Shown: piece by piece, positions 1-64,000 of the stretch
Position numbering within the stretch: the stretch's first letter is position 1
How the letters are laid out: each line of letters opens with the position of its first letter
Assembly (NCBI RefSeq): GCF_007475525.1
Contig: NZ_CP037899.1
Coordinates: 496,001 to 560,000 of the forward strand
DNA length: 64,000 nucleotides
From: Methylacidiphilum kamchatkense Kam1
GTDB taxonomy: Bacteria > Verrucomicrobiota > Verrucomicrobiia > Methylacidiphilales > Methylacidiphilaceae
Direction of reading: 5' to 3'
Made by a program: the position numbers and the translations under genes
The notes under the pieces: model-generated
Told to the model about the DNA's origin: nothing
The model's database searches: none
What the model saw: only the letters and a program-made list of their open reading frames with translations

Positions 1-1
1 A

Positions 2-319
2 GGCATTGGGGGAGCTTATATGTGGGAGTCCTCTATTGCAGGGATAGGATCCAGAGGGAGTTTTGCAGGGAAAAATCTTTTTGGAAGAGGCATAGACACT
101 TCATCAGGGGCCGCGGCAGTCCAGGGTATTGCTGGGGTTGAAAGATGGATTACTGATAGGTTGAGTTTTATTGTGGAATATCGGTTCGTTTGGATAGGAG
201 GGTCAAACTTTTCCTACGCTGGGAATCCTACTGTGTTCGGTTCTGGTACTTCGATCAATACACATTTTGATCAATTCGAAGCCAATTTGGTGCTTGGAGG
301 CTTAAGATATAAATTTTAA
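2..319 (+). CDS. Outer-membrane beta-barrel protein, C-terminal fragment
   Basis: The frame is open from the left edge, so only the last ~105 residues are visible and the start lies outside the window. The fragment has alternating polar and aromatic residues typical of amphipathic beta-strands, for example RLSFIVEYRFVWIG, and ends in LGGLRYKF. A terminal Phe after an amphipathic strand is the usual C-terminal signature recognised by the BAM machinery in Gram-negative outer-membrane barrels. The likely role is a porin-like or opacity-type surface protein. The exact family cannot be assigned from the tail alone. Confidence 0.6.
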   Translation, partial: GIGGAYMWESSIAGIGSRGSFAGKNLFGRGIDTSSGAAAVQGIAGVERWITDRLSFIVEYRFVWIGGSNFSYAGNPTVFGSGTSINTHFDQFEANLVLGGLRYKF

Positions 320-325
320 GTTTTT

Positions 326-646
326 ATGAAAAAACTCTTTCTTCTCTTCGTCGCTGGACTACTCCTTCCACTCTGTTTAGTCGATAAACTTATTGCCTTG
401 CCTTTGATGGGTAAGCATTTCGATGCGAAATATCCCACTTTCCCCTATGGTCCTACAGATCCTTATGGGTATTCCTATTGTGTGGTGGCAACCAATCTAT
501 ATTACACTCCTCACAAGCCTTATGTTCGCGTATTTTTGCCTACCCCTGAAAAAAACACTTCAGTAAAGAACCTAAAACGATCTTCCAAAAACCTTTCTCG
601 GCCTTCACCAAATAGAAATAAAACAATACCTAATACCACTCGATAA
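326..646 (+). CDS. Small secreted protein of unknown function
   Basis: This 106-residue protein opens with a typical Sec signal peptide: MKK, then a hydrophobic core (LFLLFVAGLLLPLCLV), with a likely cleavage near residue 25. The mature part is rich in Pro and Tyr, then becomes strongly basic and Ser/Asn-rich (residues ~75-106). I recognise no domain. It begins 6 bp after the upstream barrel gene, so the two are probably co-transcribed, but there is no clear Shine-Dalgarno. It is probably exported to the periplasm or surface. Confidence 0.5.
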   Translation: MKKLFLLFVAGLLLPLCLVDKLIALPLMGKHFDAKYPTFPYGPTDPYGYSYCVVATNLYYTPHKPYVRVFLPTPEKNTSVKNLKRSSKNLSRPSPNRNKTIPNTTR

Positions 647-672
647 CAAAAAGTAGAAAGGAAAGATGCAAA

Positions 673-1295
673 ATGGCTAAGATCCTTTATATTGAGGCTT
701 CACCTCGAAAAGATAGATCTTTTTCTATAGCGACGGCAAAAGTATTTCTTGAGGCTTACAAGGCAAATCACTCAACAGACTCCATAACAACGTTGGATCT
801 TTGGTCCAAATCCCTTCCTTCTTTTGATGGCTATATTCTTCAAAGCAAGTATGCCATTTTTCATGGCTTAGAGCATACCCCTGAACAAAAAAAGGCATGG
901 AGTGAAGTCGAAGCAATTATTGCCCACTTTATTAGCTTCGACAAATATGTGTTTTCTTTTCCTATGTGGAATTTTGCTATTCCCTACAGACTTAAGCATT
1001 ATATAGATATTCTTGTGCAGCCCACTTATACTTTTTCTTATACTCCACAAGAGGGCTACAAAGGATTGGTAGTTGGGAAAAAGGCATGCTTGATATGTTC
1101 TAGAGGGGGAGTTATCCAGAAGGAACTGAATTTCAAAAATATGATTTTCAGCTTCCTTATATGAAATTAATCCTGGGATTTATTGGAATTACAGATGTTC
1201 ATCAAATAATTATTGATGGAACTCTTTTTGAAAAGAGAGAAGTGCTTTTGGACAAGGCAATGATTGAGGCAAGGAATGCTGCTGCAACTTTTTAG
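673..1295 (+). pseudogene. FMN-dependent NADH-azoreductase-like flavoprotein, frameshifted
   Basis: The N-terminal frame (673-1164) shows the flavodoxin-like NAD(P)H dehydrogenase fold of AzoR: an IEASPRKDRSFS phosphate loop near residue 6, then FPMWNFAIPYRLKHYIDI, the FMN-binding PMWNF motif. After SRGG the frame hits a stop at 1164, but the adjacent frame continues with YPEGTEFQKYDFQLPY and then LGFIGITDV, the AzoR C-terminal signature, ending at 1295. The frames meet at the G5 run 1105-1109, and one extra G restores a protein of about 207 residues. Members reduce quinones or azo compounds with NADH. It is either an assembly error or a recent pseudogene. Confidence 0.75.
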
Positions 1296-1321
1296 GAGCA
1301 TTTTTTATTGATGCTCAAAAA
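1289..1321. terminator. Inverted repeat between convergent genes
   Basis: GAGCAT (1296-1301) pairs with ATGCTC (1311-1316) around a 9-nt loop. A T5 run at 1289-1293 and an A5 run at 1317-1321 could extend the stem. It lies exactly where the azoreductase-like gene (stop 1295) meets the frame-corrected lipase maturation factor gene (stop 1305), as expected of a bidirectional terminator. It overlaps the coding end of the latter and lacks an unpaired U tract, so the call is tentative. Confidence 0.35.
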
Positions 1322-2852
1322 TGCTTACTTGCCATTTCGCAGCAGGAGGGGTATCCCTGGCTTCTTGGTTTTGCGGGTTAACCATTAAAGAAGCAGGAGG
1401 AAAATACAACCCATAAAGAGTTCTGTTCCACCAGAGTCCTTTCTCTTTTTTTCTGACCAAGAGCTATATTCATAGACATAGATAAGGGCTCGGACATATT
1501 TCGGAGGAGAAGTAGGGAAGGGATTGGCTTTGAAAAGTTTGATGACCTCTTTCTTGCCGTGAAGCAAGCAAGAGAGAAGTGAGGCAAACCAAGGATTTTC
1601 TTTTGGTGTACTTAAAGCGGCAAACCACATTTGCCAGTCTAATCTTGGATGGAATGGAGAGATAAATGCAGGAGCTTTATGAGGGTCGTCAGGTTTCCAA
1701 CAAAATGGGAATTCTTTCCATTCGATGCCGTCGGAGCTCCCTTCTATAATTATTTCCGGCCTTCTTGTTGTCATGATGGCAAAGGCTCCATAATTGTTTA
1801 TCGATCGTATAGCTGAAAGGGAGTTGAGAAGTTTTACAGTCCATTGTGGATAGGCAAAAGAAAAGGATTCTAAAAAAAGCAGAACACTGATCAAAAAAAC
1901 AGGAAGAATAAGAAAAAATGAGAATTTCTTCTGAAGTTTTGGACAAGGCATTGGAGGGGATTTGGGGAAGAAAGGGAGAATCTTTTTTAAAAAACTATCA
2001 TCTAACAAGACAAGTCCTAAGGCTAAAGTAATCCAGTTAAAAAAAGCATGATTACCAGTGAGAATAATAAGTAATTGCAAGAGAGAAAAAAGAATGAAAC
2101 TCACTGTTCTGCCTAGTCGGCCCAAAAAAATAGCGAAGGGAACCACCAGTTCGATGAATAGGACAATAAAGGTTGTAGTTTCATGAAACCACATGGGAAA
2201 GTGATAAAAGTACCAAGCTAGGGGGTAGGCAATGGTTCTGTTTCATAATGATATTTTAAAGCAGTCAAAGCTCGCCATGTTGGATCATGGCTTTCCAATT
2301 TAACGATCCCAGAAAGAAGCATCAGTCGGAAGAGCAGCCAACGGAAGATAAAAGTTGCCCAAGCGGGTGGAAAAGTTAATTCCATAAAGCCAGGATGAAG
2401 TTTCCATGGCGATGATAAAATGGAAAGTAGCCCACATTCTAAAAGGAGACCATCCCATTGGAAATTAAAAAAGGTCTGTCCCACTGATACATAAGAGAGA
2501 TAAAGAGACCAAAGAAATAAAGATACAAGAGCTGGAGCTATATTGAAAAAAGAAGAATAGCTAAGAACATTCCAAGAAAAGTTCCAGCATAAAGCATGGG
2601 ATCGGTTGGAGGTATGATCCAGAACAGGGTAGGAACTAAAAAAAATCTTCGCCAGCCTATTTGATCTTGAACATAATGCAGGAATGGAGAAGCAGGGAGA
2701 ATCCCTCCTTCTCCTATTAATCCAAGAATTTGAAAAGAAAGGGAAAAAAAGGCAATGAAATAGATAAAGGAAAGAGCACGAAAGAATAGCCATAGGGCTA
2801 AGGGATTTGGAGTGGATAGTAGTTTTTTGAAGTTAAAAGACAAGATTTTCAA
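1305..2852 (-). pseudogene. Lipase maturation factor family protein (LMF1-like), three frameshifts
   Basis: Three frames together give a polytopic membrane protein of the LMF family. The first (from 2852) has membrane segments and GGILPASPF. The second has FFNFQWDGLLLECGLL and a segment ending YHYETEPLPTP. The third (from 2194) has FIVLFIELVVPFAIF and the conserved RLDWQMWFAAL and NPWF motifs. The frames join at A6 2546-2551, G5 2221-2225 and T7 1446-1452, and one added base at each restores one reading frame. The third correction also restores the family tail LWWNRTLYGLYFPP and moves the stop to 1305. Bacterial members have no settled function. The start overlaps the end of the peroxiredoxin gene by 4 bp, so the two are probably coupled. 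Confidence 0.7.
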
Positions 2853-3327
2853 TCTTTTGGCCAGAAATTGCTTGCTTCAAGGGCTTCTAGAACTTCTGCA
2901 GCTGTATTCCAAATATTGGGGTGACAATCACGCCATAACACTTTGCCATCTTTAATCAAAAATGAAAGGCGTTTGGGCATTCCAAAGAAAAGGGGGATAG
3001 CAAATTCCTTACAAACCTCTCCGCTTGGGTCACAAAGCAGCATAAAATTGAGCCGATTGTTTTGAATGAATTTTTTTTGTACAGTGGGCTTGTCTCTGCT
3101 TATTCCAATAACCTGAACATTAGCTTTCTGTAGCTCAGCTAAATGATCCCGGAGATTACAGGCTTGGACAGTGCAACCAGGAGTGTTAGCTTTTGGGAAA
3201 AAATATAGCAAAACCAATCCTTTCGAACAAAGCTCTCTTACGGAGACTGGATTGCCTACGGGATCCAATGCCCAAACATCGGGAATGGGCGAGCCCACTT
3301 CAAGTCCTATGCTATTGTTTTTTTCAT
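2849..3327 (-). CDS. bcp: Thiol peroxidase of the PrxQ/Bcp family
   Basis: A thioredoxin-fold peroxiredoxin that reduces hydrogen peroxide and organic hydroperoxides. FFPKANTPGCTVQAC carries the peroxidatic Cys in TPGCT and a resolving Cys five residues later, the atypical 2-Cys PrxQ arrangement. The readable frame starts at a GTG at 3298 (149 aa). Upstream, an ATG at 3327 is followed by an A run (T7 at 3318-3324 on the plus strand). One more base there gives an N-terminus MKKNNSIGLEVGSPIPDV, much closer to the usual start of the family, so I place the start at 3327. The enzyme acts in the cytoplasm. Confidence 0.88.
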
Positions 3328-3720
3328 TATTAAGGAAAACATGGTCATAGCGACATAGTTTTTTTATTTACAGAAAAATTTCAAGAAAGCCACGATTTTT
3401 AAACCTAGAGGAATTGAAAAATAGATGCTATACCACTCAAAGAACATTATGGCGCACTCACAGCATATGCAGAGAGGAGAAAACTTTAGCCCTCCTCTGT
3501 TATTGTTAGTATATATATTGTTATAAAAGGAGATGATATATAGGAAGCAGAAATAGGAAGCAGAAGGAAAAAACCCCCTCAACGCAATCAAAGGAAAAAA
3601 ACAACGGTTAGCTTCTTATGACCTCCTATCTTTTTTAAAGGAGAGTGGCCAATGCAACAGACCGAATGAGGAGAGTAGGTGGTAGTTAGTTTAGAAAATT
3701 AAAGAAAAGAGGAGTTTTTA
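3328..3720. other. Intergenic region upstream of the glcD-like gene
   Basis: About 390 bp lie between two divergently transcribed genes. They hold an AT-rich stretch near 3505-3545 and several AAAGGAG-like motifs, including one near 3639-3645. The apparent minus-strand ORF at 3364-3591 has low-complexity composition and no recognisable domain. I see no riboswitch, terminator or repeat. It presumably contains the promoters of both neighbours. Confidence 0.4.
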
Positions 3721-5082
3721 ATGGAATTATGGACTGAGGAACTACATCGGCTTTTCCCAGAGAAGTTTTCAACCAGTGAGGAACAACTAAGCAAGTATGC
3801 TACAGATGCTTGGCTTGTATCGAGAGCACCAGATGGCGTTTTTTTCCCTGAATCAAAAGAAGATGTTGTGGCCTTGATGCAATTTGCTTTCTCTCGAGGT
3901 ATTTATGTGACTGCTAGAGGTGGAGGGAGAGGCTATGTAGGAGGAGCTGTTCCAGTAAAAGGGGGAGTGGTTGTTTCTTTTGAAAAAATGAACCGGATCA
4001 AAGAAATACATCCAATAGATGGAGTAGCTGTGGTTGAGCCTGGGGTTATCACGGGAGTACTACAGGAAAAAGTAAAAGCGATGGGTCTTTTTTATCCCCC
4101 TGATCCTGCCAGTGTGATGGAATGTACTATTGGCGGAAATGTCGCGACGAACGCAGGTGGGCCTCGCTGTCTTAAATATGGAGTGACCCGAAATTACATC
4201 TTAGGCCTTGAGGTTGTGCTTTCCGATGGATCGGTAGCCAAAGTGGGGGGGAGGACGATTAAGAATAAAACCGGCTTTGATTTAACAAGCCTCTTTGTTG
4301 GTTCCGAAGGGATGCTGGGGCTAGTCACTGAAATTACTCTTAAGCTGCTTTCTTTTCCTCCACTGAAAGCCTGTCTATCCGCTTATTTTGAACGGATGGA
4401 TCAGGCTATTTTGTGTGTGAATAAAATTTTATCTTCTGGTGTTCTTCCCGCTGCTCTGGAAATTGCTGATAGGTTTACCCTTCAATGCGCAAGAGAATTT
4501 ACTAAAGGAGAAATTCCGCCTTTCGATGCCCATATTTTATTGGAAACCGATGGAAGCATTGGGGCAGTCCATTCTGATATCGAGTTTTTTGAGAAAATAA
4601 TAAGGGAATTTCAACCAAAGGAACTGACAAGAGCCGTGGGAGAAGATGCGTGTGAAAAATTATGGCAGTCGCGCCGTCTCTTCTCAATGTCCCTTAAAGC
4701 CAGTGGACTCACTAAACTCAACGAAGATGTTACTGTTCCGCGGAGTCGGCTCGCTGATTTAATAAGCCTAGGGGAATATCTTCAAAGCCACTATGGATTG
4801 ATTGTCGCTTGTTTTGGTCATGCAGGAGATGGAAATATCCATGTCAATCTGATGGTTGATTGGTCAAAAAAAGAGAATCGTGAGAAGGCTCAAGAGGCCT
4901 TGAATGTTCTGTTTGATTCGGTAATATTGTGGAATGGTTCTATTACAGGAGAACATGGTATTGGAATTGCTAAATTGCCGTGGTGGAATAAGGCGGTCAG
5001 TCAACAGACCCGATTGCTTCATGAAAAGATTAAAAAGGCGTTGGATCCTAAAGGTATTTTAAACCCTGGAAAATTTGTTTAA
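3721..5082 (+). CDS. glcD: FAD-linked oxidase, glycolate oxidase GlcD / D-lactate dehydrogenase type
   Basis: A 453-residue flavoprotein oxidising a 2-hydroxyacid such as glycolate or D-lactate. The N-terminal half is a PCMH-type FAD domain: ARGGGRGYVGG near residue 66, then PPDPASVMECTIGGNVATNA near 130-149. The C-terminal half is FAD-oxidase_C, with CFGHAGDGNIHVNL near 363 and TGEHGIGIAK near 407. A GAGGAG-like ribosome site precedes the ATG. GlcE and the Fe-S subunit GlcF are not adjacent, so the electron acceptor is unknown. In an autotroph it would salvage photorespiratory glycolate, but D-lactate is an equal alternative. A G7 run inside this gene (4244-4250) is intact. Confidence 0.88.
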   Translation: MELWTEELHRLFPEKFSTSEEQLSKYATDAWLVSRAPDGVFFPESKEDVVALMQFAFSRGIYVTARGGGRGYVGGAVPVKGGVVVSFEKMNRIKEIHPIDGVAVVEPGVITGVLQEKVKAMGLFYPPDPASVMECTIGGNVATNAGGPRCLKYGVTRNYILGLEVVLSDGSVAKVGGRTIKNKTGFDLTSLFVGSEGMLGLVTEITLKLLSFPPLKACLSAYFERMDQAILCVNKILSSGVLPAALEIADRFTLQCAREFTKGEIPPFDAHILLETDGSIGAVHSDIEFFEKIIREFQPKELTRAVGEDACEKLWQSRRLFSMSLKASGLTKLNEDVTVPRSRLADLISLGEYLQSHYGLIVACFGHAGDGNIHVNLMVDWSKKENREKAQEALNVLFDSVILWNGSITGEHGIGIAKLPWWNKAVSQQTRLLHEKIKKALDPKGILNPGKFV

Positions 5083-5167
5083 ATTATGGCTAGAGTTTCC
5101 TTTTGCAAAGCAATATCTTATGTTCTTTATAGGTTGTGGTGTTTTGGTAGATAAAATTGGTTGAATT

Positions 5168-5698
5168 ATGAATTTTCAAGATGCTTTTCTATACGCTCTA
5201 GAAAATACGAAGATTATTTTGCCACCAAGGCGAGTTGTTTCTACTTTTGGAACAACTCTTATAAATTATCAACTCGTCACAGAAGATTTGGATAGGGTTG
5301 ATGTCTGTTTTGTTAGGGAAGGAAAATTGGAAGCCGAAAGGCCAAAAATAATTACTTCTCCACAGTTTGCTAAATTGACATTGGAAGGTTTTGGAAAAGA
5401 GGCTCAAGAATACGCAGAATGGCTATTGCAAAATGCTCCGCAAAGTAGTATTGCTTTTTTGCGTTATGGATTCTTCTTTAAAAAGGATGATGTGTGTTTT
5501 AGCGAGGTAAAAGGCTCTTCAGAAGAAGTGTGTGCTAAGCTCAAAGAAAAGATGATTAAAGAAGGGGATCCTCTCTCTCTCCTTCTGAAAGGGGAAGAGG
5601 AACTTTGGGAAGTGTCTTTACTTAAATTTCTAATTGATTGGGTGCGTGTGTCTGTTACAAAAAACATTCACGATTTTCGACAAGAAGGCTTTATTTAA
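5168..5698 (+). CDS. Conserved-looking hypothetical protein
   Basis: A soluble protein of 176 residues with good coding character and no signal peptide or membrane span. The N-terminus resembles a small alpha/beta domain, and the C-terminal third is rich in Lys and Glu and predicted helical. It follows the glcD-like gene by 85 bp on the same strand and converges on the FolB fusion gene 10 bp downstream. I do not recognise the family. Confidence 0.6.
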   Translation: MNFQDAFLYALENTKIILPPRRVVSTFGTTLINYQLVTEDLDRVDVCFVREGKLEAERPKIITSPQFAKLTLEGFGKEAQEYAEWLLQNAPQSSIAFLRYGFFFKKDDVCFSEVKGSSEEVCAKLKEKMIKEGDPLSLLLKGEEELWEVSLLKFLIDWVRVSVTKNIHDFRQEGFI

Positions 5699-5708
5699 GC
5701 ATTTTCAG

Positions 5709-6620
5709 TTAATTTTTCTTTCTTTTTAAGATAAAAGAAACTTCGGCTACGTTAGGAAAGGGAAACTTTGAGACTTTTACTCTCAGCCCTGAAACCAAAG
5801 GATGGAGGAGTAATTGTGTAGCGATCTCTTCGGCAAGGGATTCGATGAGTTTTCTAGGTTTGCTACTAGCTATATTTTCTATGATTTCTTTGACAGTAGC
5901 GTAATCGAGCGTGGTGGATAATTCATCTGTATCATGAGCTTTACGAGTAACCCCTGGATCTATATAGAGATCAACAGAAATAAGGAGTTTTTGTTTATTC
6001 CTTCTTTCTTCTTCTGGTACCCCGATCCATGCATCAACTTGGATTTTCTCTAACCTAATGATATCTTGAGAAATGGAGAAAAGGTCGATTTTGCTTGTGT
6101 GTTGAAAAGTTGATTGTGGACACAATCCATAATAGGGAGGCTGAAAAAAAGATTCAGGTTTTCTTTCAATATCAATACCCCGATCAAGCACTCTGTAGCA
6201 AAAATCATAGATCCCCTTTTCTTTGCTTTCTCTGGAGCCTGCCACATTAAGTATTTCGATGGAATGGTAGGACAAAAATTTTTTGAGGGTGGCTTCTATC
6301 TCTGGAGTCGTTTCGTGAATGTGGAGCCAAGGTTTTCCAAAATTTACTGCAAATTGTTGAGTCGCTAAAGATCCTTCAGTAAGAGACGGTTTTAATGTGA
6401 CAATCAAGGTACCATCTGAATCCCAAACATTCCATGCTGTTCTTACTGTATAGCTTGGAGTGGGAGTTTCCGAAAGCTGGTATTTATCAGGAATGACACC
6501 CGCTTCCGATAATCTCCCTTTGGGACACCATCCTCCATGCGGTATCCCATTGGCAATCGCCCAATCCAAGGCAGCCCTATCCGCTCCTGTTTGCCCGCCT
6601 GAGACAATTTTTCTGATCAT
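5709..6620 (-). CDS. folB: Fusion of putative molybdenum-carrier (YpsA/SLOG-like) domain and dihydroneopterin aldolase
   Basis: 303 residues in two parts. Residues 1-~147 match the putative molybdenum-carrier/cpYpsA SLOG type: IVSGGQTGADRAALDWAI, GGWCPKGRLSEAG, and a Rossmann-like strand with DGTLIV. Residues ~178-303 are FolB-like: VDAWIGVPEEERRNKQ, TDELSTTLDYATVKEI, LIESLAEEIA, then VKVSKF, keeping the candidate catalytic Tyr240, Glu260 and Lys285. FolB cleaves 7,8-dihydroneopterin to hydroxymethyl-dihydropterin in folate synthesis, or epimerises dihydroneopterin or its triphosphate. SLOG domains bind nucleotide-like ligands. The join looks real: there is no internal ribosome site or stop. 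It is transcribed divergently from the thioesterase gene. Confidence 0.82.
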   Translation of the reverse strand: MIRKIVSGGQTGADRAALDWAIANGIPHGGWCPKGRLSEAGVIPDKYQLSETPTPSYTVRTAWNVWDSDGTLIVTLKPSLTEGSLATQQFAVNFGKPWLHIHETTPEIEATLKKFLSYHSIEILNVAGSRESKEKGIYDFCYRVLDRGIDIERKPESFFQPPYYGLCPQSTFQHTSKIDLFSISQDIIRLEKIQVDAWIGVPEEERRNKQKLLISVDLYIDPGVTRKAHDTDELSTTLDYATVKEIIENIASSKPRKLIESLAEEIATQLLLHPLVSGLRVKVSKFPFPNVAEVSFILKRKKN

Positions 6621-6687
6621 TGTTTTTAGTTTTTGAGTGAAAAATGCACTAAAATGAAGTAAAAAACATTGTAATTTCTATCCACCA

Positions 6688-7137
6688 ATGCCTGTACTAC
6701 CTGAGCTGCCTGAATGCGAATCGAAAATCAAGACCTTTTTTTTTGACACTGACTCCTGCGGACTTGTCCACAACATTGCTTATTTGCGTTTTGTGGAGAT
6801 CGCCCGTTCCGAACTAGCTGAACGGCTTGGTTGGCCATTGAAAGAGATGGAAAAGACAGGCTTGGTTCCTGTAGTCGTCAAAACCGAAATTGTTTATAAA
6901 TCCCCTGCCAGACTTGGGGATATCATCAGTATCATTTCAAGGCTTAGTCGAATAGAAAGAGTGAGATTTCAGATTGACTTCGAATTAAGAAAGGAAAGTC
7001 CTACGGGTAGTTTACTTGCTGAATGCCGACAAATCCTTGCTTGTATCAAACTTCCAGAAAGAAAACCCTCGCCAATTCCATTAAACTGGGCCCAATCTTA
7101 TCCTTGGTTAGTTGGGAAAAAGACGGAAAACAGCTAA
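6688..7137 (+). CDS. Acyl-CoA thioesterase, YbgC/4-hydroxybenzoyl-CoA thioesterase family
   Basis: A 149-residue hotdog-fold thioesterase. FFFDTDSCGLVHNIAYLRF (residues 17-35) is the family signature, with Asp in the position of the catalytic acid and the VHN turn close to the usual VYHANYL. It hydrolyses short or aromatic acyl-CoA esters in the cytoplasm; the substrate cannot be deduced. Only 67 bp separate it from the divergent FolB fusion gene. A quinone oxidoreductase gene follows after 44 bp on the same strand, so the two may be co-transcribed. Confidence 0.82.
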   Translation: MPVLPELPECESKIKTFFFDTDSCGLVHNIAYLRFVEIARSELAERLGWPLKEMEKTGLVPVVVKTEIVYKSPARLGDIISIISRLSRIERVRFQIDFELRKESPTGSLLAECRQILACIKLPERKPSPIPLNWAQSYPWLVGKKTENS

Positions 7138-7181
7138 TTTAGTGGCTACTTTGAATTTCAAACTGGAGGGCTACAGATAAA

Positions 7182-8177
7182 ATGATTGCTTGGGTTATTG
7201 AAAAAGAAAATGGGAAAAGAACGTTGCAGATGCGTGAACTGCCTTCACTTAAACCTGGAAGAGCCGAATTAAAAGTGGATGTTTATTATGCAGGCATCAA
7301 TAGGGCCGATCTTCTTCAACTTTATGGGCTCTATCCTCAACCTGGACCCCCTACGTCTTTTGAGATTCCAGGATTAGAATTTTCTGGAAGGATTTGTCAG
7401 ATTGGGGAAGGAGTAGAAGGTTGGAAAGAAGGAGATCCAGTGTTTGGTTTGCTTATTGGCGGTGCTTTTTCAACAGAGGTTGTTGTTCATGAAAGGTTCT
7501 TATTACCGATTTATGGAAGACTTTCTTTTGTGGAAGCGGCAGCTATACCCGAAACTTTTTTTACAGCTTGGGATGGGTTAGAATATCGGGCACAGGCTAA
7601 GGAGAACGAAACTCTTTTGATTTCTGCTGCTGGGAGTGGCGTTGGTCTTTCTGCATTAGCTCTGGCTAATCTAAAAAACCTTAAAGTCTTTGGGATGGTT
7701 AGATCGCCAGCTAAGAAAGAAAAGCTTCTCAAAGTTGGAGCCGTTGATGTGTTTACGGAAGGGCAAACAGATCTAATTGATTGGTCTTTGACTAGAACAG
7801 GGGGAAAGGGAATGGATATTATTTTCGATTTAGTAGGTGGTGAACGTTTTAGTCAATATCTTCAAATTGCAGCAGAAAAAGGAAGAATTCTTAGTCTTGG
7901 TCTGTTGGCAGGATCAAAAACAGAGATTTCTCTAATTCATCTCCTTCGAAAAAGATTAACGCTTGTTGGCTCGACCCTTCGAGCAAGGCCAATGGAAGAA
8001 AAAATGTTTTTAACCCAAGAGTTTCGAAAAAAGATACTTCCTTTTTTTATAGAAGGTCGGCTTAAGCCTATTATCGATCGCATTTTTCTGTGGGATCAAT
8101 TGAAGGAAGCTTTGCAGTATTTGGAAGAAAATAGACATTTTGGAAAAATCTTACTTAAGGTTAAAGAAGAGAAATAA
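7182..8177 (+). CDS. Zinc-independent quinone oxidoreductase (PIG3/MDR family)
   Basis: 331 residues of the medium-chain dehydrogenase/reductase superfamily. The GroES-like N-terminal half has YYAGINRADLLQLYGLYP and PGLEFSGRICQIGEGVEGWK. The nucleotide-binding half has SAAGSGVGLSALALA. The four-Cys structural zinc site and catalytic zinc ligands of alcohol dehydrogenases are absent, which points to the NAD(P)H:quinone reductase branch. The likely reaction is one- or two-electron reduction of quinones or enones by NADPH. A GGAGGG-type ribosome site lies just upstream of the ATG. Confidence 0.87.
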   Translation: MIAWVIEKENGKRTLQMRELPSLKPGRAELKVDVYYAGINRADLLQLYGLYPQPGPPTSFEIPGLEFSGRICQIGEGVEGWKEGDPVFGLLIGGAFSTEVVVHERFLLPIYGRLSFVEAAAIPETFFTAWDGLEYRAQAKENETLLISAAGSGVGLSALALANLKNLKVFGMVRSPAKKEKLLKVGAVDVFTEGQTDLIDWSLTRTGGKGMDIIFDLVGGERFSQYLQIAAEKGRILSLGLLAGSKTEISLIHLLRKRLTLVGSTLRARPMEEKMFLTQEFRKKILPFFIEGRLKPIIDRIFLWDQLKEALQYLEENRHFGKILLKVKEEK

Positions 8178-8195
8178 AAGAACAGGCTTATTTTG

Positions 8196-8269
8196 GGCGA
8201 CCGACGGGACTTGAACCCGCAACACCCAGAGCCACAATCTGGTGCTCTGCCAATTGAGCTACGGCCGCC
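8196..8269 (-). tRNA. tRNA-His (GTG anticodon)
   Basis: Read on the minus strand it folds as a full cloverleaf. The acceptor stem carries the extra 5' G(-1) opposite C73 that marks tRNA-His. The D-stem starts GCTC. The anticodon stem CCAGA/TCTGG encloses a loop TTGTGGC with anticodon GTG. The T-arm contains GTTCAAGTC. CCA is not encoded. It stands alone between the quinone oxidoreductase and nnr genes. Confidence 0.95.
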
Positions 8270-8477
8270 ATGTCTCTTTGAGTATACTTAGCTTATATAA
8301 TATTTTTACCTTTTTTAAACACTTTTCACGAATAATTGTATACCATGAAAAAAAATTGAAGTTGTAATTGTCCTAAAGCTTATCCACTCTTTGGTGGAGA
8401 GGAAGCACTGAAAATAAAGCAAGTGTGAGATTTTAAACAACCACAAAATTTGAGTTTTTAACATTCGGCTATTAGAA

Positions 8478-10039
8478 ATGATCATTACAGATGTTCCAAA
8501 TATTAGGAGACTTGAAGAGGAAGCGATAGCCAATGGCATTTCCGCTGAAGTTCTAATGGAAAGAGCCGGCAGGATGGCTGCGTGTTTTTTTCTCCAGCAT
8601 TATCCTCGCATGGGTTCGATTCTTGTATTGGTTGGTAAAGGCAATAATGGGGGGATGGGCTTGTGATTGCCAGAGAGTTATTGAAAAGGGGATGGCCTGT
8701 ATCGGTTTATCTCTCTGCAGAGAGAGGAAAACTAGGAAGCTTATGTAAAAAAAAGCTGGAGGAATTATTGCAGGCATTTCCTCAGTTATCCTTGTACACC
8801 TATCCAGATCCTGTGCCCTGGACGAAAGCGGATTATGTGCTGGATTGTCTACTTGGAATCGGTGTGAAAGGAGAATTGCAGGGTGAAGTAGCTCAGCTTG
8901 TCAAAGAACTGAATGAACAGCGTAATCGTTGTTTTTTCCAAACAATAGCCGTTGATTGTCCTTCAGGATTGTGGGAGCATTCGACAGCTAGTTCTTTAGC
9001 CGTTATTGCCGATTTAACACTAAGTATTGGCTACGGTAAAGATTTCCTTTTTAGAGAAGAGCTTTCAGATTTTACAGGACGAGTGGAAATTGTCCCCATT
9101 TTTGATACCCTACCTCCCAGTTCAGGATTGGAATCTTTAGTGGGATGGGAGCTAGCCTTATTATTCCCATTTAGAAATTCTAATACGCATAAAGGCCGTT
9201 ATGGACGAGTGCTTATTCTTGGTGGTTCTGTTGGCTTTACGGGGGCTCCAGTGATGGCAGCGCAGGCGGCGCATCGTATAGGCTCAGGACTGGTCAATGT
9301 GGGAGTTCCTCAGGAAGTTTATCCGCTTGTGGCTGCAAAGGCCCCTTCTGAATCCATGGTATTTCCTTACGATGATCCTAAGTTATTTGAGACGGTAGTT
9401 TCTAAAGCAACGGTTGTTGCCATGGGCCCTGGATTTGGTTTGGAAAGAAAATCAGAAATATTTTTCAAAACGCTTATGTCATTGGATCTGCCCTTAGTCA
9501 TTGATGCAGATTGTTTGACTTTGCTTGCACGCAATCCAGACTTCTTTCAGCTCATTAGAAAATGGGCTGTGCTCACCCCTCATCCAGGAGAAATGAAACG
9601 ACTTCTAAGAATGGAATTTTCTCCTGAAGAAAGAATTCAAGTAGCAAGCAATTTTGTGAAAGATAAAAAGATAACTTTAGTTTTGAAAGGAGTCAGAACC
9701 GTAGTAGCTCAAGAAGGAAAAGATGTATTTTTCAATACAACTGGAAATCCTGGACTTTCTACGGGCGGATCTGGAGATAGCTTACTAGGGATTATTGCTG
9801 GACTGATTGCTCAAGGCTTGGAACCCTTTGATGCTGCTTGTAGTGGAGTATGGATTCATGGAAAGGCTGCTGACATAGCAGCGGAAAAAAGAAGAACAAA
9901 AGAGGGATTACTTCCTTTAGATGTGGTAGAGAATATAGGGGCGGCTTTAGAACAAATGCGGATGCATTTACGGTTAGTTCTAGACCAAAAAAGCCAGTGG
10001 CAAGAAATTCAAACTGCCTATTCTCTGTATCCCCGTTAA
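8478..10039 (+). pseudogene. nnr: Bifunctional NAD(P)H-hydrate epimerase/dehydratase (Nnr), frameshifted
   Basis: This metabolite-repair enzyme converts damaged NAD(P)HX back to NAD(P)H. The first frame (8478-8666) holds the start of the YjeF N-terminal epimerase domain up to GKGNNGG. The second (8663-10039) continues from IARELLKRGWP and holds the rest of the epimerase and the ribokinase-like dehydratase: KGRYGRVLILGGSVGFTGAP, LTPHPGEMKRL and NPGLSTGGSGDSLLGIIAGL. One base added to the G6 run 8649-8654 rebuilds the family motif GNNGGDGLVIAR, giving about 520 residues, the normal length. Loss of this function would be surprising, which favours an assembly error. Confidence 0.85.
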
Positions 10040-10071
10040 TTTTGACTAAAAGTCAGTGGGAAAAAACTCTC

Positions 10072-11244
10072 TCAATAAACATCCTTGCGATACCTTTTTT
10101 GTTCCTTTGAAAGAACTACATTGACATAATGTTGTGCGGCTTCCTGTGACATCCCTCCTGTATCTCTAGCTATATCAATGAGACTTTGATGCACATCTTT
10201 TGCCATATGCTTTGCATCACCGCAAACATATAGGTAGGCTCCATTCTGTATCCAGTTCCAAAGTTCAGCGGCGGATTCCTTCATTCTATGCTGGACGTAA
10301 ATTTTATAAGATTGATCTCTAGAAAAAGCCGTATCTAACTTTGTTAATACTCCTTTTTTCAACCAGTCGAGAAGTTCCTCTTTATAGAGAAAATCAGTGC
10401 TTTGATGTTGCTCTCCAAAGAATAGCCAATTTTTTCCCCGATGTCCTGCCATCATTCGGTGTTGGAGAAACGCTCGAAAGGGAGCAATACCTGTACCTGG
10501 CCCAATCATAATGATGTCAGCTGAAGGATCTTCGGGAAGATGAAAATGCTTTGCCGGTTGATTATACACAGGAATTTCTTTTATCCCTATTTTTGCAAAT
10601 CTACTCAAAAATCCGGTAGCATTTCCATATCTCATCCTTCCTGCAAGTTTGAAGCGGATAACAGCAACAGTCAGGTGCACTTCATCTGGAAACATTAGAG
10701 GAGAGGAAGCTATCGAATAGAGTCGAGGGACCATTCGGCCCAAAGAAGCAACTAGTTCATTAGAGCTAAAAGAAACTTCTGGATATTCTTCAAAGAAGTC
10801 TAGGTAATCTTTTCCCCAGAGATAGGCTTCTAGTTCCTTTTCCTGCTCCAAAATTTCTTCTAATCTTTTTCTTTGGGAAGCAGAAGATATCTTTTGGCTC
10901 AGTAGCTGGAGGAATTTTTTTGTAACCCGAGTCAGCACAACCTGCTTGGAAAGAAACTCTCTAAGCGTAATCTTGGTATTTTGGTAGTTCACTGGTTCTT
11001 CAGGATCAAGAGACTGAAGCTGGAGAATCTTCTCGACAATATAAGGAGGATTGGATGGGAAAATTCCAAGAGAATCTCCCACTTGATAAGTTATCCCACT
11101 ACCTTTAATATCGATGACGATATGTCTGGTCTCTTTTTCAGAGCCTTCTTTCGTCAGTAAAATATTTTCTCTAATCGAAGCTAAATAAGGGTTATTTCTA
11201 CTAATAATATTACTTTTTCCTTGTTCTGTTTTTGTGTCCGTCAT
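10072..11244 (-). CDS. CysJ-like FAD/NADPH reductase without flavodoxin domain
   Basis: A 390-residue cytoplasmic flavoprotein matching the FAD-NADPH half of the sulfite reductase alpha subunit or cytochrome P450 reductase. After a ~20-residue leader come the connecting/FAD domain with YQVGDSLGIFPSNPP, the FAD signature PRLYSIASSP, the NADPH loop GPGTGIAPFRAFLQHR, and YVCGDAKHMAKDVHQSL near the C-terminus. The N-terminal FMN (flavodoxin) domain of CysJ is missing; the start at 11244 is followed by a polar tail, not a truncated flavodoxin. Electrons must go to a separate flavodoxin, ferredoxin or the sulfite reductase itself. No cysI is adjacent. Confidence 0.85.
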   Translation of the reverse strand: MTDTKTEQGKSNIISRNNPYLASIRENILLTKEGSEKETRHIVIDIKGSGITYQVGDSLGIFPSNPPYIVEKILQLQSLDPEEPVNYQNTKITLREFLSKQVVLTRVTKKFLQLLSQKISSASQRKRLEEILEQEKELEAYLWGKDYLDFFEEYPEVSFSSNELVASLGRMVPRLYSIASSPLMFPDEVHLTVAVIRFKLAGRMRYGNATGFLSRFAKIGIKEIPVYNQPAKHFHLPEDPSADIIMIGPGTGIAPFRAFLQHRMMAGHRGKNWLFFGEQHQSTDFLYKEELLDWLKKGVLTKLDTAFSRDQSYKIYVQHRMKESAAELWNWIQNGAYLYVCGDAKHMAKDVHQSLIDIARDTGGMSQEAAQHYVNVVLSKEQKRYRKDVY

Positions 11245-11312
11245 AAATAAAAGGGAATTAAGAAGATCAATCTATTTATTTTTTTAATCTAATTCAACCA
11301 TTGTTTATTCTC

Positions 11313-12281
11313 ATGGGTATTTTTCAATTTCACCCTATATACAAAAAAAAAATATGGGGAGGAGGATTGCTCAACAAATTTGTAGCTGGAAGGGACTTGG
11401 AGTCCTTCCAACTTATTGGCGAAAGTTGGCAGTTAGTTGATAGGGATGAAGAAATTAGTGTTCTCAAAAGCCCTTATTACTCAATGCGTAATCTTCATGA
11501 TTTGTGGGTGAACCAAAAAGAAGAGATTTTTGGAAGGAATGCTCCACCCACGACACGTTTTCCTTTGATCGTTAAGATATTGGATTGTCGATTGCCAACA
11601 AGCATTCAAGTACATCCTGGGGAAAAAATAGCCACTAAATATGGGTGGGAGAAAAAAACTGAATTTTGGTTTTTCCTAACTACGCTTCCTGGCTCTTCCA
11701 TATATCTTGGGTTCAAACAGGCCATCTCACCAAATCTACTAAAAGAACTTATCGGGAAAAAAGCTATTATTCAGTACTTAAATCGTATTCCCACCTTTAA
11801 TTCTCATGGAATATTAGTACTCTCTGGTCAGATCCATGCGGTTGGAGAAGGAAACCTTATTTTAGAAATCCAGGATAATTCAGATACAACTTTTCGGATT
11901 TACGACTGGGAAAGACCAAATGAGAATGGCTCTTTGAGGCAACTCCATTATTGGGAATCTGTCCTTTCTGTCTCACTTGAACCCAATAACCCAAAACTTC
12001 TTAGCCCAGAAGAAATTTCTGTTGAGCAAAATTACTTTGCTATCAAAAGAATTGAACTTGAGGCTGGCCAGTTCTACGCTTACCACATGGATGGAGCCTC
12101 TTTTTTATATCTTTTTTTTTGTGGTGGTAGAGTTATTGTCGGTGATATCCTTTATGAGAAAGGTCAAGGTATCTTCGTTTCCGCCAACCATGGGAAACTG
12201 CAGGTGGTTGGGGTAGATACAAAAAATGAATTTATTTCCGTTTCCTTTCCACCGGAGGAAAGACAAAATCCTTTTGTTTGA
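11313..12281 (+). CDS. manA: Mannose-6-phosphate isomerase, class I
   Basis: A 322-residue zinc-dependent isomerase interconverting mannose-6-phosphate and fructose-6-phosphate. The zinc-site motifs are visible: SIQVHPGEKIA with Gln and His ligands, KTEFWF with the Glu, and SGQIHAVGEGN with the second His. The length fits the short bacterial subgroup. A TTG at 11301 is in frame, but the ATG at 11313, giving MGIFQFHPIYKKKIWGG, is the natural start. An A10 run in codons 10-13 is intact. With the guanylyltransferase gene at 22086 it would supply GDP-mannose. Confidence 0.87.
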   Translation: MGIFQFHPIYKKKIWGGGLLNKFVAGRDLESFQLIGESWQLVDRDEEISVLKSPYYSMRNLHDLWVNQKEEIFGRNAPPTTRFPLIVKILDCRLPTSIQVHPGEKIATKYGWEKKTEFWFFLTTLPGSSIYLGFKQAISPNLLKELIGKKAIIQYLNRIPTFNSHGILVLSGQIHAVGEGNLILEIQDNSDTTFRIYDWERPNENGSLRQLHYWESVLSVSLEPNNPKLLSPEEISVEQNYFAIKRIELEAGQFYAYHMDGASFLYLFFCGGRVIVGDILYEKGQGIFVSANHGKLQVVGVDTKNEFISVSFPPEERQNPFV

Positions 12282-12412
12282 TCCTTTTAATTTTTAATCT
12301 GGTTGGTTTTAACTCTGTGATGTCGTATTTTTTTTTATGAGAACCCCCTAAGGAAATAAACATGCGGTAACATGGGTGAGTATTTTTTTTCAATGGATAT
12401 GAGCTAAAATCG

Positions 12413-13147
12413 ATGGAAAAAATAAAATATTGGGTGGGGACTTCCGGATGGAACTATTTGGATTGGAAAGGATCTTTTTATCCTGAGGATTTGCCACAAT
12501 CAAAATGGTTTGAATATTATTGTTCTCGGTTTGATGCCGTTGAAGTCAATGCCACTTTCTATAGATTTTTTCCAAAATCTACCTATGAAAATTGGGCAAA
12601 AAGGGCTCCAACCAATTTCCGTTTTGTTTTGAAGGTTCCTAGGCTTATTAGTCATGTCCGGCTTCTTAATAATGTCAATGATCTGATTTTGCGGTTTTGC
12701 AATGATTCTGGAGTATTAGAGGAAAAAATCGGTTTGTATTTGCTTCAACTTTCTCCTAAGTTTCCTATTGAACCAGAACGGCTTCGGATTGCCATAGAGG
12801 CATTTCCTGATCCAAAGAAAGTGGCTGTAGAATTTAGAACCAAAGCAGACATTGCATCTCTTGTAGCAATTTTGAAGGCAAAACAAGCGGTCTATTGTGT
12901 TGCCGATTCTCCTCTTTTGAAAATGCAGCCCGAACTAACTTCATCGATCGGCTACTTGCGATTACATGGGCGCAAACAATGGTTTTCCTATCTCTATAAC
13001 CATGAAGAAATCCAAGAAATAGTGAGGATAGCTAAAAAGCTCGTCAACAAAGGAGCCAAAGAAGTCTATATCTTTTTTAACAATTCGACCATGGGTTGGG
13101 CGGCAGACAATGCTCTTGCTGTTAAAAAAGCCCTAGGAGAACTTTAA
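12413..13147 (+). CDS. DUF72 (YecE-like) protein
   Basis: 244 residues with the DUF72 TIM-barrel signature near the N-terminus: WVGTSGWNYLDWKGSFYPE, then YYCSRFDAVEVNATFYRF. Further conserved patches are FRFVLKVPR and YLRLHGR. The fold is well known but the biochemical role is not established; members often sit near DNA-repair or nucleic-acid genes. Here uvrB is two genes downstream. Confidence 0.85.
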   Translation: MEKIKYWVGTSGWNYLDWKGSFYPEDLPQSKWFEYYCSRFDAVEVNATFYRFFPKSTYENWAKRAPTNFRFVLKVPRLISHVRLLNNVNDLILRFCNDSGVLEEKIGLYLLQLSPKFPIEPERLRIAIEAFPDPKKVAVEFRTKADIASLVAILKAKQAVYCVADSPLLKMQPELTSSIGYLRLHGRKQWFSYLYNHEEIQEIVRIAKKLVNKGAKEVYIFFNNSTMGWAADNALAVKKALGEL

Positions 13148-13172
13148 ATGGCTCATTAATAATTTTCTATAT

Positions 13173-13202
13173 CTCACTCCATTATGCGTTGTATGGAGGG
13201 AG
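13173..13202 (+). promoter_or_regulatory. Stable hairpin in the leader of the phosphoribosyltransferase gene
   Basis: CTCACTCCAT (13173-13182) pairs with ATGGAGGGAG (13193-13202) through nine of ten positions, with one A-G mismatch, around a 10-nt loop. It starts 25 bp after the DUF72 stop and ends 67 bp before the next ATG. There is no T run after either arm, so it is not a standard terminator. It could be a leader structure or a processing site. Confidence 0.4.
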
Positions 13203-13269
13203 TAAGCAATAAAGAAAAAACCAACCAAAAGAGTAGCAAAGAAAAATTCTTTGTTCTACATTAAAAAAA

Positions 13270-13953
13270 ATGCCTTATAGAATTTTTCAAGATAGAAAAG
13301 AAGCTGGTAGGCTTTTGGCCGAAGAACTTCTCGAGTATGGTGGCAAATCGGATGTGGTTATTCTAGCTTTACCGCGAGGAGGAGTAGAAGTAGGGTTTGC
13401 TATGTCAAACATCTTGAAGCTTCCATTGGATATCTTTGTTGTCAGAAAAATAGGAGTTCCATGGCAAGAGGAACTGGCAATGGGAGCAATTGCTTCTGGT
13501 GGGATACAGGTTTTAAATCAATCCGTAATAAATTCTTTGAACATAGATGAAGAAACGATTAGAGAAGTCACCGCTCGGGAACTGCTAGAATTGCATAGAC
13601 GAGAAAATCTTTATCGGAAGGATCTCCCTGCACTTTCTTTGACTAATAAGACTATCATTTTAGTGGATGATGGTATTGCCACCGGTTCGACGATGAGAGC
13701 CGCTGTTGCAGCAATAAGAAAGTTAGCGCCTAAAGAATTGATAGTAGCCGTACCAGTGGCTCCTCCTTATGTATATGAAGAAATGAAGAAAATAGCCGAT
13801 AGGGTCGTTGTGTTAATGACTCCAGAAGAATTTTATGGGGTGGGCCAATGGTATGAAAATTTTAATCAATTATCTGATTGGGAAGTTTGCGCAATGCTTA
13901 GGGAGTCGCGCAAGGAAACTCCTGGAAAGGGGCATGAAGTTTTGACTAATTGA
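13270..13953 (+). CDS. Phosphoribosyltransferase family protein
   Basis: 227 residues with a type I phosphoribosyltransferase fold. [16 protein letters not shown] lies near residue 28, and the PRPP-binding loop [19 protein letters not shown] near residue 125 has the acidic pair DD followed by the GxTGST-like loop. The sequence resembles the stand-alone domain often annotated as a putative phosphoribosyltransferase or fused to hydrolases, not a classical purine salvage enzyme. The substrate is unknown. It lies 25 bp upstream of uvrB and may be co-transcribed with it. Confidence 0.82.
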
Positions 13954-13978
13954 TGATTTTTTTTCCCCCATTTTAGTT

Positions 13979-16054
13979 ATGTTGGCAGAAGCTCTAAACA
14001 AAAAGTTCCGCGTGGTCTCACCATTTGAACCCTGTGGCGATCAAGGAAGAGCTATTGAAGAGTTGGCGGCTGGAATTGAGGCCGGGAAAAAACATCAGGT
14101 GCTCTTAGGTGTAACGGGCTCAGGCAAAACTTTTACAATAGCTAAGTGTATTGAAAAAGTCCAAAGACCTACCCTAATCATCTGTCATAATAAAACATTA
14201 GCTGCGCAGTTGTACAGCGAATACAAACAGTTTTTTCCTGAGGCTGCGGTTGAATATTTTGTTTCCTACTTTGATTATTATCAACCAGAAGCATATATTC
14301 CGAGCACTGATACCTACATAGAAAAAGACTCGAGTGTGAATGTAGAAATCGAAAGACTTCGGCTTTCTGCGACCAATTCTCTGCTGACTCGTCGTGACGT
14401 CATTGTTGTTGCCAGTGTTTCCTGCATTTATGGTTTGGGTTCTCCAGAAGACTACGAAAGCTTATGTTGCCAGGTTGAAGTTGGCCAGAATCTCTCAAGA
14501 AACCAGTTTCTAGCGATGCTTGTCGAGATGCTCTACGAAAGAAACGATGTAGAGTTAACCCGAGGGAAGTTTCGTGTCAGAGGTGATGTTGTCGAAATCT
14601 GCCATGTCTCTCCAGATAAGGGACTGAGAATCGAATTTTTTGCAGATCGAATCGATCGTATTACCGAATTCGAATTGCTTACAGGTCGAAGTGTATGCCG
14701 GCTCCAAAAGGAGTTAATCTTTCCAGCAAGTCACTTTGTGACGACCTCTGAGAAATTAAGAAAAGCGATCCAATCGATCCGACAGGAACTCGATGAGCGC
14801 ATCGCGGAGTTGGAGTCTAGAGGGAAATTGCTTGAAGCGCAGCGACTGAGACTAAGAACGGAAAACGATCTAGAAATGCTTGAAGAACTTGGTTTTTGTA
14901 GCGGCATAGAAAATTACAGTAGACATTTAAGCGGGCGAGCTCCAGGTTCTGCTCCATACACTTTACTCGATTTTTTCCCTAAGGACTTTTTGACTGTCAT
15001 AGACGAAAGTCATGCCACAATCCCTCAAATTCAGGGGATGTATGAAGGGGATATGTCAAGGAAGAGAACGCTTGTTGAACACGGCTTTAGATTGCCTTCT
15101 GCTTTAGACAACAGACCGCTATCTTTCACAGAATTTGAGCAAAAAATAGGTCAAGTGATTTATGTTTCAGCTACTCCTGGGGAGTATGAATTAAGAAAAA
15201 CCAAAGGCAAAGTCGTTGAACAGATCATCAGACCTACTGGATTGTTAGATCCCGAAGTGGAAGTTCGTCCCCTTGAGGGGCAAATAGATGACGTTATCAA
15301 AGAAAGTTATAATCGAATAAAGGATGGACAAAGGGTTCTTGTATTAACATTAACTAAGCAAACAGCGGAGGATTTAGCCGACTATCTAAGGGATCTTGGC
15401 TTTAAAGTTCGTTACCTTCATTCTGAACTTGATGCCATAGAACGAGTTGAAATATTACGTGGTCTAAGAGCTGGAGATTTCGATGTGTTGGTTGGAATAA
15501 ATCTCTTAAGAGAAGGGCTCGATTTGCCGGAAGTCTCTCTTGTGTGCATTCTAGATGCGGATAAGGAAGGGTATTTAAGGTCAGAGAAATCCTTAATTCA
15601 GATTGCTGGAAGAGCCGCCCGACACGAAAATGGTAAAGTTATTCTTTATGCTGATGTCATGACCCAATCGATTCAAAAACTCATTTCTGTAACCCAATAC
15701 CGTAGAAACAAGCAGCTTTTATACAACCAGGAACATGGAATTACCCCAAGAAGTGTAAAGGCTAAAGAGCTTGTCAGTCTGCATGGACTGATTCGGTCAG
15801 AAGCCAAAGAACCCCATTTGAAAGAGATCGAGCAGAGTGCGGATTATATGGAAATGATAAAAGAATTGAGTGCAGCAATGGTGGAAGCTTCTGCAAGGCT
15901 TGAATTTGAAAAAGCTGCTCTTTATCGGGATCAAATTGAAGAACTGAAAAGGAGGTTGCAAAACGGTAAAGAAGATACGGCTAACTTTCCTGTTGTTCCT
16001 TCTTTAAAGAAACAAAAAAAGAAGACTGCAAAAGGATCCCTTAAGAAAACCTAA
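13979..16054 (+). CDS. uvrB: Excinuclease ABC subunit B
   Basis: 691 residues, full length. The damage-verifying helicase of nucleotide excision repair, loaded by UvrA and handing on to UvrC. Walker A GVTGSGKT lies at residues 44-51. The beta-hairpin inserted into DNA follows ([19 protein letters not shown]). Other helicase motifs include [12 protein letters not shown] and the motif VI region QIAGRAARH. The C-terminal UVR motif that contacts UvrC ([18 protein letters not shown]) is present, followed by a Lys-rich tail. Confidence 0.97.
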
Positions 16055-16138
16055 ATGCAAAGGGTATTGACCACATTTTCAACCACGTTCTTTTCATCTT
16101 TAGAAATATGACATAATTTGAGAAAGGTAGAAAAATAT

Positions 16139-16888
16139 ATGGAATTTTTTGACGGAGTGAGACAATCGCCGGTTTATAAACGGATTCTTTTAAAATTGAG
16201 TGGAGAAGTATTATCTGGAGAGACTGAACATTTAGATCTTGAGGTTGCCCGTAAAATTGCGTATCAAATTGCTGAGATTTATAGTTTAGGTGTTGATATC
16301 GCAATTGTTATTGGCGGAGGCAATATTTGGAGGGGCTCGATGGCCTCTCATTCGGAGTTCCTCGATAGATCCACTGCTGACTACATGGGAATGCTTGCGA
16401 CCATTATTAATGGGCTGGCATTGCAGGGAGCCCTAGAACATTTAGGGATTCCCACACGGGTGCAAACGGCTATCGAAGTGAAAAACGTTGCTGAACCTTT
16501 TATTCGAAGAAGAGCGATTAGACATTTGGAAAAGAAAAGGATCGTTATATTTGTAGCGGGCACAGGGAATCCCTTTTTTTCCACGGACACGGCCGCTGCT
16601 CTGCGTGCAAGTGAAATAGAAGCGCAAGTTATTCTCAAAGCGACGAAGGTTGAAGGAGTTTATGATAGTGATCCAAAAATCAATCCACAGGCTAAAAGGT
16701 ACGAACAATTAACTTATCTGGATGCCATACAGAATCGACTGACCATTATGGATTCCACAGCCTTTTCTTTATGCATGGATAATCGTATTCCAATTATAGT
16801 TTTCGATATGTTTAAACCTGGAAATCTTAAAGCGGTAGTTTGTGGCGCTCCTGTTGGAACATTGGTCTCAGATAAGGGGAAAAGCTAA
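16139..16888 (+). CDS. pyrH: UMP kinase
   Basis: A 249-residue amino-acid-kinase-fold enzyme phosphorylating UMP to UDP. Motifs are [15 protein letters not shown] near the N-terminus, [44 protein letters not shown] and [14 protein letters not shown]. The frame is open to a TTG at 16118, but the ATG at 16139, preceded by GAAAGGTAG, is the likely start. frr follows, the usual bacterial pairing. Confidence 0.95.
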
Positions 16889-16961
16889 ATATGATGATAG
16901 AGCTTGGTTTTTTTCTTTATTTTTTGTTATTATTTTGGATACGCGATTATTGAGGGTCTTT

Positions 16962-17522
16962 ATGAGTATCGACGATGTGCTGTTGGAAGCGGAAGATAAA
17001 ATGGAAAAATCTGTAGAGAAAACACGGATGGAGCTTGCTTCGTTACGTTCTGGGAAGGCTAATCCTGAAATGATATCGAATATCTCGGTTGAAGCCTATG
17101 AGACGCATATGAAACTGAAAGATCTGGCAGCCATTACGGCTCCAGATGTTAATTTGCTAGTCGTTCAGCCTTGGGATTTGACCCTGGTAGAAGCTATACG
17201 TAAAGCAATCGAGGAATCGAAGCTTGGCTTTAATCCAGTGGTGGATGCTAAAATAATTAGAATCCCTATTCCACCGCTTTCAGAGGAAAGAAGAATGGAA
17301 CTTATCAAAGTGGCTAGAAAAATATCTGAGGAAGGCAGAGTTGGAATTAGGGCCATTCGCCGGCATAGTCTGGAGGAATTAAAGAAATTAGGCAAAGAAG
17401 CACATATCAGTGAGGATGAAGTAGAACGAGCAGAAAAGGAAATCCAAAAATTAACCGATCTCTATATAGAAAAGGTTGATAAGCTGCTTGAAGTAAAAGA
17501 AAAGGATCTTCTGAAGGTATAA
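16962..17522 (+). CDS. frr: Ribosome recycling factor
   Basis: 186 residues, exactly the family length. With EF-G it splits post-termination ribosomes. The coiled three-helix bundle is interrupted by the beta domain. Typical stretches are [59 protein letters not shown] and [10 protein letters not shown]. The open frame runs back to 16842, overlapping pyrH, but family alignment places the start at the ATG at 16962. Confidence 0.95.
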
Positions 17523-17528
17523 AAGCAT

Positions 17529-18109
17529 ATGGCTCAAAAAAAATTCTGATGATTGTTGGAGATTATGCTGAAGATTATGAAGTCATGGTTCCCTTTCAGT
17601 TTCTTTTGGGAATAGGCCACCAAGTCTTTGCTGTGTGTCCAGGAAAGAGCAAAGGACAAAAGGTACAAACAGCGATTCATGATTTTGAAGGCGAGCAAAC
17701 GTATTCTGAAAAAAAGGGGCATTTTTTTGAGCTGAATGCTGATTTTGAAAAAGTTGTACCAATGGACTATGACGCTCTAGTGCTTCCAGGAGGTCGTGCT
17801 CCAGAGTATCTCAGACTTTATCCAAAAGTGATCGAATGTGTGCGTCATTTTTTTGACGAGCAAAAACCGGTGGCAGCCATTTGTCATGGCATACAACTTT
17901 TAACGGCAGCAAAAGTTCTTTCAGGCTATCGCTTGACAGCTTATCCCGCTGTTGGGCCAGAAGTCGAGCTCAGTGGAGCAAGCTTTGTCCCAACCGGATT
18001 TGAAGAAGCCATTGTGGATAGGAATCTGGTCACTGCTCCCGGTTGGCCAGCTCATCCAAAGTGGCTATCCCTGTTTCTGTCACTTTTAGGCACAAAAGTT
18101 AGTTGCTAA
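17529..18109 (+). CDS. DJ-1/PfpI family protein
   Basis: A class-I glutamine amidotransferase-like fold. LVLPGGRAPEYLR lies near residue 75, and VAAICHGIQLLTAAKVL contains the nucleophile elbow Cys-His typical of PfpI proteases and YhbO-type deglycases. The readable frame starts at 17549, in the middle of the first beta-strand. An ATG at 17529 is separated from it only by the A8 run 17536-17543; with nine A bases the protein would begin MAQKKILMIVGDYAEDYE, the canonical start. Proposed activities are peptidase or protein/nucleic-acid deglycation. It begins a few bases after frr. Confidence 0.85.
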
Positions 18110-18112
18110 ATT

Positions 18113-19257
18113 TTAAATGCCTCTTTTAGATTTTATCCGGGCGGGGGAATACCTTTCCGGATCTATGTTATAAGAAGAGAAATACTCTGGCAGTTTATAG
18201 TTTGTCGCTAAACAGGCGGCCATTTCACCAACGGCTGGGGAAGTTTCAATTCCAGAGCCACCAAGAGCAGCAACCCAGAAAAAGCCTCTTTCTCCAGGAT
18301 CAAAACCGATGACAGGGAGCTCATCATCTACAAACGAACGAAGACCTGCCCATTTTCTGTTAATTTTATCGATCTTAATGGTAGTGGCTTGTTCTAGCCG
18401 TTTGATGGCGAGGATACAATCTGATTCCTCTGGTTTTGCATCGCAAGGAATCGATGGGGTTCGATCTGCTGGAGAAGCTAAGATTTCTTGAAAATAAGGC
18501 TTGAAATAAAATTCTTCACTGATTTCAAGAACCATTGGCCAATTCTGAACGGAATAATTTGGCTGTGGATCAAAAGTAATAACCGTTCTTCGTTTTGGAA
18601 CGATCCCTAAGGGTTTGATTGAGGCAAGGCAAGCTACTTCATCAGCCCAAGCTCCAGCTGCGTTAATGAGAAGTGGAGCTTGAAAAAGTTTTTCACTAGC
18701 CTCTACTACCCATTCCGTCCGCTGCTTTTCAATCCTTTGGACAAAAGCCTTATAATGGATTTTCCCACCGCTTTGGATGACTCCTTCAAGATATCCTTGC
18801 AAGAGTTTTGGTTGATTAATGTCTTTTCCGGTGCTCTCAAGGATACAACCGCCTTCTACTGATTCTTTTTTTAATATTGGGACCATTTGAAGAGCTTCTT
18901 CAGGGGTGATCTTCCGTAAGGAAAGATTGGCAGATTGATTTTCCTTAAACCACCTTTCCAAAAAATCCTTTTTTTCCTTTCTTGCAATGAATAATGCATT
19001 TCTGGGAGTAGCGAGTGGAATAGAAAAAAAAGGTGCAGGGGGGATTCAAAAAACTGTTTGCTGGCTTGAGTGAGAAGTCTTACGGCAGGAAGGCCATGAC
19101 TTCCTCTAAAAAACACAGCGGACCTTCCAGTCGAATGATATCCAGGAGAAGATTCTTTTTCCAATATAATCACAGAAAGTCCTTTGATCGCCAGATGAAA
19201 TCCTACAGAAGCTCCTGCGATACCAGCACCGATAACAAGGCAATCTGCTCTTTCCAT
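18113..19257 (-). pseudogene. FAD-dependent oxidoreductase (DAO / glycine oxidase family), frameshifted
   Basis: The frame from 19257 has the dinucleotide-binding fingerprint VIGAGIAGASVGFHLA at residues 8-23 and the acidic strand end ILEKE. It loses sense after KQFFESP, and the adjacent frame (18961-18113) resumes with the substrate and C-terminal FAD region: LLINAAGAWADEVA, NRKWAGLRSFVDDELPVIG and FFWVAALGGSGIETSPAVGE. The join is the G6 run 19038-19043 (plus strand); a seventh base gives ESPPAPFFSIPLATPRNALF and one protein of about 380 residues. The family oxidises amino acids such as glycine, sarcosine or D-amino acids. It converges on the PfpI gene with only 3 bp between. Confidence 0.82.
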
Positions 19258-19406
19258 AACATTGAATGCTATAGGAAAAATAGCTTAATTGGAAAGGATA
19301 AGATAGATAGAAAATGTACGCAGCACCGTTACCTTGTAAAAAGTATGAGCTTGTTTATAAATAAATTATCATAAATACTGATAGACAAAGAAAAAGGATA
19401 GAAAAG

Positions 19407-22018
19407 TTGGTTAGAAAAAAAATTTACATTTCCTTTATCTTTTCCATTTGTCTTTTTCTTTTTGTTGAGAGCCTCTTGGGTCGGTCGACTGTTTTTTGGA
19501 GTTCAGAGCCTGTTGATCCTGCTGACGGTGTAGTTCTCTATGGAGGTGGGTTTGATCCCAAAGAGGAAATATTTCTTTGGGCTGTACCTGACGACGATCC
19601 TAAAACCAATTATATCCCCTTTTCTTTTGCTAAAGAAAAGCGAGTTTCGGTTTCTCCAATCCAGGTATCTGATCAATCTATAAAATTTCAGATTCCAGCA
19701 GTTTTCCCTCCAGGAATATTTGGAGTAGAAATCTCTGAAAATAGATTTTTGATCAATAGACCTCACATAGAATGGTGCCAACCTGCTCGGCTTCTTCCAG
19801 GGTTAAAGCAAGATGAAACTTATCCAGGTTCCGAATTGTGTATTATTGGGAAAAATATCCTATTGGCTCCAGAAGATGCACAACGGTTGAAGGTTATTTT
19901 GGTCCCGAAAAAAGATGGACAAAAAGATGGACAGCCCATAATCCTAGAAGTGATTGAAGCTGAAAAATATTGTTGTCGAGTTAAAATTCCAGATAATCTA
20001 ACTCCTGGTGAATTTGATCTACTTGTTCATAACGGTCATGGAGGTCCTGCTGGATGGAGTGATGCTTATTTTCTAAAGGTTGTTCCTGCGACTCCTTGGC
20101 CCAATAAAATTTTTAATGTCAGGGATTATGGAGCTAAAGGAAATGGGCTCGCTGATGATTCTCAAGCTTTACGGAAAGCCTTACAGGCAGCCGAGGCCAA
20201 TGGAGGAGGCATAGTATATATTCCGGCCGGAACCTACAAAGTGAGAGGCAGTTTTTTTATTCCGCCAAAAACTTTGCTGGAAGGGGATGGAATGGATTTT
20301 TCTTGGCTCAAGTGGCCGGATAATGCACCTCTTGAAGAAGCGGACTTTATTAGCGCCGCTTTCCTTACCTCTGGGCAATTCTCCTTAGAAGAGTTATCGA
20401 TAAGTATCAGAAATGCAAAACGGGTTCTTGTGGATAGTTCCGCCCTCAAAGATGAGGAGTTTATTGGAAATTCTAGAGATTGGGAAGATCTATCAGCACT
20501 TTTTAAAGGGAAAGTAGCTCCACTGAAAGAATCTTCTTCTGATGTTTTTATTCGCAATGTTCGAATACAGTTTTTTCCTTTTTATGGATATCCAAAGGAA
20601 AATATTGAAAGTAGTCTCTTGTGGAAAATCCTAAAATGGGGATTAGATCGAGTGGATGGGTTGGGCTATTCTATTGCTCTAGGAAGTCTTAGCAATGTCG
20701 AAATTTCAGGCTGTGAGATCATTGGCTCAAGACAGAGAGCTGTGCATTTAAAAAATGGTCGAATTACCCAAAATAGTTTCTATAACCCAATGGGTGCCTT
20801 TTGCATCACAGAAATAGGAGGCGAAAGACTTTTTGTTGAAGATAACTGGTTTGCCGATGAGTCTTCTTTTTATAGACGCCTTCTCCCATTGAGGTATTTG
20901 TATGTTGCCCATAATCAATTTTCTGAATTTGGTAGAGGCAACAAGGAGGCTTTGTCTTTTAATCTTAATTTTCCGATGGGAAAAAAGAGGGAAGCTGCTC
21001 TGAAATCTTCCTCTTTGACTGCCAGCCTCTCTGGTAACGAAGTGACTTTCAAAGAAAATATTTTGACGAAAGATTCTTTGGTGGGCCAAGAAATTGTAGT
21101 AATGGGGCATTCGAGCAAACGGGAATTTTTCGTAAGGAAAGTCATTGCGAATAGCGAACAAAAAATAACAATCGATAGAGGAACTTCTTTACCAGTAAAT
21201 CAAGAAGTCACTATTTATTTTCTGCCATGGGATAGACCGTTGATTTCTACGGTTGGCTCTTCTGAAGGAATAAAGACAACTATCAATGAGAAAAACATTT
21301 TTCCTGGGCTTGTTGGCATGGACGCTCTTATTATTTCAGGGAAAGGAGCTGGCCAGCTTAGGAAAGTAACGGCATTAAATGCAAACACTGTGAGCCTTGA
21401 TAAGCCATGGGATATAGTTCCAGATTTTTCAAGCCTTTTGCTTTTCTATCAGTGGGAAGGTAAAGCCATTTTTTTTGAAAATCAAAGCCAGGATTGTAGA
21501 TTCCTTTTTCCTTTAAGCGGTTTAGCTTATGATGTCATTTTTGATGGAAATCAGGTAAAAAGAACGCAAGGTATGATTGCTTCCAGTGGTTTTTTTATAC
21601 AATGGCTTAATAATGTCCTAGATGTTGCTGTTTCCTATCCAGTGGTTGAGAATAAGGATCCTTTAGACCAAGAAATTCGTAGCTTAAATTTTGGAGTTTT
21701 AGGCTTTCTAATTGATCCAAATATGACAAATCTTTCGAATGTTCCTTTCGAAATGATTCGAGGGGGGTTCTGCGATCGAACCGTTTAGCCTTTGGACACC
21801 ACATTATTGTAGGATTAGGTAGTGAGGAAGGAGAATTTCCTGCCCAGGCTCTTTTAGCTAAAGACCTGCTTATCGATCATAATTGGTTTGAACACGGTCC
21901 TTTAGGTGTTGAGCTGGATAAAGGAATACGGCAAGCTCTTCTAATGCGTAATATTTTTTTCGATGTAACAGAACCATTAAAAATAAAAGAAAAAAAGGAA
22001 ATCATAGTAAAAGATTGA
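19407..22018 (+). pseudogene. Secreted right-handed beta-helix protein (pectate lyase superfamily), frameshifted near the C-terminus
   Basis: A large exported protein. It starts at a TTG with an AAGGA site about nine bases upstream and a signal peptide (residues 1-~25). An N-terminal beta-sandwich-like region of ~230 residues follows, then a pectate-lyase_3/GH28-like beta-helix opening with FNVRDYGAKGNGLADDSQAL and GGGIVYIPAGTYKVRG. The first frame stops at 21788 after RGG. One base added to the G6 run 21762-21767 carries it on through LRSNRLAFGHHIIVGLG to 22018, about 870 residues. It could cleave or bind polysaccharide. Pathway context is weak, although GDP-mannose synthesis follows. Confidence 0.78.
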
Positions 22019-22085
22019 CTTCTTCTCCTTTTCGATAATAAGACATTCTTAATCCATATCTTATAATAGGCTTCTTTAAATTGTT

Positions 22086-23138
22086 GTGGACAATGTTTTT
22101 GTTTTCATACTGGCTGGAGGAAGTGGAGAACGCTTTTGGCCAGTAAGCAGGAGAAGTACACCAAAACACTTAATTTCCTTTTTTTCTAATAAAACGCTTC
22201 TGGAAGAGACAATTCATAGGATCAAAGGTTTAGTTCCAGAAGAAAATCTCTATATTTTGTCAAATAAAGACCAACTTTCCTCTATTGCGAAAAAATTGCC
22301 ATCGTTTCCATTAGAAAAAATTCTTTTTGAACCAGAAAAAAGAGATACCGCCGCTGCTTCTGCACTGGCTACAGCCATAGCGGCAAGGCATTCTGAAGAG
22401 GCAACTGTCGTTTTATTGCCTGCCGACTGTAAAATCAATGACAGAGAGATATTCCGTGACCAATTGCTCTCTGCTGTCTTGTTTGCTCAAGAAACGAAAA
22501 GCATTGTCGCTTTTTCTATTCCTCCCACTTATCCAGCGACAGGATTTGGGTATTTGAAATTAGGTAAAACCAATTGTTTTGTAAAAAACGGCGAAAAGTT
22601 TTTTCCTGTTATTCGTTTTGTGGAAAAACCGTCAGTTGATGCAGCTCGACGTTATATCGAAGAAGGAGATTGCGGCTGGAATTCGGGGATGTTTCTATGG
22701 ACGGTGAAAGTATTTATAGAAGAGACCCAACGGTGGGCCTTTCCTTTTTATCACTTTATTTTGGAGTATCTTGAAAAGCCTTTAGAATGGGAAAGTGCTT
22801 TTATCAGTTTGCCTAAGATATCTATCGATTATGCGTTGATGGAAAAAACTGACAAGATATTTGCACTAGAGGCAAGATTTGATTGGAATGATCTTGGAAA
22901 TTGGATTTCGGTCGCGGAATATTTAGATAAAGATGAGAAAGGGAACAGGGTCAAAGGGAAAATGTGTGCCTATGACGCGAAAGAAAATATTGTTGTATCA
23001 GATTCGAAACTCGTTGCTTTGTGTGGTGTCAATGACCTTATTGTCATCGAATCTGAACAGGCTATTCTTGTTTGTCATAAGGATAAGATCCACGAATTGA
23101 AAAAATTGTACGAAAAACTCCCTCAAGAATTCAAGTGA
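22086..23138 (+). CDS. manC: Mannose-1-phosphate guanylyltransferase
   Basis: 350 residues starting at GTG. The nucleotidyltransferase signature FILAGGSGERFWPVSRR lies at residues 7-23, followed by PKHLISF. Further motifs are VVLLPADCKI, ATGFGYLKLG, FVEKPSVDAARRYIEEGDCG with WNSGMFLW, and FDWNDLGNW. It makes GDP-mannose from mannose-1-phosphate and GTP. The C-terminal isomerase domain of bifunctional ManC/AlgA is absent, consistent with the separate manA at 11313. It would feed glycan synthesis such as the operon at 40.4-43.1 kb. Confidence 0.9.
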   Translation: MDNVFVFILAGGSGERFWPVSRRSTPKHLISFFSNKTLLEETIHRIKGLVPEENLYILSNKDQLSSIAKKLPSFPLEKILFEPEKRDTAAASALATAIAARHSEEATVVLLPADCKINDREIFRDQLLSAVLFAQETKSIVAFSIPPTYPATGFGYLKLGKTNCFVKNGEKFFPVIRFVEKPSVDAARRYIEEGDCGWNSGMFLWTVKVFIEETQRWAFPFYHFILEYLEKPLEWESAFISLPKISIDYALMEKTDKIFALEARFDWNDLGNWISVAEYLDKDEKGNRVKGKMCAYDAKENIVVSDSKLVALCGVNDLIVIESEQAILVCHKDKIHELKKLYEKLPQEFK

Positions 23139-23215
23139 GGATCTTATGGAAGAATTTGACCAAGTCGAATCTGCTGAAAAGTAAGGCACCATTAAAAAAA
23201 GGTTTTTTTTACTGC

Positions 23216-23971
23216 TTATAATGCCTGCATTGTTGGCCTCATCACAATTTCATTTATGTCCACATGAGAAGGTTGGCAAAGGGCGTAAAGAATGGCCGAA
23301 GCAACCTCCTCAGCTTTTAGTGGAGATATTGTACCTAATTCAGCGGTAATGGAACGTTTGATTTCTTCATCTTCGATGGAATCAAAAAGCTCGGTTTGAA
23401 CATAGCCAGTTTCGACAAGGGTGATTTTGATTTGATCAAATGGAGAGAGTTCCATTCTTATTCCTTCGGCAAGAGTTCTTATAGCTGATGAACAAGCTGA
23501 GTATATCGCAGACCCTGGGATAATTTTTTTCGAAGCAATAGAGGAGACAAAGACCAAATGACCATATTTTTGCTCTAGAAAGGTCGGTAAAATGGCTGAT
23601 AGCACATGAACAGCCCCTTTAAAATTTATATCGATCATATTCAGCCATTCGGCTACTCTCATTTTTCTTAATAATGAAAGAGGCATGATGCCTGCACTAT
23701 TGACAAATATATCGACACCACCAAACTTCTTTTTTGCCCCTAAAACTAAGCTATCCACATCGCTCAGTTCCCTGACATTGGTTCGTATTGCTATAGCTGA
23801 TGCTCCCATCGCTTCGATCTTCTCTACGAGGCTGTTTAACCTTTCCATTCTGCGGGCTCCCACAACAAGATTAGCTCCAGCGCTGGCAAGGGCTAGAGCT
23901 GTTGCATATCCAATACCGCTCGAAGCCCCCGTGACGATTGCTGTTTTTCTACTTAGTGTTTTAGAAGCCAT
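23216..23971 (-). CDS. Short-chain dehydrogenase/reductase lacking the catalytic Lys
   Basis: 251 residues of the classical SDR type. The cofactor motif TGASSGIGYATALA lies at residues 14-27; Arg40-Arg41 after the second strand suggests NADP(H). NSAG lies at 91-94, and catalytic-region Asn116, Ser143/144 and Tyr157 are kept. The Y-x-x-x-K motif reads YSACS, so the catalytic Lys (position 161) is Ser. The codon is TCA, not a near-miss of AAA or AAG. Close relatives of the YdfG type keep the Lys, so the protein may be inactive, regulatory, or use another proton relay. Confidence 0.88.
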   Translation of the reverse strand: MASKTLSRKTAIVTGASSGIGYATALALASAGANLVVGARRMERLNSLVEKIEAMGASAIAIRTNVRELSDVDSLVLGAKKKFGGVDIFVNSAGIMPLSLLRKMRVAEWLNMIDINFKGAVHVLSAILPTFLEQKYGHLVFVSSIASKKIIPGSAIYSACSSAIRTLAEGIRMELSPFDQIKITLVETGYVQTELFDSIEDEEIKRSITAELGTISPLKAEEVASAILYALCQPSHVDINEIVMRPTMQAL

Positions 23972-24134
23972 GAATGCTGACTTTTTTGATCAGTAATTTA
24001 TCAACAACAACGCCTTAATTCGACAAAAATTTTCCCTCAAATTATGAAAAAAGAAAGCAACATTGTGCTACAAATCTCCTTGCTATGTATGATGACTTTG
24101 GAATCAATTGCTTTTTGTATAAAAAGCGTATAAA

Positions 24135-24581
24135 ATGGGCAAAACGGTAGGAAAATTTTTTGGGATTCTTTTGTTAGGGTTCTTTGGTGTCTGTTTCGTC
24201 TCTTGTGGGAAAAAAGAACAGATTTGTCAGGTTACCGAAAGGGATAAACAGTTTTTTGCTGAAAGATTAGAGCAAAGGCCTTTTGTTAAGATTACTGTCC
24301 TTACGATGGTTCCTAGCCGAGTTTATCCCTGTGGGGTGGCAGTCCAATGGAGAACATCGGTGAACGTTCTGACTAAGACACCAGAAGGCAGGACTATTAG
24401 TGGTTTTTGTGGCCATTTTGACATGAGCCAAGACTTTCCAAGGAATTCTTTCGGCGAAATTGATGTTTTGTCTCACATTTCTCCTTTATGGACCGATATG
24501 ATACATGAACTCCAAACATATTGGCTGGTAAGTCAGCCAGTTCGACAGTTCCCGCCTCAAGGACAAACAATGCCCCAGTAA
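24135..24581 (+). CDS. Putative lipoprotein of unknown function
   Basis: 148 residues with a hydrophobic N-terminal segment and a lipobox-like CFVSC ending at Cys24, followed by GKKE, which suggests lipid anchoring after signal peptidase II cleavage. The mature domain contains further Cys residues (in ICQV, YPCGV and GFCGHF) that could form disulfides. No domain is recognised. It stands alone, with 340 bp of non-coding DNA after it. Confidence 0.55.
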   Translation: MGKTVGKFFGILLLGFFGVCFVSCGKKEQICQVTERDKQFFAERLEQRPFVKITVLTMVPSRVYPCGVAVQWRTSVNVLTKTPEGRTISGFCGHFDMSQDFPRNSFGEIDVLSHISPLWTDMIHELQTYWLVSQPVRQFPPQGQTMPQ

Positions 24582-24949
24582 ATCACTCCTTAATTGTAAG
24601 AATGGTGTCTTGAAAACAGCCTGGAAATAGTATAAATAGTATACGAAACTGCAATTTCTTGAATGCCTAGATTGAGGATTTCTTGAACGAGCCCCTCGAA
24701 AGCCTGTTTATTTCTCAACAAATCTGATGGATTTGACTTTGTAGGAGGATCTTAACATTAACCTCTTCTGTTGAAGAAGTTAGTCTCTCAGAGAGGACTG
24801 ACTCACCAATGGATTTGCTGAGTAATGACCGCATTTGCATTGGTCTGAAGGAACGGTAGAGAGAGTTTGCAAAATTTATTTCAAAAAGGGGCTTTTAGTT
24901 TCATTTTTTTCTTGGTATCCATTTCATTAGGTAATTCATTAAAGTATTG
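24582..24949. other. Gene-free region, possible decayed sequence
   Basis: About 370 bp without a supported gene. A short repeated ATAGTATA motif lies near 24628-24645, and the small palindrome CTCTCAGAGAG near 24785-24795. On the minus strand one frame reads DQCKCGHYS among stop codons, faintly recalling the Cys-rich start of some transposases, but this is too short to assign. I see no tRNA, riboswitch or clear terminator. Confidence 0.3.
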
Positions 24950-25291
24950 ATGGAAAAGAAAACAGATGAAACTACGGGGAAAAAAGAGCCTTTTTGGGGA
25001 ATAGGAGAACTTGTTGTTCGACTGATAGAGCTTTTAGAAGCAGAAATAGATTATCTCCGGTACAGGGCTTGGTCCTTAATTTTTCTCCTTCTTTTAAGTC
25101 TAATCCTTCTTACCTTTTCTGTTCTTTCCCTTTTTATCGGTTTTCTTTATTGTATATGGGGACTTTATCTTCTTTTTAGCGCAGTGGTTGGAAAGATAGG
25201 AGGTGCATTCCTCTGTGCATCCTTTATGGTTGTGCTTGCGGGATTTTTTCTATGGATGATAAAAGAAATAGCAAACAGAATGTTAAAATAA
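24950..25291 (+). CDS. Phage-holin-superfamily-like membrane protein
   Basis: 113 residues with a charged N-terminus, then an amphipathic stretch (LVVRLIELLEAEIDYLRYRA) and two strong membrane segments (~residues 44-70 and ~74-104). This layout matches the holin-X/YqjE-type family found in many non-phage bacterial operons, so it does not mean a prophage. The frame allows a TTG at 24947, but the ATG three bases later is preferred. The next gene overlaps its 3' end by 40 bp. Confidence 0.6.
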   Translation: MEKKTDETTGKKEPFWGIGELVVRLIELLEAEIDYLRYRAWSLIFLLLLSLILLTFSVLSLFIGFLYCIWGLYLLFSAVVGKIGGAFLCASFMVVLAGFFLWMIKEIANRMLK

Positions 25292-25587
25292 GGCGGAATG
25301 AAGCTAGGATACGATTCCTGGATTCTTTACAAAAAGTAAGCGATAATCTTTCAAAAGAAAACACGCTTTTTATAAGCCTCTTCATTGGAATAGTGACTGG
25401 TCTTGTGCTTTATTCTCTCCGATGGATGCTCTCCAAAGCTACCCGAGTGGGTCTATTTTATTATATATTGCAACAAGTGTGGAAAATTGTGTGGAAAAAT
25501 ATCCAAAAACAACCATTTAAGTCGGAATCTCCTGAAGAAAAGAAAACGACAGAAAGTGCCTCTACAAATAATCCATTCTCAAAGTAA
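25252..25587 (+). CDS. Small membrane-anchored protein, partner of the YqjE-like gene
   Basis: 111 residues. The Lys/Arg-rich N-terminus is followed by one membrane segment (FISLFIGIVTGLVLYSL, ~residues 42-58), a second hydrophobic stretch and a polar tail. It starts inside the preceding gene with a 40-bp overlap, which suggests coupled expression. The pair resembles the small envelope-stress or ElaB/YqjD-YqjE type operons, by layout only. It converges on the GNAT gene 6 bp downstream. Confidence 0.5.
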   Translation: MDDKRNSKQNVKIRRNEARIRFLDSLQKVSDNLSKENTLFISLFIGIVTGLVLYSLRWMLSKATRVGLFYYILQQVWKIVWKNIQKQPFKSESPEEKKTTESASTNNPFSK

Positions 25588-25593
25588 TTTTTC

Positions 25594-26094
25594 CTAAATA
25601 AGCTCCCTAAACATCACATACACATCGACACATCCAAAGATAGGATGACGGAAAGCTTTTGGAATTGTCCCTACAATTTTAAATCCCAGTTTTAACCATA
25701 GATTGATTGCTGGATAATTGGTACTAACGACATAATTAAATTGTATCGCTAGAAAGTTTAGTTTTCTTGCATTTTCTATCGCATGCTTCCCCATGGCCTC
25801 TCCAATGCCCTGTTTGCGGTAAGGTTTGGCAACAAAAAAGGAAGCATTGGCAATATGATTTCCAAGTCCAATAAAGTTTGGTTTAAGTAGATAACCGCCC
25901 ACAATGATACCGTTAAGGCAGGAACAATATCTCCAAACTGGCGGAGGAACATTCCAAAAATTAAGGAAATCGGCATAGGAAAAAGGAAGTGAAAAAGGAT
26001 AAGCAGTTTGTTCTTCAACAACGGATTTAAAAAGAAGATAGAGTTTTAAACAATCCTCATCTGTTGCTTCCCTGATGACAACTTCATTGGACAT
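25594..26094 (-). CDS. GNAT family N-acetyltransferase
   Basis: 166 residues of the GCN5-related fold. The acetyl-CoA pyrophosphate loop is YRKQGIGEAMGKHAIENA near residue 95, preceded by the NASFFVAKP strand and followed by NYPAINLWLKLGFKIVGTIP, the typical C-terminal signature. The acetyl acceptor is unknown; L-amino acids and their analogues are common in this subgroup. It is transcribed divergently from the permease gene with a ~140-bp gap. Confidence 0.85.
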   Translation of the reverse strand: MSNEVVIREATDEDCLKLYLLFKSVVEEQTAYPFSLPFSYADFLNFWNVPPPVWRYCSCLNGIIVGGYLLKPNFIGLGNHIANASFFVAKPYRKQGIGEAMGKHAIENARKLNFLAIQFNYVVSTNYPAINLWLKLGFKIVGTIPKAFRHPIFGCVDVYVMFRELI

Positions 26095-26234
26095 AGGAAA
26101 AAAAAAATCTAAAAATTTCTACAATTACTATATCCTTTAAAAGGTTAAAGGGATAGAATAGGACTTTTGAAATTTGATCAATTGCTAATGGACTCTTTTT
26201 GTGCCAATGGCATAGAAATAAATATAAGTTAACG

Positions 26235-27599
26235 ATGGATCTTTCGAAACCTGCTGAGAAACAGAAGCTAGTAAAGTCGCTAAATGCCTTTGATCTTTTT
26301 TTGCTCGGGGTTGGAGCGATCATTGGATCAGGAATATTTGTATTGACAGGAGTAGCAGCAGCAAGGGAAGCAGGCCCAGCATTGAGCATTTCTTTTGTCT
26401 TTGCAGGCATAGTCTGTCTTTTTACTGCATTTTCATATGCTGAATTTTCTTCGGTCATTCATTCAGCTGGTAGCGCTTATACCTACGCCTACAAGATGAT
26501 TGGAAGGTTTGCTGGATGGATTACGGGCTGGTGTTTAATTTTAGCCTATCTTTTGACAGGTGCAGTCGTTTCGATTGGATGGTCGGCATATATGGTGGAT
26601 CTGCTTCATGCTCTTGGAATTCCTTTTCCATCCAAATTTGCTCATGCTCCATCGGAAGGAGGGCTCATGAATGTTCCTGCAATGGGAATTGTCTTTTTGA
26701 TGTCCCTTTTACTTTCGAAGGGAGCAAAAGAAAGTGCTTGGTTTAATCATTTGATTGTGGGTGTAAAGTTATTGGTTATTCTTTTGTTTATCTTTGTTGC
26801 TTCCAGACATATTGATCCTTCTAATTGGATCCCTTTTATGCCTTTTGGATGGAAAGGAGTGATGGGAGGAGCTGCATTCATTTTTTTTGCTTATTTAGGG
26901 TTCGATGCGGTCTCAACGACAGCAGAGGAAGCTAAAAATCCTGGAAGAGATTTACCAATAGGGATCATTGGTTCTCTTGTATTTTGCACTTTTCTTTATA
27001 TCCTCGTGGGTCTATTGCTTACTGGAGTTGTTTCTTATAGGAAGCTGGATGTAAAAGATCCAGTCGCTTTTGCTTTAATGCAGGTAGGAGAGCATCTGGC
27101 AGCATCTATTGTCAGTGTGGGAGCTTTAGGTGGTATCACTTCGGCTCTTCTTGTTAATATGTATGGACAGAGCAGGATTTTTTTTGCCATGTCTCGTGAT
27201 CGGTTTTTGCCTTCATTCCTAGAAAAGCTTCATCCTAAGTTCAATACTCCTTACCGAATTATACTTGGTTCAGGTTTGATTATGGCTTTACTTTCTGGTT
27301 TTACGCCAATTCAGACAGTCGCCGAACTTACGAATGTTGGGGCTCTAACAGCATTTATAATGGTTTCGGTATCTGTTTTGGTAATGAGAAAGAAATACCC
27401 TGAGCTGGTAGCCCCTTTTAGAGCCCCTGGAATGCCATGGACTGGCATTCTTTCCATTGTCAGCTGCTTTTTTTTAATTGCTCATTTGAACAAGATTGTC
27501 CTTATGGCTTTCGTAGGCTGGCTTTTTATTGGTTTTGTCATGTATCTATTTTACTGGGAAAATCCTCTAGATAAAAGGAAGAGAGGATTACGGTTGTGA
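26235..27599 (+). CDS. APC-superfamily amino acid permease
   Basis: 454 residues with about twelve membrane segments. The first carries the substrate-binding motif GVGAIIGSGIFVLTG, and TM3 and beyond carry SAGSAYTYAYKMIGRFAGWI, both typical of cationic or broad-range APC transporters of the YfnA type. An FFAYLGFDAVSTTAEEAKNP stretch is also characteristic. Uptake is probably proton-coupled. The ATG at 26235 gives the standard N-terminus; an in-frame upstream start at 26199 adds an unlikely leader. Confidence 0.88.
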   Translation: MDLSKPAEKQKLVKSLNAFDLFLLGVGAIIGSGIFVLTGVAAAREAGPALSISFVFAGIVCLFTAFSYAEFSSVIHSAGSAYTYAYKMIGRFAGWITGWCLILAYLLTGAVVSIGWSAYMVDLLHALGIPFPSKFAHAPSEGGLMNVPAMGIVFLMSLLLSKGAKESAWFNHLIVGVKLLVILLFIFVASRHIDPSNWIPFMPFGWKGVMGGAAFIFFAYLGFDAVSTTAEEAKNPGRDLPIGIIGSLVFCTFLYILVGLLLTGVVSYRKLDVKDPVAFALMQVGEHLAASIVSVGALGGITSALLVNMYGQSRIFFAMSRDRFLPSFLEKLHPKFNTPYRIILGSGLIMALLSGFTPIQTVAELTNVGALTAFIMVSVSVLVMRKKYPELVAPFRAPGMPWTGILSIVSCFFLIAHLNKIVLMAFVGWLFIGFVMYLFYWENPLDKRKRGLRL

Positions 27600-27744
27600 G
27601 GAAACTAAGTAAGTAATGACCGTTAGGCAAAAAGAGAGAAGCAATTTTAATACGCTCATTCTGTCCTAGGAGAGTGTAGTCAAACCTAGAATAAAAATAT
27701 TAGAATGTCATTTTAAGTTAGAATTTGAAAAATATAGCCTTGAC

Positions 27745-28164
27745 TTGAAAAATAAAAAAATCGAAGATCCAAGCAAAGAAGTGAAAAAAATTGGGTCTGT
27801 TCTCTCCCTTGTGGCTTTGTTCGGTATTATGGGTGCCCATTGGATTCTTATTCTTTTTTTTGCTTATGGGAAAATGATCTCTCAATATACTTCTAGCTAT
27901 GGGGTTGAGAATGGAGTGGCAATGACTTTTGATGGTAAACATCCTTGTTCTATTTGTAAAAAAGTCTCAAAAGAGCAATTCAAGGAAGCAAAAAAAATGG
28001 CATGGTCTAAGTCTTTGAAAAAGGCTTCCCCCATGATTACTCCTTCTTTGCCTATTGTTGTGGAAAGAAATAATTTGCTTCTACAAACTCTTTATCAAAT
28101 CAAAGAAAATCCAATAATTCTTTCTTATTCTCCTATTAATCCACCACCCAAGTCTCTTTCTTAA
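27745..28164 (+). CDS. Small membrane protein with HPCSICK motif
   Basis: 139 residues from a TTG start with no clear ribosome site. A single strong membrane segment (~residues 18-42) precedes a short region with TFDGKHPCSICKKV (~65-79). A Lys-rich tail and a Pro-rich end follow. A CxxC preceded by His-Pro could bind a metal. I recall similar short proteins in Verrucomicrobia near metal-efflux genes, which is an uncertain memory. It lies directly upstream of the ECF sigma factor gene. Confidence 0.5.
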   Translation: MKNKKIEDPSKEVKKIGSVLSLVALFGIMGAHWILILFFAYGKMISQYTSSYGVENGVAMTFDGKHPCSICKKVSKEQFKEAKKMAWSKSLKKASPMITPSLPIVVERNNLLLQTLYQIKENPIILSYSPINPPPKSLS

Positions 28165-28169
28165 AAGAA

Positions 28170-28205
28170 GAAGAGTGTTAAACAGGTGCTTAAAAAACGC
28201 TCTTC
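28170..28205 (+). terminator. Hairpin after the HPCSICK gene
   Basis: GAAGAGTG (28170-28177) pairs with CGCTCTTC (28198-28205), with one G-T wobble, around a 20-nt loop, followed by ATTTTAGAG. It starts 6 bp after the stop codon. The T run is short, so termination efficiency is uncertain. Confidence 0.35.
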
Positions 28206-28369
28206 ATTTTAGAGCTTTCCATTGGTTGTGGCACAGAGAGAGGGGTTCGGTCTTTTTTATAAAAGCCATAGGCTCTCCTTCTATTAAATAATAAAACCTA
28301 GAGTGTAGTAGCTATCTAGTTCGTCAGACTTTGGTCAAACAACATATTCTAGAAAAAAGGGTGGTAGAT

Positions 28370-28894
28370 ATGAGTAAAAATGAATTTGAAGAATATGTAG
28401 AAGCACATTATGTAGACATTTATCGGTTTGCCTTATCTCTATGCAGACAGGTAGATAAAGCGTGTGATCTAACTCAACAGACTTTTGTTTTGCTCTATAC
28501 GAACAAAAATAGAATTAAAGATGCTTCAAGAATCAAAAATTGGCTTTTTACAACTCTTTATAGGCTTTTTCTTCGATCAAAAAAAAGGGAAGAACGCTAT
28601 CAGTATATGGAAATAGAAGAGATGGAAAATTTTCTTGTGGTCGAACATAAAGGCGAAATAGCCGTAGATAGTGAGTTTGTTAAGGACTGTCTTATGAAAA
28701 TTGACGAACCTTATAGGATTGCCCTTTGGTTATATTACATGGATGAACTTTCGTATCTGGATATTGCGGCAATATTAAATGTTCCTCTTGGCACCGTAAT
28801 GTCCAGAATATTCCGCGGGAAAAAACTGCTTAGAGATTTAATCCTTGAAAAGAAAAAAAGAAAAGTTCAAAATAGCAAAAAGGTTTCAGTGTAA
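28370..28894 (+). CDS. RNA polymerase sigma factor, ECF subfamily
   Basis: 174 residues. Region 2 (-10 recognition and core binding) is HYVDIYRFALSLCRQVDKAC with DLTQQTFVLLYTN. Region 4 is EPYRIALWLYYMDELSYLDI with AAILNVPLGTVMSRIFRGKK, a helix-turn-helix for the -35 element. No region 1 or 3, so it is an ECF-type (group 4) factor. The ATG at 28370 gives the proper start; an upstream in-frame TTG at 28331 adds a meaningless leader. No recognisable anti-sigma gene is adjacent; the nearest candidate is the tiny ORF downstream. Confidence 0.88.
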   Translation: MSKNEFEEYVEAHYVDIYRFALSLCRQVDKACDLTQQTFVLLYTNKNRIKDASRIKNWLFTTLYRLFLRSKKREERYQYMEIEEMENFLVVEHKGEIAVDSEFVKDCLMKIDEPYRIALWLYYMDELSYLDIAAILNVPLGTVMSRIFRGKKLLRDLILEKKKRKVQNSKKVSV

Positions 28895-28969
28895 TAAGGA
28901 ATTCCATTTGAAAAAGATTGGTTTTAAGGAAAGGAAAAAGAGAAAATCCAAAGGATAGAAAGAAGTTGT

Positions 28970-29131
28970 GTGCCTGTTAATCCAAAGAAAATGTTTTTTC
29001 TTCCTGAAAAGCAAGACCCCTTAGATCAAATTATTAAGCTATCCATTGAAAAAATAACACCTCCCATTTCTCTCAAAAAAAATATTCTTAAGGCTATCAG
29101 TGATGTAGAAGATAATGGTTCTCAAAAGTAA
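28970..29131 (+). CDS. Possible 53-residue small protein downstream of the sigma factor
   Basis: A GTG-started ORF of 53 codons, 75 bp after the ECF sigma gene and on the same strand, with an AAAGAAG site just upstream. The product has no Cys or membrane segment. It contains QDPLDQIIKLSIEKI and SLKKNILKAISDVED, an amphipathic-helix pattern. It might be a small sigma-associated regulator or the remnant of an anti-sigma gene. Support is positional only. Confidence 0.35.
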   Translation: MPVNPKKMFFLPEKQDPLDQIIKLSIEKITPPISLKKNILKAISDVEDNGSQK

Positions 29132-29657
29132 CACTATATATACTATACAATTATTAGATTATCCCTTTAATAGAGAACATCTTGTAAAAGGTTTGTTACA
29201 AATGTTAAATTTTTCCTAAGCTGTTGACTTCATTTATTTCTTTTTTATAGAGTAATGGAGAAGCTAAATGGCCTGTCTTTGTAATAAATTGGAAAGTACC
29301 TGCAATTTATATAGAGTGCTGTCAGTATAGCATTGCGACTCAAGAGTGGAGGTAGAATCTGCCTGCTTTAGCATCAGATAAGCATTGATTGGACTTTAAA
29401 TCAGGCCAACTTCTAAAAGCTAGTATTGGTGGAAGGGGGGGAGAATATAAGCAAGTTTGAGATAGGGAGGCTAGAGAGTCCTGCTTAATGATTCTTAATA
29501 CGAATTAAGATATAAGATGAAGGAGTCATTATTTTGGAGCTATGAGCCAGTCTCTTTCATAAGACTTCGGTAGACGATATATAGGGTGGACAGTTGGTTG
29601 TGGTATTACTACGTTGGCTGAAGGAAAGAAGCTAGATTCCAGTGTTGGTCAATCATC
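29132..29657. other. Non-coding stretch before the ParA-like gene
   Basis: About 525 bp without a supported ORF of useful length. AT-rich in the first 130 bp. It contains a G7 run near 29437-29443 and the short palindrome described separately. I see no transposase remnant that can be read, no tRNA and no clear terminator. Together with the lone ParA-like gene it resembles a small accessory insertion, but no boundaries or target repeats were found. Confidence 0.35.
29493..29510. repeat. Perfect 7-bp inverted repeat
   Basis: TCTTAAT (29493-29499) and ATTAAGA (29504-29510) flank the 4-nt spacer ACGA, about 150 bp upstream of the ParA-like gene. It is the size of a dimeric-repressor operator. 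There is no T tract, so a terminator role is unlikely. A palindrome this short can arise by chance in AT-rich DNA. Confidence 0.35.
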
Positions 29658-30371
29658 ATGCTTAAAAGTTATCTTTTCATGTCAATGGGTTCGAAAGGTG
29701 GAACAGGTAAGACCACTGCAATGCTGCTTATTGCTGATTGGTTGTTACTCAATGGAAAACGTGTGCAAGTGATTGAAGCGGATCTTGAAAATTCAGGGAA
29801 AGCGGGAGGCATTAGCCACTGGTTTAACGATTGCCTGAAGCTTGATATCCGAAGCCCTAGAGAATGTGATATGGTGATGGAGGCAGCTGCAGAAAATGAA
29901 TATACTATTATCGACTTGCCCGCTAATAGTGGGGCAGAAATTAAGCAATGGTGGAAAGAAGTAATCACTCCTGAAGTTCTTGTTGAACTCAAGGTGGACG
30001 TAATTGCAGTAGGTTCAATTACTCCATATCCGGGTTCAACAGGTGGCATTTTTGATTGGTCGGCTGTGCTTAAAGATAGTTGTAAGTATTTAATTGCTAA
30101 AAACATGATGCATGCAAAAATTCAAAATTTTAGTGATTATTATGACTCTAAAGCGGGACAGTTATTTAGAAAAAGCTTCTTTCCGTATGAAATTAAAATC
30201 TCTACGCTTTTGCAGGAAGCGATGCAGCAATTGGTAAAAACCGCTTTAAGGCCTTCTGCTGCAATAGAGGATAAATCAATCCCTCTTCTATTAAGACAAA
30301 GGATTAAAAACTGGTATCAATCAGTATTTGATCAATTGGAAGGTTTGAATATTTTCCGACATTTTTCTTGA
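29658..30371 (+). CDS. Lone ParA/CobQ-like P-loop ATPase
   Basis: 237 residues. The deviant Walker A SKGGTGKTTA lies at residues 12-21; a VIEADLENSG strand follows, like the Walker A' of MinD/ParA proteins, then EYTIIDLPANSGAEI as Walker B. The C-terminal half is helical and unfamiliar. It resembles plasmid-type StbB/TraL partition or transfer ATPases more than chromosomal Soj, which is present separately at 62226. No ParB, centromere-like repeat or relaxase is adjacent. It is probably the relic of a plasmid or integrated element, or an adapted positioning ATPase. Confidence 0.7.
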   Translation: MLKSYLFMSMGSKGGTGKTTAMLLIADWLLLNGKRVQVIEADLENSGKAGGISHWFNDCLKLDIRSPRECDMVMEAAAENEYTIIDLPANSGAEIKQWWKEVITPEVLVELKVDVIAVGSITPYPGSTGGIFDWSAVLKDSCKYLIAKNMMHAKIQNFSDYYDSKAGQLFRKSFFPYEIKISTLLQEAMQQLVKTALRPSAAIEDKSIPLLLRQRIKNWYQSVFDQLEGLNIFRHFS

Positions 30372-30438
30372 TGATTCAGTTTTTGAAAATCTATGAAAAA
30401 CGAATACACTTTCTACTAAGGTAAAAGAGGGGAGTCCA

Positions 30439-30858
30439 ATGAAACGTGCCCAGGTTTTGGTTTTCCTCTTGTTGTTTTTATTTCCTTTCTCTCTAATTGC
30501 CCAAAGAACTCATTGTGATTGCGATAAGAAAAAGATTGTAATAATTGTCAATGGAAAAGCATTGAATCCTACAGATCCTCAGGTTCAAGAGGGATTAAGG
30601 AGGCTTGAAGAGGAAATGGCGGCATTTGATAACTGGCAGGATACTCTTTGGAGGGATTTTTCTAGACTCGAAGCCTTTCTTTTGGATGAAGAAAGAGAAA
30701 TGATGAAAATTCAGCAACAGCTACTTGAGGATCTTGAAAAAACATTAGCTCCGCTTCGAGAAGTACAAAGAAATTATAAGAGATCTATGCCTTTACCTAG
30801 AGATAGAGAGTTGTCTTATCCTAAAAATGGTGCCATTTTAGTTTCTACCAACCATTGA
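30439..30858 (+). CDS. Secreted coiled-coil protein of unknown function
   Basis: 139 residues. A signal peptide (residues 1-~21: MKRAQVLVFLLLFLFPFSL, cut near AQR) is followed by HCDCDKKK, a short beta-strand (KIVIIVNGKAL), then ~70 residues of Glu/Leu-rich helix likely to form a coiled coil, and a basic end. A GAGGGGAG-type ribosome site precedes the ATG. The adjacent Cys pair (CDC) could bind metal or form a disulfide. No domain is recognised. Confidence 0.55.
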   Translation: MKRAQVLVFLLLFLFPFSLIAQRTHCDCDKKKIVIIVNGKALNPTDPQVQEGLRRLEEEMAAFDNWQDTLWRDFSRLEAFLLDEEREMMKIQQQLLEDLEKTLAPLREVQRNYKRSMPLPRDRELSYPKNGAILVSTNH

Positions 30859-30897
30859 TCTTCTTAGCTGTTTAAGCTCAAGAACATCTTCTTTCGT

Positions 30898-31953
30898 TTA
30901 AAATGGAGGCACTTTTTCTTCTTCCATCCATTTATGATATTCAATGAGAGGGAGATCACTGGGTCGAAGATAAAGAGACAAGCTGGAAGAAATAGGAGGT
31001 AGAAGCCAAGGCCTTTGGCTTTCAATGACGCGTTTGTCTTCTTCCATGATTTGTAATTGAATTTTTTCGTAGATAGGATCATGTGTAGGATCCTTATCGT
31101 AATTGCGAGCGATTTTCCAAAACATAAGGCTTTTATTATAGGCGATGGGAGATAGGAGTTGGATTAAAGCCCAAATTTCTCCTTTCCCGTTATCTTTGCG
31201 TAAGTGAACCCAATTAGGCCCAGCAGAAACTGTATAATGAACAGTGCTTAATTCCTCTTCTTTTGCAGTCAAAGATGTGCTGAATCCTGAAGATGGAGCT
31301 TTTTTTCTTTGAGAAACGCTAAAAGTGGAGAGGATATACCCCTTTTCCTTTATCACCTTGTGATCAGGAGACGCCGTTTGTGCTGGATGGCCAATGGTAG
31401 TAGGATGAACCCATGCAAAATGGGTATCATCAAGTTGGCCTAAAATAATGCGCTGTGGACTAGCTTTCCAAAGACATTCTTTCCATTTGCCGTTATCGAG
31501 CTGGTAAAATGAGCTATCTTCGAACTCAGTAAAATGTGGCAGCTCATATTTAGCCGTGGGCATAAGACAGACCCAGATCATTTCTAGAAATTCTTTGGCT
31601 GGATATCTATGGACGCAAGCAGCCTTCGGAATTGGTGCGCCTCGTCTAGAGGGAATCTCTATACAGCGACCTTCCTCATTATACAACCAGCCATGATAGG
31701 GACACCTTAAGAATCGACTCTCTTCTATTCTTCCTAGAGAAAGTGCTGCCCCCAAATGACGACATAAGTCATCGAAGGCAACAACTTTTCCATTTAGTCG
31801 AGCTAGCACAATACGTTTCCCTAACAATTCGATTCCCAACGGATTTTCAACTAATAAAGTAGAAGGACAGACAGGATTCCAATAAGCGGCCATCGAAGAA
31901 TAATAGGCTTCTATAGAAAGGGAATTATTGGGAGTATGCAAAGGCGGATCCAT
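30898..31953 (-). CDS. Rieske non-heme iron oxygenase, alpha subunit
   Basis: 351 residues. The N-terminal Rieske domain binds a 2Fe-2S cluster through Cys64-x-His66 and Cys84-x2-His87 (CRH and CPYH). The catalytic domain has DDTHFAWVHPTTIGHP (residues 175-190), with His178 and His183 placed as ligands of the mononuclear iron. The length and single-subunit layout fit the monooxygenase/O-demethylase branch (vanillate demethylase VanA-like). No reductase or ferredoxin partner is adjacent. The substrate cannot be deduced. Confidence 0.85.
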   Translation of the reverse strand: MDPPLHTPNNSLSIEAYYSSMAAYWNPVCPSTLLVENPLGIELLGKRIVLARLNGKVVAFDDLCRHLGAALSLGRIEESRFLRCPYHGWLYNEEGRCIEIPSRRGAPIPKAACVHRYPAKEFLEMIWVCLMPTAKYELPHFTEFEDSSFYQLDNGKWKECLWKASPQRIILGQLDDTHFAWVHPTTIGHPAQTASPDHKVIKEKGYILSTFSVSQRKKAPSSGFSTSLTAKEEELSTVHYTVSAGPNWVHLRKDNGKGEIWALIQLLSPIAYNKSLMFWKIARNYDKDPTHDPIYEKIQLQIMEEDKRVIESQRPWLLPPISSSLSLYLRPSDLPLIEYHKWMEEEKVPPF

Positions 31954-32150
31954 GGTCTTTACAGGAAAATTAATCTAATATTTGTTTCTCTTCCAATCGA
32001 AAGAAATTAATGGATAGGAGCTAATCAAAAATTTATTAAATGACTCTTTATTAAAAGATTTTCTCCTTTATTCATTAGGAACTTTTTCTTTGCAAGTCGG
32101 TTTCAATAGTTTGATTTTCTTTGATAATGAATCCATGGATCGATTGACTT

Positions 32151-32705
32151 ATGAAAATTTTTCTTAGAATCACCAAATATGTTCTCATTCTTCTTCCTTT
32201 TGTTTCTTTCTACGCCGCAAAAGCTTCCACCGAATACCTCCCTATTGATCCTCCAGAAATGAAAAAAGGCTCAGGAGGAAGAGTAATAAGGATAAAGAAA
32301 GTAGATGTGTGGCTAAGTGGTAGTCCAGCCATGCGGTATTGGATCAAGGGTGTGCTGCAGGATGAAAGAACGACGGATAATTGGACAAAAGTAAAAAAGG
32401 AAAAATGGGAGGCTATAAAAAAAGCCGTAGATAAGGCTAGAGACAAACATGCTGATGGAGTCATTCGAGTTTATTCGAAAGTTTTGACTGAGAAAAGACG
32501 AGAAACCTATTATGATTCTATGGGAGGCGGGTTTGGTTATGGGATGTTTGGCTATCCATTCGGCTTTGGGGATCCATTTTGGGGACCCATGATGTACCCG
32601 GGCTTTGGAATGGGTTATGGAGGACCTGTCGAATGTTCCTCACAGATAATCACCATTTATCATATTCGATCTAAATTTGATATTATCCATTATAATACTT
32701 ATTGA
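32151..32705 (+). CDS. Exported protein with a Gly/Tyr/Phe/Pro-rich segment
   Basis: 184 residues with a signal peptide (residues 1-~25, ending near YAAKA). A folded middle domain (~35-120) is rich in Lys and Trp. Then comes a low-complexity stretch of ~40 residues of Gly, Phe, Tyr, Pro and Met (GGGFGYGMFGYPFGFGDPF), ending with a short beta-strand tail. The segment recalls surface or cell-envelope linkers that self-associate. Its end overlaps the end of the convergent methyltransferase gene by 7 bp. Function unknown. Confidence 0.55.
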   Translation: MKIFLRITKYVLILLPFVSFYAAKASTEYLPIDPPEMKKGSGGRVIRIKKVDVWLSGSPAMRYWIKGVLQDERTTDNWTKVKKEKWEAIKKAVDKARDKHADGVIRVYSKVLTEKRRETYYDSMGGGFGYGMFGYPFGFGDPFWGPMMYPGFGMGYGGPVECSSQIITIYHIRSKFDIIHYNTY

Positions 32706-33646
32706 TCTTCTCTCATCGAGTTGTCGAAAAGCTTTTGAAACAAACGAATAGGCTTTGTTATTTTCCAACTCAATGAATTTTTGATTCTTTCGATTTCTTT
32801 TTCTTTTTCCACTAGCTTTTGTGCCAATTTTTCTTCTATGAGTTCTTCATTAGGTTCATTGGACCAAAAATTTTCTTTTTGGTCTGGAAAAGAGACCACC
32901 CCACCCAAAGCCTTCACTTCAGGAATAACTGTAGCTTCAATTCCAGCAACAACGGGTTCTCCAAGTTCATTTTCATGTTCATTAGCTTTGGTTATGACGC
33001 AAAGAGAATTGACAAATTCGATCTTATGAATTTGACCGAGTATCTCATTTTCAAATCGAATGCCATAGAGCTTTTCGAATCCTTTCAGCAATACATTTCT
33101 GGCTATTTTGACTTTCCAGTGTTGATAATTGATAATATCGATAAGCTTCTTAAAAAACCCAATAGAGGCGTAAGGATAAAATAGACCCCCTTCAAATTCT
33201 TGCCAGTAGCTACAATGCAAGTCTTCAATTAAATAAAGCCCATTGGGTGCAAGCTGTGGAAAATACAGTGCAAAATTCTTAATGATATCAGAAGTTTTAT
33301 GAGATCCATCATCAATGACGAGATGATAAGGGGAAGCTTCCTCGAGAATTCTATTTTTTGTCATTTCTTCGGTAGAATCACCAATGACAACCCGGATTCG
33401 GGGATCGGAAAAGTGTAAGTTTTTGCAATTAGGGTTGATATCGCAACCTACAATTCTGATCGCATTTTCAAAATATTTAGGCCAAATTTCAAGCGAACCT
33501 CCATTTTGTATTCCAATTTCCAATATGTTGATTGGCAACTGCTTATAGTTAGAAAAAATGGTATCGTAAAATTTAAGATAAGAACTCCATTTATGAGCTA
33601 CTTTCTCCTTGTGTTCCAAATAGAGCTGGAGAAGAGTCTTTTGCAT
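32699..33646 (-). CDS. SAM-dependent methyltransferase with C-terminal coiled coil
   Basis: 315 residues. LPINILEIGIQNGGSLEIW (~residues 37-55) is SAM motif I, followed by VGCDINPNC, VIGDSTEEM, and HLVIDDGSHKTSDI, the macrocin/cephalosporin-hydroxylase O-methyltransferase pattern. The C-terminal ~45 residues form a Glu/Lys-rich coiled coil ending NSLSWKITKPIRLF. That S-W-k-i-T-x-P-l-R tail is common on glycosyltransferases and methyltransferases that modify surface glycans. It probably methylates a sugar of a surface polysaccharide. Confidence 0.75.
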   Translation of the reverse strand: MQKTLLQLYLEHKEKVAHKWSSYLKFYDTIFSNYKQLPINILEIGIQNGGSLEIWPKYFENAIRIVGCDINPNCKNLHFSDPRIRVVIGDSTEEMTKNRILEEASPYHLVIDDGSHKTSDIIKNFALYFPQLAPNGLYLIEDLHCSYWQEFEGGLFYPYASIGFFKKLIDIINYQHWKVKIARNVLLKGFEKLYGIRFENEILGQIHKIEFVNSLCVITKANEHENELGEPVVAGIEATVIPEVKALGGVVSFPDQKENFWSNEPNEELIEEKLAQKLVEKEKEIERIKNSLSWKITKPIRLFQKLFDNSMREDQ

Positions 33647-33759
33647 GCTTATGAAATGTGGGTTTAATAGTCTTTAGCTTGGTAATTTATATTTTATGAA
33701 GTTCTTAAAATATAAAAATATATTAAAAAATTAAGGTGAAGAAAAAAAGTAGAATTGTT

Positions 33760-34981
33760 TTATTTTGAGCGAACTACAACAACCTTTGTGCCCTCGATTT
33801 TTGCTTCATCAGGTGGATTTAAAACGATTCGATCTTTGGGATCGACTCCTTTTAAAATTTCAGCTTTATAACCATCGTTATTCCCGACTTCGACTTTTTT
33901 CAAACGACAGATGTTATTTTCGTCTATGACTGTCACATAGTGTTGGCCATCCTTAATAAATAGAGAATTAACCGGGATGGTCCAAGGGGCAACGCTTGGG
34001 ACTTTTATCGAAACAATTACATAGAGCCCAGGAAGTAATTTCATCTCTGGGTTTTCCACATCGACTTCTGTCAGAAGGGTGCGTGAAGCTGTTTCTAGGC
34101 CATAAGAGGTTCTAACAACTTTTCCTAGATAGATTTTTCCTGCTTGTTCTGGAACAATAACTTCTGCCGTCATCCCTTCATTTATAGAAAAAGAGTAGGT
34201 TTGGGGAACAGCAATATATATCCTTAAAACGTCGATTTGAGCAATTCGATAGAGCTGTTTATGGGCGCCTTGAACTGCCTCATTTTGTCCAGCAACAAGC
34301 GTTCCAATATCGATGTTCCTTGCGGTGATTACTCCATCAAAAGGAGCGGTAACTTTTTCAAAACTCTGCCATTGCAAAAGCTTGTCCAGCTCTGCAAGGG
34401 CTGCTTCATATCCAGTTCTCTGTTCGTCATATTCTTGAGCGGATACAGCTCTGCTTTTCGCAAGGTTTTTCCATCTTTCATAACTAATTCTGGCGATTTC
34501 GGCTTTAGCTCGAGCATGTTCCACCTCCTTATCTACTTCAGGAGCATCGATTTCACAAAGAAGCTGTCCAGTTTTGACTTTATCTCCGATATCTACATAC
34601 CATTTTTTAATGTACCCGTTGACTCTTGCCCAAATCGGAGTTTCATAAAATCCTTGAGTTGTGCCAGGTAATGTCAACGATATAAAAGGTTTAGTTTTTT
34701 CAGGCTGAACTACCTGCACATAGATGAGTTGGGATTCATGTAGAGCCGATTGGAGTTCAAACCAGTTTAAAATTCTTTGAATCAAAGAAAGAATTAGGAG
34801 TAAAAAAGGACTCCTCCTAAAATAAAAAGGGGATTTTTCTTTTTCGAGGCTCTTAAAACCCTTGCTCCTTTTTCTTTTAAAAAGAAGGCTACGGAAGAAA
34901 AAAAAGAACTTTTCTTGTTTTGGGCAGGAAGCACTTCCTTATCGTCATTCCTAAGGTTTTTTTTACCTTAATAATACCCAT
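33760..34981 (-). CDS. RND efflux periplasmic adaptor (membrane fusion protein), N-terminus frameshifted
   Basis: The readable part (34785-33760, 341 aa) holds the lipoyl half-motifs (VNGYIKKWYVDIGDKVKTGQ with LLCEIDAP, and FDGVITARNIDIGTLV), the alpha-hairpin and the beta-barrel of an HlyD-type adaptor. The anchor lies upstream. The ATG at 34981 has GGAG at 34994-34991, directly after the permease stop. Adding one base to T8 34957-34964 and one to A6 34802-34807 gives one frame: a basic cytoplasmic tail of ~50 residues, then the membrane anchor FILGGVLFLLLILSL, fused to the known part. It links the permease to an outer-membrane channel, which is not encoded nearby. Confidence 0.85.
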
Positions 34982-34994
34982 TGGCTCTTACTCC

Positions 34995-37900
34995 TTATTT
35001 TTTCCCTTGCCGGATAGTTGTAAACATGGAAGGAACAAAAAAGAGAGTTCCCAATGTTCCTATCAGCAGTCCACCAATCACGGCCCTGCCTAACGGCATG
35101 TATTGTTCCCCACCTTCAGTCAATCCCAGGGACATAGGCAGCATGCCAATAATCATGGCTGTAGCGGTCATCAATATGGGTCTAAATCGAATGGTTCCGG
35201 CTTCAATCGATGCTTCAAGAGGACCTAATCCTTCCCTGAGCCTTTGATTTGCGAAAGTAATTAAAAGAATGCTGTTGGAACTTGTAACTCCTATAGCCAT
35301 TAAAATGCCCATAAGAGAAGGAACATTAAATGTTGTGCGAGTAAGGAAAAGCATCCATAAAACCCCACAGGCAGCAATGGGTAATCCTGTTAGGATTATG
35401 AAGGGTTCTCGCCATGACTGAAAATTGATCACCATCAAAAGATAGACTAGAATGATAGCAAAAACTATCCCAAATCCCAATTGCTGAAAGGCACTATTCA
35501 TGCTAGTAACTTGTCCACTAACATTGATCCGATAGAGTGGGGGCAGTTTTTTTCTTAATGGTTCAAGTTTTTTTTCAATGGCGGCAGCTACAGAGCCTAA
35601 ATCCCTGTCTTGGACATTGCATAAGATGTCAAAGACTGGTTTCATTGTGGAGTGGCTTATCATTGCAGGTTCTAGTGTGTGGGTTAGGCTAACAACGTTT
35701 GCCAAGAGTTCGGGATTCAAAACATTGCCAAGAAGTGTTTGTGTTGATTCGACTGAAGGTGAGCTACCAACCAAAAACGGCGTTGTAATGGAAGTAAGTG
35801 GGATGTTTAACAAGTCATTGATAGAGTTAAATTTTAATTGTGGACTAAAAGTTAAGAGGGGATAATTTATGGTTGTTTTGGGATCCGGCCAGTAAGTAGG
35901 CCTAACCATATAACTACTTGATAATTGGTTAAGAACGTTGTTAGCGATATGGACTTGAAACAAACCCATTTCTATAGCCCTTACTTTATCCACTTCAAGA
36001 TGAAGAGTCGGGTAATCGAACCGTTGGTGAATGTGAGCATCAGCAATGCCTGGAATTTTTCTAATGGCTGAAAGAGATTTGACGGCAAATTCAGCAGTAA
36101 GCTTCTCATCGGTTCCAATAACTTGAACATCAATTGGAGCAGGTGTTCCAAAATTGAGCACTTGATTGACCATATCTGCAGGCTGGAAAAAGAAAACACA
36201 ATCTGGAAATTCTTTTCTTAGCGTTTTCCTGAGTTTCTTCACATAGAATGCTGTAGGTCGGTGTTTTTCTTTTAGATTGATCATGATTTCCCCATCGAAA
36301 GAGCCCTGATTCATCGAATCAGACATGGCTAGAGTCGCCATAAAATAGATTGGTATTCCTATATTATCGACGATCGTTTCCAATTCAGTCGGAGGGATGA
36401 TTTTTTTTATTGTTGCTTCTATCCTTGAGAAGTATTCTTCAGTCTTTTCAAGACGGGTTCCTGTTGGAGTGTAGACATGGAGCCGCATGATTCCTGCATC
36501 AACTGTGGGAAAGAAATCTCGGCCAATAAAGGGGAAGGTTAGCAAGCTTGAAATAATGAAAAAGGAAACCCCAAAATAAAATTTCTTTCTATTCGTTAAG
36601 ACGGCTCTAAGGGCTTTTGAATAGGCAGCTCGGGCCCTTTCAAAGTTGTTATAGAAAGAACTTTGTATTTTATAAAAAAAGGAAAAAAATTGATCGGTTT
36701 TCCTTCCTTCATCAGGCTTGGATTCTAGCAAAAGTATCATGGTTGTGACAAGAGAACGTGAAAGGACATAGGAAAAAAGAAGGGAAAGAACTACTGCTAA
36801 GGCCATTGGAATGAAAAGGAATCGAGGAGGACCTTCCAAAAAGATTACTGAGGTAAATACGATAGAGATAGACAACGTGGCTACAAATGCAGGAAGAGCT
36901 ATTTGTTGGGAGCCGTCCATGATCGATTGTAATGGAGGCTTCCCCAATTCTTTGTTTCTATGAATATTTTCGACAGCGACTGTGGCATCGTCTACGAGTA
37001 TGCCCACAGATAAAGCCAATCCCCCAAGCGTCATTAAGTTTAGAGTGTAGCCAAAGAGTTTGAGCAAGAACAAAGCAGTAAAAATACAGAGTGGAATCGA
37101 AGTTAAAACCACAAAAGTACTCCGGGGACTGCGTAGGAAAAGCAATATCATAAGACCTGTGAGTAGAGCGGCTGAGGATGCTTCAAAGACCACTCCTTTT
37201 ATAGCAGCACGCACAAATACAGATTGGTCGAATAGTTCTTGAATTCTTTTGTCAGGATTAGCTTTACGGATTTCCGGTAGAAGAGATTTTATTTGATCGA
37301 CTATTTGGATAGTCGAAGCTCCCATGGTTTTGAGTGTGGTCATGAGGATCCCATGAACACCATTTAATCTGACGAGGTTAACTTGAGGCACTCCTCCATC
37401 ATGAACTGTCCCAACATCTCGAAAATAAATAATTCGATCGTTAATATTTTTCCGAACATAGGCAACATTGGGATCATAGACGCGCTTGATTGGGAAATCA
37501 TTTATTTCAAAAAGGTTTTTGGGGACATTATTTAATGTGACAAAATAGTCCCTATCCCCTATTTTTACATCCCCGGAAGGATAATTAAGAACTTGTCCAA
37601 CCAAGGCATCTAAAGCATCTTGAGCGGAGACACCTCTAGCAATAAGCTGATTGGTATCTAAATCCACTGTCATCCATCTGACCTTACCTCCCCATGGAGG
37701 AGGAAACATCGTTCCTTTTACAGATAACAGATCCCTGCGAAGCTGCCAAATAGTATAATCATACAGAGCTGATTCGGAAAGAGAAGAACTAGAGACGGCA
37801 ATTTGAAGCACGGGAACCGATGAAGCATTAAACCGAAAGATAAGAGGTGGAGTCGTACCAGGCGGCATTCTTTTAATAATGGGCTGTAGGACCGCCGTAA

Positions 37901-38225
37901 TTTCTGCTACCGCCATGGAGATATCGACATAGGGCTGAAAGTAAATTTTGCTGACAGAAAAACCAAAATAAACATTAGAATCGATACGTTTGACCCCATC
38001 AACGTAATTGGCGATCTGATAGTCGCTGAATGTAGTGATATAATTAGTCATATCGGTAGGAACTAGTCCCAGATATTGCCAAGTGACTACAACAACAGGA
38101 ATATTAATTTCAGGGAATATATCGGTAGGGGTCGTTTTTATCGTAAAAAAACCAAGGAAAAAAATAAGAATGGCCATGACCCCAATGGTATAAGGCTTCT
38201 TTAGGGATAGTTTTACAAGCCACAT
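34995..38225 (-). CDS. RND-superfamily efflux permease
   Basis: 1076 residues, the normal size for an inner-membrane proton-driven AcrB/CusA-type pump. A first membrane helix near residue 15 is followed by TTPTDIFPEINIPVV. TM4 carries GGLALSVGILVDDATVAVEN with the paired Asp of the proton relay, followed by a second repeat. It is transcribed first, and the adaptor gene starts 14 bp after its stop. No metal-specific Met triad can be confirmed, so the substrate class (drug, lipid or metal) stays open. Confidence 0.92.
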   Translation of the reverse strand: MWLVKLSLKKPYTIGVMAILIFFLGFFTIKTTPTDIFPEINIPVVVVTWQYLGLVPTDMTNYITTFSDYQIANYVDGVKRIDSNVYFGFSVSKIYFQPYVDISMAVAEITAVLQPIIKRMPPGTTPPLIFRFNASSVPVLQIAVSSSSLSESALYDYTIWQLRRDLLSVKGTMFPPPWGGKVRWMTVDLDTNQLIARGVSAQDALDALVGQVLNYPSGDVKIGDRDYFVTLNNVPKNLFEINDFPIKRVYDPNVAYVRKNINDRIIYFRDVGTVHDGGVPQVNLVRLNGVHGILMTTLKTMGASTIQIVDQIKSLLPEIRKANPDKRIQELFDQSVFVRAAIKGVVFEASSAALLTGLMILLFLRSPRSTFVVLTSIPLCIFTALFLLKLFGYTLNLMTLGGLALSVGILVDDATVAVENIHRNKELGKPPLQSIMDGSQQIALPAFVATLSISIVFTSVIFLEGPPRFLFIPMALAVVLSLLFSYVLSRSLVTTMILLLESKPDEGRKTDQFFSFFYKIQSSFYNNFERARAAYSKALRAVLTNRKKFYFGVSFFIISSLLTFPFIGRDFFPTVDAGIMRLHVYTPTGTRLEKTEEYFSRIEATIKKIIPPTELETIVDNIGIPIYFMATLAMSDSMNQGSFDGEIMINLKEKHRPTAFYVKKLRKTLRKEFPDCVFFFQPADMVNQVLNFGTPAPIDVQVIGTDEKLTAEFAVKSLSAIRKIPGIADAHIHQRFDYPTLHLEVDKVRAIEMGLFQVHIANNVLNQLSSSYMVRPTYWPDPKTTINYPLLTFSPQLKFNSINDLLNIPLTSITTPFLVGSSPSVESTQTLLGNVLNPELLANVVSLTHTLEPAMISHSTMKPVFDILCNVQDRDLGSVAAAIEKKLEPLRKKLPPLYRINVSGQVTSMNSAFQQLGFGIVFAIILVYLLMVINFQSWREPFIILTGLPIAACGVLWMLFLTRTTFNVPSLMGILMAIGVTSSNSILLITFANQRLREGLGPLEASIEAGTIRFRPILMTATAMIIGMLPMSLGLTEGGEQYMPLGRAVIGGLLIGTLGTLFFVPSMFTTIRQGKK

Positions 38226-38307
38226 ATAGTTTTAAGAACGCGTTTTTTCGTTTCTTATTTATAAAGAAATAAAAGAAATAAAGCAAAAAATCTTATGTTC
38301 ATAGATT

Positions 38308-38360
38308 GAATTTTGTTTGTCTAACAATATAATTTCGGCTAAAACTAGAATTTTGTTTGT
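38308..38360 (+). repeat. 13-bp direct repeat, copies 40 bp apart
   Basis: GAATTTTGTTTGT occurs exactly at 38308-38320 and 38348-38360, in the divergent gap between the RND permease and the Slp lipoprotein. A spacing of 40 bp is close to four helical turns, as for a tandem regulator site. The second copy runs into the TTG start of the lipoprotein gene. Confidence 0.4.
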
Positions 38361-38899
38361 ATAAAATTATAAAAGTCTTTTTCTTACTTATTTTTAGCAG
38401 CATTGTCTGTTTCCTTTCAGGCTGCGCGCCTTTTACAAATGTCAAAATGGAACGTTTGAAAAGGCAGCCTTCTTTTATAAATCTCACTGCTCGACCTAAA
38501 AGATATAAAGGCAAAGAAGTTTTCCTTGGAGGAACGGTGGCAGCCTTTAAGAAAAGTGGCAAAAAAACCTACTTAGAGATTATAGAACTTCCATTGGATG
38601 ATAGCGGCAAACCAGCAGTCGATTTGCCATCAGAAGGTAGATTTATAGCCGAAGTTTCTCAAGAAATCGATCCTACTTTATTTTCTGTTGGAACAGTAGT
38701 TACTTTAACCGGTATTGTAGAAGGTGCTGCTCAGGGAATCATCCCTGAAGAAGGATCCTTGTTTCCTCTTATTCGCACAAAACGGATCTCTCCCTGGAAA
38801 GAACCGATGACTTATGGAAAAAATTCCACTAACTGGTATGATCAGCCAGAAGGCAATCTACATGCGTGGGGTTGGGGACCGGGAGCATACTGGTGGTAA
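38357..38899 (+). CDS. Slp-family outer-membrane lipoprotein
   Basis: 180 residues from a TTG start. The hydrophobic leader ends in the lipobox LSGC, with Cys about residue 23. The mature part follows Slp proteins: an LTARPKRYKGKEVFLGGTVA strand region, EVSQEIDPTLFSVGTVVTLT, and GIVEGAAQGIIPEE. A Trp/Tyr/Pro-rich tail closes the protein. Slp is starvation- and acid-stress-inducible in enterobacteria; the same role here is inference. Confidence 0.72.
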   Translation: MYKIIKVFFLLIFSSIVCFLSGCAPFTNVKMERLKRQPSFINLTARPKRYKGKEVFLGGTVAAFKKSGKKTYLEIIELPLDDSGKPAVDLPSEGRFIAEVSQEIDPTLFSVGTVVTLTGIVEGAAQGIIPEEGSLFPLIRTKRISPWKEPMTYGKNSTNWYDQPEGNLHAWGWGPGAYWW

Positions 38900-39025
38900 A
38901 ATTGGGTTATTGTCATTCATTGCGATTAATGCTATGTCTACAAATAAGACACGGGCGTTTTCAACATTTTAGTCGAATTTCATTTTGGTATTCCCCAGAA
39001 CTAAAAAAAAGGAGAAATAAAACCA

Positions 39026-40384
39026 ATGTTCAGTTTTGATTTTTCCCTACTGTATCCGTTGGGGCAGTTTGGCTTTGTCGCATTGGCAACAATTCTTTTC
39101 TATTTACTAAGTAGGCCAATACGGCATTTGATAGAAAAAAAACTGACAATCGATTCCTTTCAAAGACACCTTAGTTATCTTAAAGTCTTTCTTCAAAGTT
39201 TATGGCTTCCTCTTTGGATAGCTATTCTTTTTACGGTCTCCATTGTGGTGGCGATTTTCGCAACCATCTACGTAGAAGAACGCTTTTCAATCACAATTTC
39301 TTTTATTGGCCTTTTCTGGGGATTGTCTTTCGTTTGGTATTTTGCTTTCTGGTGGTTTTTGTTTCGTCTGGCTAAAACCAATCTGGAAATCGTCAAACAG
39401 AGGTTTAGCAATAGAGAACAATTTAGAAATATCTTGGCGACTCGACTTGCTCGCATGCTCTACATTGTGATTCCTGTTATTGGCATATCAGGGGTCTTTG
39501 AAATCTATCCTTTTCGTTCAGAAATTAGAGTAATCTTAAACAAGATCGTTGAAATTTTACTCATTTTTCTTTTAGCTTACTTTTTTTTTGAGTCAGTGGC
39601 TATTGGTGGGGAATTTATTATTCATAGGTGGAAAAAAGCAGAAAATGATTTTACAAAGAGAAAAGTTTATACCCAGGTCAAAGTTATTGAAAGAATTCTG
39701 TATTTTTTAATCATTCTCTTTGCCGTTTCTTCCATTTTGATGTTATTCCCAGAAGTCAGGCATATAGGGACAAGTATGCTGGCTTCAGCCGGTGTTATAG
39801 GTATTGTCGTTGGATTTGCTGCCCAACACATTTTTTCGAACATTTTTGCAGGCATTCAATTAGCGATCACCCAACCGATTAGGCTTGGGGACATTGTCGT
39901 AGTCCAGGGATATTGGGGAACCATTGAAGAAATTACTCTTACTTATGTCGTAGTCCATGTATGGGATCATCGTAGGCTCGTCCTTCCCATCAGCTACTTT
40001 ACTTCGAATTTCTTCGAGAATTGGACTCGGCATTCATCAGAAATCATGGGCACAGTGTATATTTATGTGGATTATTCCATTCCCGTCGATTCGTTACGAA
40101 AACAACTCCAAGAAATTCTTTCTTCCTGTCCTCTATGGGATCAAAAAGTCGCGACTATCCAAGTCACTCAGGCAACGGACAAAGCCATGGAAGTGCGGAT
40201 TCTTTTGAGCGCCGAAAATTCTTCAAAACTTTGGGATCTCCGTTGCTTGGTTCGAGAAAAAATGATCGCCTATCTACAACAAACTTTTCCTCAAAGCTTG
40301 CCCAAATACCGACTTGATTATGTCAACCACTGGAATCCTCAAGAGTCTATGGGAAGCTGTGAAACAACAGAGAAAAAGAAGTAA
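39026..40384 (+). CDS. Mechanosensitive channel, MscS family
   Basis: 452 residues. Five or so N-terminal membrane segments precede the conserved pore helix and upper vestibule: GIVVGFAAQHIFSNIFAGIQ, TQPIRLGDIVVVQGYWG and VLPISYFTSNFFENW. The extra N-terminal helices make it larger than the 286-residue E. coli MscS. It opens under membrane tension to release osmolytes on hypo-osmotic shock. A GGAG site precedes the ATG. Confidence 0.9.
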   Translation: MFSFDFSLLYPLGQFGFVALATILFYLLSRPIRHLIEKKLTIDSFQRHLSYLKVFLQSLWLPLWIAILFTVSIVVAIFATIYVEERFSITISFIGLFWGLSFVWYFAFWWFLFRLAKTNLEIVKQRFSNREQFRNILATRLARMLYIVIPVIGISGVFEIYPFRSEIRVILNKIVEILLIFLLAYFFFESVAIGGEFIIHRWKKAENDFTKRKVYTQVKVIERILYFLIILFAVSSILMLFPEVRHIGTSMLASAGVIGIVVGFAAQHIFSNIFAGIQLAITQPIRLGDIVVVQGYWGTIEEITLTYVVVHVWDHRRLVLPISYFTSNFFENWTRHSSEIMGTVYIYVDYSIPVDSLRKQLQEILSSCPLWDQKVATIQVTQATDKAMEVRILLSAENSSKLWDLRCLVREKMIAYLQQTFPQSLPKYRLDYVNHWNPQESMGSCETTEKKK

Positions 40385-40440
40385 AAATATCATTTTTAGT
40401 TGTTTTAGAACTGTTTTAATAGAACTAAGATAAGGCGTTT

Positions 40441-41205
40441 ATGGATAATCCGCTGTCTACTAATCCGATGCTTCCAAAGCCAAGAGCGAGGGAAGAAATT
40501 CATCAAGCGGTCATTTCGTTGATTGGAAAATTGAATCTGGCGAAAGGGTCGAAAGTACTCGATGTGCCAATGGGACCAGGAGCCTTAAGTGTTATTTTAT
40601 TTCAGAATGGATATCAGGTTTTTGGAGTGGATATCGATTTAGCACAATCTGAATCGGTCCAATCCTATGTTATCCGTAAAAAGGCTGATTTGAACAATTC
40701 GATTCCTTTTGAAGATGAATTTTTCGATCTGGTCGTTTCTTTAGAGGGAATCGAGCACCTTGAAAATCCATTTCAGTTTATTCGTGAAATTTCACGGGTG
40801 CTTCGTCAGGGAGGCTATTTCATTCTTTCCACTCCCAATATTTGCAATCTTGAAGAAAGACTTAATTACCTCCTCCGTGGAAGTTTTTATCGGTTCATTT
40901 CGCCAAATGAATTCAAAGAAAAAGGGAGTGGTTTTGACCACCAAAATCTTATGACTTGGGTCGAAATGAAACAGATTCTTGAATGGAATGGGTTAAAACC
41001 GCTTTTTCTGGAAAAAGACAAGATCAAATGGAGGCAGATCCTTTTTCTTTGGCCTTTAGGACTCCTTATTTGGCTTTATGGCAGACTGCAACCAGCAACT
41101 AGAAGAAAGAAGTATTGCATGGACGATAATGAGTCATTCCCAGTTATGTTTGGAGGGAGCAGCTTGATTAGTGTTTCTAAAAAACTCTTTATGAATGAAA
41201 TATGA
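40441..41205 (+). CDS. Class I SAM-dependent methyltransferase (first in glycan operon)
   Basis: 254 residues. SAM motif I is KVLDVPMGPGALSVIL near residue 38 with GVDID at the second strand; DLVVSLEGIEHLENP and VLRQGGYFILSTPNI are motifs II-III. It belongs to the UbiG/Methyltransf_11 type seen in O-antigen and LPS clusters. A C-terminal hydrophobic patch (ILFLWPLGLLIWLYG) may touch the membrane. It overlaps the next methyltransferase gene by 4 bp (ATGA), so the two are coupled. Confidence 0.82.
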   Translation: MDNPLSTNPMLPKPRAREEIHQAVISLIGKLNLAKGSKVLDVPMGPGALSVILFQNGYQVFGVDIDLAQSESVQSYVIRKKADLNNSIPFEDEFFDLVVSLEGIEHLENPFQFIREISRVLRQGGYFILSTPNICNLEERLNYLLRGSFYRFISPNEFKEKGSGFDHQNLMTWVEMKQILEWNGLKPLFLEKDKIKWRQILFLWPLGLLIWLYGRLQPATRRKKYCMDDNESFPVMFGGSSLISVSKKLFMNEI

Positions 41206-41948
41206 GTACCTATTCAATATACCATTCTGTAATTAGGAAAATAGAGCAGAGGATAGATCTCTCTTCAAAGAAAAAGCTTTTGGATATTGGGAGTGGCAAA
41301 GGAGAGTTAATACGATTGGTCAAAGAAAAATGGGATTTGTCGACATTTGCTTGTGATTACACGGATAAATGGATGGAAGTAAAAAATCAAAAAGTCGAGG
41401 TCGTAGATCTCAATACAGATCCCTTACCTTATTCTGATAATTCTTTTGATATCATCACTTGTACAGAGGTGGTGGAACATCTCAACAATTACCGGAAACT
41501 TCTCCAAGAAATGTACAGAGTATTAAAGCCACAAGGATTAGTAGTGATTTCTACACCAAATTTATTGAATCTCAAATCACGGATGCGTTTTTTTTCATTT
41601 GGTTTTTGGAATCTCTTTGGCCCTTTGCCATTCGATCATGTCCAAAGGGAAGATACCGATGGGCATATAAACCCGGTCCACTTTTTCTATCTTGTTCATG
41701 GCCTCCATGAAGCTGGGTTTTCCAAGATAGAAATTTCCGTAGATAAATACCAAAGGTCATCGATGATTGCTCTTTCCTTCTTTTATCTACCGATTAAATT
41801 CTTTGGAGCTATTTCTTTTTTTAAAGAACAAGCTAAATACCGGACTATTCAAAAAGAGAACCTCCCCTATGTCACTCTTGTCAATTCTCTCGACTTAATG
41901 CTTGGGCGAACGGTTATTGCTACGGGTAGGAAGCTTTATGAGAGATAA
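41202..41948 (+). CDS. Class I SAM-dependent methyltransferase (second in glycan operon)
   Basis: 248 residues. Motif I is KLLDIGSGKGELIRLV, followed by FACDYTD, DIITCTEVVEHLNNY and VLKPQGLVVISTPNLLNLKS. It is paralogous to the preceding gene in layout but only distantly similar in sequence, suggesting two different acceptor sites on one glycan or lipid. It overlaps the glycosyltransferase start by 11 bp. Confidence 0.82.
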   Translation: MSTYSIYHSVIRKIEQRIDLSSKKKLLDIGSGKGELIRLVKEKWDLSTFACDYTDKWMEVKNQKVEVVDLNTDPLPYSDNSFDIITCTEVVEHLNNYRKLLQEMYRVLKPQGLVVISTPNLLNLKSRMRFFSFGFWNLFGPLPFDHVQREDTDGHINPVHFFYLVHGLHEAGFSKIEISVDKYQRSSMIALSFFYLPIKFFGAISFFKEQAKYRTIQKENLPYVTLVNSLDLMLGRTVIATGRKLYER

Positions 41949-43140
41949 AGTAAAGATGAGCCCCTTGCGAATAGCAATCGTTACAATGGAATATGGCTAT
42001 GAGGGAGGCGCCGAGCGATTTGTATGGCAGGTCACAGAACGAATCAGCCGTCTTCCTTTTATGGAAGTAAATCTTTTTGCTGCTCGATGGAAAGAAACTA
42101 ATCCCAGGATTATTTGTCATAAAGTGCCTATTTTGAAAATCAGTCGATGCGCTACTCGGTTGTCTTTCTGTTGGAATGCGCATCAAATGGTTCAGAATGG
42201 AAAATATGACCTTGTTCATTGCCATGATTTGGTCGCTAACTGTGATGTCATTACTTTTGGAGTTCCACATTTGTTCTGGGTAAAAGAAATTCAGAAAAAA
42301 AATATGCTTTCTCCCTATAACCATTTGATTCGACGGCTTGAAAAAAAAACACTCTATTCTAAGAACCTTTCTTGGATTTTACCTAATTCTCAGCGTGCCA
42401 AAACTGCATTTGCTCAGTATTATCCCGATCTTCTCTCAAAGGTACAAGTTATAAGCCCTGGAGTGGAGTTCGATCGGTTTTGTCAGGATAAAGATAAAAC
42501 TGAACAGAGAGAGAAAATATTGAATAGATTTGGATGGCACAGGCAGCATCTTCTTGGGCTATTTGTTGGAAATAACTGGAAACTTAAAGGATTGCCTCAA
42601 ATCTGTCTTGGCATAGCGGAAGCGAAAAAAAGAGGGCTGATAATCAATCTTCTAGTCGTAGGAAAAGGGGATCATGAAGCGATGGGCTCTTTTTTGAGAT
42701 CGAAAGGAATTGCCAATCAGGTAGGTTTCATAGGCTTAGTCTCTGAGGAAATCGAAAATTTTTATAAAGCTGCGGATTTTCTTATTCTTCTTTCTCGATT
42801 TGAGAGTTTTGGGATGGTGGTCTTAGAAGCTATGGCTTCGGGCCTGCCAGTTATTTTGTCAGCTGAGATTGGAGCATGGGATGTTGCGATGGAAGGGGTC
42901 AATGCTCTGAAGATTGTCAATACAGAAGATCCACAGGAAATAGCGATGGCTTATAGCAAACTTTCTGATCCGTTGATAAGAAAAAAAATGGGTCATAGTG
43001 CTCGCGAAACAGCAAAACAGCACGATTGGCAAAAAGTTGTAGAAGCAACTCTACGTATTTATTCTTTAGTTTTAAAAGAAAAAAAACTTGTTCAGCAATC
43101 CAATTGGATCATCAGGAGCGTTGGATTGAGCATTGATTAA
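41938..43140 (+). CDS. Glycosyltransferase family 4
   Basis: About 400 residues of the GT-B fold. The N-terminal domain begins IAIVTMEYGYEGGAERFV, the nucleotide-sugar-transferase glycine-rich loop. The C-terminal domain has LFVGNNWKLKGLPQICLGI and the E-x7-E motif FESFGMVVLEAMASGLPVI. It resembles WaaG-type LPS core glucosyltransferases. It is a retaining enzyme on the cytoplasmic face; sugar donor and acceptor are unknown. The open frame extends to 41902, but the ATG at 41938 is preferred. Its 3' end overlaps the convergent HAD gene by 29 bp. Confidence 0.85.
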   Translation: MRDKVKMSPLRIAIVTMEYGYEGGAERFVWQVTERISRLPFMEVNLFAARWKETNPRIICHKVPILKISRCATRLSFCWNAHQMVQNGKYDLVHCHDLVANCDVITFGVPHLFWVKEIQKKNMLSPYNHLIRRLEKKTLYSKNLSWILPNSQRAKTAFAQYYPDLLSKVQVISPGVEFDRFCQDKDKTEQREKILNRFGWHRQHLLGLFVGNNWKLKGLPQICLGIAEAKKRGLIINLLVVGKGDHEAMGSFLRSKGIANQVGFIGLVSEEIENFYKAADFLILLSRFESFGMVVLEAMASGLPVILSAEIGAWDVAMEGVNALKIVNTEDPQEIAMAYSKLSDPLIRKKMGHSARETAKQHDWQKVVEATLRIYSLVLKEKKLVQQSNWIIRSVGLSID

Positions 43141-43918
43141 AATCAAAATTTTCTTCTAGCCTCAATAAGGCTTCGGTAATTCCTAAAGAAGCTTCTTTTT
43201 TGGCTACATATCCACCTTGCTTAATAACCTTGTCTTTTACTTCCTTCACGGCATTTGCAGGACAGGCCAGATGCGAAGCTAATTGTATTTCAAGCATGGG
43301 TAAATCATTGAAATGGTCACCGCAGGCCATGGAATTTTTAGGACTTATTCCTAGAAGCTGCTGGATCTGCTTTAAAGCCGATCCCTTATGAAAGTCTTTG
43401 TGGGCAAAGCGAAAGTAAACAAAATTACGGTGGTAAGTTAAAAAAGGCAAATTTTGCAGTTTTTGATCTATATACAAAGAGATCTGATCAGCCTCCTGGT
43501 TACTGGAAGCTTCAACTTCAATAGGCGACCACGAGGAACTATGAATTGTAGCCTTTGTATGAAGAATTAAGTAGTTGGCAAGTTCTTCAAAGAAAAACCC
43601 TATGGAATCAAATAAAATTTTATGGTAGTTTCTGCATTTGAGATTCCACTCTTGGTGAGGAAAAATCTGGAGGCCTTGGACTTTAAATATTTCTTTTTCG
43701 TAAAGAACAACCCAATCTGGTAAAAAGGGGATTTGGAGCCTGTTCAATTCTTCAAAAAGACTTTCCCAGCTTCTTCCTGTATTAATTACCCATACAAAAG
43801 TGTCCTGTTTTTTTTTCTTTTGGAGTAATTCATAAAACTCTGTGGCAATTTTTCTTTCCTCTCCAACAGAAAGGAGCGTGCCATCGAAATCGGTACAAAA
43901 AAGAAATGGAGTCCTCAC
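43112..43918 (-). CDS. HAD-superfamily phosphatase (Cof/sucrose-phosphate phosphatase-like)
   Basis: 268 residues. HAD motif I is FCTDFDGTLLS at residues ~7-17 with the nucleophilic Asp, motif II is VINTGRSWESL, and motif IV is MACGDHFNDLPML near residue 205. The C2-type cap lies between. The end ACPANAVKEVKDKV is typical of Cof-like phosphatases. Substrates are usually sugar phosphates or nucleotides. It is convergent with the glycosyltransferase and probably independent of that operon. Confidence 0.82.
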   Translation of the reverse strand: MRTPFLFCTDFDGTLLSVGEERKIATEFYELLQKKKKQDTFVWVINTGRSWESLFEELNRLQIPFLPDWVVLYEKEIFKVQGLQIFPHQEWNLKCRNYHKILFDSIGFFFEELANYLILHTKATIHSSSWSPIEVEASSNQEADQISLYIDQKLQNLPFLTYHRNFVYFRFAHKDFHKGSALKQIQQLLGISPKNSMACGDHFNDLPMLEIQLASHLACPANAVKEVKDKVIKQGGYVAKKEASLGITEALLRLEENFDFNQCSIQRS

Positions 43919-44686
43919 ACTGTCCTTTCTTTATGTGGTTGATTGTTGTTCACCCCAAGTGTCCATCCCTAATTCATAGGTATTTTTGCCAAAAAAATAG
44001 CAGAGTAGTTTGCATAGTATTTTGCTATGTTTAAAAAAAGTTTCAAAGAAATTCACTTGTTTTTAGAGTGTAAATGCCTTGAGCGGCTTGTAGATAGAAG
44101 GTAAAGAAGAGTTTTTTTAAGAAAAATAACCGCTAGAAATGGAGTAGGAAGAAAGCTTTGCTTTAGTCCAGATTTCATCCAACGTTTTTAGTTAGTAGAA
44201 CTTTTGTAGCTTTTTGTTGCTTTTGCTTTCTCATGGGCTGGTCATCTAGGTTGCTCTTGATATTGCGATGTCAATCTGCACCGACGGATACGGATAAGCT
44301 GGCAGAAACAGGAAGGCAGTGCATTCGTTAGAATTTAGATTGACATTAGCTTTACAGGAGTAAATCTAGAAAAATGATTTATTAAAAAAATCAAAAAATC
44401 TATGAAATAGATTTTAAAAAGCATTTTCTTATATAATTTTTTTTATTTTTTGTGAGTCATTTAATAACTTTTTAATAACAAATAAATTATACATATCATT
44501 TCCGTAACAATCTCTCCATATATTTGCCATAATAAATTCACATAAAGTTTCATGATTTTGTGTTATTTTTCATTAAACTTGCTGAACGATTATTCAAAAT
44601 CTTGCTTACTCTTAGTCAAATAGAGCGAATAAAAGGATTTTGGGTAGTATATTTTTAATAAAGAACTATTTAGAAAAGGTATTTAT
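43919..44686. other. Long AT-rich gene-free region
   Basis: 768 bp between the divergent HAD and exbB genes, the longest gap in the window. No ORF looks coding. The last 300 bp are extremely AT-rich, with repeated TTAATAAC-like tracts near 44459-44485. The middle (44240-44340) is of ordinary composition, which might mark a lost gene or an RNA. No cloverleaf and no convincing terminator were found. The exbB promoter must lie near its right end. Confidence 0.4.
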
Positions 44687-45328
44687 ATGATTGAGTTTTT
44701 TTTCAAGGGTGGCCCAGTGATGTGGCCGATATTAATCCTTGGACTAGTGACTTTAGCAGCGCTATTGGAAAGGGTTTTTTTCTATCTTTCCGAACAGAGC
44801 GTAAGGAATCCAAAGCTTGTGCAAAAGATCTTTGAACTGACTGAAAAGGGAAAGTACGAAGAAGCTATCGCGATAGGGGAAAAATCAAAATTTGTTGTGG
44901 CTCAAGTTCTGGTTGAAGGCTTAAGGCATAGAAATAGCATGCCAGTGGATGCAATGATAGAAGCGGCTAGTGCTCAGATAGAAAAGTATTCTCGTGGGCT
45001 TGTGATTCTTGATACGGCTGTAACCCTTGGGCCTCTTTTAGGACTGCTGGGGACGGTAACGGGGATGATGCATGCTTTTAGTATTGTTGGCACTGGAGAA
45101 ATAGCAGGTAAACAAGCGGCAATCACCGGAGGCGTAGCCGAATCTCTCATCGCGGTGAGCTTTGGTTTGGCCATTGCAATTATTGCCATTATTCCATTGA
45201 ATTTTTTCAATGCGCGCACTGAAAAAGTCAGAAGAGAAATAGAAGGCTATTGTACGCGGTTAGAAATGATACTCAAAAAGTCGCTTAAAGTGAACAATCA
45301 AAGGTTGGATATGGAAATGGTTCGATAG
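44687..45328 (+). CDS. exbB: MotA/TolQ/ExbB proton channel protein
   Basis: 213 residues with three membrane segments: ~9-29, ~105-130 and ~150-175. The cytoplasmic loop has EKGKYEEAIAIGEKS. The conserved channel region is VILDTAVTLGPLLGLLGTVT followed by GMMHAF and VAESLIAVSFGLAIAI. With ExbD it turns the proton gradient into mechanical energy for TonB. It is first in an exbB-exbD-tonB operon. Confidence 0.92.
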   Translation: MIEFFFKGGPVMWPILILGLVTLAALLERVFFYLSEQSVRNPKLVQKIFELTEKGKYEEAIAIGEKSKFVVAQVLVEGLRHRNSMPVDAMIEAASAQIEKYSRGLVILDTAVTLGPLLGLLGTVTGMMHAFSIVGTGEIAGKQAAITGGVAESLIAVSFGLAIAIIAIIPLNFFNARTEKVRREIEGYCTRLEMILKKSLKVNNQRLDMEMVR

Positions 45329-45380
45329 AAAGGGGGCAGGAGGAGCCAAAAAAAATGGCAAATTAAAGGAGTATAGCGAG

Positions 45381-45827
45381 ATGAAAATTCGTATCCAGAC
45401 TGAAAAACATCGACCTAGGTTAGAAATTATCCCTTTTATTGATGTGATGTTTTTCCTGTTAGCAACCTTTATGATCGTTTCTTTGACGATGGTCAAAAAC
45501 GAGACTATCCAGATTAAACTTCCCAAAAGCACCACGGCTGTTTCTCAACCCCCACCTGATCAGGTAACTGTTAAGGTGCTCGAAGAGGGCAATTTTCTTT
45601 TCGATAAAGAAAAAGTGCTTTCTCAAGAATTAACATCGAAGTTGAATCAGATTAAAGCTTCTAATCCAGATCCCAAAATATTCGTTACAGGAGAGCCTAA
45701 CGCTTCTTTTGAACTAGTGGTCAAGATCATTGATGAGGCTAGAAAAATTGGGATCAATAAGATAGCCATTCAGACAACCAAACCTCAACCTCAAACTCAA
45801 AAAAACGGATTAGCCAATGGAACGTAA
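45381..45827 (+). CDS. exbD: Biopolymer transport protein ExbD/TolR
   Basis: 148 residues. A short basic N-terminus (RIQTEKHRPRLEIIPFIDVM) is followed by one membrane helix whose Asp (in PFIDVMFFLLATFMIVSL) is the essential proton carrier, then a periplasmic domain with QVTVKVLEEGNFLFDKE. It starts 52 bp after exbB and overlaps tonB by 11 bp, so expression is coupled. Confidence 0.92.
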   Translation: MKIRIQTEKHRPRLEIIPFIDVMFFLLATFMIVSLTMVKNETIQIKLPKSTTAVSQPPPDQVTVKVLEEGNFLFDKEKVLSQELTSKLNQIKASNPDPKIFVTGEPNASFELVVKIIDEARKIGINKIAIQTTKPQPQTQKNGLANGT

Positions 45828-46398
45828 CGATTATATTGGATATTTCTTTTCTTTGTTGATCCATGCGACCCTTCTTTTTGTTGTAGGGTATTTTTTTATT
45901 CAAAAAGTGGAATATGGCATTACTGCTGGTGAAAGCACTGTGGATGTTGATCTTATAAATGTCCCAGAAACGCCTATTCCTCCAGAACCGGTTCCCACTC
46001 CGATTCCAGAAGAGATGGCGCAGCCTCAGGAAGCGCCCAAACCTGTGGTTCAACCTCCTCCGAAGCCAAAAGCGGTACAAAAGCCAAAGGGTATCCCTCA
46101 AGCCACTAAAACACCAGCAGGCAAAATGACGATGCCTGGATATCTTAGGAATCCAGCACCCCCCTATCCCGCAGCGGCAAAAGCCGCAGGGCATCAGGGA
46201 TTGGTCATTTTACGAGTGCATGTTTCCTCTTCTGGTTATCCGACTTCTGTAACAATTGGTAAATCTTCTGGTTATCCAGAATTAGACCAGGCAGCAGAAA
46301 ATACAGTAAAAAAATTCTGGAGATTTAAACCACCCACGATGCTTGGACTCCCTATTGATGTAGATGTAGATGTCCCTATCCGTTTCAAGATTAATTGA
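45817..46398 (+). CDS. tonB: Energy transducer TonB
   Basis: 193 residues. One membrane helix (~residues 7-29) anchors a Pro-rich periplasmic spacer (~45-105, rich in P, E, K and Q). The C-terminal TonB domain (~110-193) has PAPPYPAAAKAAGHQGLVIL, then SSSGYPTSVTIGKSSGY and AAENTVKKFWRFKP. It contacts the TonB box of outer-membrane receptors to drive uptake of iron complexes or other large ligands. No receptor is in this window. Confidence 0.93.
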   Translation: MERNDYIGYFFSLLIHATLLFVVGYFFIQKVEYGITAGESTVDVDLINVPETPIPPEPVPTPIPEEMAQPQEAPKPVVQPPPKPKAVQKPKGIPQATKTPAGKMTMPGYLRNPAPPYPAAAKAAGHQGLVILRVHVSSSGYPTSVTIGKSSGYPELDQAAENTVKKFWRFKPPTMLGLPIDVDVDVPIRFKIN

Positions 46399-46562
46399 TG
46401 GAAAGAATTCTTTTAGAATAAAAAAATCCTCTTTCTGCTTGCATTCCTTCTTACTTCCTAAAAGGCTATTTGCTTTTTTCTCTAGCAAATACAGCATTTA
46501 GGTTTTCAAAAAATTGTTTTTATGGTTGTCTTATCCGACTTTTCAACCAAAGTATCCTGTAT

Positions 46563-48049
46563 ATGGATTTCCCAACCCTCAAGGAGTTTCTTCAGATTGC
46601 TACTACTGCCAATGTAATCCCATTAGTAAGAGAAATCATAGCTGATCTGGACACCCCAGTTTCGGCTTATCTTAAAATTTCTTATGCTTCTCGATACTCT
46701 TTCCTTTTTGAATCTGCTGACCGTGGAAAATTTGGACGTTATTCCTATCTTGGCGCTGATCCCTATTTTATCATTAGTGCTCATGGCAGAAAGATCACAA
46801 TAGAATATCGGGACGGGAAAAAAGTAGATTTTTGGACTGATTCCAATCCACTAAACGAACTAAAAAAAATCATGGATGCTTACAAGGCATTCCCTGTTCC
46901 TCAACTGCCAGATTTTTTGGGGGAATAGTGGGTTATTTGGGATACGAAATGGTTCACTTTTTCGAGCCATCAGTTCCAAGGGCTCGAAAAGACGACTTAG
47001 AAGTTCCTGATCTTTGTTTTCTTCTAGCCGACACATTAATCATTTTTGATCATCAAGAAAGAAAAATGTTTCTTATCGCCAATGCCATAATTGAAAACAA
47101 TGCCTTAGAGGCCTATGAAAAAGCAAAGAGAAAATTAGACGATCTCCAAGAGGCTCTCTCCAAACCGTTGTATCACCCTCTTTTTTTGAGGAACCCGGAC
47201 TGTGGACATGAACTGCCGCTAGCAGTCAATATGACAAAGGAAGAATACATTTCGATGACGGAAAAAATGCAGGAATATATTAGGGCTGGAGATATTTTTC
47301 AGGTTGTTCCTTCCCAAAGATGGCATACCCCATGCAAAAAGGATCCTATAGATGTTTATAGAGCCTTAAGGTTAATTAATCCTTCTCCTTATATGTTTTG
47401 CTTAAAATTTAAAGATTTTTCTTTAGTAGGTTCCTCTCCTGAAGTCCATGTTCGGTTCGACAAGCGGAAAGTCTATGTCAGACCTATTGCCGGAACAAGG
47501 CCTAGGGGACAAAATTCTCCGGAAGAAGAAGCAAAAATTGTTGAGGAGCTCATAAATGACCCGAAGGAGAAAGCCGAGCATATTATGCTTGTTGATTTAG
47601 CTCGGAATGATATTGGAAGGGTCTGTGCTTTTAATTCGATTATTGTCAAAGAACTTATGGTTATTGAAAAATACAGTCATGTGATCCATATGGTTTCTTC
47701 TGTTGAGGGGATAGCTCGTGAAGGCATCTCTCCTTTTGATGTTTTAGAAGCGACTTTCCCTGCAGGGACCGTAACGGGAGCACCTAAAGTCAGGGCTATG
47801 CAAATCATATCTCAATTAGAACCTACTTGCAGAGGACCTTATGCAGGCATTGTAGGATGTTTGAGCTTTTCTGGCTATTTGGACAGCTGTATAGCCATCA
47901 GAACCATTTTGATAAAAAATGGGTATGCGTATCTTCAAGCTGGAGGCGGTCTGGTTGCGGATAGTACTCCTATTGGGGAATACCTTGAATCTTCGAATAA
48001 AGCTAAAGCAGGTATGAAAGCCCTTGCTTTAGTAGAGTCTTTCCTGTAG
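46563..48049 (+). pseudogene. trpE: Anthranilate synthase component I, frameshifted
   Basis: Chorismate plus ammonia to anthranilate, the first committed step of tryptophan synthesis. The first frame (46563-46928) is the N-terminal domain with DTPVSAYLKISYASRYSFLF and RYSYLGADP. The second (46928-48049) holds the catalytic core: DIFQVVPSQRW, NPSPYMFCLKF, GSSPEVHVRF, RPIAGTRPRG, DLARNDIGRV, TFPAGTVTGAPKVRAM and LQAGGGLVADSTP. The join is the G5 run 46919-46923; a sixth G gives PDFLGGIVGYLGYEMVHFF, the conserved motif. The full length is then about 495 residues, normal for TrpE. A genuine knock-out would make the cell a tryptophan auxotroph. Confidence 0.92.
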
Positions 48050-48055
48050 GATAGG

Positions 48056-48661
48056 ATGTCTTTAGAAGCCTTGGATTTTATGCTTCTTGTCATCGATAAC
48101 TACGATTCTTTTACTTACAATCTGGTACAGTATTTTGGAGAGCTTGGGATCGAGCCGACAGTGTATAGAAATGATCAGATCAGTGTTGAAGCCGTTGCTG
48201 CTCTTTCTCCCGATTTTATTGTCATATCGCCAGGTCCTAAAGGTCCTGCCGATGCGGGAGTATCGTGTGAGATCATTGATCGATTAGGTCCATGTATTCC
48301 AATTCTTGGGGTTTGTCTGGGCCATCAATGCATAGGACATGTGTATGGCGCAAAAGTAGTAAGGGCTAAAAGACTAATGCATGGGAAAACCTCTTTCATT
48401 CATCATAACGGAGAGGGGCTTTTTTGGGGTTTACCGAATCCATTTGAAGCCACCCGATACCATTCATTGATTGTAGAAAAAGAGAGTATCCCTTCTTGTC
48501 TTCACATTACTGCTTGGACAGAAGATGACGAAGTGATGGGCTTATCTCATCAAAAATATCCTGTATTTGGGGTTCAATTTCATCCAGAATCCATTTTGAC
48601 AAGAGAAGGAAAAAGAATTTTAAAAAACTTTTTATCCATTAGAAAACAACATATTTTTTAA
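48056..48661 (+). CDS. trpG: Anthranilate synthase component II (glutamine amidotransferase)
   Basis: 201 residues of the class I amidotransferase fold. [18 protein letters not shown] is the family start, with [12 protein letters not shown] and the nucleophile elbow [14 protein letters not shown] containing the catalytic Cys. [13 protein letters not shown] holds the His and Glu of the triad. Supplies ammonia to TrpE, and may also serve PabB in folate synthesis. It lies 6 bp after trpE. The start is either 48056 or the ATG at 48080. Confidence 0.92.
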
Positions 48662-48687
48662 TTTTTCATTTTAATCTTAGAAATACC

Positions 48688-49944
48688 ATGGAATTTCTTC
48701 TTTCCGATCCTACTTTTGCAATGGCCTGTGAGCAGTTCCATAGAGTAGCCAGTTTTTTAGGGTTATCAGAAAAGACAAAAGAAATCATCAAGTGGCCTCA
48801 AAGATCTCTTACTGTTAGCTTTCCAGTTAAAATGGACAATGGAACTATTCGCATGTTTGTGGGCTATAGGGTGCAACATCATCTAGCTTTAGGCCCAACA
48901 AAAGGAGGCATACGGTTTGATCCCGACGTCACGTTAGGAGAAATATCGGCTTTAGCAATGTGGATGAGCTGGAAATGCGCCTTAGTCGGTTTGCCCTTTG
49001 GTGGAGCCAAAGGCGGAGTAGCCTGTAAACCAAGCGAAATGAGTAAAAAAGAACTTGAAGGGTTGACAAGGAGATACACTCAAGAGTTGATTCCTTTTAT
49101 TGGTCCTCAGAAAGATATTCCCGCACCGGACATTGGGACGAATGAACAAATAATGGCATGGATGATGGATACATATTCCATGCAGGTAGGATATACAGCG
49201 CCTGGGGTTGTTACTGGCAAACCGGTGACAATCGGTGGGTCCCTTGGACGAAGAGAAGCTACAGGAAGAGGCGTGGCTTTTCTTGTCAAAAAAGTGAGCG
49301 AAATTTTAAAAATGTCGAATCCTCTTCGGATCATTGTCCAAGGTTTTGGCAATGTAGGATCCGTTACTGTTAGACAACTTGTCGAGCAAGGGGCAGTCCT
49401 CATTGGTGTTTCTGATTTAAGTGGGGCGCTTTATAATCCTAAAGGAATAAATTGTGCCCATCTGTGTGCCTATAAAGAAAAAACAGGCATGTTGGCAGGA
49501 TTTCCGGAAGCAGATCCAATTGATGGTTTCGATTTGCTTTGCCAACGCTGTGATGTGTTAATCCCAGCAGCCAAAGAAAGAGTGATAACTAAAAAAAATG
49601 CAGGAAAATTACAATGCCGTATTTTAGCTGAAGGAGCAAATGGTCCGACAACACCAGAAGCTGATAAAATATTAGAGGAAAGAAAGGATATTTTTGTCAT
49701 ACCTGATATTTTATGCAATTCAGGAGGTGTAATTGTGAGTTATTTTGAATGGGTGCAAGATATGCAAAGCTATTTTTGGTCGGAAAGAGAAGTTTTTGAT
49801 GCTCTCTATCGAATTCTCTCTGCAACGTTACATTCTATTATGAAATTTTCTCAGGAAAGAAAAGTCTCCACAAGAATGGCAGCTCTATCCCTAGGCATTA
49901 AAAAAGTAGCTGAAGCTAAAGAGATGCGTGGGGTTTTCCCTTAG
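48688..49944 (+). CDS. gdhA: Glu/Leu/Phe/Val dehydrogenase family, probably glutamate dehydrogenase
   Basis: 418 residues. The catalytic region has LGPTKGGIRFDPDVTLGEIS, the active-site Lys context WMSWKCALVGLPFGGAKGG, and DIPAPDIGTNEQIMAWMMD. The Rossmann domain has IVQGFGNVGSVTVRQLVEQG, and the C-terminal domain has FVIPDILCNSGGVIVSYFEW. This length and these motifs match the hexameric GDH type that interconverts glutamate and 2-oxoglutarate plus ammonium. Cofactor preference is undetermined. Confidence 0.92.
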   Translation: MEFLLSDPTFAMACEQFHRVASFLGLSEKTKEIIKWPQRSLTVSFPVKMDNGTIRMFVGYRVQHHLALGPTKGGIRFDPDVTLGEISALAMWMSWKCALVGLPFGGAKGGVACKPSEMSKKELEGLTRRYTQELIPFIGPQKDIPAPDIGTNEQIMAWMMDTYSMQVGYTAPGVVTGKPVTIGGSLGRREATGRGVAFLVKKVSEILKMSNPLRIIVQGFGNVGSVTVRQLVEQGAVLIGVSDLSGALYNPKGINCAHLCAYKEKTGMLAGFPEADPIDGFDLLCQRCDVLIPAAKERVITKKNAGKLQCRILAEGANGPTTPEADKILEERKDIFVIPDILCNSGGVIVSYFEWVQDMQSYFWSEREVFDALYRILSATLHSIMKFSQERKVSTRMAALSLGIKKVAEAKEMRGVFP

Positions 49945-50053
49945 ACTCAATCATATTGGGAATTCTAACTGTTTTTGAAATAGGCGATTGAAAGAATTGT
50001 CATACCACTTCTAATTTTCGATGCTACACTTTTCTTTTGCTGCTCTTTCGTAT

Positions 50054-50977
50054 ATGGATCGATTGAATGTTTTGAAAACAAACAAGATGATCCATGCTTT
50101 GTTTTGTTTTTTGTTTTTTTCTTTGTTGGCAATGCAACAGGGAGTAAGCCAAGAGGCTCTAAATCACGAAGATAAGACCCAGTCGGCGAATAATTATATA
50201 AGGAATTCTGGGGGAGTGGAAGCTTCCGTATCCCAACCTGCCGAGCCTGTGTTGCGGGGTGCAATGGTCAAACTAACGGATTTTGGATCTGATGATGTGG
50301 GCTATCTTTCGATTCCAGATCAAGAGCCAAAAGGTGGTGTGGTTCTTGTCCCAGGGATTTGGGGGTTAAGTCAAGGCATAAAATTCCTTGCAGACCATTT
50401 TTCAAAAGATGGATATGTGGCTTTAGCTGTGGATCTTTTTAACGGTATCGTTCCGAAGGATAGCTCTTCTGCTGCTGATTTGAGAAGATTTGTTAGAGAA
50501 GAATCTGCTTTGAATGTTATAGCAGCTGCTGTCCGGTTTCTTCATGAAAGTCCTAGATTTCACACGACCAAGGTAGGAGTAGTTGGATGGGACATCGGTG
50601 GAGAATACACATTAGAAGCTGCGATCAATGTAAAAGGTATCAACGCTGTAGTCATTTACTACGGAGAAGTGAATCTTGAAAAAAGAAAACTTTCCAAACT
50701 TCGAGTTCCAGTGTGCTACTTTTATGCTGAAAAGGATCAGACGATTTCGAAAGAAAAAATAATTCATTTTGTCAACGCATTAGAAGAAGAAAAAAAACCA
50801 CTCACATTTTACAGTTTTGAAGCTCAACACGGCTTTGCAGATCCTGCAAGTACAAATTACGATCCTACCACTGCCGAAGCAGCGTGGAATATTTCAATCA
50901 ATTTTTTAGAAAAAGAGTTTAATGCCATTAAAAAAGAGACAGGATTCCTGGATAGGATTATTCATAGCAAAGAGTAA
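50054..50977 (+). CDS. Exported dienelactone-hydrolase-like protein with Asp at the nucleophile position
   Basis: About 307 residues. A leader with a basic n-region and hydrophobic core (MIHALFCFLFFSLLAMQQGV) suggests periplasmic export. The alpha/beta-hydrolase fold follows: GGVVLVPGIWGLSQGIKFLA, GYVALAVDLFNG, and TTKVGVVGWDIGGEYTLEAA. In DLH the elbow is G-x-C-x-G-G; here the Cys codon is GAC (50591-50593), an Asp. A downstream Asp (AEKDQTIS) and His (EAQHGFADP) remain. Asp-based nucleophiles occur in dehalogenases and epoxide hydrolases, so activity may differ from lactone hydrolysis. An upstream in-frame ATG at 50021 exists. Confidence 0.82.
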   Translation: MDRLNVLKTNKMIHALFCFLFFSLLAMQQGVSQEALNHEDKTQSANNYIRNSGGVEASVSQPAEPVLRGAMVKLTDFGSDDVGYLSIPDQEPKGGVVLVPGIWGLSQGIKFLADHFSKDGYVALAVDLFNGIVPKDSSSAADLRRFVREESALNVIAAAVRFLHESPRFHTTKVGVVGWDIGGEYTLEAAINVKGINAVVIYYGEVNLEKRKLSKLRVPVCYFYAEKDQTISKEKIIHFVNALEEEKKPLTFYSFEAQHGFADPASTNYDPTTAEAAWNISINFLEKEFNAIKKETGFLDRIIHSKE

Positions 50978-50998
50978 TGGAGAGGTATCAAAAAAAAA

Positions 50999-51016
50999 CT
51001 CAGGTAAGCACCTGAG
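50999..51016 (+). terminator. Hairpin after the DLH-like gene
   Basis: CTCAGG (50999-51004) and CCTGAG (51011-51016) form a perfect 6-bp stem with a 6-nt loop, 22 bp after the stop codon and followed by a pyrimidine-rich GGCTTCTTCTTTCT. The U tract is interrupted by C residues, so termination may be leaky. Confidence 0.45.
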
Positions 51017-51452
51017 GGCTTCTTCTTTCTGGAATTGCTACTTTAAATAAATAGCCAATATCCCTCTTGGCTCAGGAACTGGTTGTGGCAATGACTGCCA
51101 TTGTTATTCTGCTTTCCATCTGGAAGACATAAAGCTTGACAAGCATTCAAACTGATTTCCTATTCTTTGGGATCCTTTAATAGGGATTTTTTCCCATTCG
51201 TAATTCATAAAGCTATCAGAAAATTGGGATAGACAAGAAAAGAGGCTTTCCTATATCTGGTGTAAGAACTATGAATGACTCTGAGGACTCCTGTCTGTTT
51301 GGATTTTAAAATACACTTTCATAGGCAAGCCAAAGGAATGCCAAACTGTTTATTTTAAATGCATCGATGTTTGCCTAGTCACAATGGTTTTTGTTATCTA
51401 GTACAAATTTTTCGTATTGACCCGAACAAAAAGAACAGTTATCCAACATTCC
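51017..51452. other. Intergenic region upstream of shc
   Basis: About 435 bp with no supported ORF. It contains small palindromes such as TTCCATCTGGAA near 51115-51126 and GGGATTTTTTCCC near 51183-51195. I see no RNA gene or repeat family. It presumably carries the promoter of the hopanoid unit, but no -10/-35 pair could be fixed with confidence. Confidence 0.4.
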
Positions 51453-53522
51453 ATGCATTCAGGAAGGCTTTTTTTAAAAAAGGAAAATGAGATTGGGGAC
51501 AATAAAAAGCTTCGTTCTGTCCCTCTTTCTTTAGTTGAGGAAACCTTAAACTTTCCACAAAAAGTGGCAGAGACGATTAAAAAAGCCCAAAGATATCTTC
51601 TTTCTATACAAAAAGAAGATGGGCATTGGGTAGGGGAATTGTTTGTGGATGTGACGCTCGCTTGCGATTGCATTCACTTGATGCATTGGAGAGGAAAGAT
51701 TGACTACAAAAAACAGAAACGATTGGTAAAGCATATACTGGACAGGCAGCTTCCTGATGGCGGATGGAATATTTATCCTGGAGGTCCTAGTGAAGTCAAT
51801 GCCACAGTCAAAGCCTATTTCGCCCTTAAATTAGCTGGTTTCTCTCCAGATGAACCTTTAATGGCTAAAGCCCGCTCAACTATTCTTAGGCTTGGAGGAA
51901 TCCCTAAGTGCATGACTTATACAAAGCTGGGGCTAGCCCTTTTAGGGGTTTATCCATGGGACCGCCTTCCTGTTATCCCCCCAGAAATTATCCTTTTCCC
52001 GAATTGGTTTCCTTTCAATCTCTATGAAATATCGGCCTGGAGCCGGACCATGCTTGTTCCCCTATCTATTATCCATCATTTTAAGCCGACAAGAGTTCTC
52101 CCTGAAAAATTGCAGTTGCATGAGCTCTTCCCCTATGGAACGGAACGTGGGAAGTTTTCTTGGCTAAAGAAAGGGGCAAAATATTTGTCTAAAGAAGGTT
52201 TATTTTTAGCTTGTGATAAATTTTTACAATATTGGGATAAGACTTCATTGAAGCCGTTTAGGAAAATGGCGATAGAAAAAGCTGAAAAATGGATGTTAGA
52301 GCGTATAGCTGCTGGATCCGATGGCCTGGGAGCTATTTTCCCAGCCATGCATTATGCGATCATGGCTTTGATTGCTTTAGGATATACCGAAGACAATCCA
52401 ATCCTAAAAAAGGCTATTGCTGATTTTGAGGCGTTAGAAGTAGACGATCAGAAAAACGATGATTTAAGAATACAACCCTGTTTTTCTCCACTTTGGGATA
52501 CAGCCGTTGGCCTTGTGGCTTTGGCTGAATCAGGTTATGAAAGAAATGCTCCGCAGCTGAAGAAAGCTGCTCATTGGATAATAAACAGAGAAATAAGAAT
52601 CAAAGGGGATTGGCATGTTAGAAATCCCCATCCTGAAGCTAGTGGTTGGGCTTTCGAGTACAACAACATGTATTATCCAGATGTGGATGATACGCTCATG
52701 GTACTTTTGGCCCTGCGACTGATTGATATAGATGATAAGATAAAGAAAGAAGAAGTAATTCAGAGAGCTTTACGATGGGTCATCAGTTTTCAATGTAAGA
52801 ATGGAGGGTGGGCTGCTTTTGATAAAAACGTTTATAAGAAATGGTTAGAAGATGTTCCTTTTGCTGATCATAATGCGATACTTGATCCTCCTTGTTCGGA
52901 TATAACTGCAAGGGCATTAGAATTATTCGGCAAAATGGGGATTAGAAAAAATGAAAAGTTTGTACAAAAAGCGATTCGTTATCTAAAAGAAACTCAAGAA
53001 AGTGATGGCTCTTGGATGGGGAGGTGGGGAGTTAATTATATCTATGGGACATGGCAGGCCTTAAGAGGATTGCAAGCGATTGGAGAAGACATGACTCAGG
53101 AATGGATTTTAAGGGCTAGGGATTGGCTAGAGTCTTGTCAGAATGAAGATGGTGGATGGGGAGAAACTCCAGCCTCTTATGATAATCCTCAGCTCAAAGG
53201 AAAAGGACCAAGTACGGCTTCTCAAACTGCTTGGGCTGTAAGTGGCATTATGGCATGTGGCGACATTTTCCGGCCGAGCGTTACACGGGGAATTAAGTAT
53301 TTATGTGAACGACAACTTTCCGATGGATCTTGGGCTGAGGAATTCTTAACTGGTACCGGATTCCCTGGCGTTTTTTACTTAAAATACGATATGTACAGAA
53401 ATGCATGGCCTCTACTTGTCATTGGGGAGTATTATAGGCAATATCAACAAGCTAAAGAGCGAGCTACCTATTGGGTAGATGCGACTCTTGGGTGCATGGA
53501 AAAGAGGCTTTCAGCTGTATGA
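51453..53522 (+). CDS. shc: Squalene-hopene cyclase
   Basis: 689 residues from the ATG at 51453; the frame is open to a TTG at 51417. The monotopic membrane enzyme folds squalene to hopene/hopanol. Repeated QW motifs are visible (RQLPDGGWNIY, FQCKNGGWAAF, QESDGSWMGRW, QNEDGGWGE, RQLSDGSWAEE). The protonating DxDD motif is DVDD at residues 410-413 in YYPDVDDTLM. The end FLKYDMYRNAWPL-type pattern is typical. It overlaps hpnG by 4 bp (ATGA). Confidence 0.97.
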   Translation: MHSGRLFLKKENEIGDNKKLRSVPLSLVEETLNFPQKVAETIKKAQRYLLSIQKEDGHWVGELFVDVTLACDCIHLMHWRGKIDYKKQKRLVKHILDRQLPDGGWNIYPGGPSEVNATVKAYFALKLAGFSPDEPLMAKARSTILRLGGIPKCMTYTKLGLALLGVYPWDRLPVIPPEIILFPNWFPFNLYEISAWSRTMLVPLSIIHHFKPTRVLPEKLQLHELFPYGTERGKFSWLKKGAKYLSKEGLFLACDKFLQYWDKTSLKPFRKMAIEKAEKWMLERIAAGSDGLGAIFPAMHYAIMALIALGYTEDNPILKKAIADFEALEVDDQKNDDLRIQPCFSPLWDTAVGLVALAESGYERNAPQLKKAAHWIINREIRIKGDWHVRNPHPEASGWAFEYNNMYYPDVDDTLMVLLALRLIDIDDKIKKEEVIQRALRWVISFQCKNGGWAAFDKNVYKKWLEDVPFADHNAILDPPCSDITARALELFGKMGIRKNEKFVQKAIRYLKETQESDGSWMGRWGVNYIYGTWQALRGLQAIGEDMTQEWILRARDWLESCQNEDGGWGETPASYDNPQLKGKGPSTASQTAWAVSGIMACGDIFRPSVTRGIKYLCERQLSDGSWAEEFLTGTGFPGVFYLKYDMYRNAWPLLVIGEYYRQYQQAKERATYWVDATLGCMEKRLSAV

Positions 53523-54214
53523 TAGCCATTGGATTTGCTGTCGAACATGAAGGGAAGGAGATATTGGACCATGTTCTTAAAGAAAAAAAGGAAGTAGAAG
53601 GACATGTTTTTTATTTAGGAGAATATGCTCGCAAGGCTATCTGTGGTATGGTATTGGGGATGGGAAAAAGAAAGTCTGCCCGAAGTGCCGAACTCTTATT
53701 AAGGAATTTTTCACCCTCCCTATTTATTCTAGCTGGCTATTCTGGTGCCTTGGTTCCTGGAATCCTTAAAGGAGAAGTATGCGCTGTAGAAAATTACCTC
53801 TCCGAAGAACTACGTCCTATTCTTTTAGGGCAAGGATTGCCTCTCTACAAGACTGTCTGTTCTGATGTTATTGTTGCAGACCCGGAAAGCAGATCAAAAA
53901 TGGCGCAACTTTCCGCTTCCCAAATTGTCGATATGGAAACGGAAGCAGTCTATAATACCGTCCAGGCACATGGAGTGGCTTTTTGTTCGATTCGAGTTAT
54001 TAGTGATGAGTATGGAGATAGGCTACCAGTGGGAGCAATAATGTCTTCTTGGGATTCAGAAAAAGGGAAATCCAAACCCTTCTCTCTTATTCGTTATCTT
54101 GTAAGTCATCCTAAAGAAACAATCCCTTTTTTTCAGTTTGTTTCTACTTTACCTAAGATTCGCAGAAAGTTGACCAAGGTAATACTTACGCTTATTTATA
54201 ATTTAGAAATATAA
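53519..54214 (+). CDS. hpnG: Hopanoid-associated phosphorylase/nucleosidase HpnG
   Basis: 231 residues of the PNP/MTAN phosphorylase fold: SLFILAGYSGALVPGILKGE, then VDMETEAVYNTVQAHGVAFC, which carries the Glu pair that binds ribose. HpnG releases adenine from adenosylhopane to give ribosylhopane in side-chain extension. Its ATG overlaps the shc stop as ATGA, so translation is coupled, supporting the HpnG call over a generic nucleoside phosphorylase. HpnH is not in the window. Confidence 0.85.
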   Translation: MIAIGFAVEHEGKEILDHVLKEKKEVEGHVFYLGEYARKAICGMVLGMGKRKSARSAELLLRNFSPSLFILAGYSGALVPGILKGEVCAVENYLSEELRPILLGQGLPLYKTVCSDVIVADPESRSKMAQLSASQIVDMETEAVYNTVQAHGVAFCSIRVISDEYGDRLPVGAIMSSWDSEKGKSKPFSLIRYLVSHPKETIPFFQFVSTLPKIRRKLTKVILTLIYNLEI

Positions 54215-54225
54215 GGAACTATATT

Positions 54226-54567
54226 ATGAACAGCACTTTTCCTTTACAGTTGAATATTAACCTTACCCCAATGGCTCTTTCAAAGATTAAAAAACTAACT
54301 GATTCTCATCCTGGATATATGTTAAGGCTTTCGGTAACAAAAGGTGGATGTGCTGGCAACGAATATCTACTAGAACTAGCCATACCCAAGGAAAAGGATA
54401 TTCGGTTAAAAATAGAAGATGTTGTTGTGGCTATCGATCCAGAAAGTAGTCATTTATTAGCCGGTTCAACCATTGATTATAAAGAGGGTCTAACCCAAGG
54501 TGGTTTTAGGATCATCAATCCTCAAGCTAAATCGACCTGTGGGTGTGGGTCTTCTTTTCAGGTTTAA
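54226..54567 (+). CDS. A-type iron-sulfur carrier (HesB/IscA/ErpA family)
   Basis: 113 residues. The three conserved Cys are present: Cys42 in TKGGCAGNEY and Cys105 plus Cys107 in STCGCGSSFQV. The spacing matches A-type carriers that pass 2Fe-2S or 4Fe-4S clusters to target enzymes. It lies 11 bp after hpnG, so it may be co-transcribed with the hopanoid pair, although leuS follows on the same strand. HpnH, a radical SAM enzyme, would be a plausible client; that is inference. Confidence 0.9.
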   Translation: MNSTFPLQLNINLTPMALSKIKKLTDSHPGYMLRLSVTKGGCAGNEYLLELAIPKEKDIRLKIEDVVVAIDPESSHLLAGSTIDYKEGLTQGGFRIINPQAKSTCGCGSSFQV

Positions 54568-54614
54568 TTTCTGTTTTTTTCTCTTAATATTTTTTAAATT
54601 TTAAACATTTTTCT

Positions 54615-57083
54615 ATGCCTGTAAGAAAAGCTTATCCTTTTGATGTTATTGAGCCAAAATGGCAACACTACTGGTTAGAGAGGGAGCTTTTCCGATCTGC
54701 AGATCCTGGAGAAATGGGTTCAGAGAAACCCAAGTTTTATGTCCTTGATATGTTTCCATATCCTTCTGGTAGCGGTCTTCATGTTGGCCATCTTGAAGGT
54801 TATACTGCCTCAGACATCGTTGCCCGTTATAAAAGAATGAAGGGATTTAATGTGCTGCATCCTATGGGTTGGGATGCTTTTGGATTGCCAGCAGAACAGC
54901 ATGCCATTCTAACCGGGACTCATCCAGCCCTAACAACCAAACAAAATATTGATAATTTTCGTCGACAGATTCAGTCCATGGGATTTTCATACGACTGGAG
55001 AAGGGAAATCAACACAACTGATCCCTCTTATTATAAATGGACGCAGTGGATTTTTAAAAGGCTTTTCGAAAAAGGGTTGGCTTATGTGGCTGAAGCTCCT
55101 GTGTGGTATTGTCCAAAGCTTAAAACAGTTCTTGCTAATGAGGAAATTGTTCATACTCCCGAAGGTCCACGGTCTGAAAGAGGGAATCATCCTGTTATTA
55201 AAAAACCTTTTAGACAATGGTTTTTAAAAATAACAGCCTATGCTGAAAAGCTGCTTGAAGGTTTAGAATTAGTAGAATGGCCGGAATCAATTAAAGAGAT
55301 GCAACGCCATTGGATAGGCAAAAGCGAAGGGGCAGTAGTCAAATTTTCTGTTGAAGGAAAAGATATAGAAATTGAAGTCTTTACCACAAGACCCGATACG
55401 CTTTTTGGGGTAACCTTTTTGGTCTTGGCTCCAGAAAATCCATTAGTCACTAAATTGACAGAGAGCGGGTTCAAAGAGTTGGTGGAACAATACTGTGCCT
55501 CTGCTTCTTTAAAGACTGATTTAGAAAGAACGGAGTTATCTAAAAACAAAACTGGAGTTTGGACTGGGAGCTTTGCTATTCATCCGATTACAAATGAAAA
55601 ATTACCGATTTGGGTTTCTGACTATGTGCTGATGACGTATGGAACAGGCGCTATCATGGCTGTTCCTGCCCATGATCGGAGAGATTATGACTTTGCCAAA
55701 ACTTTTTGTCTGCCAATAAAAAAAGTCGTTACAGCTGAAAGGATTGAGGAGGATACAGAATGTTATACTGGGGAAGGTATAACGGTTCATTCTGGATTTA
55801 TATCCGGGCTTACAACAAAGGAGGCTAAGGAAAAAATCATTCAATGGCTGGAGGAGAAAAAACTTGGGAAAAGAATGGTGCAATATAAACTAAGAGATTG
55901 GCTTTTTTCCCGTCAGAGATATTGGGGAGAACCTTTCCCTATAATATGGAAAGAAAATACACCGATTCCAGTTCCGGATGAAGAGCTACCGGTGTTGTTA
56001 CCGGACCTTGAGGATTTCACTCCTACAGATGAAGGCATAGCACCTTTAGCTCGGAAAAAAGACTGGGTAGAATTGGGGAATGGTCTAAAGAGAGAGGTGA
56101 ACACAATGCCTCAATGGGCAGGTTCGTGTTGGTATTATTTAAGGTATTGCGATCCATCCAATAAAGAAGCACCTTTTGCAGCTGAAAAAGAAAGATACTG
56201 GATGTGCCCTCACGGAGTTGATTTGTATATAGGTGGAGCTGAACATGCTGTTCTTCATCTGCTTTATGCCAGGTTCTGGCATAAGGTTCTTTATGATATC
56301 GGTCTTGTATCGACTCCGGAACCTTTTTATAAATTAGTGAACCAGGGAGTGATATTAGGAGAAGATAATCAAAAAATGTCAAAATCTAGAGGCAACATTG
56401 TTAATCCGGATGCTATTGTTCAAGAATATGGAGCGGATACGTTGCGTCTTTTCGAAATGTTTCTTGGCCCTTTACAACAAAGCAAGCCTTGGTCTTCTAA
56501 GGGATTGGAAGGGCCTCATCGCTTTCTGGCTAGAGTATGGAGACTGTTTATGGATGAAGATGGAGAAGGGTTGTGGATTCTAAGAAAAGATATTCTTGAT
56601 GAAGAGGCTCCCTCTCATATTCAAAGATTACGGCATCAGACAATTGCAGGAGTTACGGAAGACATTGAAAATTTTCAATTTCATACGGCTATTGCCAAGC
56701 TGATGACTTTTGTCAATGAGCTAACAAAAGAAAAAAAACGATGGAAAAAAGTACTCGAAGATCTTCTTTTGCTTCTGTCTCCTTTTGCTCCACATATTTG
56801 CGAAGAATTATGGCAAAAAATGGGACATAAGGATTCATTAGCCTACGAACCTTGGCCAAAATATGATCCAAAGTATTTAATCGATGAAGACATTGAACTT
56901 ATCGTGCAAATCGACGGAAAAGTGCGTGGCCGGATTATGGTCAAAAAAGGGATCGAAAAAGAAGAAGCTATAAGAAAAGCAAAGGAAACTGAGGCAATTG
57001 GGAAATGGCTTGAAAAGGCTACTATTTCAAAAGTTATTTATGTGCCAGAAAAGCTTCTTAATTTTGTCCTAGTAAAAAATTAA
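54615..57083 (+). CDS. leuS: Leucyl-tRNA synthetase
   Basis: 822 residues, typical bacterial length. The class I HIGH-type motif is HVGH at residues 56-59 within [15 protein letters not shown], and KMSKS lies at 587-591. The CP1 editing domain has [18 protein letters not shown] and the tRNA-discharge region [16 protein letters not shown]. The C-terminal anticodon-binding and LeuS tail ([12 protein letters not shown]) are complete. Charges tRNA-Leu in the cytoplasm. Confidence 0.97.
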
Positions 57084-57111
57084 ATAGCCAATAAGCGTCT
57101 ATTGAATTAGC

Positions 57112-58455
57112 TTAGATGGCTTCCGATGTCGATGTAAAATAGAAGTCCTTTATTAAAAGCGGAGGAATTAACGCTGGGACATCGTCAATTTCAGATCCTA
57201 TACAATTAACCGCTCTGCCGATCTGTTGAACGCTTTGAAGCATAGTCAAGGGGCTTTGGTTAAATCTAAAATTATTAACCGCTTTAGAGATTTTTCCTTT
57301 TTCAATTAAAAATGTGCCATCTCGCGTAAGCCCTGTAAAGATAAGGGATTGAGGATCGACCTCTCTAATATACCACAGTCTTGTAACTAGAATGGCTTTG
57401 TCTATCTCTTGGATCATCTTATCAAGAGTGATATCCGATCCTGACATCAAAATATTTGATGGCTCAGGGATAGGCTCTTTGTGATTTTTTTTTGCCCAAT
57501 ATCTCGAATAAATAAGGTTCGAGAGGATCCCATTTTGAATCCATGGAGTGTTTCGACAAGGTACTCCGTCATTGGAAAAGACTTGTCCTGGAGCCCGCCT
57601 GTTAGAAGGATCAGAGTAGATTGTTATATTGGATGGAAACATATGCTCTCCAATTCTATTCCCCCCACCTGGCTTCGAAAAAGCACTTCTTCCTTCATCA
57701 GCTGCCCGTCCATCCATAGAAAATAACATAAGACCAATAAGATCGACAGCGGCCGTAGGTTCAAGAAGAACTGGATAATGGCCAGGAGCCATAGAAAGTC
57801 TCTCTTTGCTTAAAATTGCCTTCTGAATAGCAGTTTCAATTAGTTTTTCTGGATCGATTTCCTCAATATTAAAAACGAACGCTCCTGACCAGCCCGAACC
57901 AAGACCATCATTTGTTCTTGCCGTGGCTGTCAATTGTAAATTGGCAAATTTTTGATATCCAAAAAGCCCATTGCTATTGGCAATGCAGATAAAGTATTTC
58001 TGGAATTTTATAAAACTGCTTAGTTCAATTTGCTCGCTTTTATTTTGAGTTACTACATCCAGTATTCTGGCAGCCATTTCAACAATGTTTTCTATGGATA
58101 GGTTCCCCATGCTTTCAGAATAGGAGAAACTGCTGGTATAGTGTTGTGGACCAAGAGGCGGTAAAAACTCTGGATCGGGAGGAGAAATCTGTGCAAGCTT
58201 TTCACAGCGTCTTAACCCCCGTTCAATGACAGCCATTTCAAGCTGATCGATTGTGTAACTGGCTGTTCTGTTCTCAAAGGTAGAGTTTAAGGTAATTTTA
58301 AGAGAATTTTCAATGCCGTTAGTATTTAAAGCATTCTTCCCTAAGCGGATGTTTACAACTTGGCCGCCTTTTATCTCTACTGATAAGCTGTTGGCTTTGG
58401 ATAAAGAAAGGATAGATTTTTGAAAATTTCTTGCTTCAGATTCGGAAAGTATCAT
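57112..58455 (-). CDS. TldE/PmbA-family protein
   Basis: 447 residues. TldE/PmbA fold without the zinc-binding HExxxH. Recognisable segments are LLEPTAAVDLIGLML in the core and FTGLTRDGTFLIEKGKIS near the C-terminus. In E. coli TldD and TldE form a heterodimeric metalloprotease in which TldE lacks the metal site; this pair matches. It starts inside the end of the TldD gene (ATGA overlap at 58452-58455). No signal peptide of its own is seen. Confidence 0.87.
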   Translation of the reverse strand: MILSESEARNFQKSILSLSKANSLSVEIKGGQVVNIRLGKNALNTNGIENSLKITLNSTFENRTASYTIDQLEMAVIERGLRRCEKLAQISPPDPEFLPPLGPQHYTSSFSYSESMGNLSIENIVEMAARILDVVTQNKSEQIELSSFIKFQKYFICIANSNGLFGYQKFANLQLTATARTNDGLGSGWSGAFVFNIEEIDPEKLIETAIQKAILSKERLSMAPGHYPVLLEPTAAVDLIGLMLFSMDGRAADEGRSAFSKPGGGNRIGEHMFPSNITIYSDPSNRRAPGQVFSNDGVPCRNTPWIQNGILSNLIYSRYWAKKNHKEPIPEPSNILMSGSDITLDKMIQEIDKAILVTRLWYIREVDPQSLIFTGLTRDGTFLIEKGKISKAVNNFRFNQSPLTMLQSVQQIGRAVNCIGSEIDDVPALIPPLLIKDFYFTSTSEAI

Positions 58456-60044
58456 GTATGTAAACGGCTATTTAGTATTGTGATATTTCTAAATCTAGCA
58501 GGAACAGCTCCATGAGAAACTGGTGCAGATTGAGAAGGCTCTCCTTTCCCACAAAAAAGAGTCCCGCACAGTTTATATTCATCTTTGCCACAAATTCCAT
58601 CACAGGATTTCCAAAAAGACTGGGTGTTTCCTTGGTAGATAACGTCTCGAAGCATTTGTCGGATCTCTCCATTTTTAATCTCATAAAAGAGTTGCCCACC
58701 AAATTGGAAATTATATCTTTGTTGATCGATGCTCCAACTTCCATCCCCCATTATATATATCCCATCTTCCACTCCTGAAATGAGATCCTTAAGTTGCTCC
58801 TTTTTTTCACTGGGGACAAGGGAAATATTGGGCATCCGCTGGATGGGAAAAAAATTATAGCTTTGGGCGTAACTGCAGCCGTTGGATTTTTCTTTGCCGA
58901 TCCAATGTGCTTGTCCAATAGCCATTTGAAAGTTTTTAAGAATACCATTTTCTATGATAAGGAAATTTGACCAGCTAGAAGGAATCCCGTCGTCATCATA
59001 TCCAACGGAAGCCAGTCCACCTGGCTGATTGCGATCGGCTCTAATGGTAACAATGGGGCTGGCAAAATCAAAATTGCCCAATTGGTCAACTTTTAGAAAA
59101 GAAGTCCCAGCATAGTTGGATTCAAGTCCCATAACCCTATCTAATTCGGTAGAATGACCTATGGTTTCGTGGATGGTTAACCAAAGATTGGTGGGATGGA
59201 GGACAAGGTCTTTTATTCCAGGTACAACAGGTTTTGCATGCAATTTTTCTTTGGCCTGATGGGTTGCTTCGACTACTTCACTCTCAAGGGCTTTTTTCTC
59301 AATAATTTCTAGGCCTCCAGATTTCGGAGGCTCAAAACTTGATCTGCTTTCAAATTTCCCTTCCTTTTTATCAACAACAGTAACGATAAACTTTGGATAT
59401 GTTCTAAGGAATGTTTGTTCAATCCAGGAACCAACAGAGGAGGCATATATTCTAAGTTCTTTGTGAAATAAGAAGAAGGATCGACAAAAATCAGCCCCAG
59501 CTTTGATTGCCTTGTCATTGAGGTCGAGTAAAAACGATGTTTTTTCTTCTAGAGGCACCTCAAAAGGATCCATTAAAACATCTTGATGCCATTGTCCTTG
59601 GATTTGTGGCAATTTTTCTAATTCAACACGTCTTGAATTCAATTTGAGGCTTTGTTTTGCTAATTCAACGGCTTCCTTTGTTTTATCCGCAGCTTCGTTA
59701 GGATCAAGCAGATTCGAAGAAGCAAAACCCCATGTTCCTTCAAAAAGGACTCTAATACCCATTCCAGATTCAAAACTGCCTCCCAGTTCTTCGATTCTAT
59801 TTTCTCTTGAAATAATTCTTTCTTTAAGGATCCAACAGATGCGTATATCAGAAAATTGACAACCATAGAGTCTAGCTGTATGGAGGGCTGATTCAGCAAC
59901 AACTGTAGCTATTCTCCGGCTCTGGTCGTAACTCCAAAAAGCATCTGGAAGAGTGCCAGAAAAAACAGTGGGCATTTTTAAGGAAAGCAAGCTTCCTGCC
60001 AATCCTTTGATAAAGTTTCTTCTATCGCAGTTCAATGTAATCAC
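58452..60044 (-). CDS. TldD-like zinc metalloprotease with twin-arginine leader
   Basis: 530 residues. The zinc motif H-E-x3-H is HETIGH at residues 292-297 in LWLTIHETIGHSTELDRVMG, the TldD signature. The N-terminus MITLNCDRRNFIKGLAGSLL carries adjacent Arg8-Arg9, then a moderately hydrophobic stretch and FSG, like a Tat signal peptide. E. coli TldD is cytoplasmic, so a Tat leader is notable. It is translationally coupled to the TldE gene. Proteolysis of small or unfolded peptides is the likely role. Confidence 0.87.
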   Translation of the reverse strand: MITLNCDRRNFIKGLAGSLLSLKMPTVFSGTLPDAFWSYDQSRRIATVVAESALHTARLYGCQFSDIRICWILKERIISRENRIEELGGSFESGMGIRVLFEGTWGFASSNLLDPNEAADKTKEAVELAKQSLKLNSRRVELEKLPQIQGQWHQDVLMDPFEVPLEEKTSFLLDLNDKAIKAGADFCRSFFLFHKELRIYASSVGSWIEQTFLRTYPKFIVTVVDKKEGKFESRSSFEPPKSGGLEIIEKKALESEVVEATHQAKEKLHAKPVVPGIKDLVLHPTNLWLTIHETIGHSTELDRVMGLESNYAGTSFLKVDQLGNFDFASPIVTIRADRNQPGGLASVGYDDDGIPSSWSNFLIIENGILKNFQMAIGQAHWIGKEKSNGCSYAQSYNFFPIQRMPNISLVPSEKKEQLKDLISGVEDGIYIMGDGSWSIDQQRYNFQFGGQLFYEIKNGEIRQMLRDVIYQGNTQSFWKSCDGICGKDEYKLCGTLFCGKGEPSQSAPVSHGAVPARFRNITILNSRLHT

Positions 60045-60149
60045 CTCTTATATAGGAGTAATAGGCAGGCTATTCAACTTAAAAAAGAAATTAGCAAAGA
60101 GAAGATGTTCTTGACTTATAGTTTTTTGAAAGATTAGAATAATTCTTTT

Positions 60150-61397
60150 ATGCATGATGCTGTGACCGAATGGATCTCCAACAATCGTGAAAAATTATTC
60201 CAATTTGTACAACACCTTATTCAAATCCCAACAATTAATCCACCTGGTAAGCAATATGCAGAAATGGTTGAGTACTTGGAGAGGAAACTGCAGCAGATTG
60301 GATTAGAGACAGAGATTGTAAGAGTACCTGATGCAATGGTAGAAAAGCAATTGGGAGAAGCCTTTCTTTCTTTTCCACGCTATAATCTTATAGCCCGATG
60401 GAATGCTAAGGCGCCCAAAACGGTCCTTTTTAATTCCCATTACGATGTTGTACCTGTTTCGGGAAAGTGGAAGCATGATCCTTTTCGGGGAGAAATAGAC
60501 GATAAGTGGATTTATGGAAGAGGTTCTGCAGATATGAAAGGATCTCTTGCCGCAAGCATTTTTGCTGTGGAGGCATTAAAAACCTTAAAAATTGATCCGC
60601 TATATAATGTTCATTTTGCTCTTGTCGCTGATGAAGAAATTGGAGGAGAATTGGGTTCTGGGTTTGTGGTGAAAAATAAATTGGTTGAACCAGATTTTGT
60701 GGTCGTTTGTGAAGGAGGATCCGCAAAGAAAATAGGGATAGGACATAATGGAATTCTTCAACTGAATATAAGGGTCTTAGGGACTTCAACGCACACGGCG
60801 TATCAGCAAAAGGCAGTTAATTCGTTTTTAGAAACGGTCCATTTGGTTGAATTTTTGGAAGGATTTTTTAAGAAAATTTTGGCAGATCCAAAAAGGGGCT
60901 ATGTGGCTCCTTCGAAAGAAAAACTAAAGCCTATTGTTAATATAGGAGGGGTGGTTAGTTCTGGTCCTGGCTCAAAAGTTAACATTGTCTCTTCAGAGAC
61001 AACTTTCACAATTGACCGTAGATTGACTCCATCGGAAAAGATGGATCGAGTCGAGAGCGAGATTAGGGAAGCTATAGAAAAATGGGCAAAGAAAAGAGGA
61101 ACGAAGGTAAAAATCGAAATTATCCACAAAACCGAACCTTGCGCTCTTGGGTATAATTCAAGCTTTACGAAATCATTTAAATCGGCTGTTGAAAAAATAA
61201 AAGGAGGCAAAGCAACTTTTACTGTCAACAGAGGAGCAACTGATATGCATTTTTTTGTAAAGGCCAACAATTGCGAAGCAATTGGATACGGAGTCGATGG
61301 TAAAGATATCCATGCGATAGATGAGAAAACTTCTCTTGAGGATCTTGTTGAAACGACGCAAGTTTATGCGACCTTCCTTTCTTCTCCATTATCTTGA
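60150..61397 (+). CDS. M20 family zinc peptidase/deacylase (ArgE/DapE-like)
   Basis: 415 residues. The first metal ligand is in FNSHYDVVPVSGKW (HxD), the bridging Asp in YGRGSADMKGSLAA, the catalytic and ligand Glu pair in ALVADEEIGGELGSG, and a dimerisation lid domain follows (~residues 190-305). The C-terminal His is in KDIHAIDEKTSLEDL. It removes acyl groups from amino acids or cleaves dipeptides. The exact pathway (arginine, lysine or peptide turnover) is not evident from context. It is divergent from the TldD gene. Confidence 0.87.
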   Translation: MHDAVTEWISNNREKLFQFVQHLIQIPTINPPGKQYAEMVEYLERKLQQIGLETEIVRVPDAMVEKQLGEAFLSFPRYNLIARWNAKAPKTVLFNSHYDVVPVSGKWKHDPFRGEIDDKWIYGRGSADMKGSLAASIFAVEALKTLKIDPLYNVHFALVADEEIGGELGSGFVVKNKLVEPDFVVVCEGGSAKKIGIGHNGILQLNIRVLGTSTHTAYQQKAVNSFLETVHLVEFLEGFFKKILADPKRGYVAPSKEKLKPIVNIGGVVSSGPGSKVNIVSSETTFTIDRRLTPSEKMDRVESEIREAIEKWAKKRGTKVKIEIIHKTEPCALGYNSSFTKSFKSAVEKIKGGKATFTVNRGATDMHFFVKANNCEAIGYGVDGKDIHAIDEKTSLEDLVETTQVYATFLSSPLS

Positions 61398-61474
61398 GCC
61401 AGTTTTTGGTTATTAAAGAAAAGAAACAGGGGCTTTTATTACTTTCTCTTATGGCGTTAATGACTTAAGGTTAT

Positions 61475-61548
61475 TGCACCCGTCGGGACTTGAACCCAAA
61501 GCCTTCGGCTCCGGAGGCCGACGCTCTATCCAGTTGAGCTACGGGTGC
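61475..61548 (-). tRNA. tRNA-Arg (CCG anticodon)
   Basis: On the minus strand the acceptor stem GCACCCG pairs with CGGGTGC, with discriminator A73. The D-arm starts GCTCAACTGG. The anticodon stem TCGGC/GCCGA encloses loop CTCCGGA with anticodon CCG, decoding CGG. The T-arm has GTTCAAGTC. CCA is not encoded. Confidence 0.95.
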
Positions 61549-61607
61549 CGTTGATTTCTTGAAAGGAGCAGCCGCTAGGGAAAATCTTTGAGAAAAAAGA
61601 GCCTGGC

Positions 61608-62156
61608 TCAGTTATTAGGATGCTCCATAGGAGACTCAGCTTCTGAATTTTTTTCTCTTAAACGGTTTTTTCTTGCTAGATAATCTTCTACAAGCATGAT
61701 TTGATCTTTTCCGGTTCTTTTAATCATTTTCAGAAGCTGATCCATGACCGTAACTTCTTCGAGTTGTTCTTTAACGAACCATTGAAGAAAATTATCTGAC
61801 GTAAAGTCTCTTTCCTCTTTGGCTAATCGAACTAGATCATGAATTTCTTTCGTAACGGCTATTTCTCTCTCTAGGGATAAGCTGATAGCAGATTCTGGAT
61901 CTTTAAAAGAAGAATCTACTGCTCCTATTGCTGGAATGCTGACAGGAATATCATTATCAATTAAAAATTTTATAAATTTTAGAGCATGTTGACGTTCCTC
62001 ATCGGCTTGTTTGAAAAAAAAAGCTGAAAGTTCTGGAAGAGCTTCTATTTCGAAATAAGAACCGATAGCAAGATACAGAACGAAAGCCTGAAATTCACTG
62101 CCGATTTGTTGATATAAAGAAGGAACTATCTTTTGGCTTATAAGCATACCTATCAT
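61608..62156 (-). CDS. ftnA: Ferritin
   Basis: 182 residues. A four-helix bundle with ferroxidase ligands: the first helix Glu in YQQIGSEFQAFVLYLAI, the E-x-x-H pair in FFKQADEERQHALKFIKFL, and the third-helix Glu-Gln region KEQLEEVTVMDQLLKMI. Heme-binding Met of bacterioferritin is not evident, so it is non-heme ferritin. It stores iron as ferric oxide in the cytoplasm and limits Fenton chemistry. The polar Glu/Pro tail is unusual but short. Confidence 0.92.
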   Translation of the reverse strand: MIGMLISQKIVPSLYQQIGSEFQAFVLYLAIGSYFEIEALPELSAFFFKQADEERQHALKFIKFLIDNDIPVSIPAIGAVDSSFKDPESAISLSLEREIAVTKEIHDLVRLAKEERDFTSDNFLQWFVKEQLEEVTVMDQLLKMIKRTGKDQIMLVEDYLARKNRLREKNSEAESPMEHPNN

Positions 62157-62225
62157 CTAAATATAATTGATAGAAAAGGAAAGAAAAAAAAAAAACTTCC
62201 CAAAACTTTTACTCATTGAATGGGA

Positions 62226-62990
62226 TTAGTTGATTTTTTTTAAAAATTCTTCTGTGAATTTCCTATAGCTAATGCAGCCTATGCTATTGGGATCGTAAAG
62301 AGTAATGGGCTTTCCATAGCTTGGAGCTTCCGCTAGTCGGACTGTTCTGGGAATAATTGTATCAAATACAAGCTTGGGAATATGTTTGCGGACATCTTCA
62401 ACAACTTGTTGACTTAAGTTTGTTCTGCTATCATACATGGTCATCAGTATTCCTAAAATATTGGGGGCTGCTGAAACCAGTTTTTTAAGGTTATCAAGCA
62501 ATTGAAACATTTTTGCCAATCCTTCTAAAGCGTAGTATTCGCATTGAATAGGGATGATTAGCCAATCAGCAGCTACCATCGAGTTGACCATAAGTAATCC
62601 TAAGGCAGGGGGACAATCAAGAATGACATACTGATAGGTTGTTCCAATAAGGGATTCTCTAAAGATTTTTCTAAAAACAGAAAAAGATTCGATTGGGTCA
62701 TGTTGTTGATTTTCCCAGTTGGCTAATTCTAAATTTGCTGGGATAAGGTCCAAATTCATGTAAGGAGTAGAAATAATCTGGTCTTTTAAAAGTTGTTCGC
62801 CAATTAAAACAGGAAATAAGCTTTTTCCAGAATCAAGGGAAAACCCTACTCCACTCGTAGCATTGGATTGGGGGTCTACATCGACTAGCAGCGTCGAGTA
62901 TCCCTTTTCGGCTAAACAAGCTGAAAGGTTGATAGCTGTTGTAGTTTTCCCTACTCCTCCTTTTTGGTTTGCAATCGAAATAAATTTCAT
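62226..62990 (-). CDS. parA: Chromosome-partitioning type ParA/Soj ATPase
   Basis: 254 residues. Deviant Walker A KGGVGKTT at residues 10-17, within ISIANQKGGVGKTTTAINL. Walker A' is TLLVDVDPQSNATSG, and Walker B is YVILDCPPALGLLMVNSM. This is the classical Soj type that moves origin-proximal parS/ParB complexes. The ATG at 62990 gives the family start; an in-frame start at 63005 adds five residues. parB does not follow: the next gene is ferritin. Confidence 0.92.
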   Translation of the reverse strand: MKFISIANQKGGVGKTTTAINLSACLAEKGYSTLLVDVDPQSNATSGVGFSLDSGKSLFPVLIGEQLLKDQIISTPYMNLDLIPANLELANWENQQHDPIESFSVFRKIFRESLIGTTYQYVILDCPPALGLLMVNSMVAADWLIIPIQCEYYALEGLAKMFQLLDNLKKLVSAAPNILGILMTMYDSRTNLSQQVVEDVRKHIPKLVFDTIIPRTVRLAEAPSYGKPITLYDPNSIGCISYRKFTEEFLKKIN

Positions 62991-63168
62991 TGTCCATTTG
63001 TTCAATTATTATTAATAAAAGAAACTAAGCTAACATTCTTGTTGAATTTGAGCTAAAATAAAATTGAATTTTAGCTAATTTCCTTTGTCTTTTCTTTATC
63101 TGCTTTATGTAGGAAAATGGATTAACTTGACATTTTTTATAATGTTTTAATATTAAAATTTCTTTTTC

Positions 63169-64000
63169 ATGATCAAGGTTGAAAATCTGGTAAAAACGTA
63201 TTCGGGTTATACGGCACTTCAGGGAATTAGTTTTGAAGTAAAAAAGGGAGAAATTGTCGGATTCCTTGGTCCTAATGGGGCAGGGAAGACGACGACCATG
63301 CGTATTTTATCTTGTTACCTCCCTCCAACAAGTGGAAAAGTAGAAGTAGCCGGCTTTGATGTTCTTCAGAAGCCTTTGGAGGTTAAGAAAAGAGTAGGGT
63401 ACATGCCAGAAAATGTTCCCCTATATACGGATTTAAGAGTAAATGAGTATCTAAGGTATAGAGCTAAACTCAAGGGGATTAGGGGCTCAATGCTCAATGA
63501 AAGGGTACAATCTGTTTTAAAACTTTGCCATATTGAAGATGTCGCTTCAAGCATGATTGGAAATTTATCCAAAGGGTATCGACAAAGAGTAGGCCTTGCA
63601 GATGCCTTGGTGCATGATCCAGAATTGTTGATTTTAGATGAGCCAACTATTGGCTTGGATCCCAATCAGATTAGATCTGTCAGGGAATTAATTCGGAGTT
63701 TGGGCCAACATCATACCATCATCTTATCCTCTCATATTTTGAGCGAAGTCGAGGCCGTATGTAGCAGAGTTTTAATTATAAATAAGGGTAAAATAGAAGC
63801 TGCGGATACTCCTGAGAATCTCTCAAAACTTGTTAGAGGTGGAAGCATTGGAGCGATTCGACTTGAAATCCTTTGTAAGCCTTCTGTGGGGAAGGAAGCA
63901 TTCGAACGGTTGGAGGAGGTTGAGGAAGTAGAAATTGTTGAAGAATATCCAGGAGGATGGGTGATTCTACAGATATGGCCTAAACCTGGAAATGATATCA
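63169..64000 (+). CDS. ABC transporter ATP-binding protein, 3' end outside the window
   Basis: 277 codons are visible and the frame is still open. Walker A is GPNGAGKTTT (~residues 37-46), the Q-loop follows in YMPENVP, the signature is NLSKGYRQRVGLADAL, and Walker B is LLILDEPTIGLDPNQ with the His switch ILSSHILSEVE. The C-terminal extension is typical of ABC-2 exporters of the GldA/NatA type. The membrane partner genes probably follow beyond the window. Confidence 0.9.
   Translation, partial: MIKVENLVKTYSGYTALQGISFEVKKGEIVGFLGPNGAGKTTTMRILSCYLPPTSGKVEVAGFDVLQKPLEVKKRVGYMPENVPLYTDLRVNEYLRYRAKLKGIRGSMLNERVQSVLKLCHIEDVASSMIGNLSKGYRQRVGLADALVHDPELLILDEPTIGLDPNQIRSVRELIRSLGQHHTIILSSHILSEVEAVCSRVLIINKGKIEAADTPENLSKLVRGGSIGAIRLEILCKPSVGKEAFERLEEVEEVEIVEEYPGGWVILQIWPKPGNDI

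Follow-up and report, generated by a model that had tools for sequence, protein, structure and literature searches.

The window, which is the whole 64,000-nucleotide stretch of Methylacidiphilum kamchatkense Kam1 DNA that was analysed, contains a gene at 5709-6620 on the minus strand. This gene starts with ATG, has 303 codons and no internal stop codon, and encodes a 303-residue fusion protein, in which a cpYpsA (SLOG) domain, a linker and a FolB (dihydroneopterin aldolase, DHNA) domain follow one another. The cpYpsA domain (residues 1-147; 6180-6620, minus strand) contains the motifs SGGQTGADRAALD, GGWCPKGR, RTxWNVxDSDGT and LNVAGSR, and is assigned from its 3imk fold and from the Pfam match of residues 5-147 to PF12694 (180 bits against a cut-off of 26.2; E value of 2.9e-53). 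The FolB domain (residues 186-303; 5712-6065, minus strand) is assigned from its match to DHNA folds, from the mapping of its catalytic residues and from the Pfam match of residues 188-289 to PF02152 (85.4 bits against a gathering cut-off of 31.8; E value of 5e-24). The interdomain linker (residues 148-185; 6066-6179, minus strand) is delimited by pLDDT, sequence variability and dN/dS. The source genome (2.2 Mb, a single contig) contains one FolB and one cpYpsA, both of them within the fusion. The protein is 93% identical to that of Methylacidiphilum sp. Yel, and the two domains lie in one stop-free frame in 11 independent genome assemblies, which excludes a frame error at the cpYpsA/FolB junction. 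Thus, the single uninterrupted frame proposed in the earlier note is confirmed by the intact ORF, the Pfam matches and the 11 genomes; separate genes in all close relatives, combined with a frame error at the junction, are not what is found.

The distribution of the fusion was examined in 62 genomes of the order and in 288 genomes of the phylum. The same domain order, which the earlier note had suggested looking for in other genomes, is present across two genera of acidophilic methanotrophs, in 11 of the 13 genomes of the family Methylacidiphilaceae: in all five Methylacidiphilum genomes and in six of the seven genomes of a second genus, probably Methylacidimicrobium, whose sole fusion-negative genome is 83% complete. 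A third genus is represented by one genome, which carries a free-standing folB frame of 131 codons elsewhere, beside a decarboxylase-like gene. Its cpYpsA gene starts at the ancestral locus and runs into the contig end after about 43 codons, beyond which a second, unassembled folB may be fused to it. In the rest of the order, free FolB is found in nearly all genomes with a match and free cpYpsA in two. The fusion is seen neither in these other genomes of the order nor in the sampled phylum, the phages and plasmids searched, or the other fetched genome-contig loci, for which the search was pattern-based and of partial coverage. A literature search pairing SLOG with dihydroneopterin aldolase likewise yields no match. 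The fusion is genuine, old and lineage-restricted; its parts are already known, and what is new is their combination.

A 4HBT-type thioesterase gene (6688-7137, plus strand) is divergent from the fusion gene and serves as a synteny marker, outside the function discussed here. In each of the three genera of the family it adjoins cpYpsA, from which it also diverges in the genome with the truncated contig; cpYpsA is therefore the original gene of this locus, to which folB was added later. In a quick UvrB tree, the two fused genera group together and the third genus lies outside (SH-aLRT of 97). In the free cpYpsA tree, the two fused groups do not come together, so that two fusion events are conceivable; each domain taken singly gives a short, noisy tree, and one clade of all fusions is not rejected by the AU test (p of 0.49 for cpYpsA and 0.55 for FolB). 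Two g3 genomes contain an ATG with an SD-like sequence exactly at the position of the free-FolB start (MGDAIEI as compared to MSDRINI), and two others contain AAG. This ATG looks like a fossil start codon, which fits an end-to-end fusion. No internal start codon before FolB is conserved across the fusions, and none with an SD-like sequence is present in the source genome; separate production of FolB from an internal start is rejected, because the start codon is not conserved. Synteny, copy number and domain order show that the ancestor of the family already had cpYpsA next to the thioesterase gene, and that folB was later attached to its 3' end, in the same frame, in the ancestor that the two genera share, probably once in the family, replacing the free-standing folB.

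Alignment of the FolB half with the Yersinia pestis DHNA, in which the numbering is anchored on the Tyr53 and Lys98 of the PDB titles, assigns Glu21, Tyr53, Glu73 and Lys98 to E205, Y240, E260 and K285. These four residues are invariant in all 11 fusions, so that the candidate catalytic Tyr, Glu and Lys pointed out earlier are indeed kept. The AlphaFold monomer model of this half matches many dihydroneopterin aldolases with a target-normalised TM of about 0.8 (Foldseek). The domain model TIGR00526 scores 71.7 bits, above its cut-off of 45.05, and the FolB equivalog TIGR00525 (NCBIfam) scores 70.5 bits, narrowly below its cut-off of 72.15; FolX models score far below the FolB models. With this shortfall of less than 2 bits, specificity of the epimerase type is conceivable for this domain. 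The source genome contains folE2 (GTP cyclohydrolase FolE2), folK (HPPK) and folP (DHPS), and a genome search finds no folE. The lone PTPS homologue of the genome reads KCRKIHGH at the CxxxHGH motif, the Cys-type motif of QueD, and the PTPS-III bypass is thus not seen in this genome. No NudB-type match exceeds the cut-off in the source genome, leaving the step between FolE2 and FolB without an assigned gene; this absence means little, because NudB exceeds the cut-off in just one of 14 control genomes. The same FolE2-based folate route has been described for the M. infernorum genome (PMC2474590). The FolB half is most likely the working and sole dihydroneopterin aldolase of the cell, as judged from its intact active site, its single copy and the presence of folE2, folK and folP. 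It shares the fold, the catalytic Glu/Tyr/Glu/Lys and the single copy in a folate-making genome with FolB proteins of known structure (PDB 2o90, 3r2e and 1dhn), but differs from them in the added N-terminal cpYpsA domain and in its sequence identity of only about 30%. Its catalytic Lys is followed by KF(P/I)(F/L)P instead of a KPxA-type motif, as in the free FolBs of the order. FolB is also one module of a multidomain protein in the DHNA-HPPK of Streptococcus pneumoniae (PDB 2cg8) and in the eukaryotic folB-folK-folP protein (PMC4224340). However, these proteins unite consecutive enzymes of the pathway, whereas FolB is joined here to a SLOG domain, which is not known to have a role in folate metabolism.

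The cpYpsA half of the AlphaFold model is 48% identical in sequence to PDB 3imk, with a target-normalised TM of 0.90 (Foldseek), and the whole domain is common to the 'putative molybdenum carrier' family. The label 'molybdenum carrier' comes from the title of PDB 3imk alone. The pocket residues SGGQTGxDRAALD, GGWCPxxR, RTxxN and NxxG are conserved in 49 sequences including the window protein, suggesting that the fused SLOG half would have the same ligand as other cpYpsA proteins. Relatives within SLOG either bind nucleotides or cleave them. The Rossmann-like nucleotide pocket is shared with other members of the superfamily, YpsA and Thoeris ThsA, but cpYpsA represents a circularly permuted branch, unlike the SLOG domains of these two proteins. 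It is usually a stand-alone protein of about 150 residues, whereas its C-terminus is joined to FolB here. In the literature searched, neither the term 'cpYpsA' nor a function of this family is found. The fusion protein has no PADLOC match at an E value of 0.1, and an anti-phage SLOG system (Thoeris and others) is rejected, because the defence-model search is empty. The neighbours of stand-alone cpYpsA genes are diverse: no folate or pterin family recurs among 89 same-strand neighbours, which include one lone GCV_T, and no FolB is present within the fetched flanks. The distribution of cpYpsA is patchy. In the phylum sample, most of the genomes that carry FolB lack it, and it occurs on phages and plasmids, there without folB. 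On a Caballeronia plasmid (positions 4004-5444 of locus L171), a SIR2-family gene directly precedes cpYpsA; this single case is a possible hint of NAD chemistry. The stand-alone cpYpsA genes of phages, such as that of the Maribacter phage Colly_1 (positions 3001-3453 of locus L177), are located amid runs of small hypothetical genes.

The linker is predicted to be disordered at residues 156-180, with pLDDT values below 50, and varies in length and sequence across the fusions. The pTM of the whole AlphaFold model is 0.58, although each domain is modelled with confidence, indicating that packing of the cpYpsA and FolB domains against each other is not predicted with confidence; as a monomer model, it would not reveal contacts that are made in the oligomer alone. 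Between the genera, identity is 52-58% for cpYpsA, 34-38% for FolB and 0-8% for the linker; cpYpsA is the better conserved half, and FolB diverges faster. According to NG86 estimates, for which dS is saturated in several distant pairs, omega in both domains lies mostly at 0.05-0.2 and does not exceed 0.33, as expected for purifying selection, while the dN/dS of the linker is 0.35-1.4, which is near-neutral. These results suggest that both domains are kept working, and that it does not matter how long the tether is or which residues it contains.

The fusion protein is best explained, with a probability of about 0.65, as two domains that work independently and are connected by a flexible tether, and that arose from one end-to-end gene fusion. 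According to this explanation, the FolB domain would produce 6-hydroxymethyl-dihydropterin for folate synthesis. The FolB domains would assemble into the usual FolB oligomer, a tunnelling-fold octamer, and one SLOG domain would hang from each subunit, because the linker is disordered. The SLOG domain would keep the pocket of its own family and most likely perform a nucleotide-related job of its own, and the link between the halves would be one of shared production or tethering rather than of catalytic coupling. Against independence, the fusion has been retained while the two genera diverged to about 53% identity in cpYpsA and about 36% in FolB, which could mean that coupling is important. The roles proposed earlier for the SLOG half, namely the binding of a pterin or of molybdopterin, the delivery of substrate and the regulation of folate synthesis, are not supported, because stand-alone cpYpsA genes lack recurring folate and pterin neighbours. 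The cpYpsA genes of phages and plasmids, the absence of cpYpsA from most FolB-bearing genomes and the unconstrained, disordered linker further argue against a folate role, and one fusion event is weak evidence for any of these roles.

It is unlikely that cpYpsA takes part in the folate pathway or acts upon it, whether by switching FolB in response to a ligand or by working on a pterin intermediate, for instance dihydroneopterin triphosphate. As a switch, the SLOG domain would sense a nucleotide or NAD-derived ligand and turn FolB up or down, setting the folate supply in methanotrophs with folate-dependent C1 metabolism. The maintenance of the fusion and the intact SLOG pocket are consistent with such a sensor, as is the description of SLOG proteins of the YpsA-like clade, linked to NAD/ADP-ribose, as nucleotide or cADPR sensors (PMC6459960, PMC9503650); in M. 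infernorum, C1 transfer depends on folate/FolD, and the tetrahydromethanopterin (H4MPT) pathway is absent (PMC2474590). However, a sensor is rather improbable, given that the linker is disordered and unconserved, that stand-alone cpYpsA shows no association with folate genes, and that folB stands on its own in the closest genus, where no fusion is visible. A SLOG domain with a role in the pathway itself, for instance one that removes phosphate from dihydroneopterin triphosphate or holds this compound and so supplies FolB, would fill the unassigned step between FolE2 and FolB. Dihydroneopterin triphosphate is GTP-derived and thus nucleotide-like, and SLOG folds bind nucleotide phosphates, but the SLOG enzymes known to us cleave N-glycosidic bonds, not phosphoanhydrides. 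The scarcity of NudB matches among the controls, the many FolB-bearing genomes of the phylum sample that show no cpYpsA, and the phage and plasmid copies found apart from folB also make such a role very doubtful.

A catalytically dead FolB domain that serves as an oligomerisation scaffold for SLOG would account for the faster divergence of FolB and its equivalog score just under the cut-off, but is highly improbable, as the four catalytic residues are invariant and this FolB is the only one in a genome that also contains folE2, folK and folP. There is equally little chance that a sequencing or frame artefact, or an internal start of FolB, produces the apparent fusion: neighbouring genes of the assembly do have frame breaks relative to congeners, and two g3 genomes retain the ATG with the SD-like sequence, but an artefact at the junction is ruled out by the 11 uninterrupted assemblies, and the start codon near the FolB start is not conserved and lacks an SD-like counterpart in the source genome.

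If cpYpsA did take part in the folate pathway or act upon it, this would be the first function for the cpYpsA branch of SLOG. The cpYpsA family is widespread, and its conserved fusion to a well-understood, assayable enzyme provides a concrete protein with which its ligand can be tested. If the domains are independent, the protein represents a clean case of a long-kept fusion without evident functional coupling.

Among the other genes of the window, the one at 5168-5698 (plus strand), which is located directly downstream of the fusion gene and convergent with it, encodes a 176-residue protein that is 80-96% conserved in the genus and has no Pfam match. The frames at 1385-2194 and 2218-2793 (both minus strand) correspond to one frame of 515-518 residues in congeners; in the source genome, either the frame is broken at this site or the sequence contains an error. 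The NnrD-like gene is divided into two frames at 8478-8666 and 8663-10039 (both plus strand), and is a single frame of 518-520 residues in congeners. The FMN-reductase-like frame at 673-1164 (plus strand) encodes 163 residues as compared to 207-213 in congeners, probably owing to a late frameshift.
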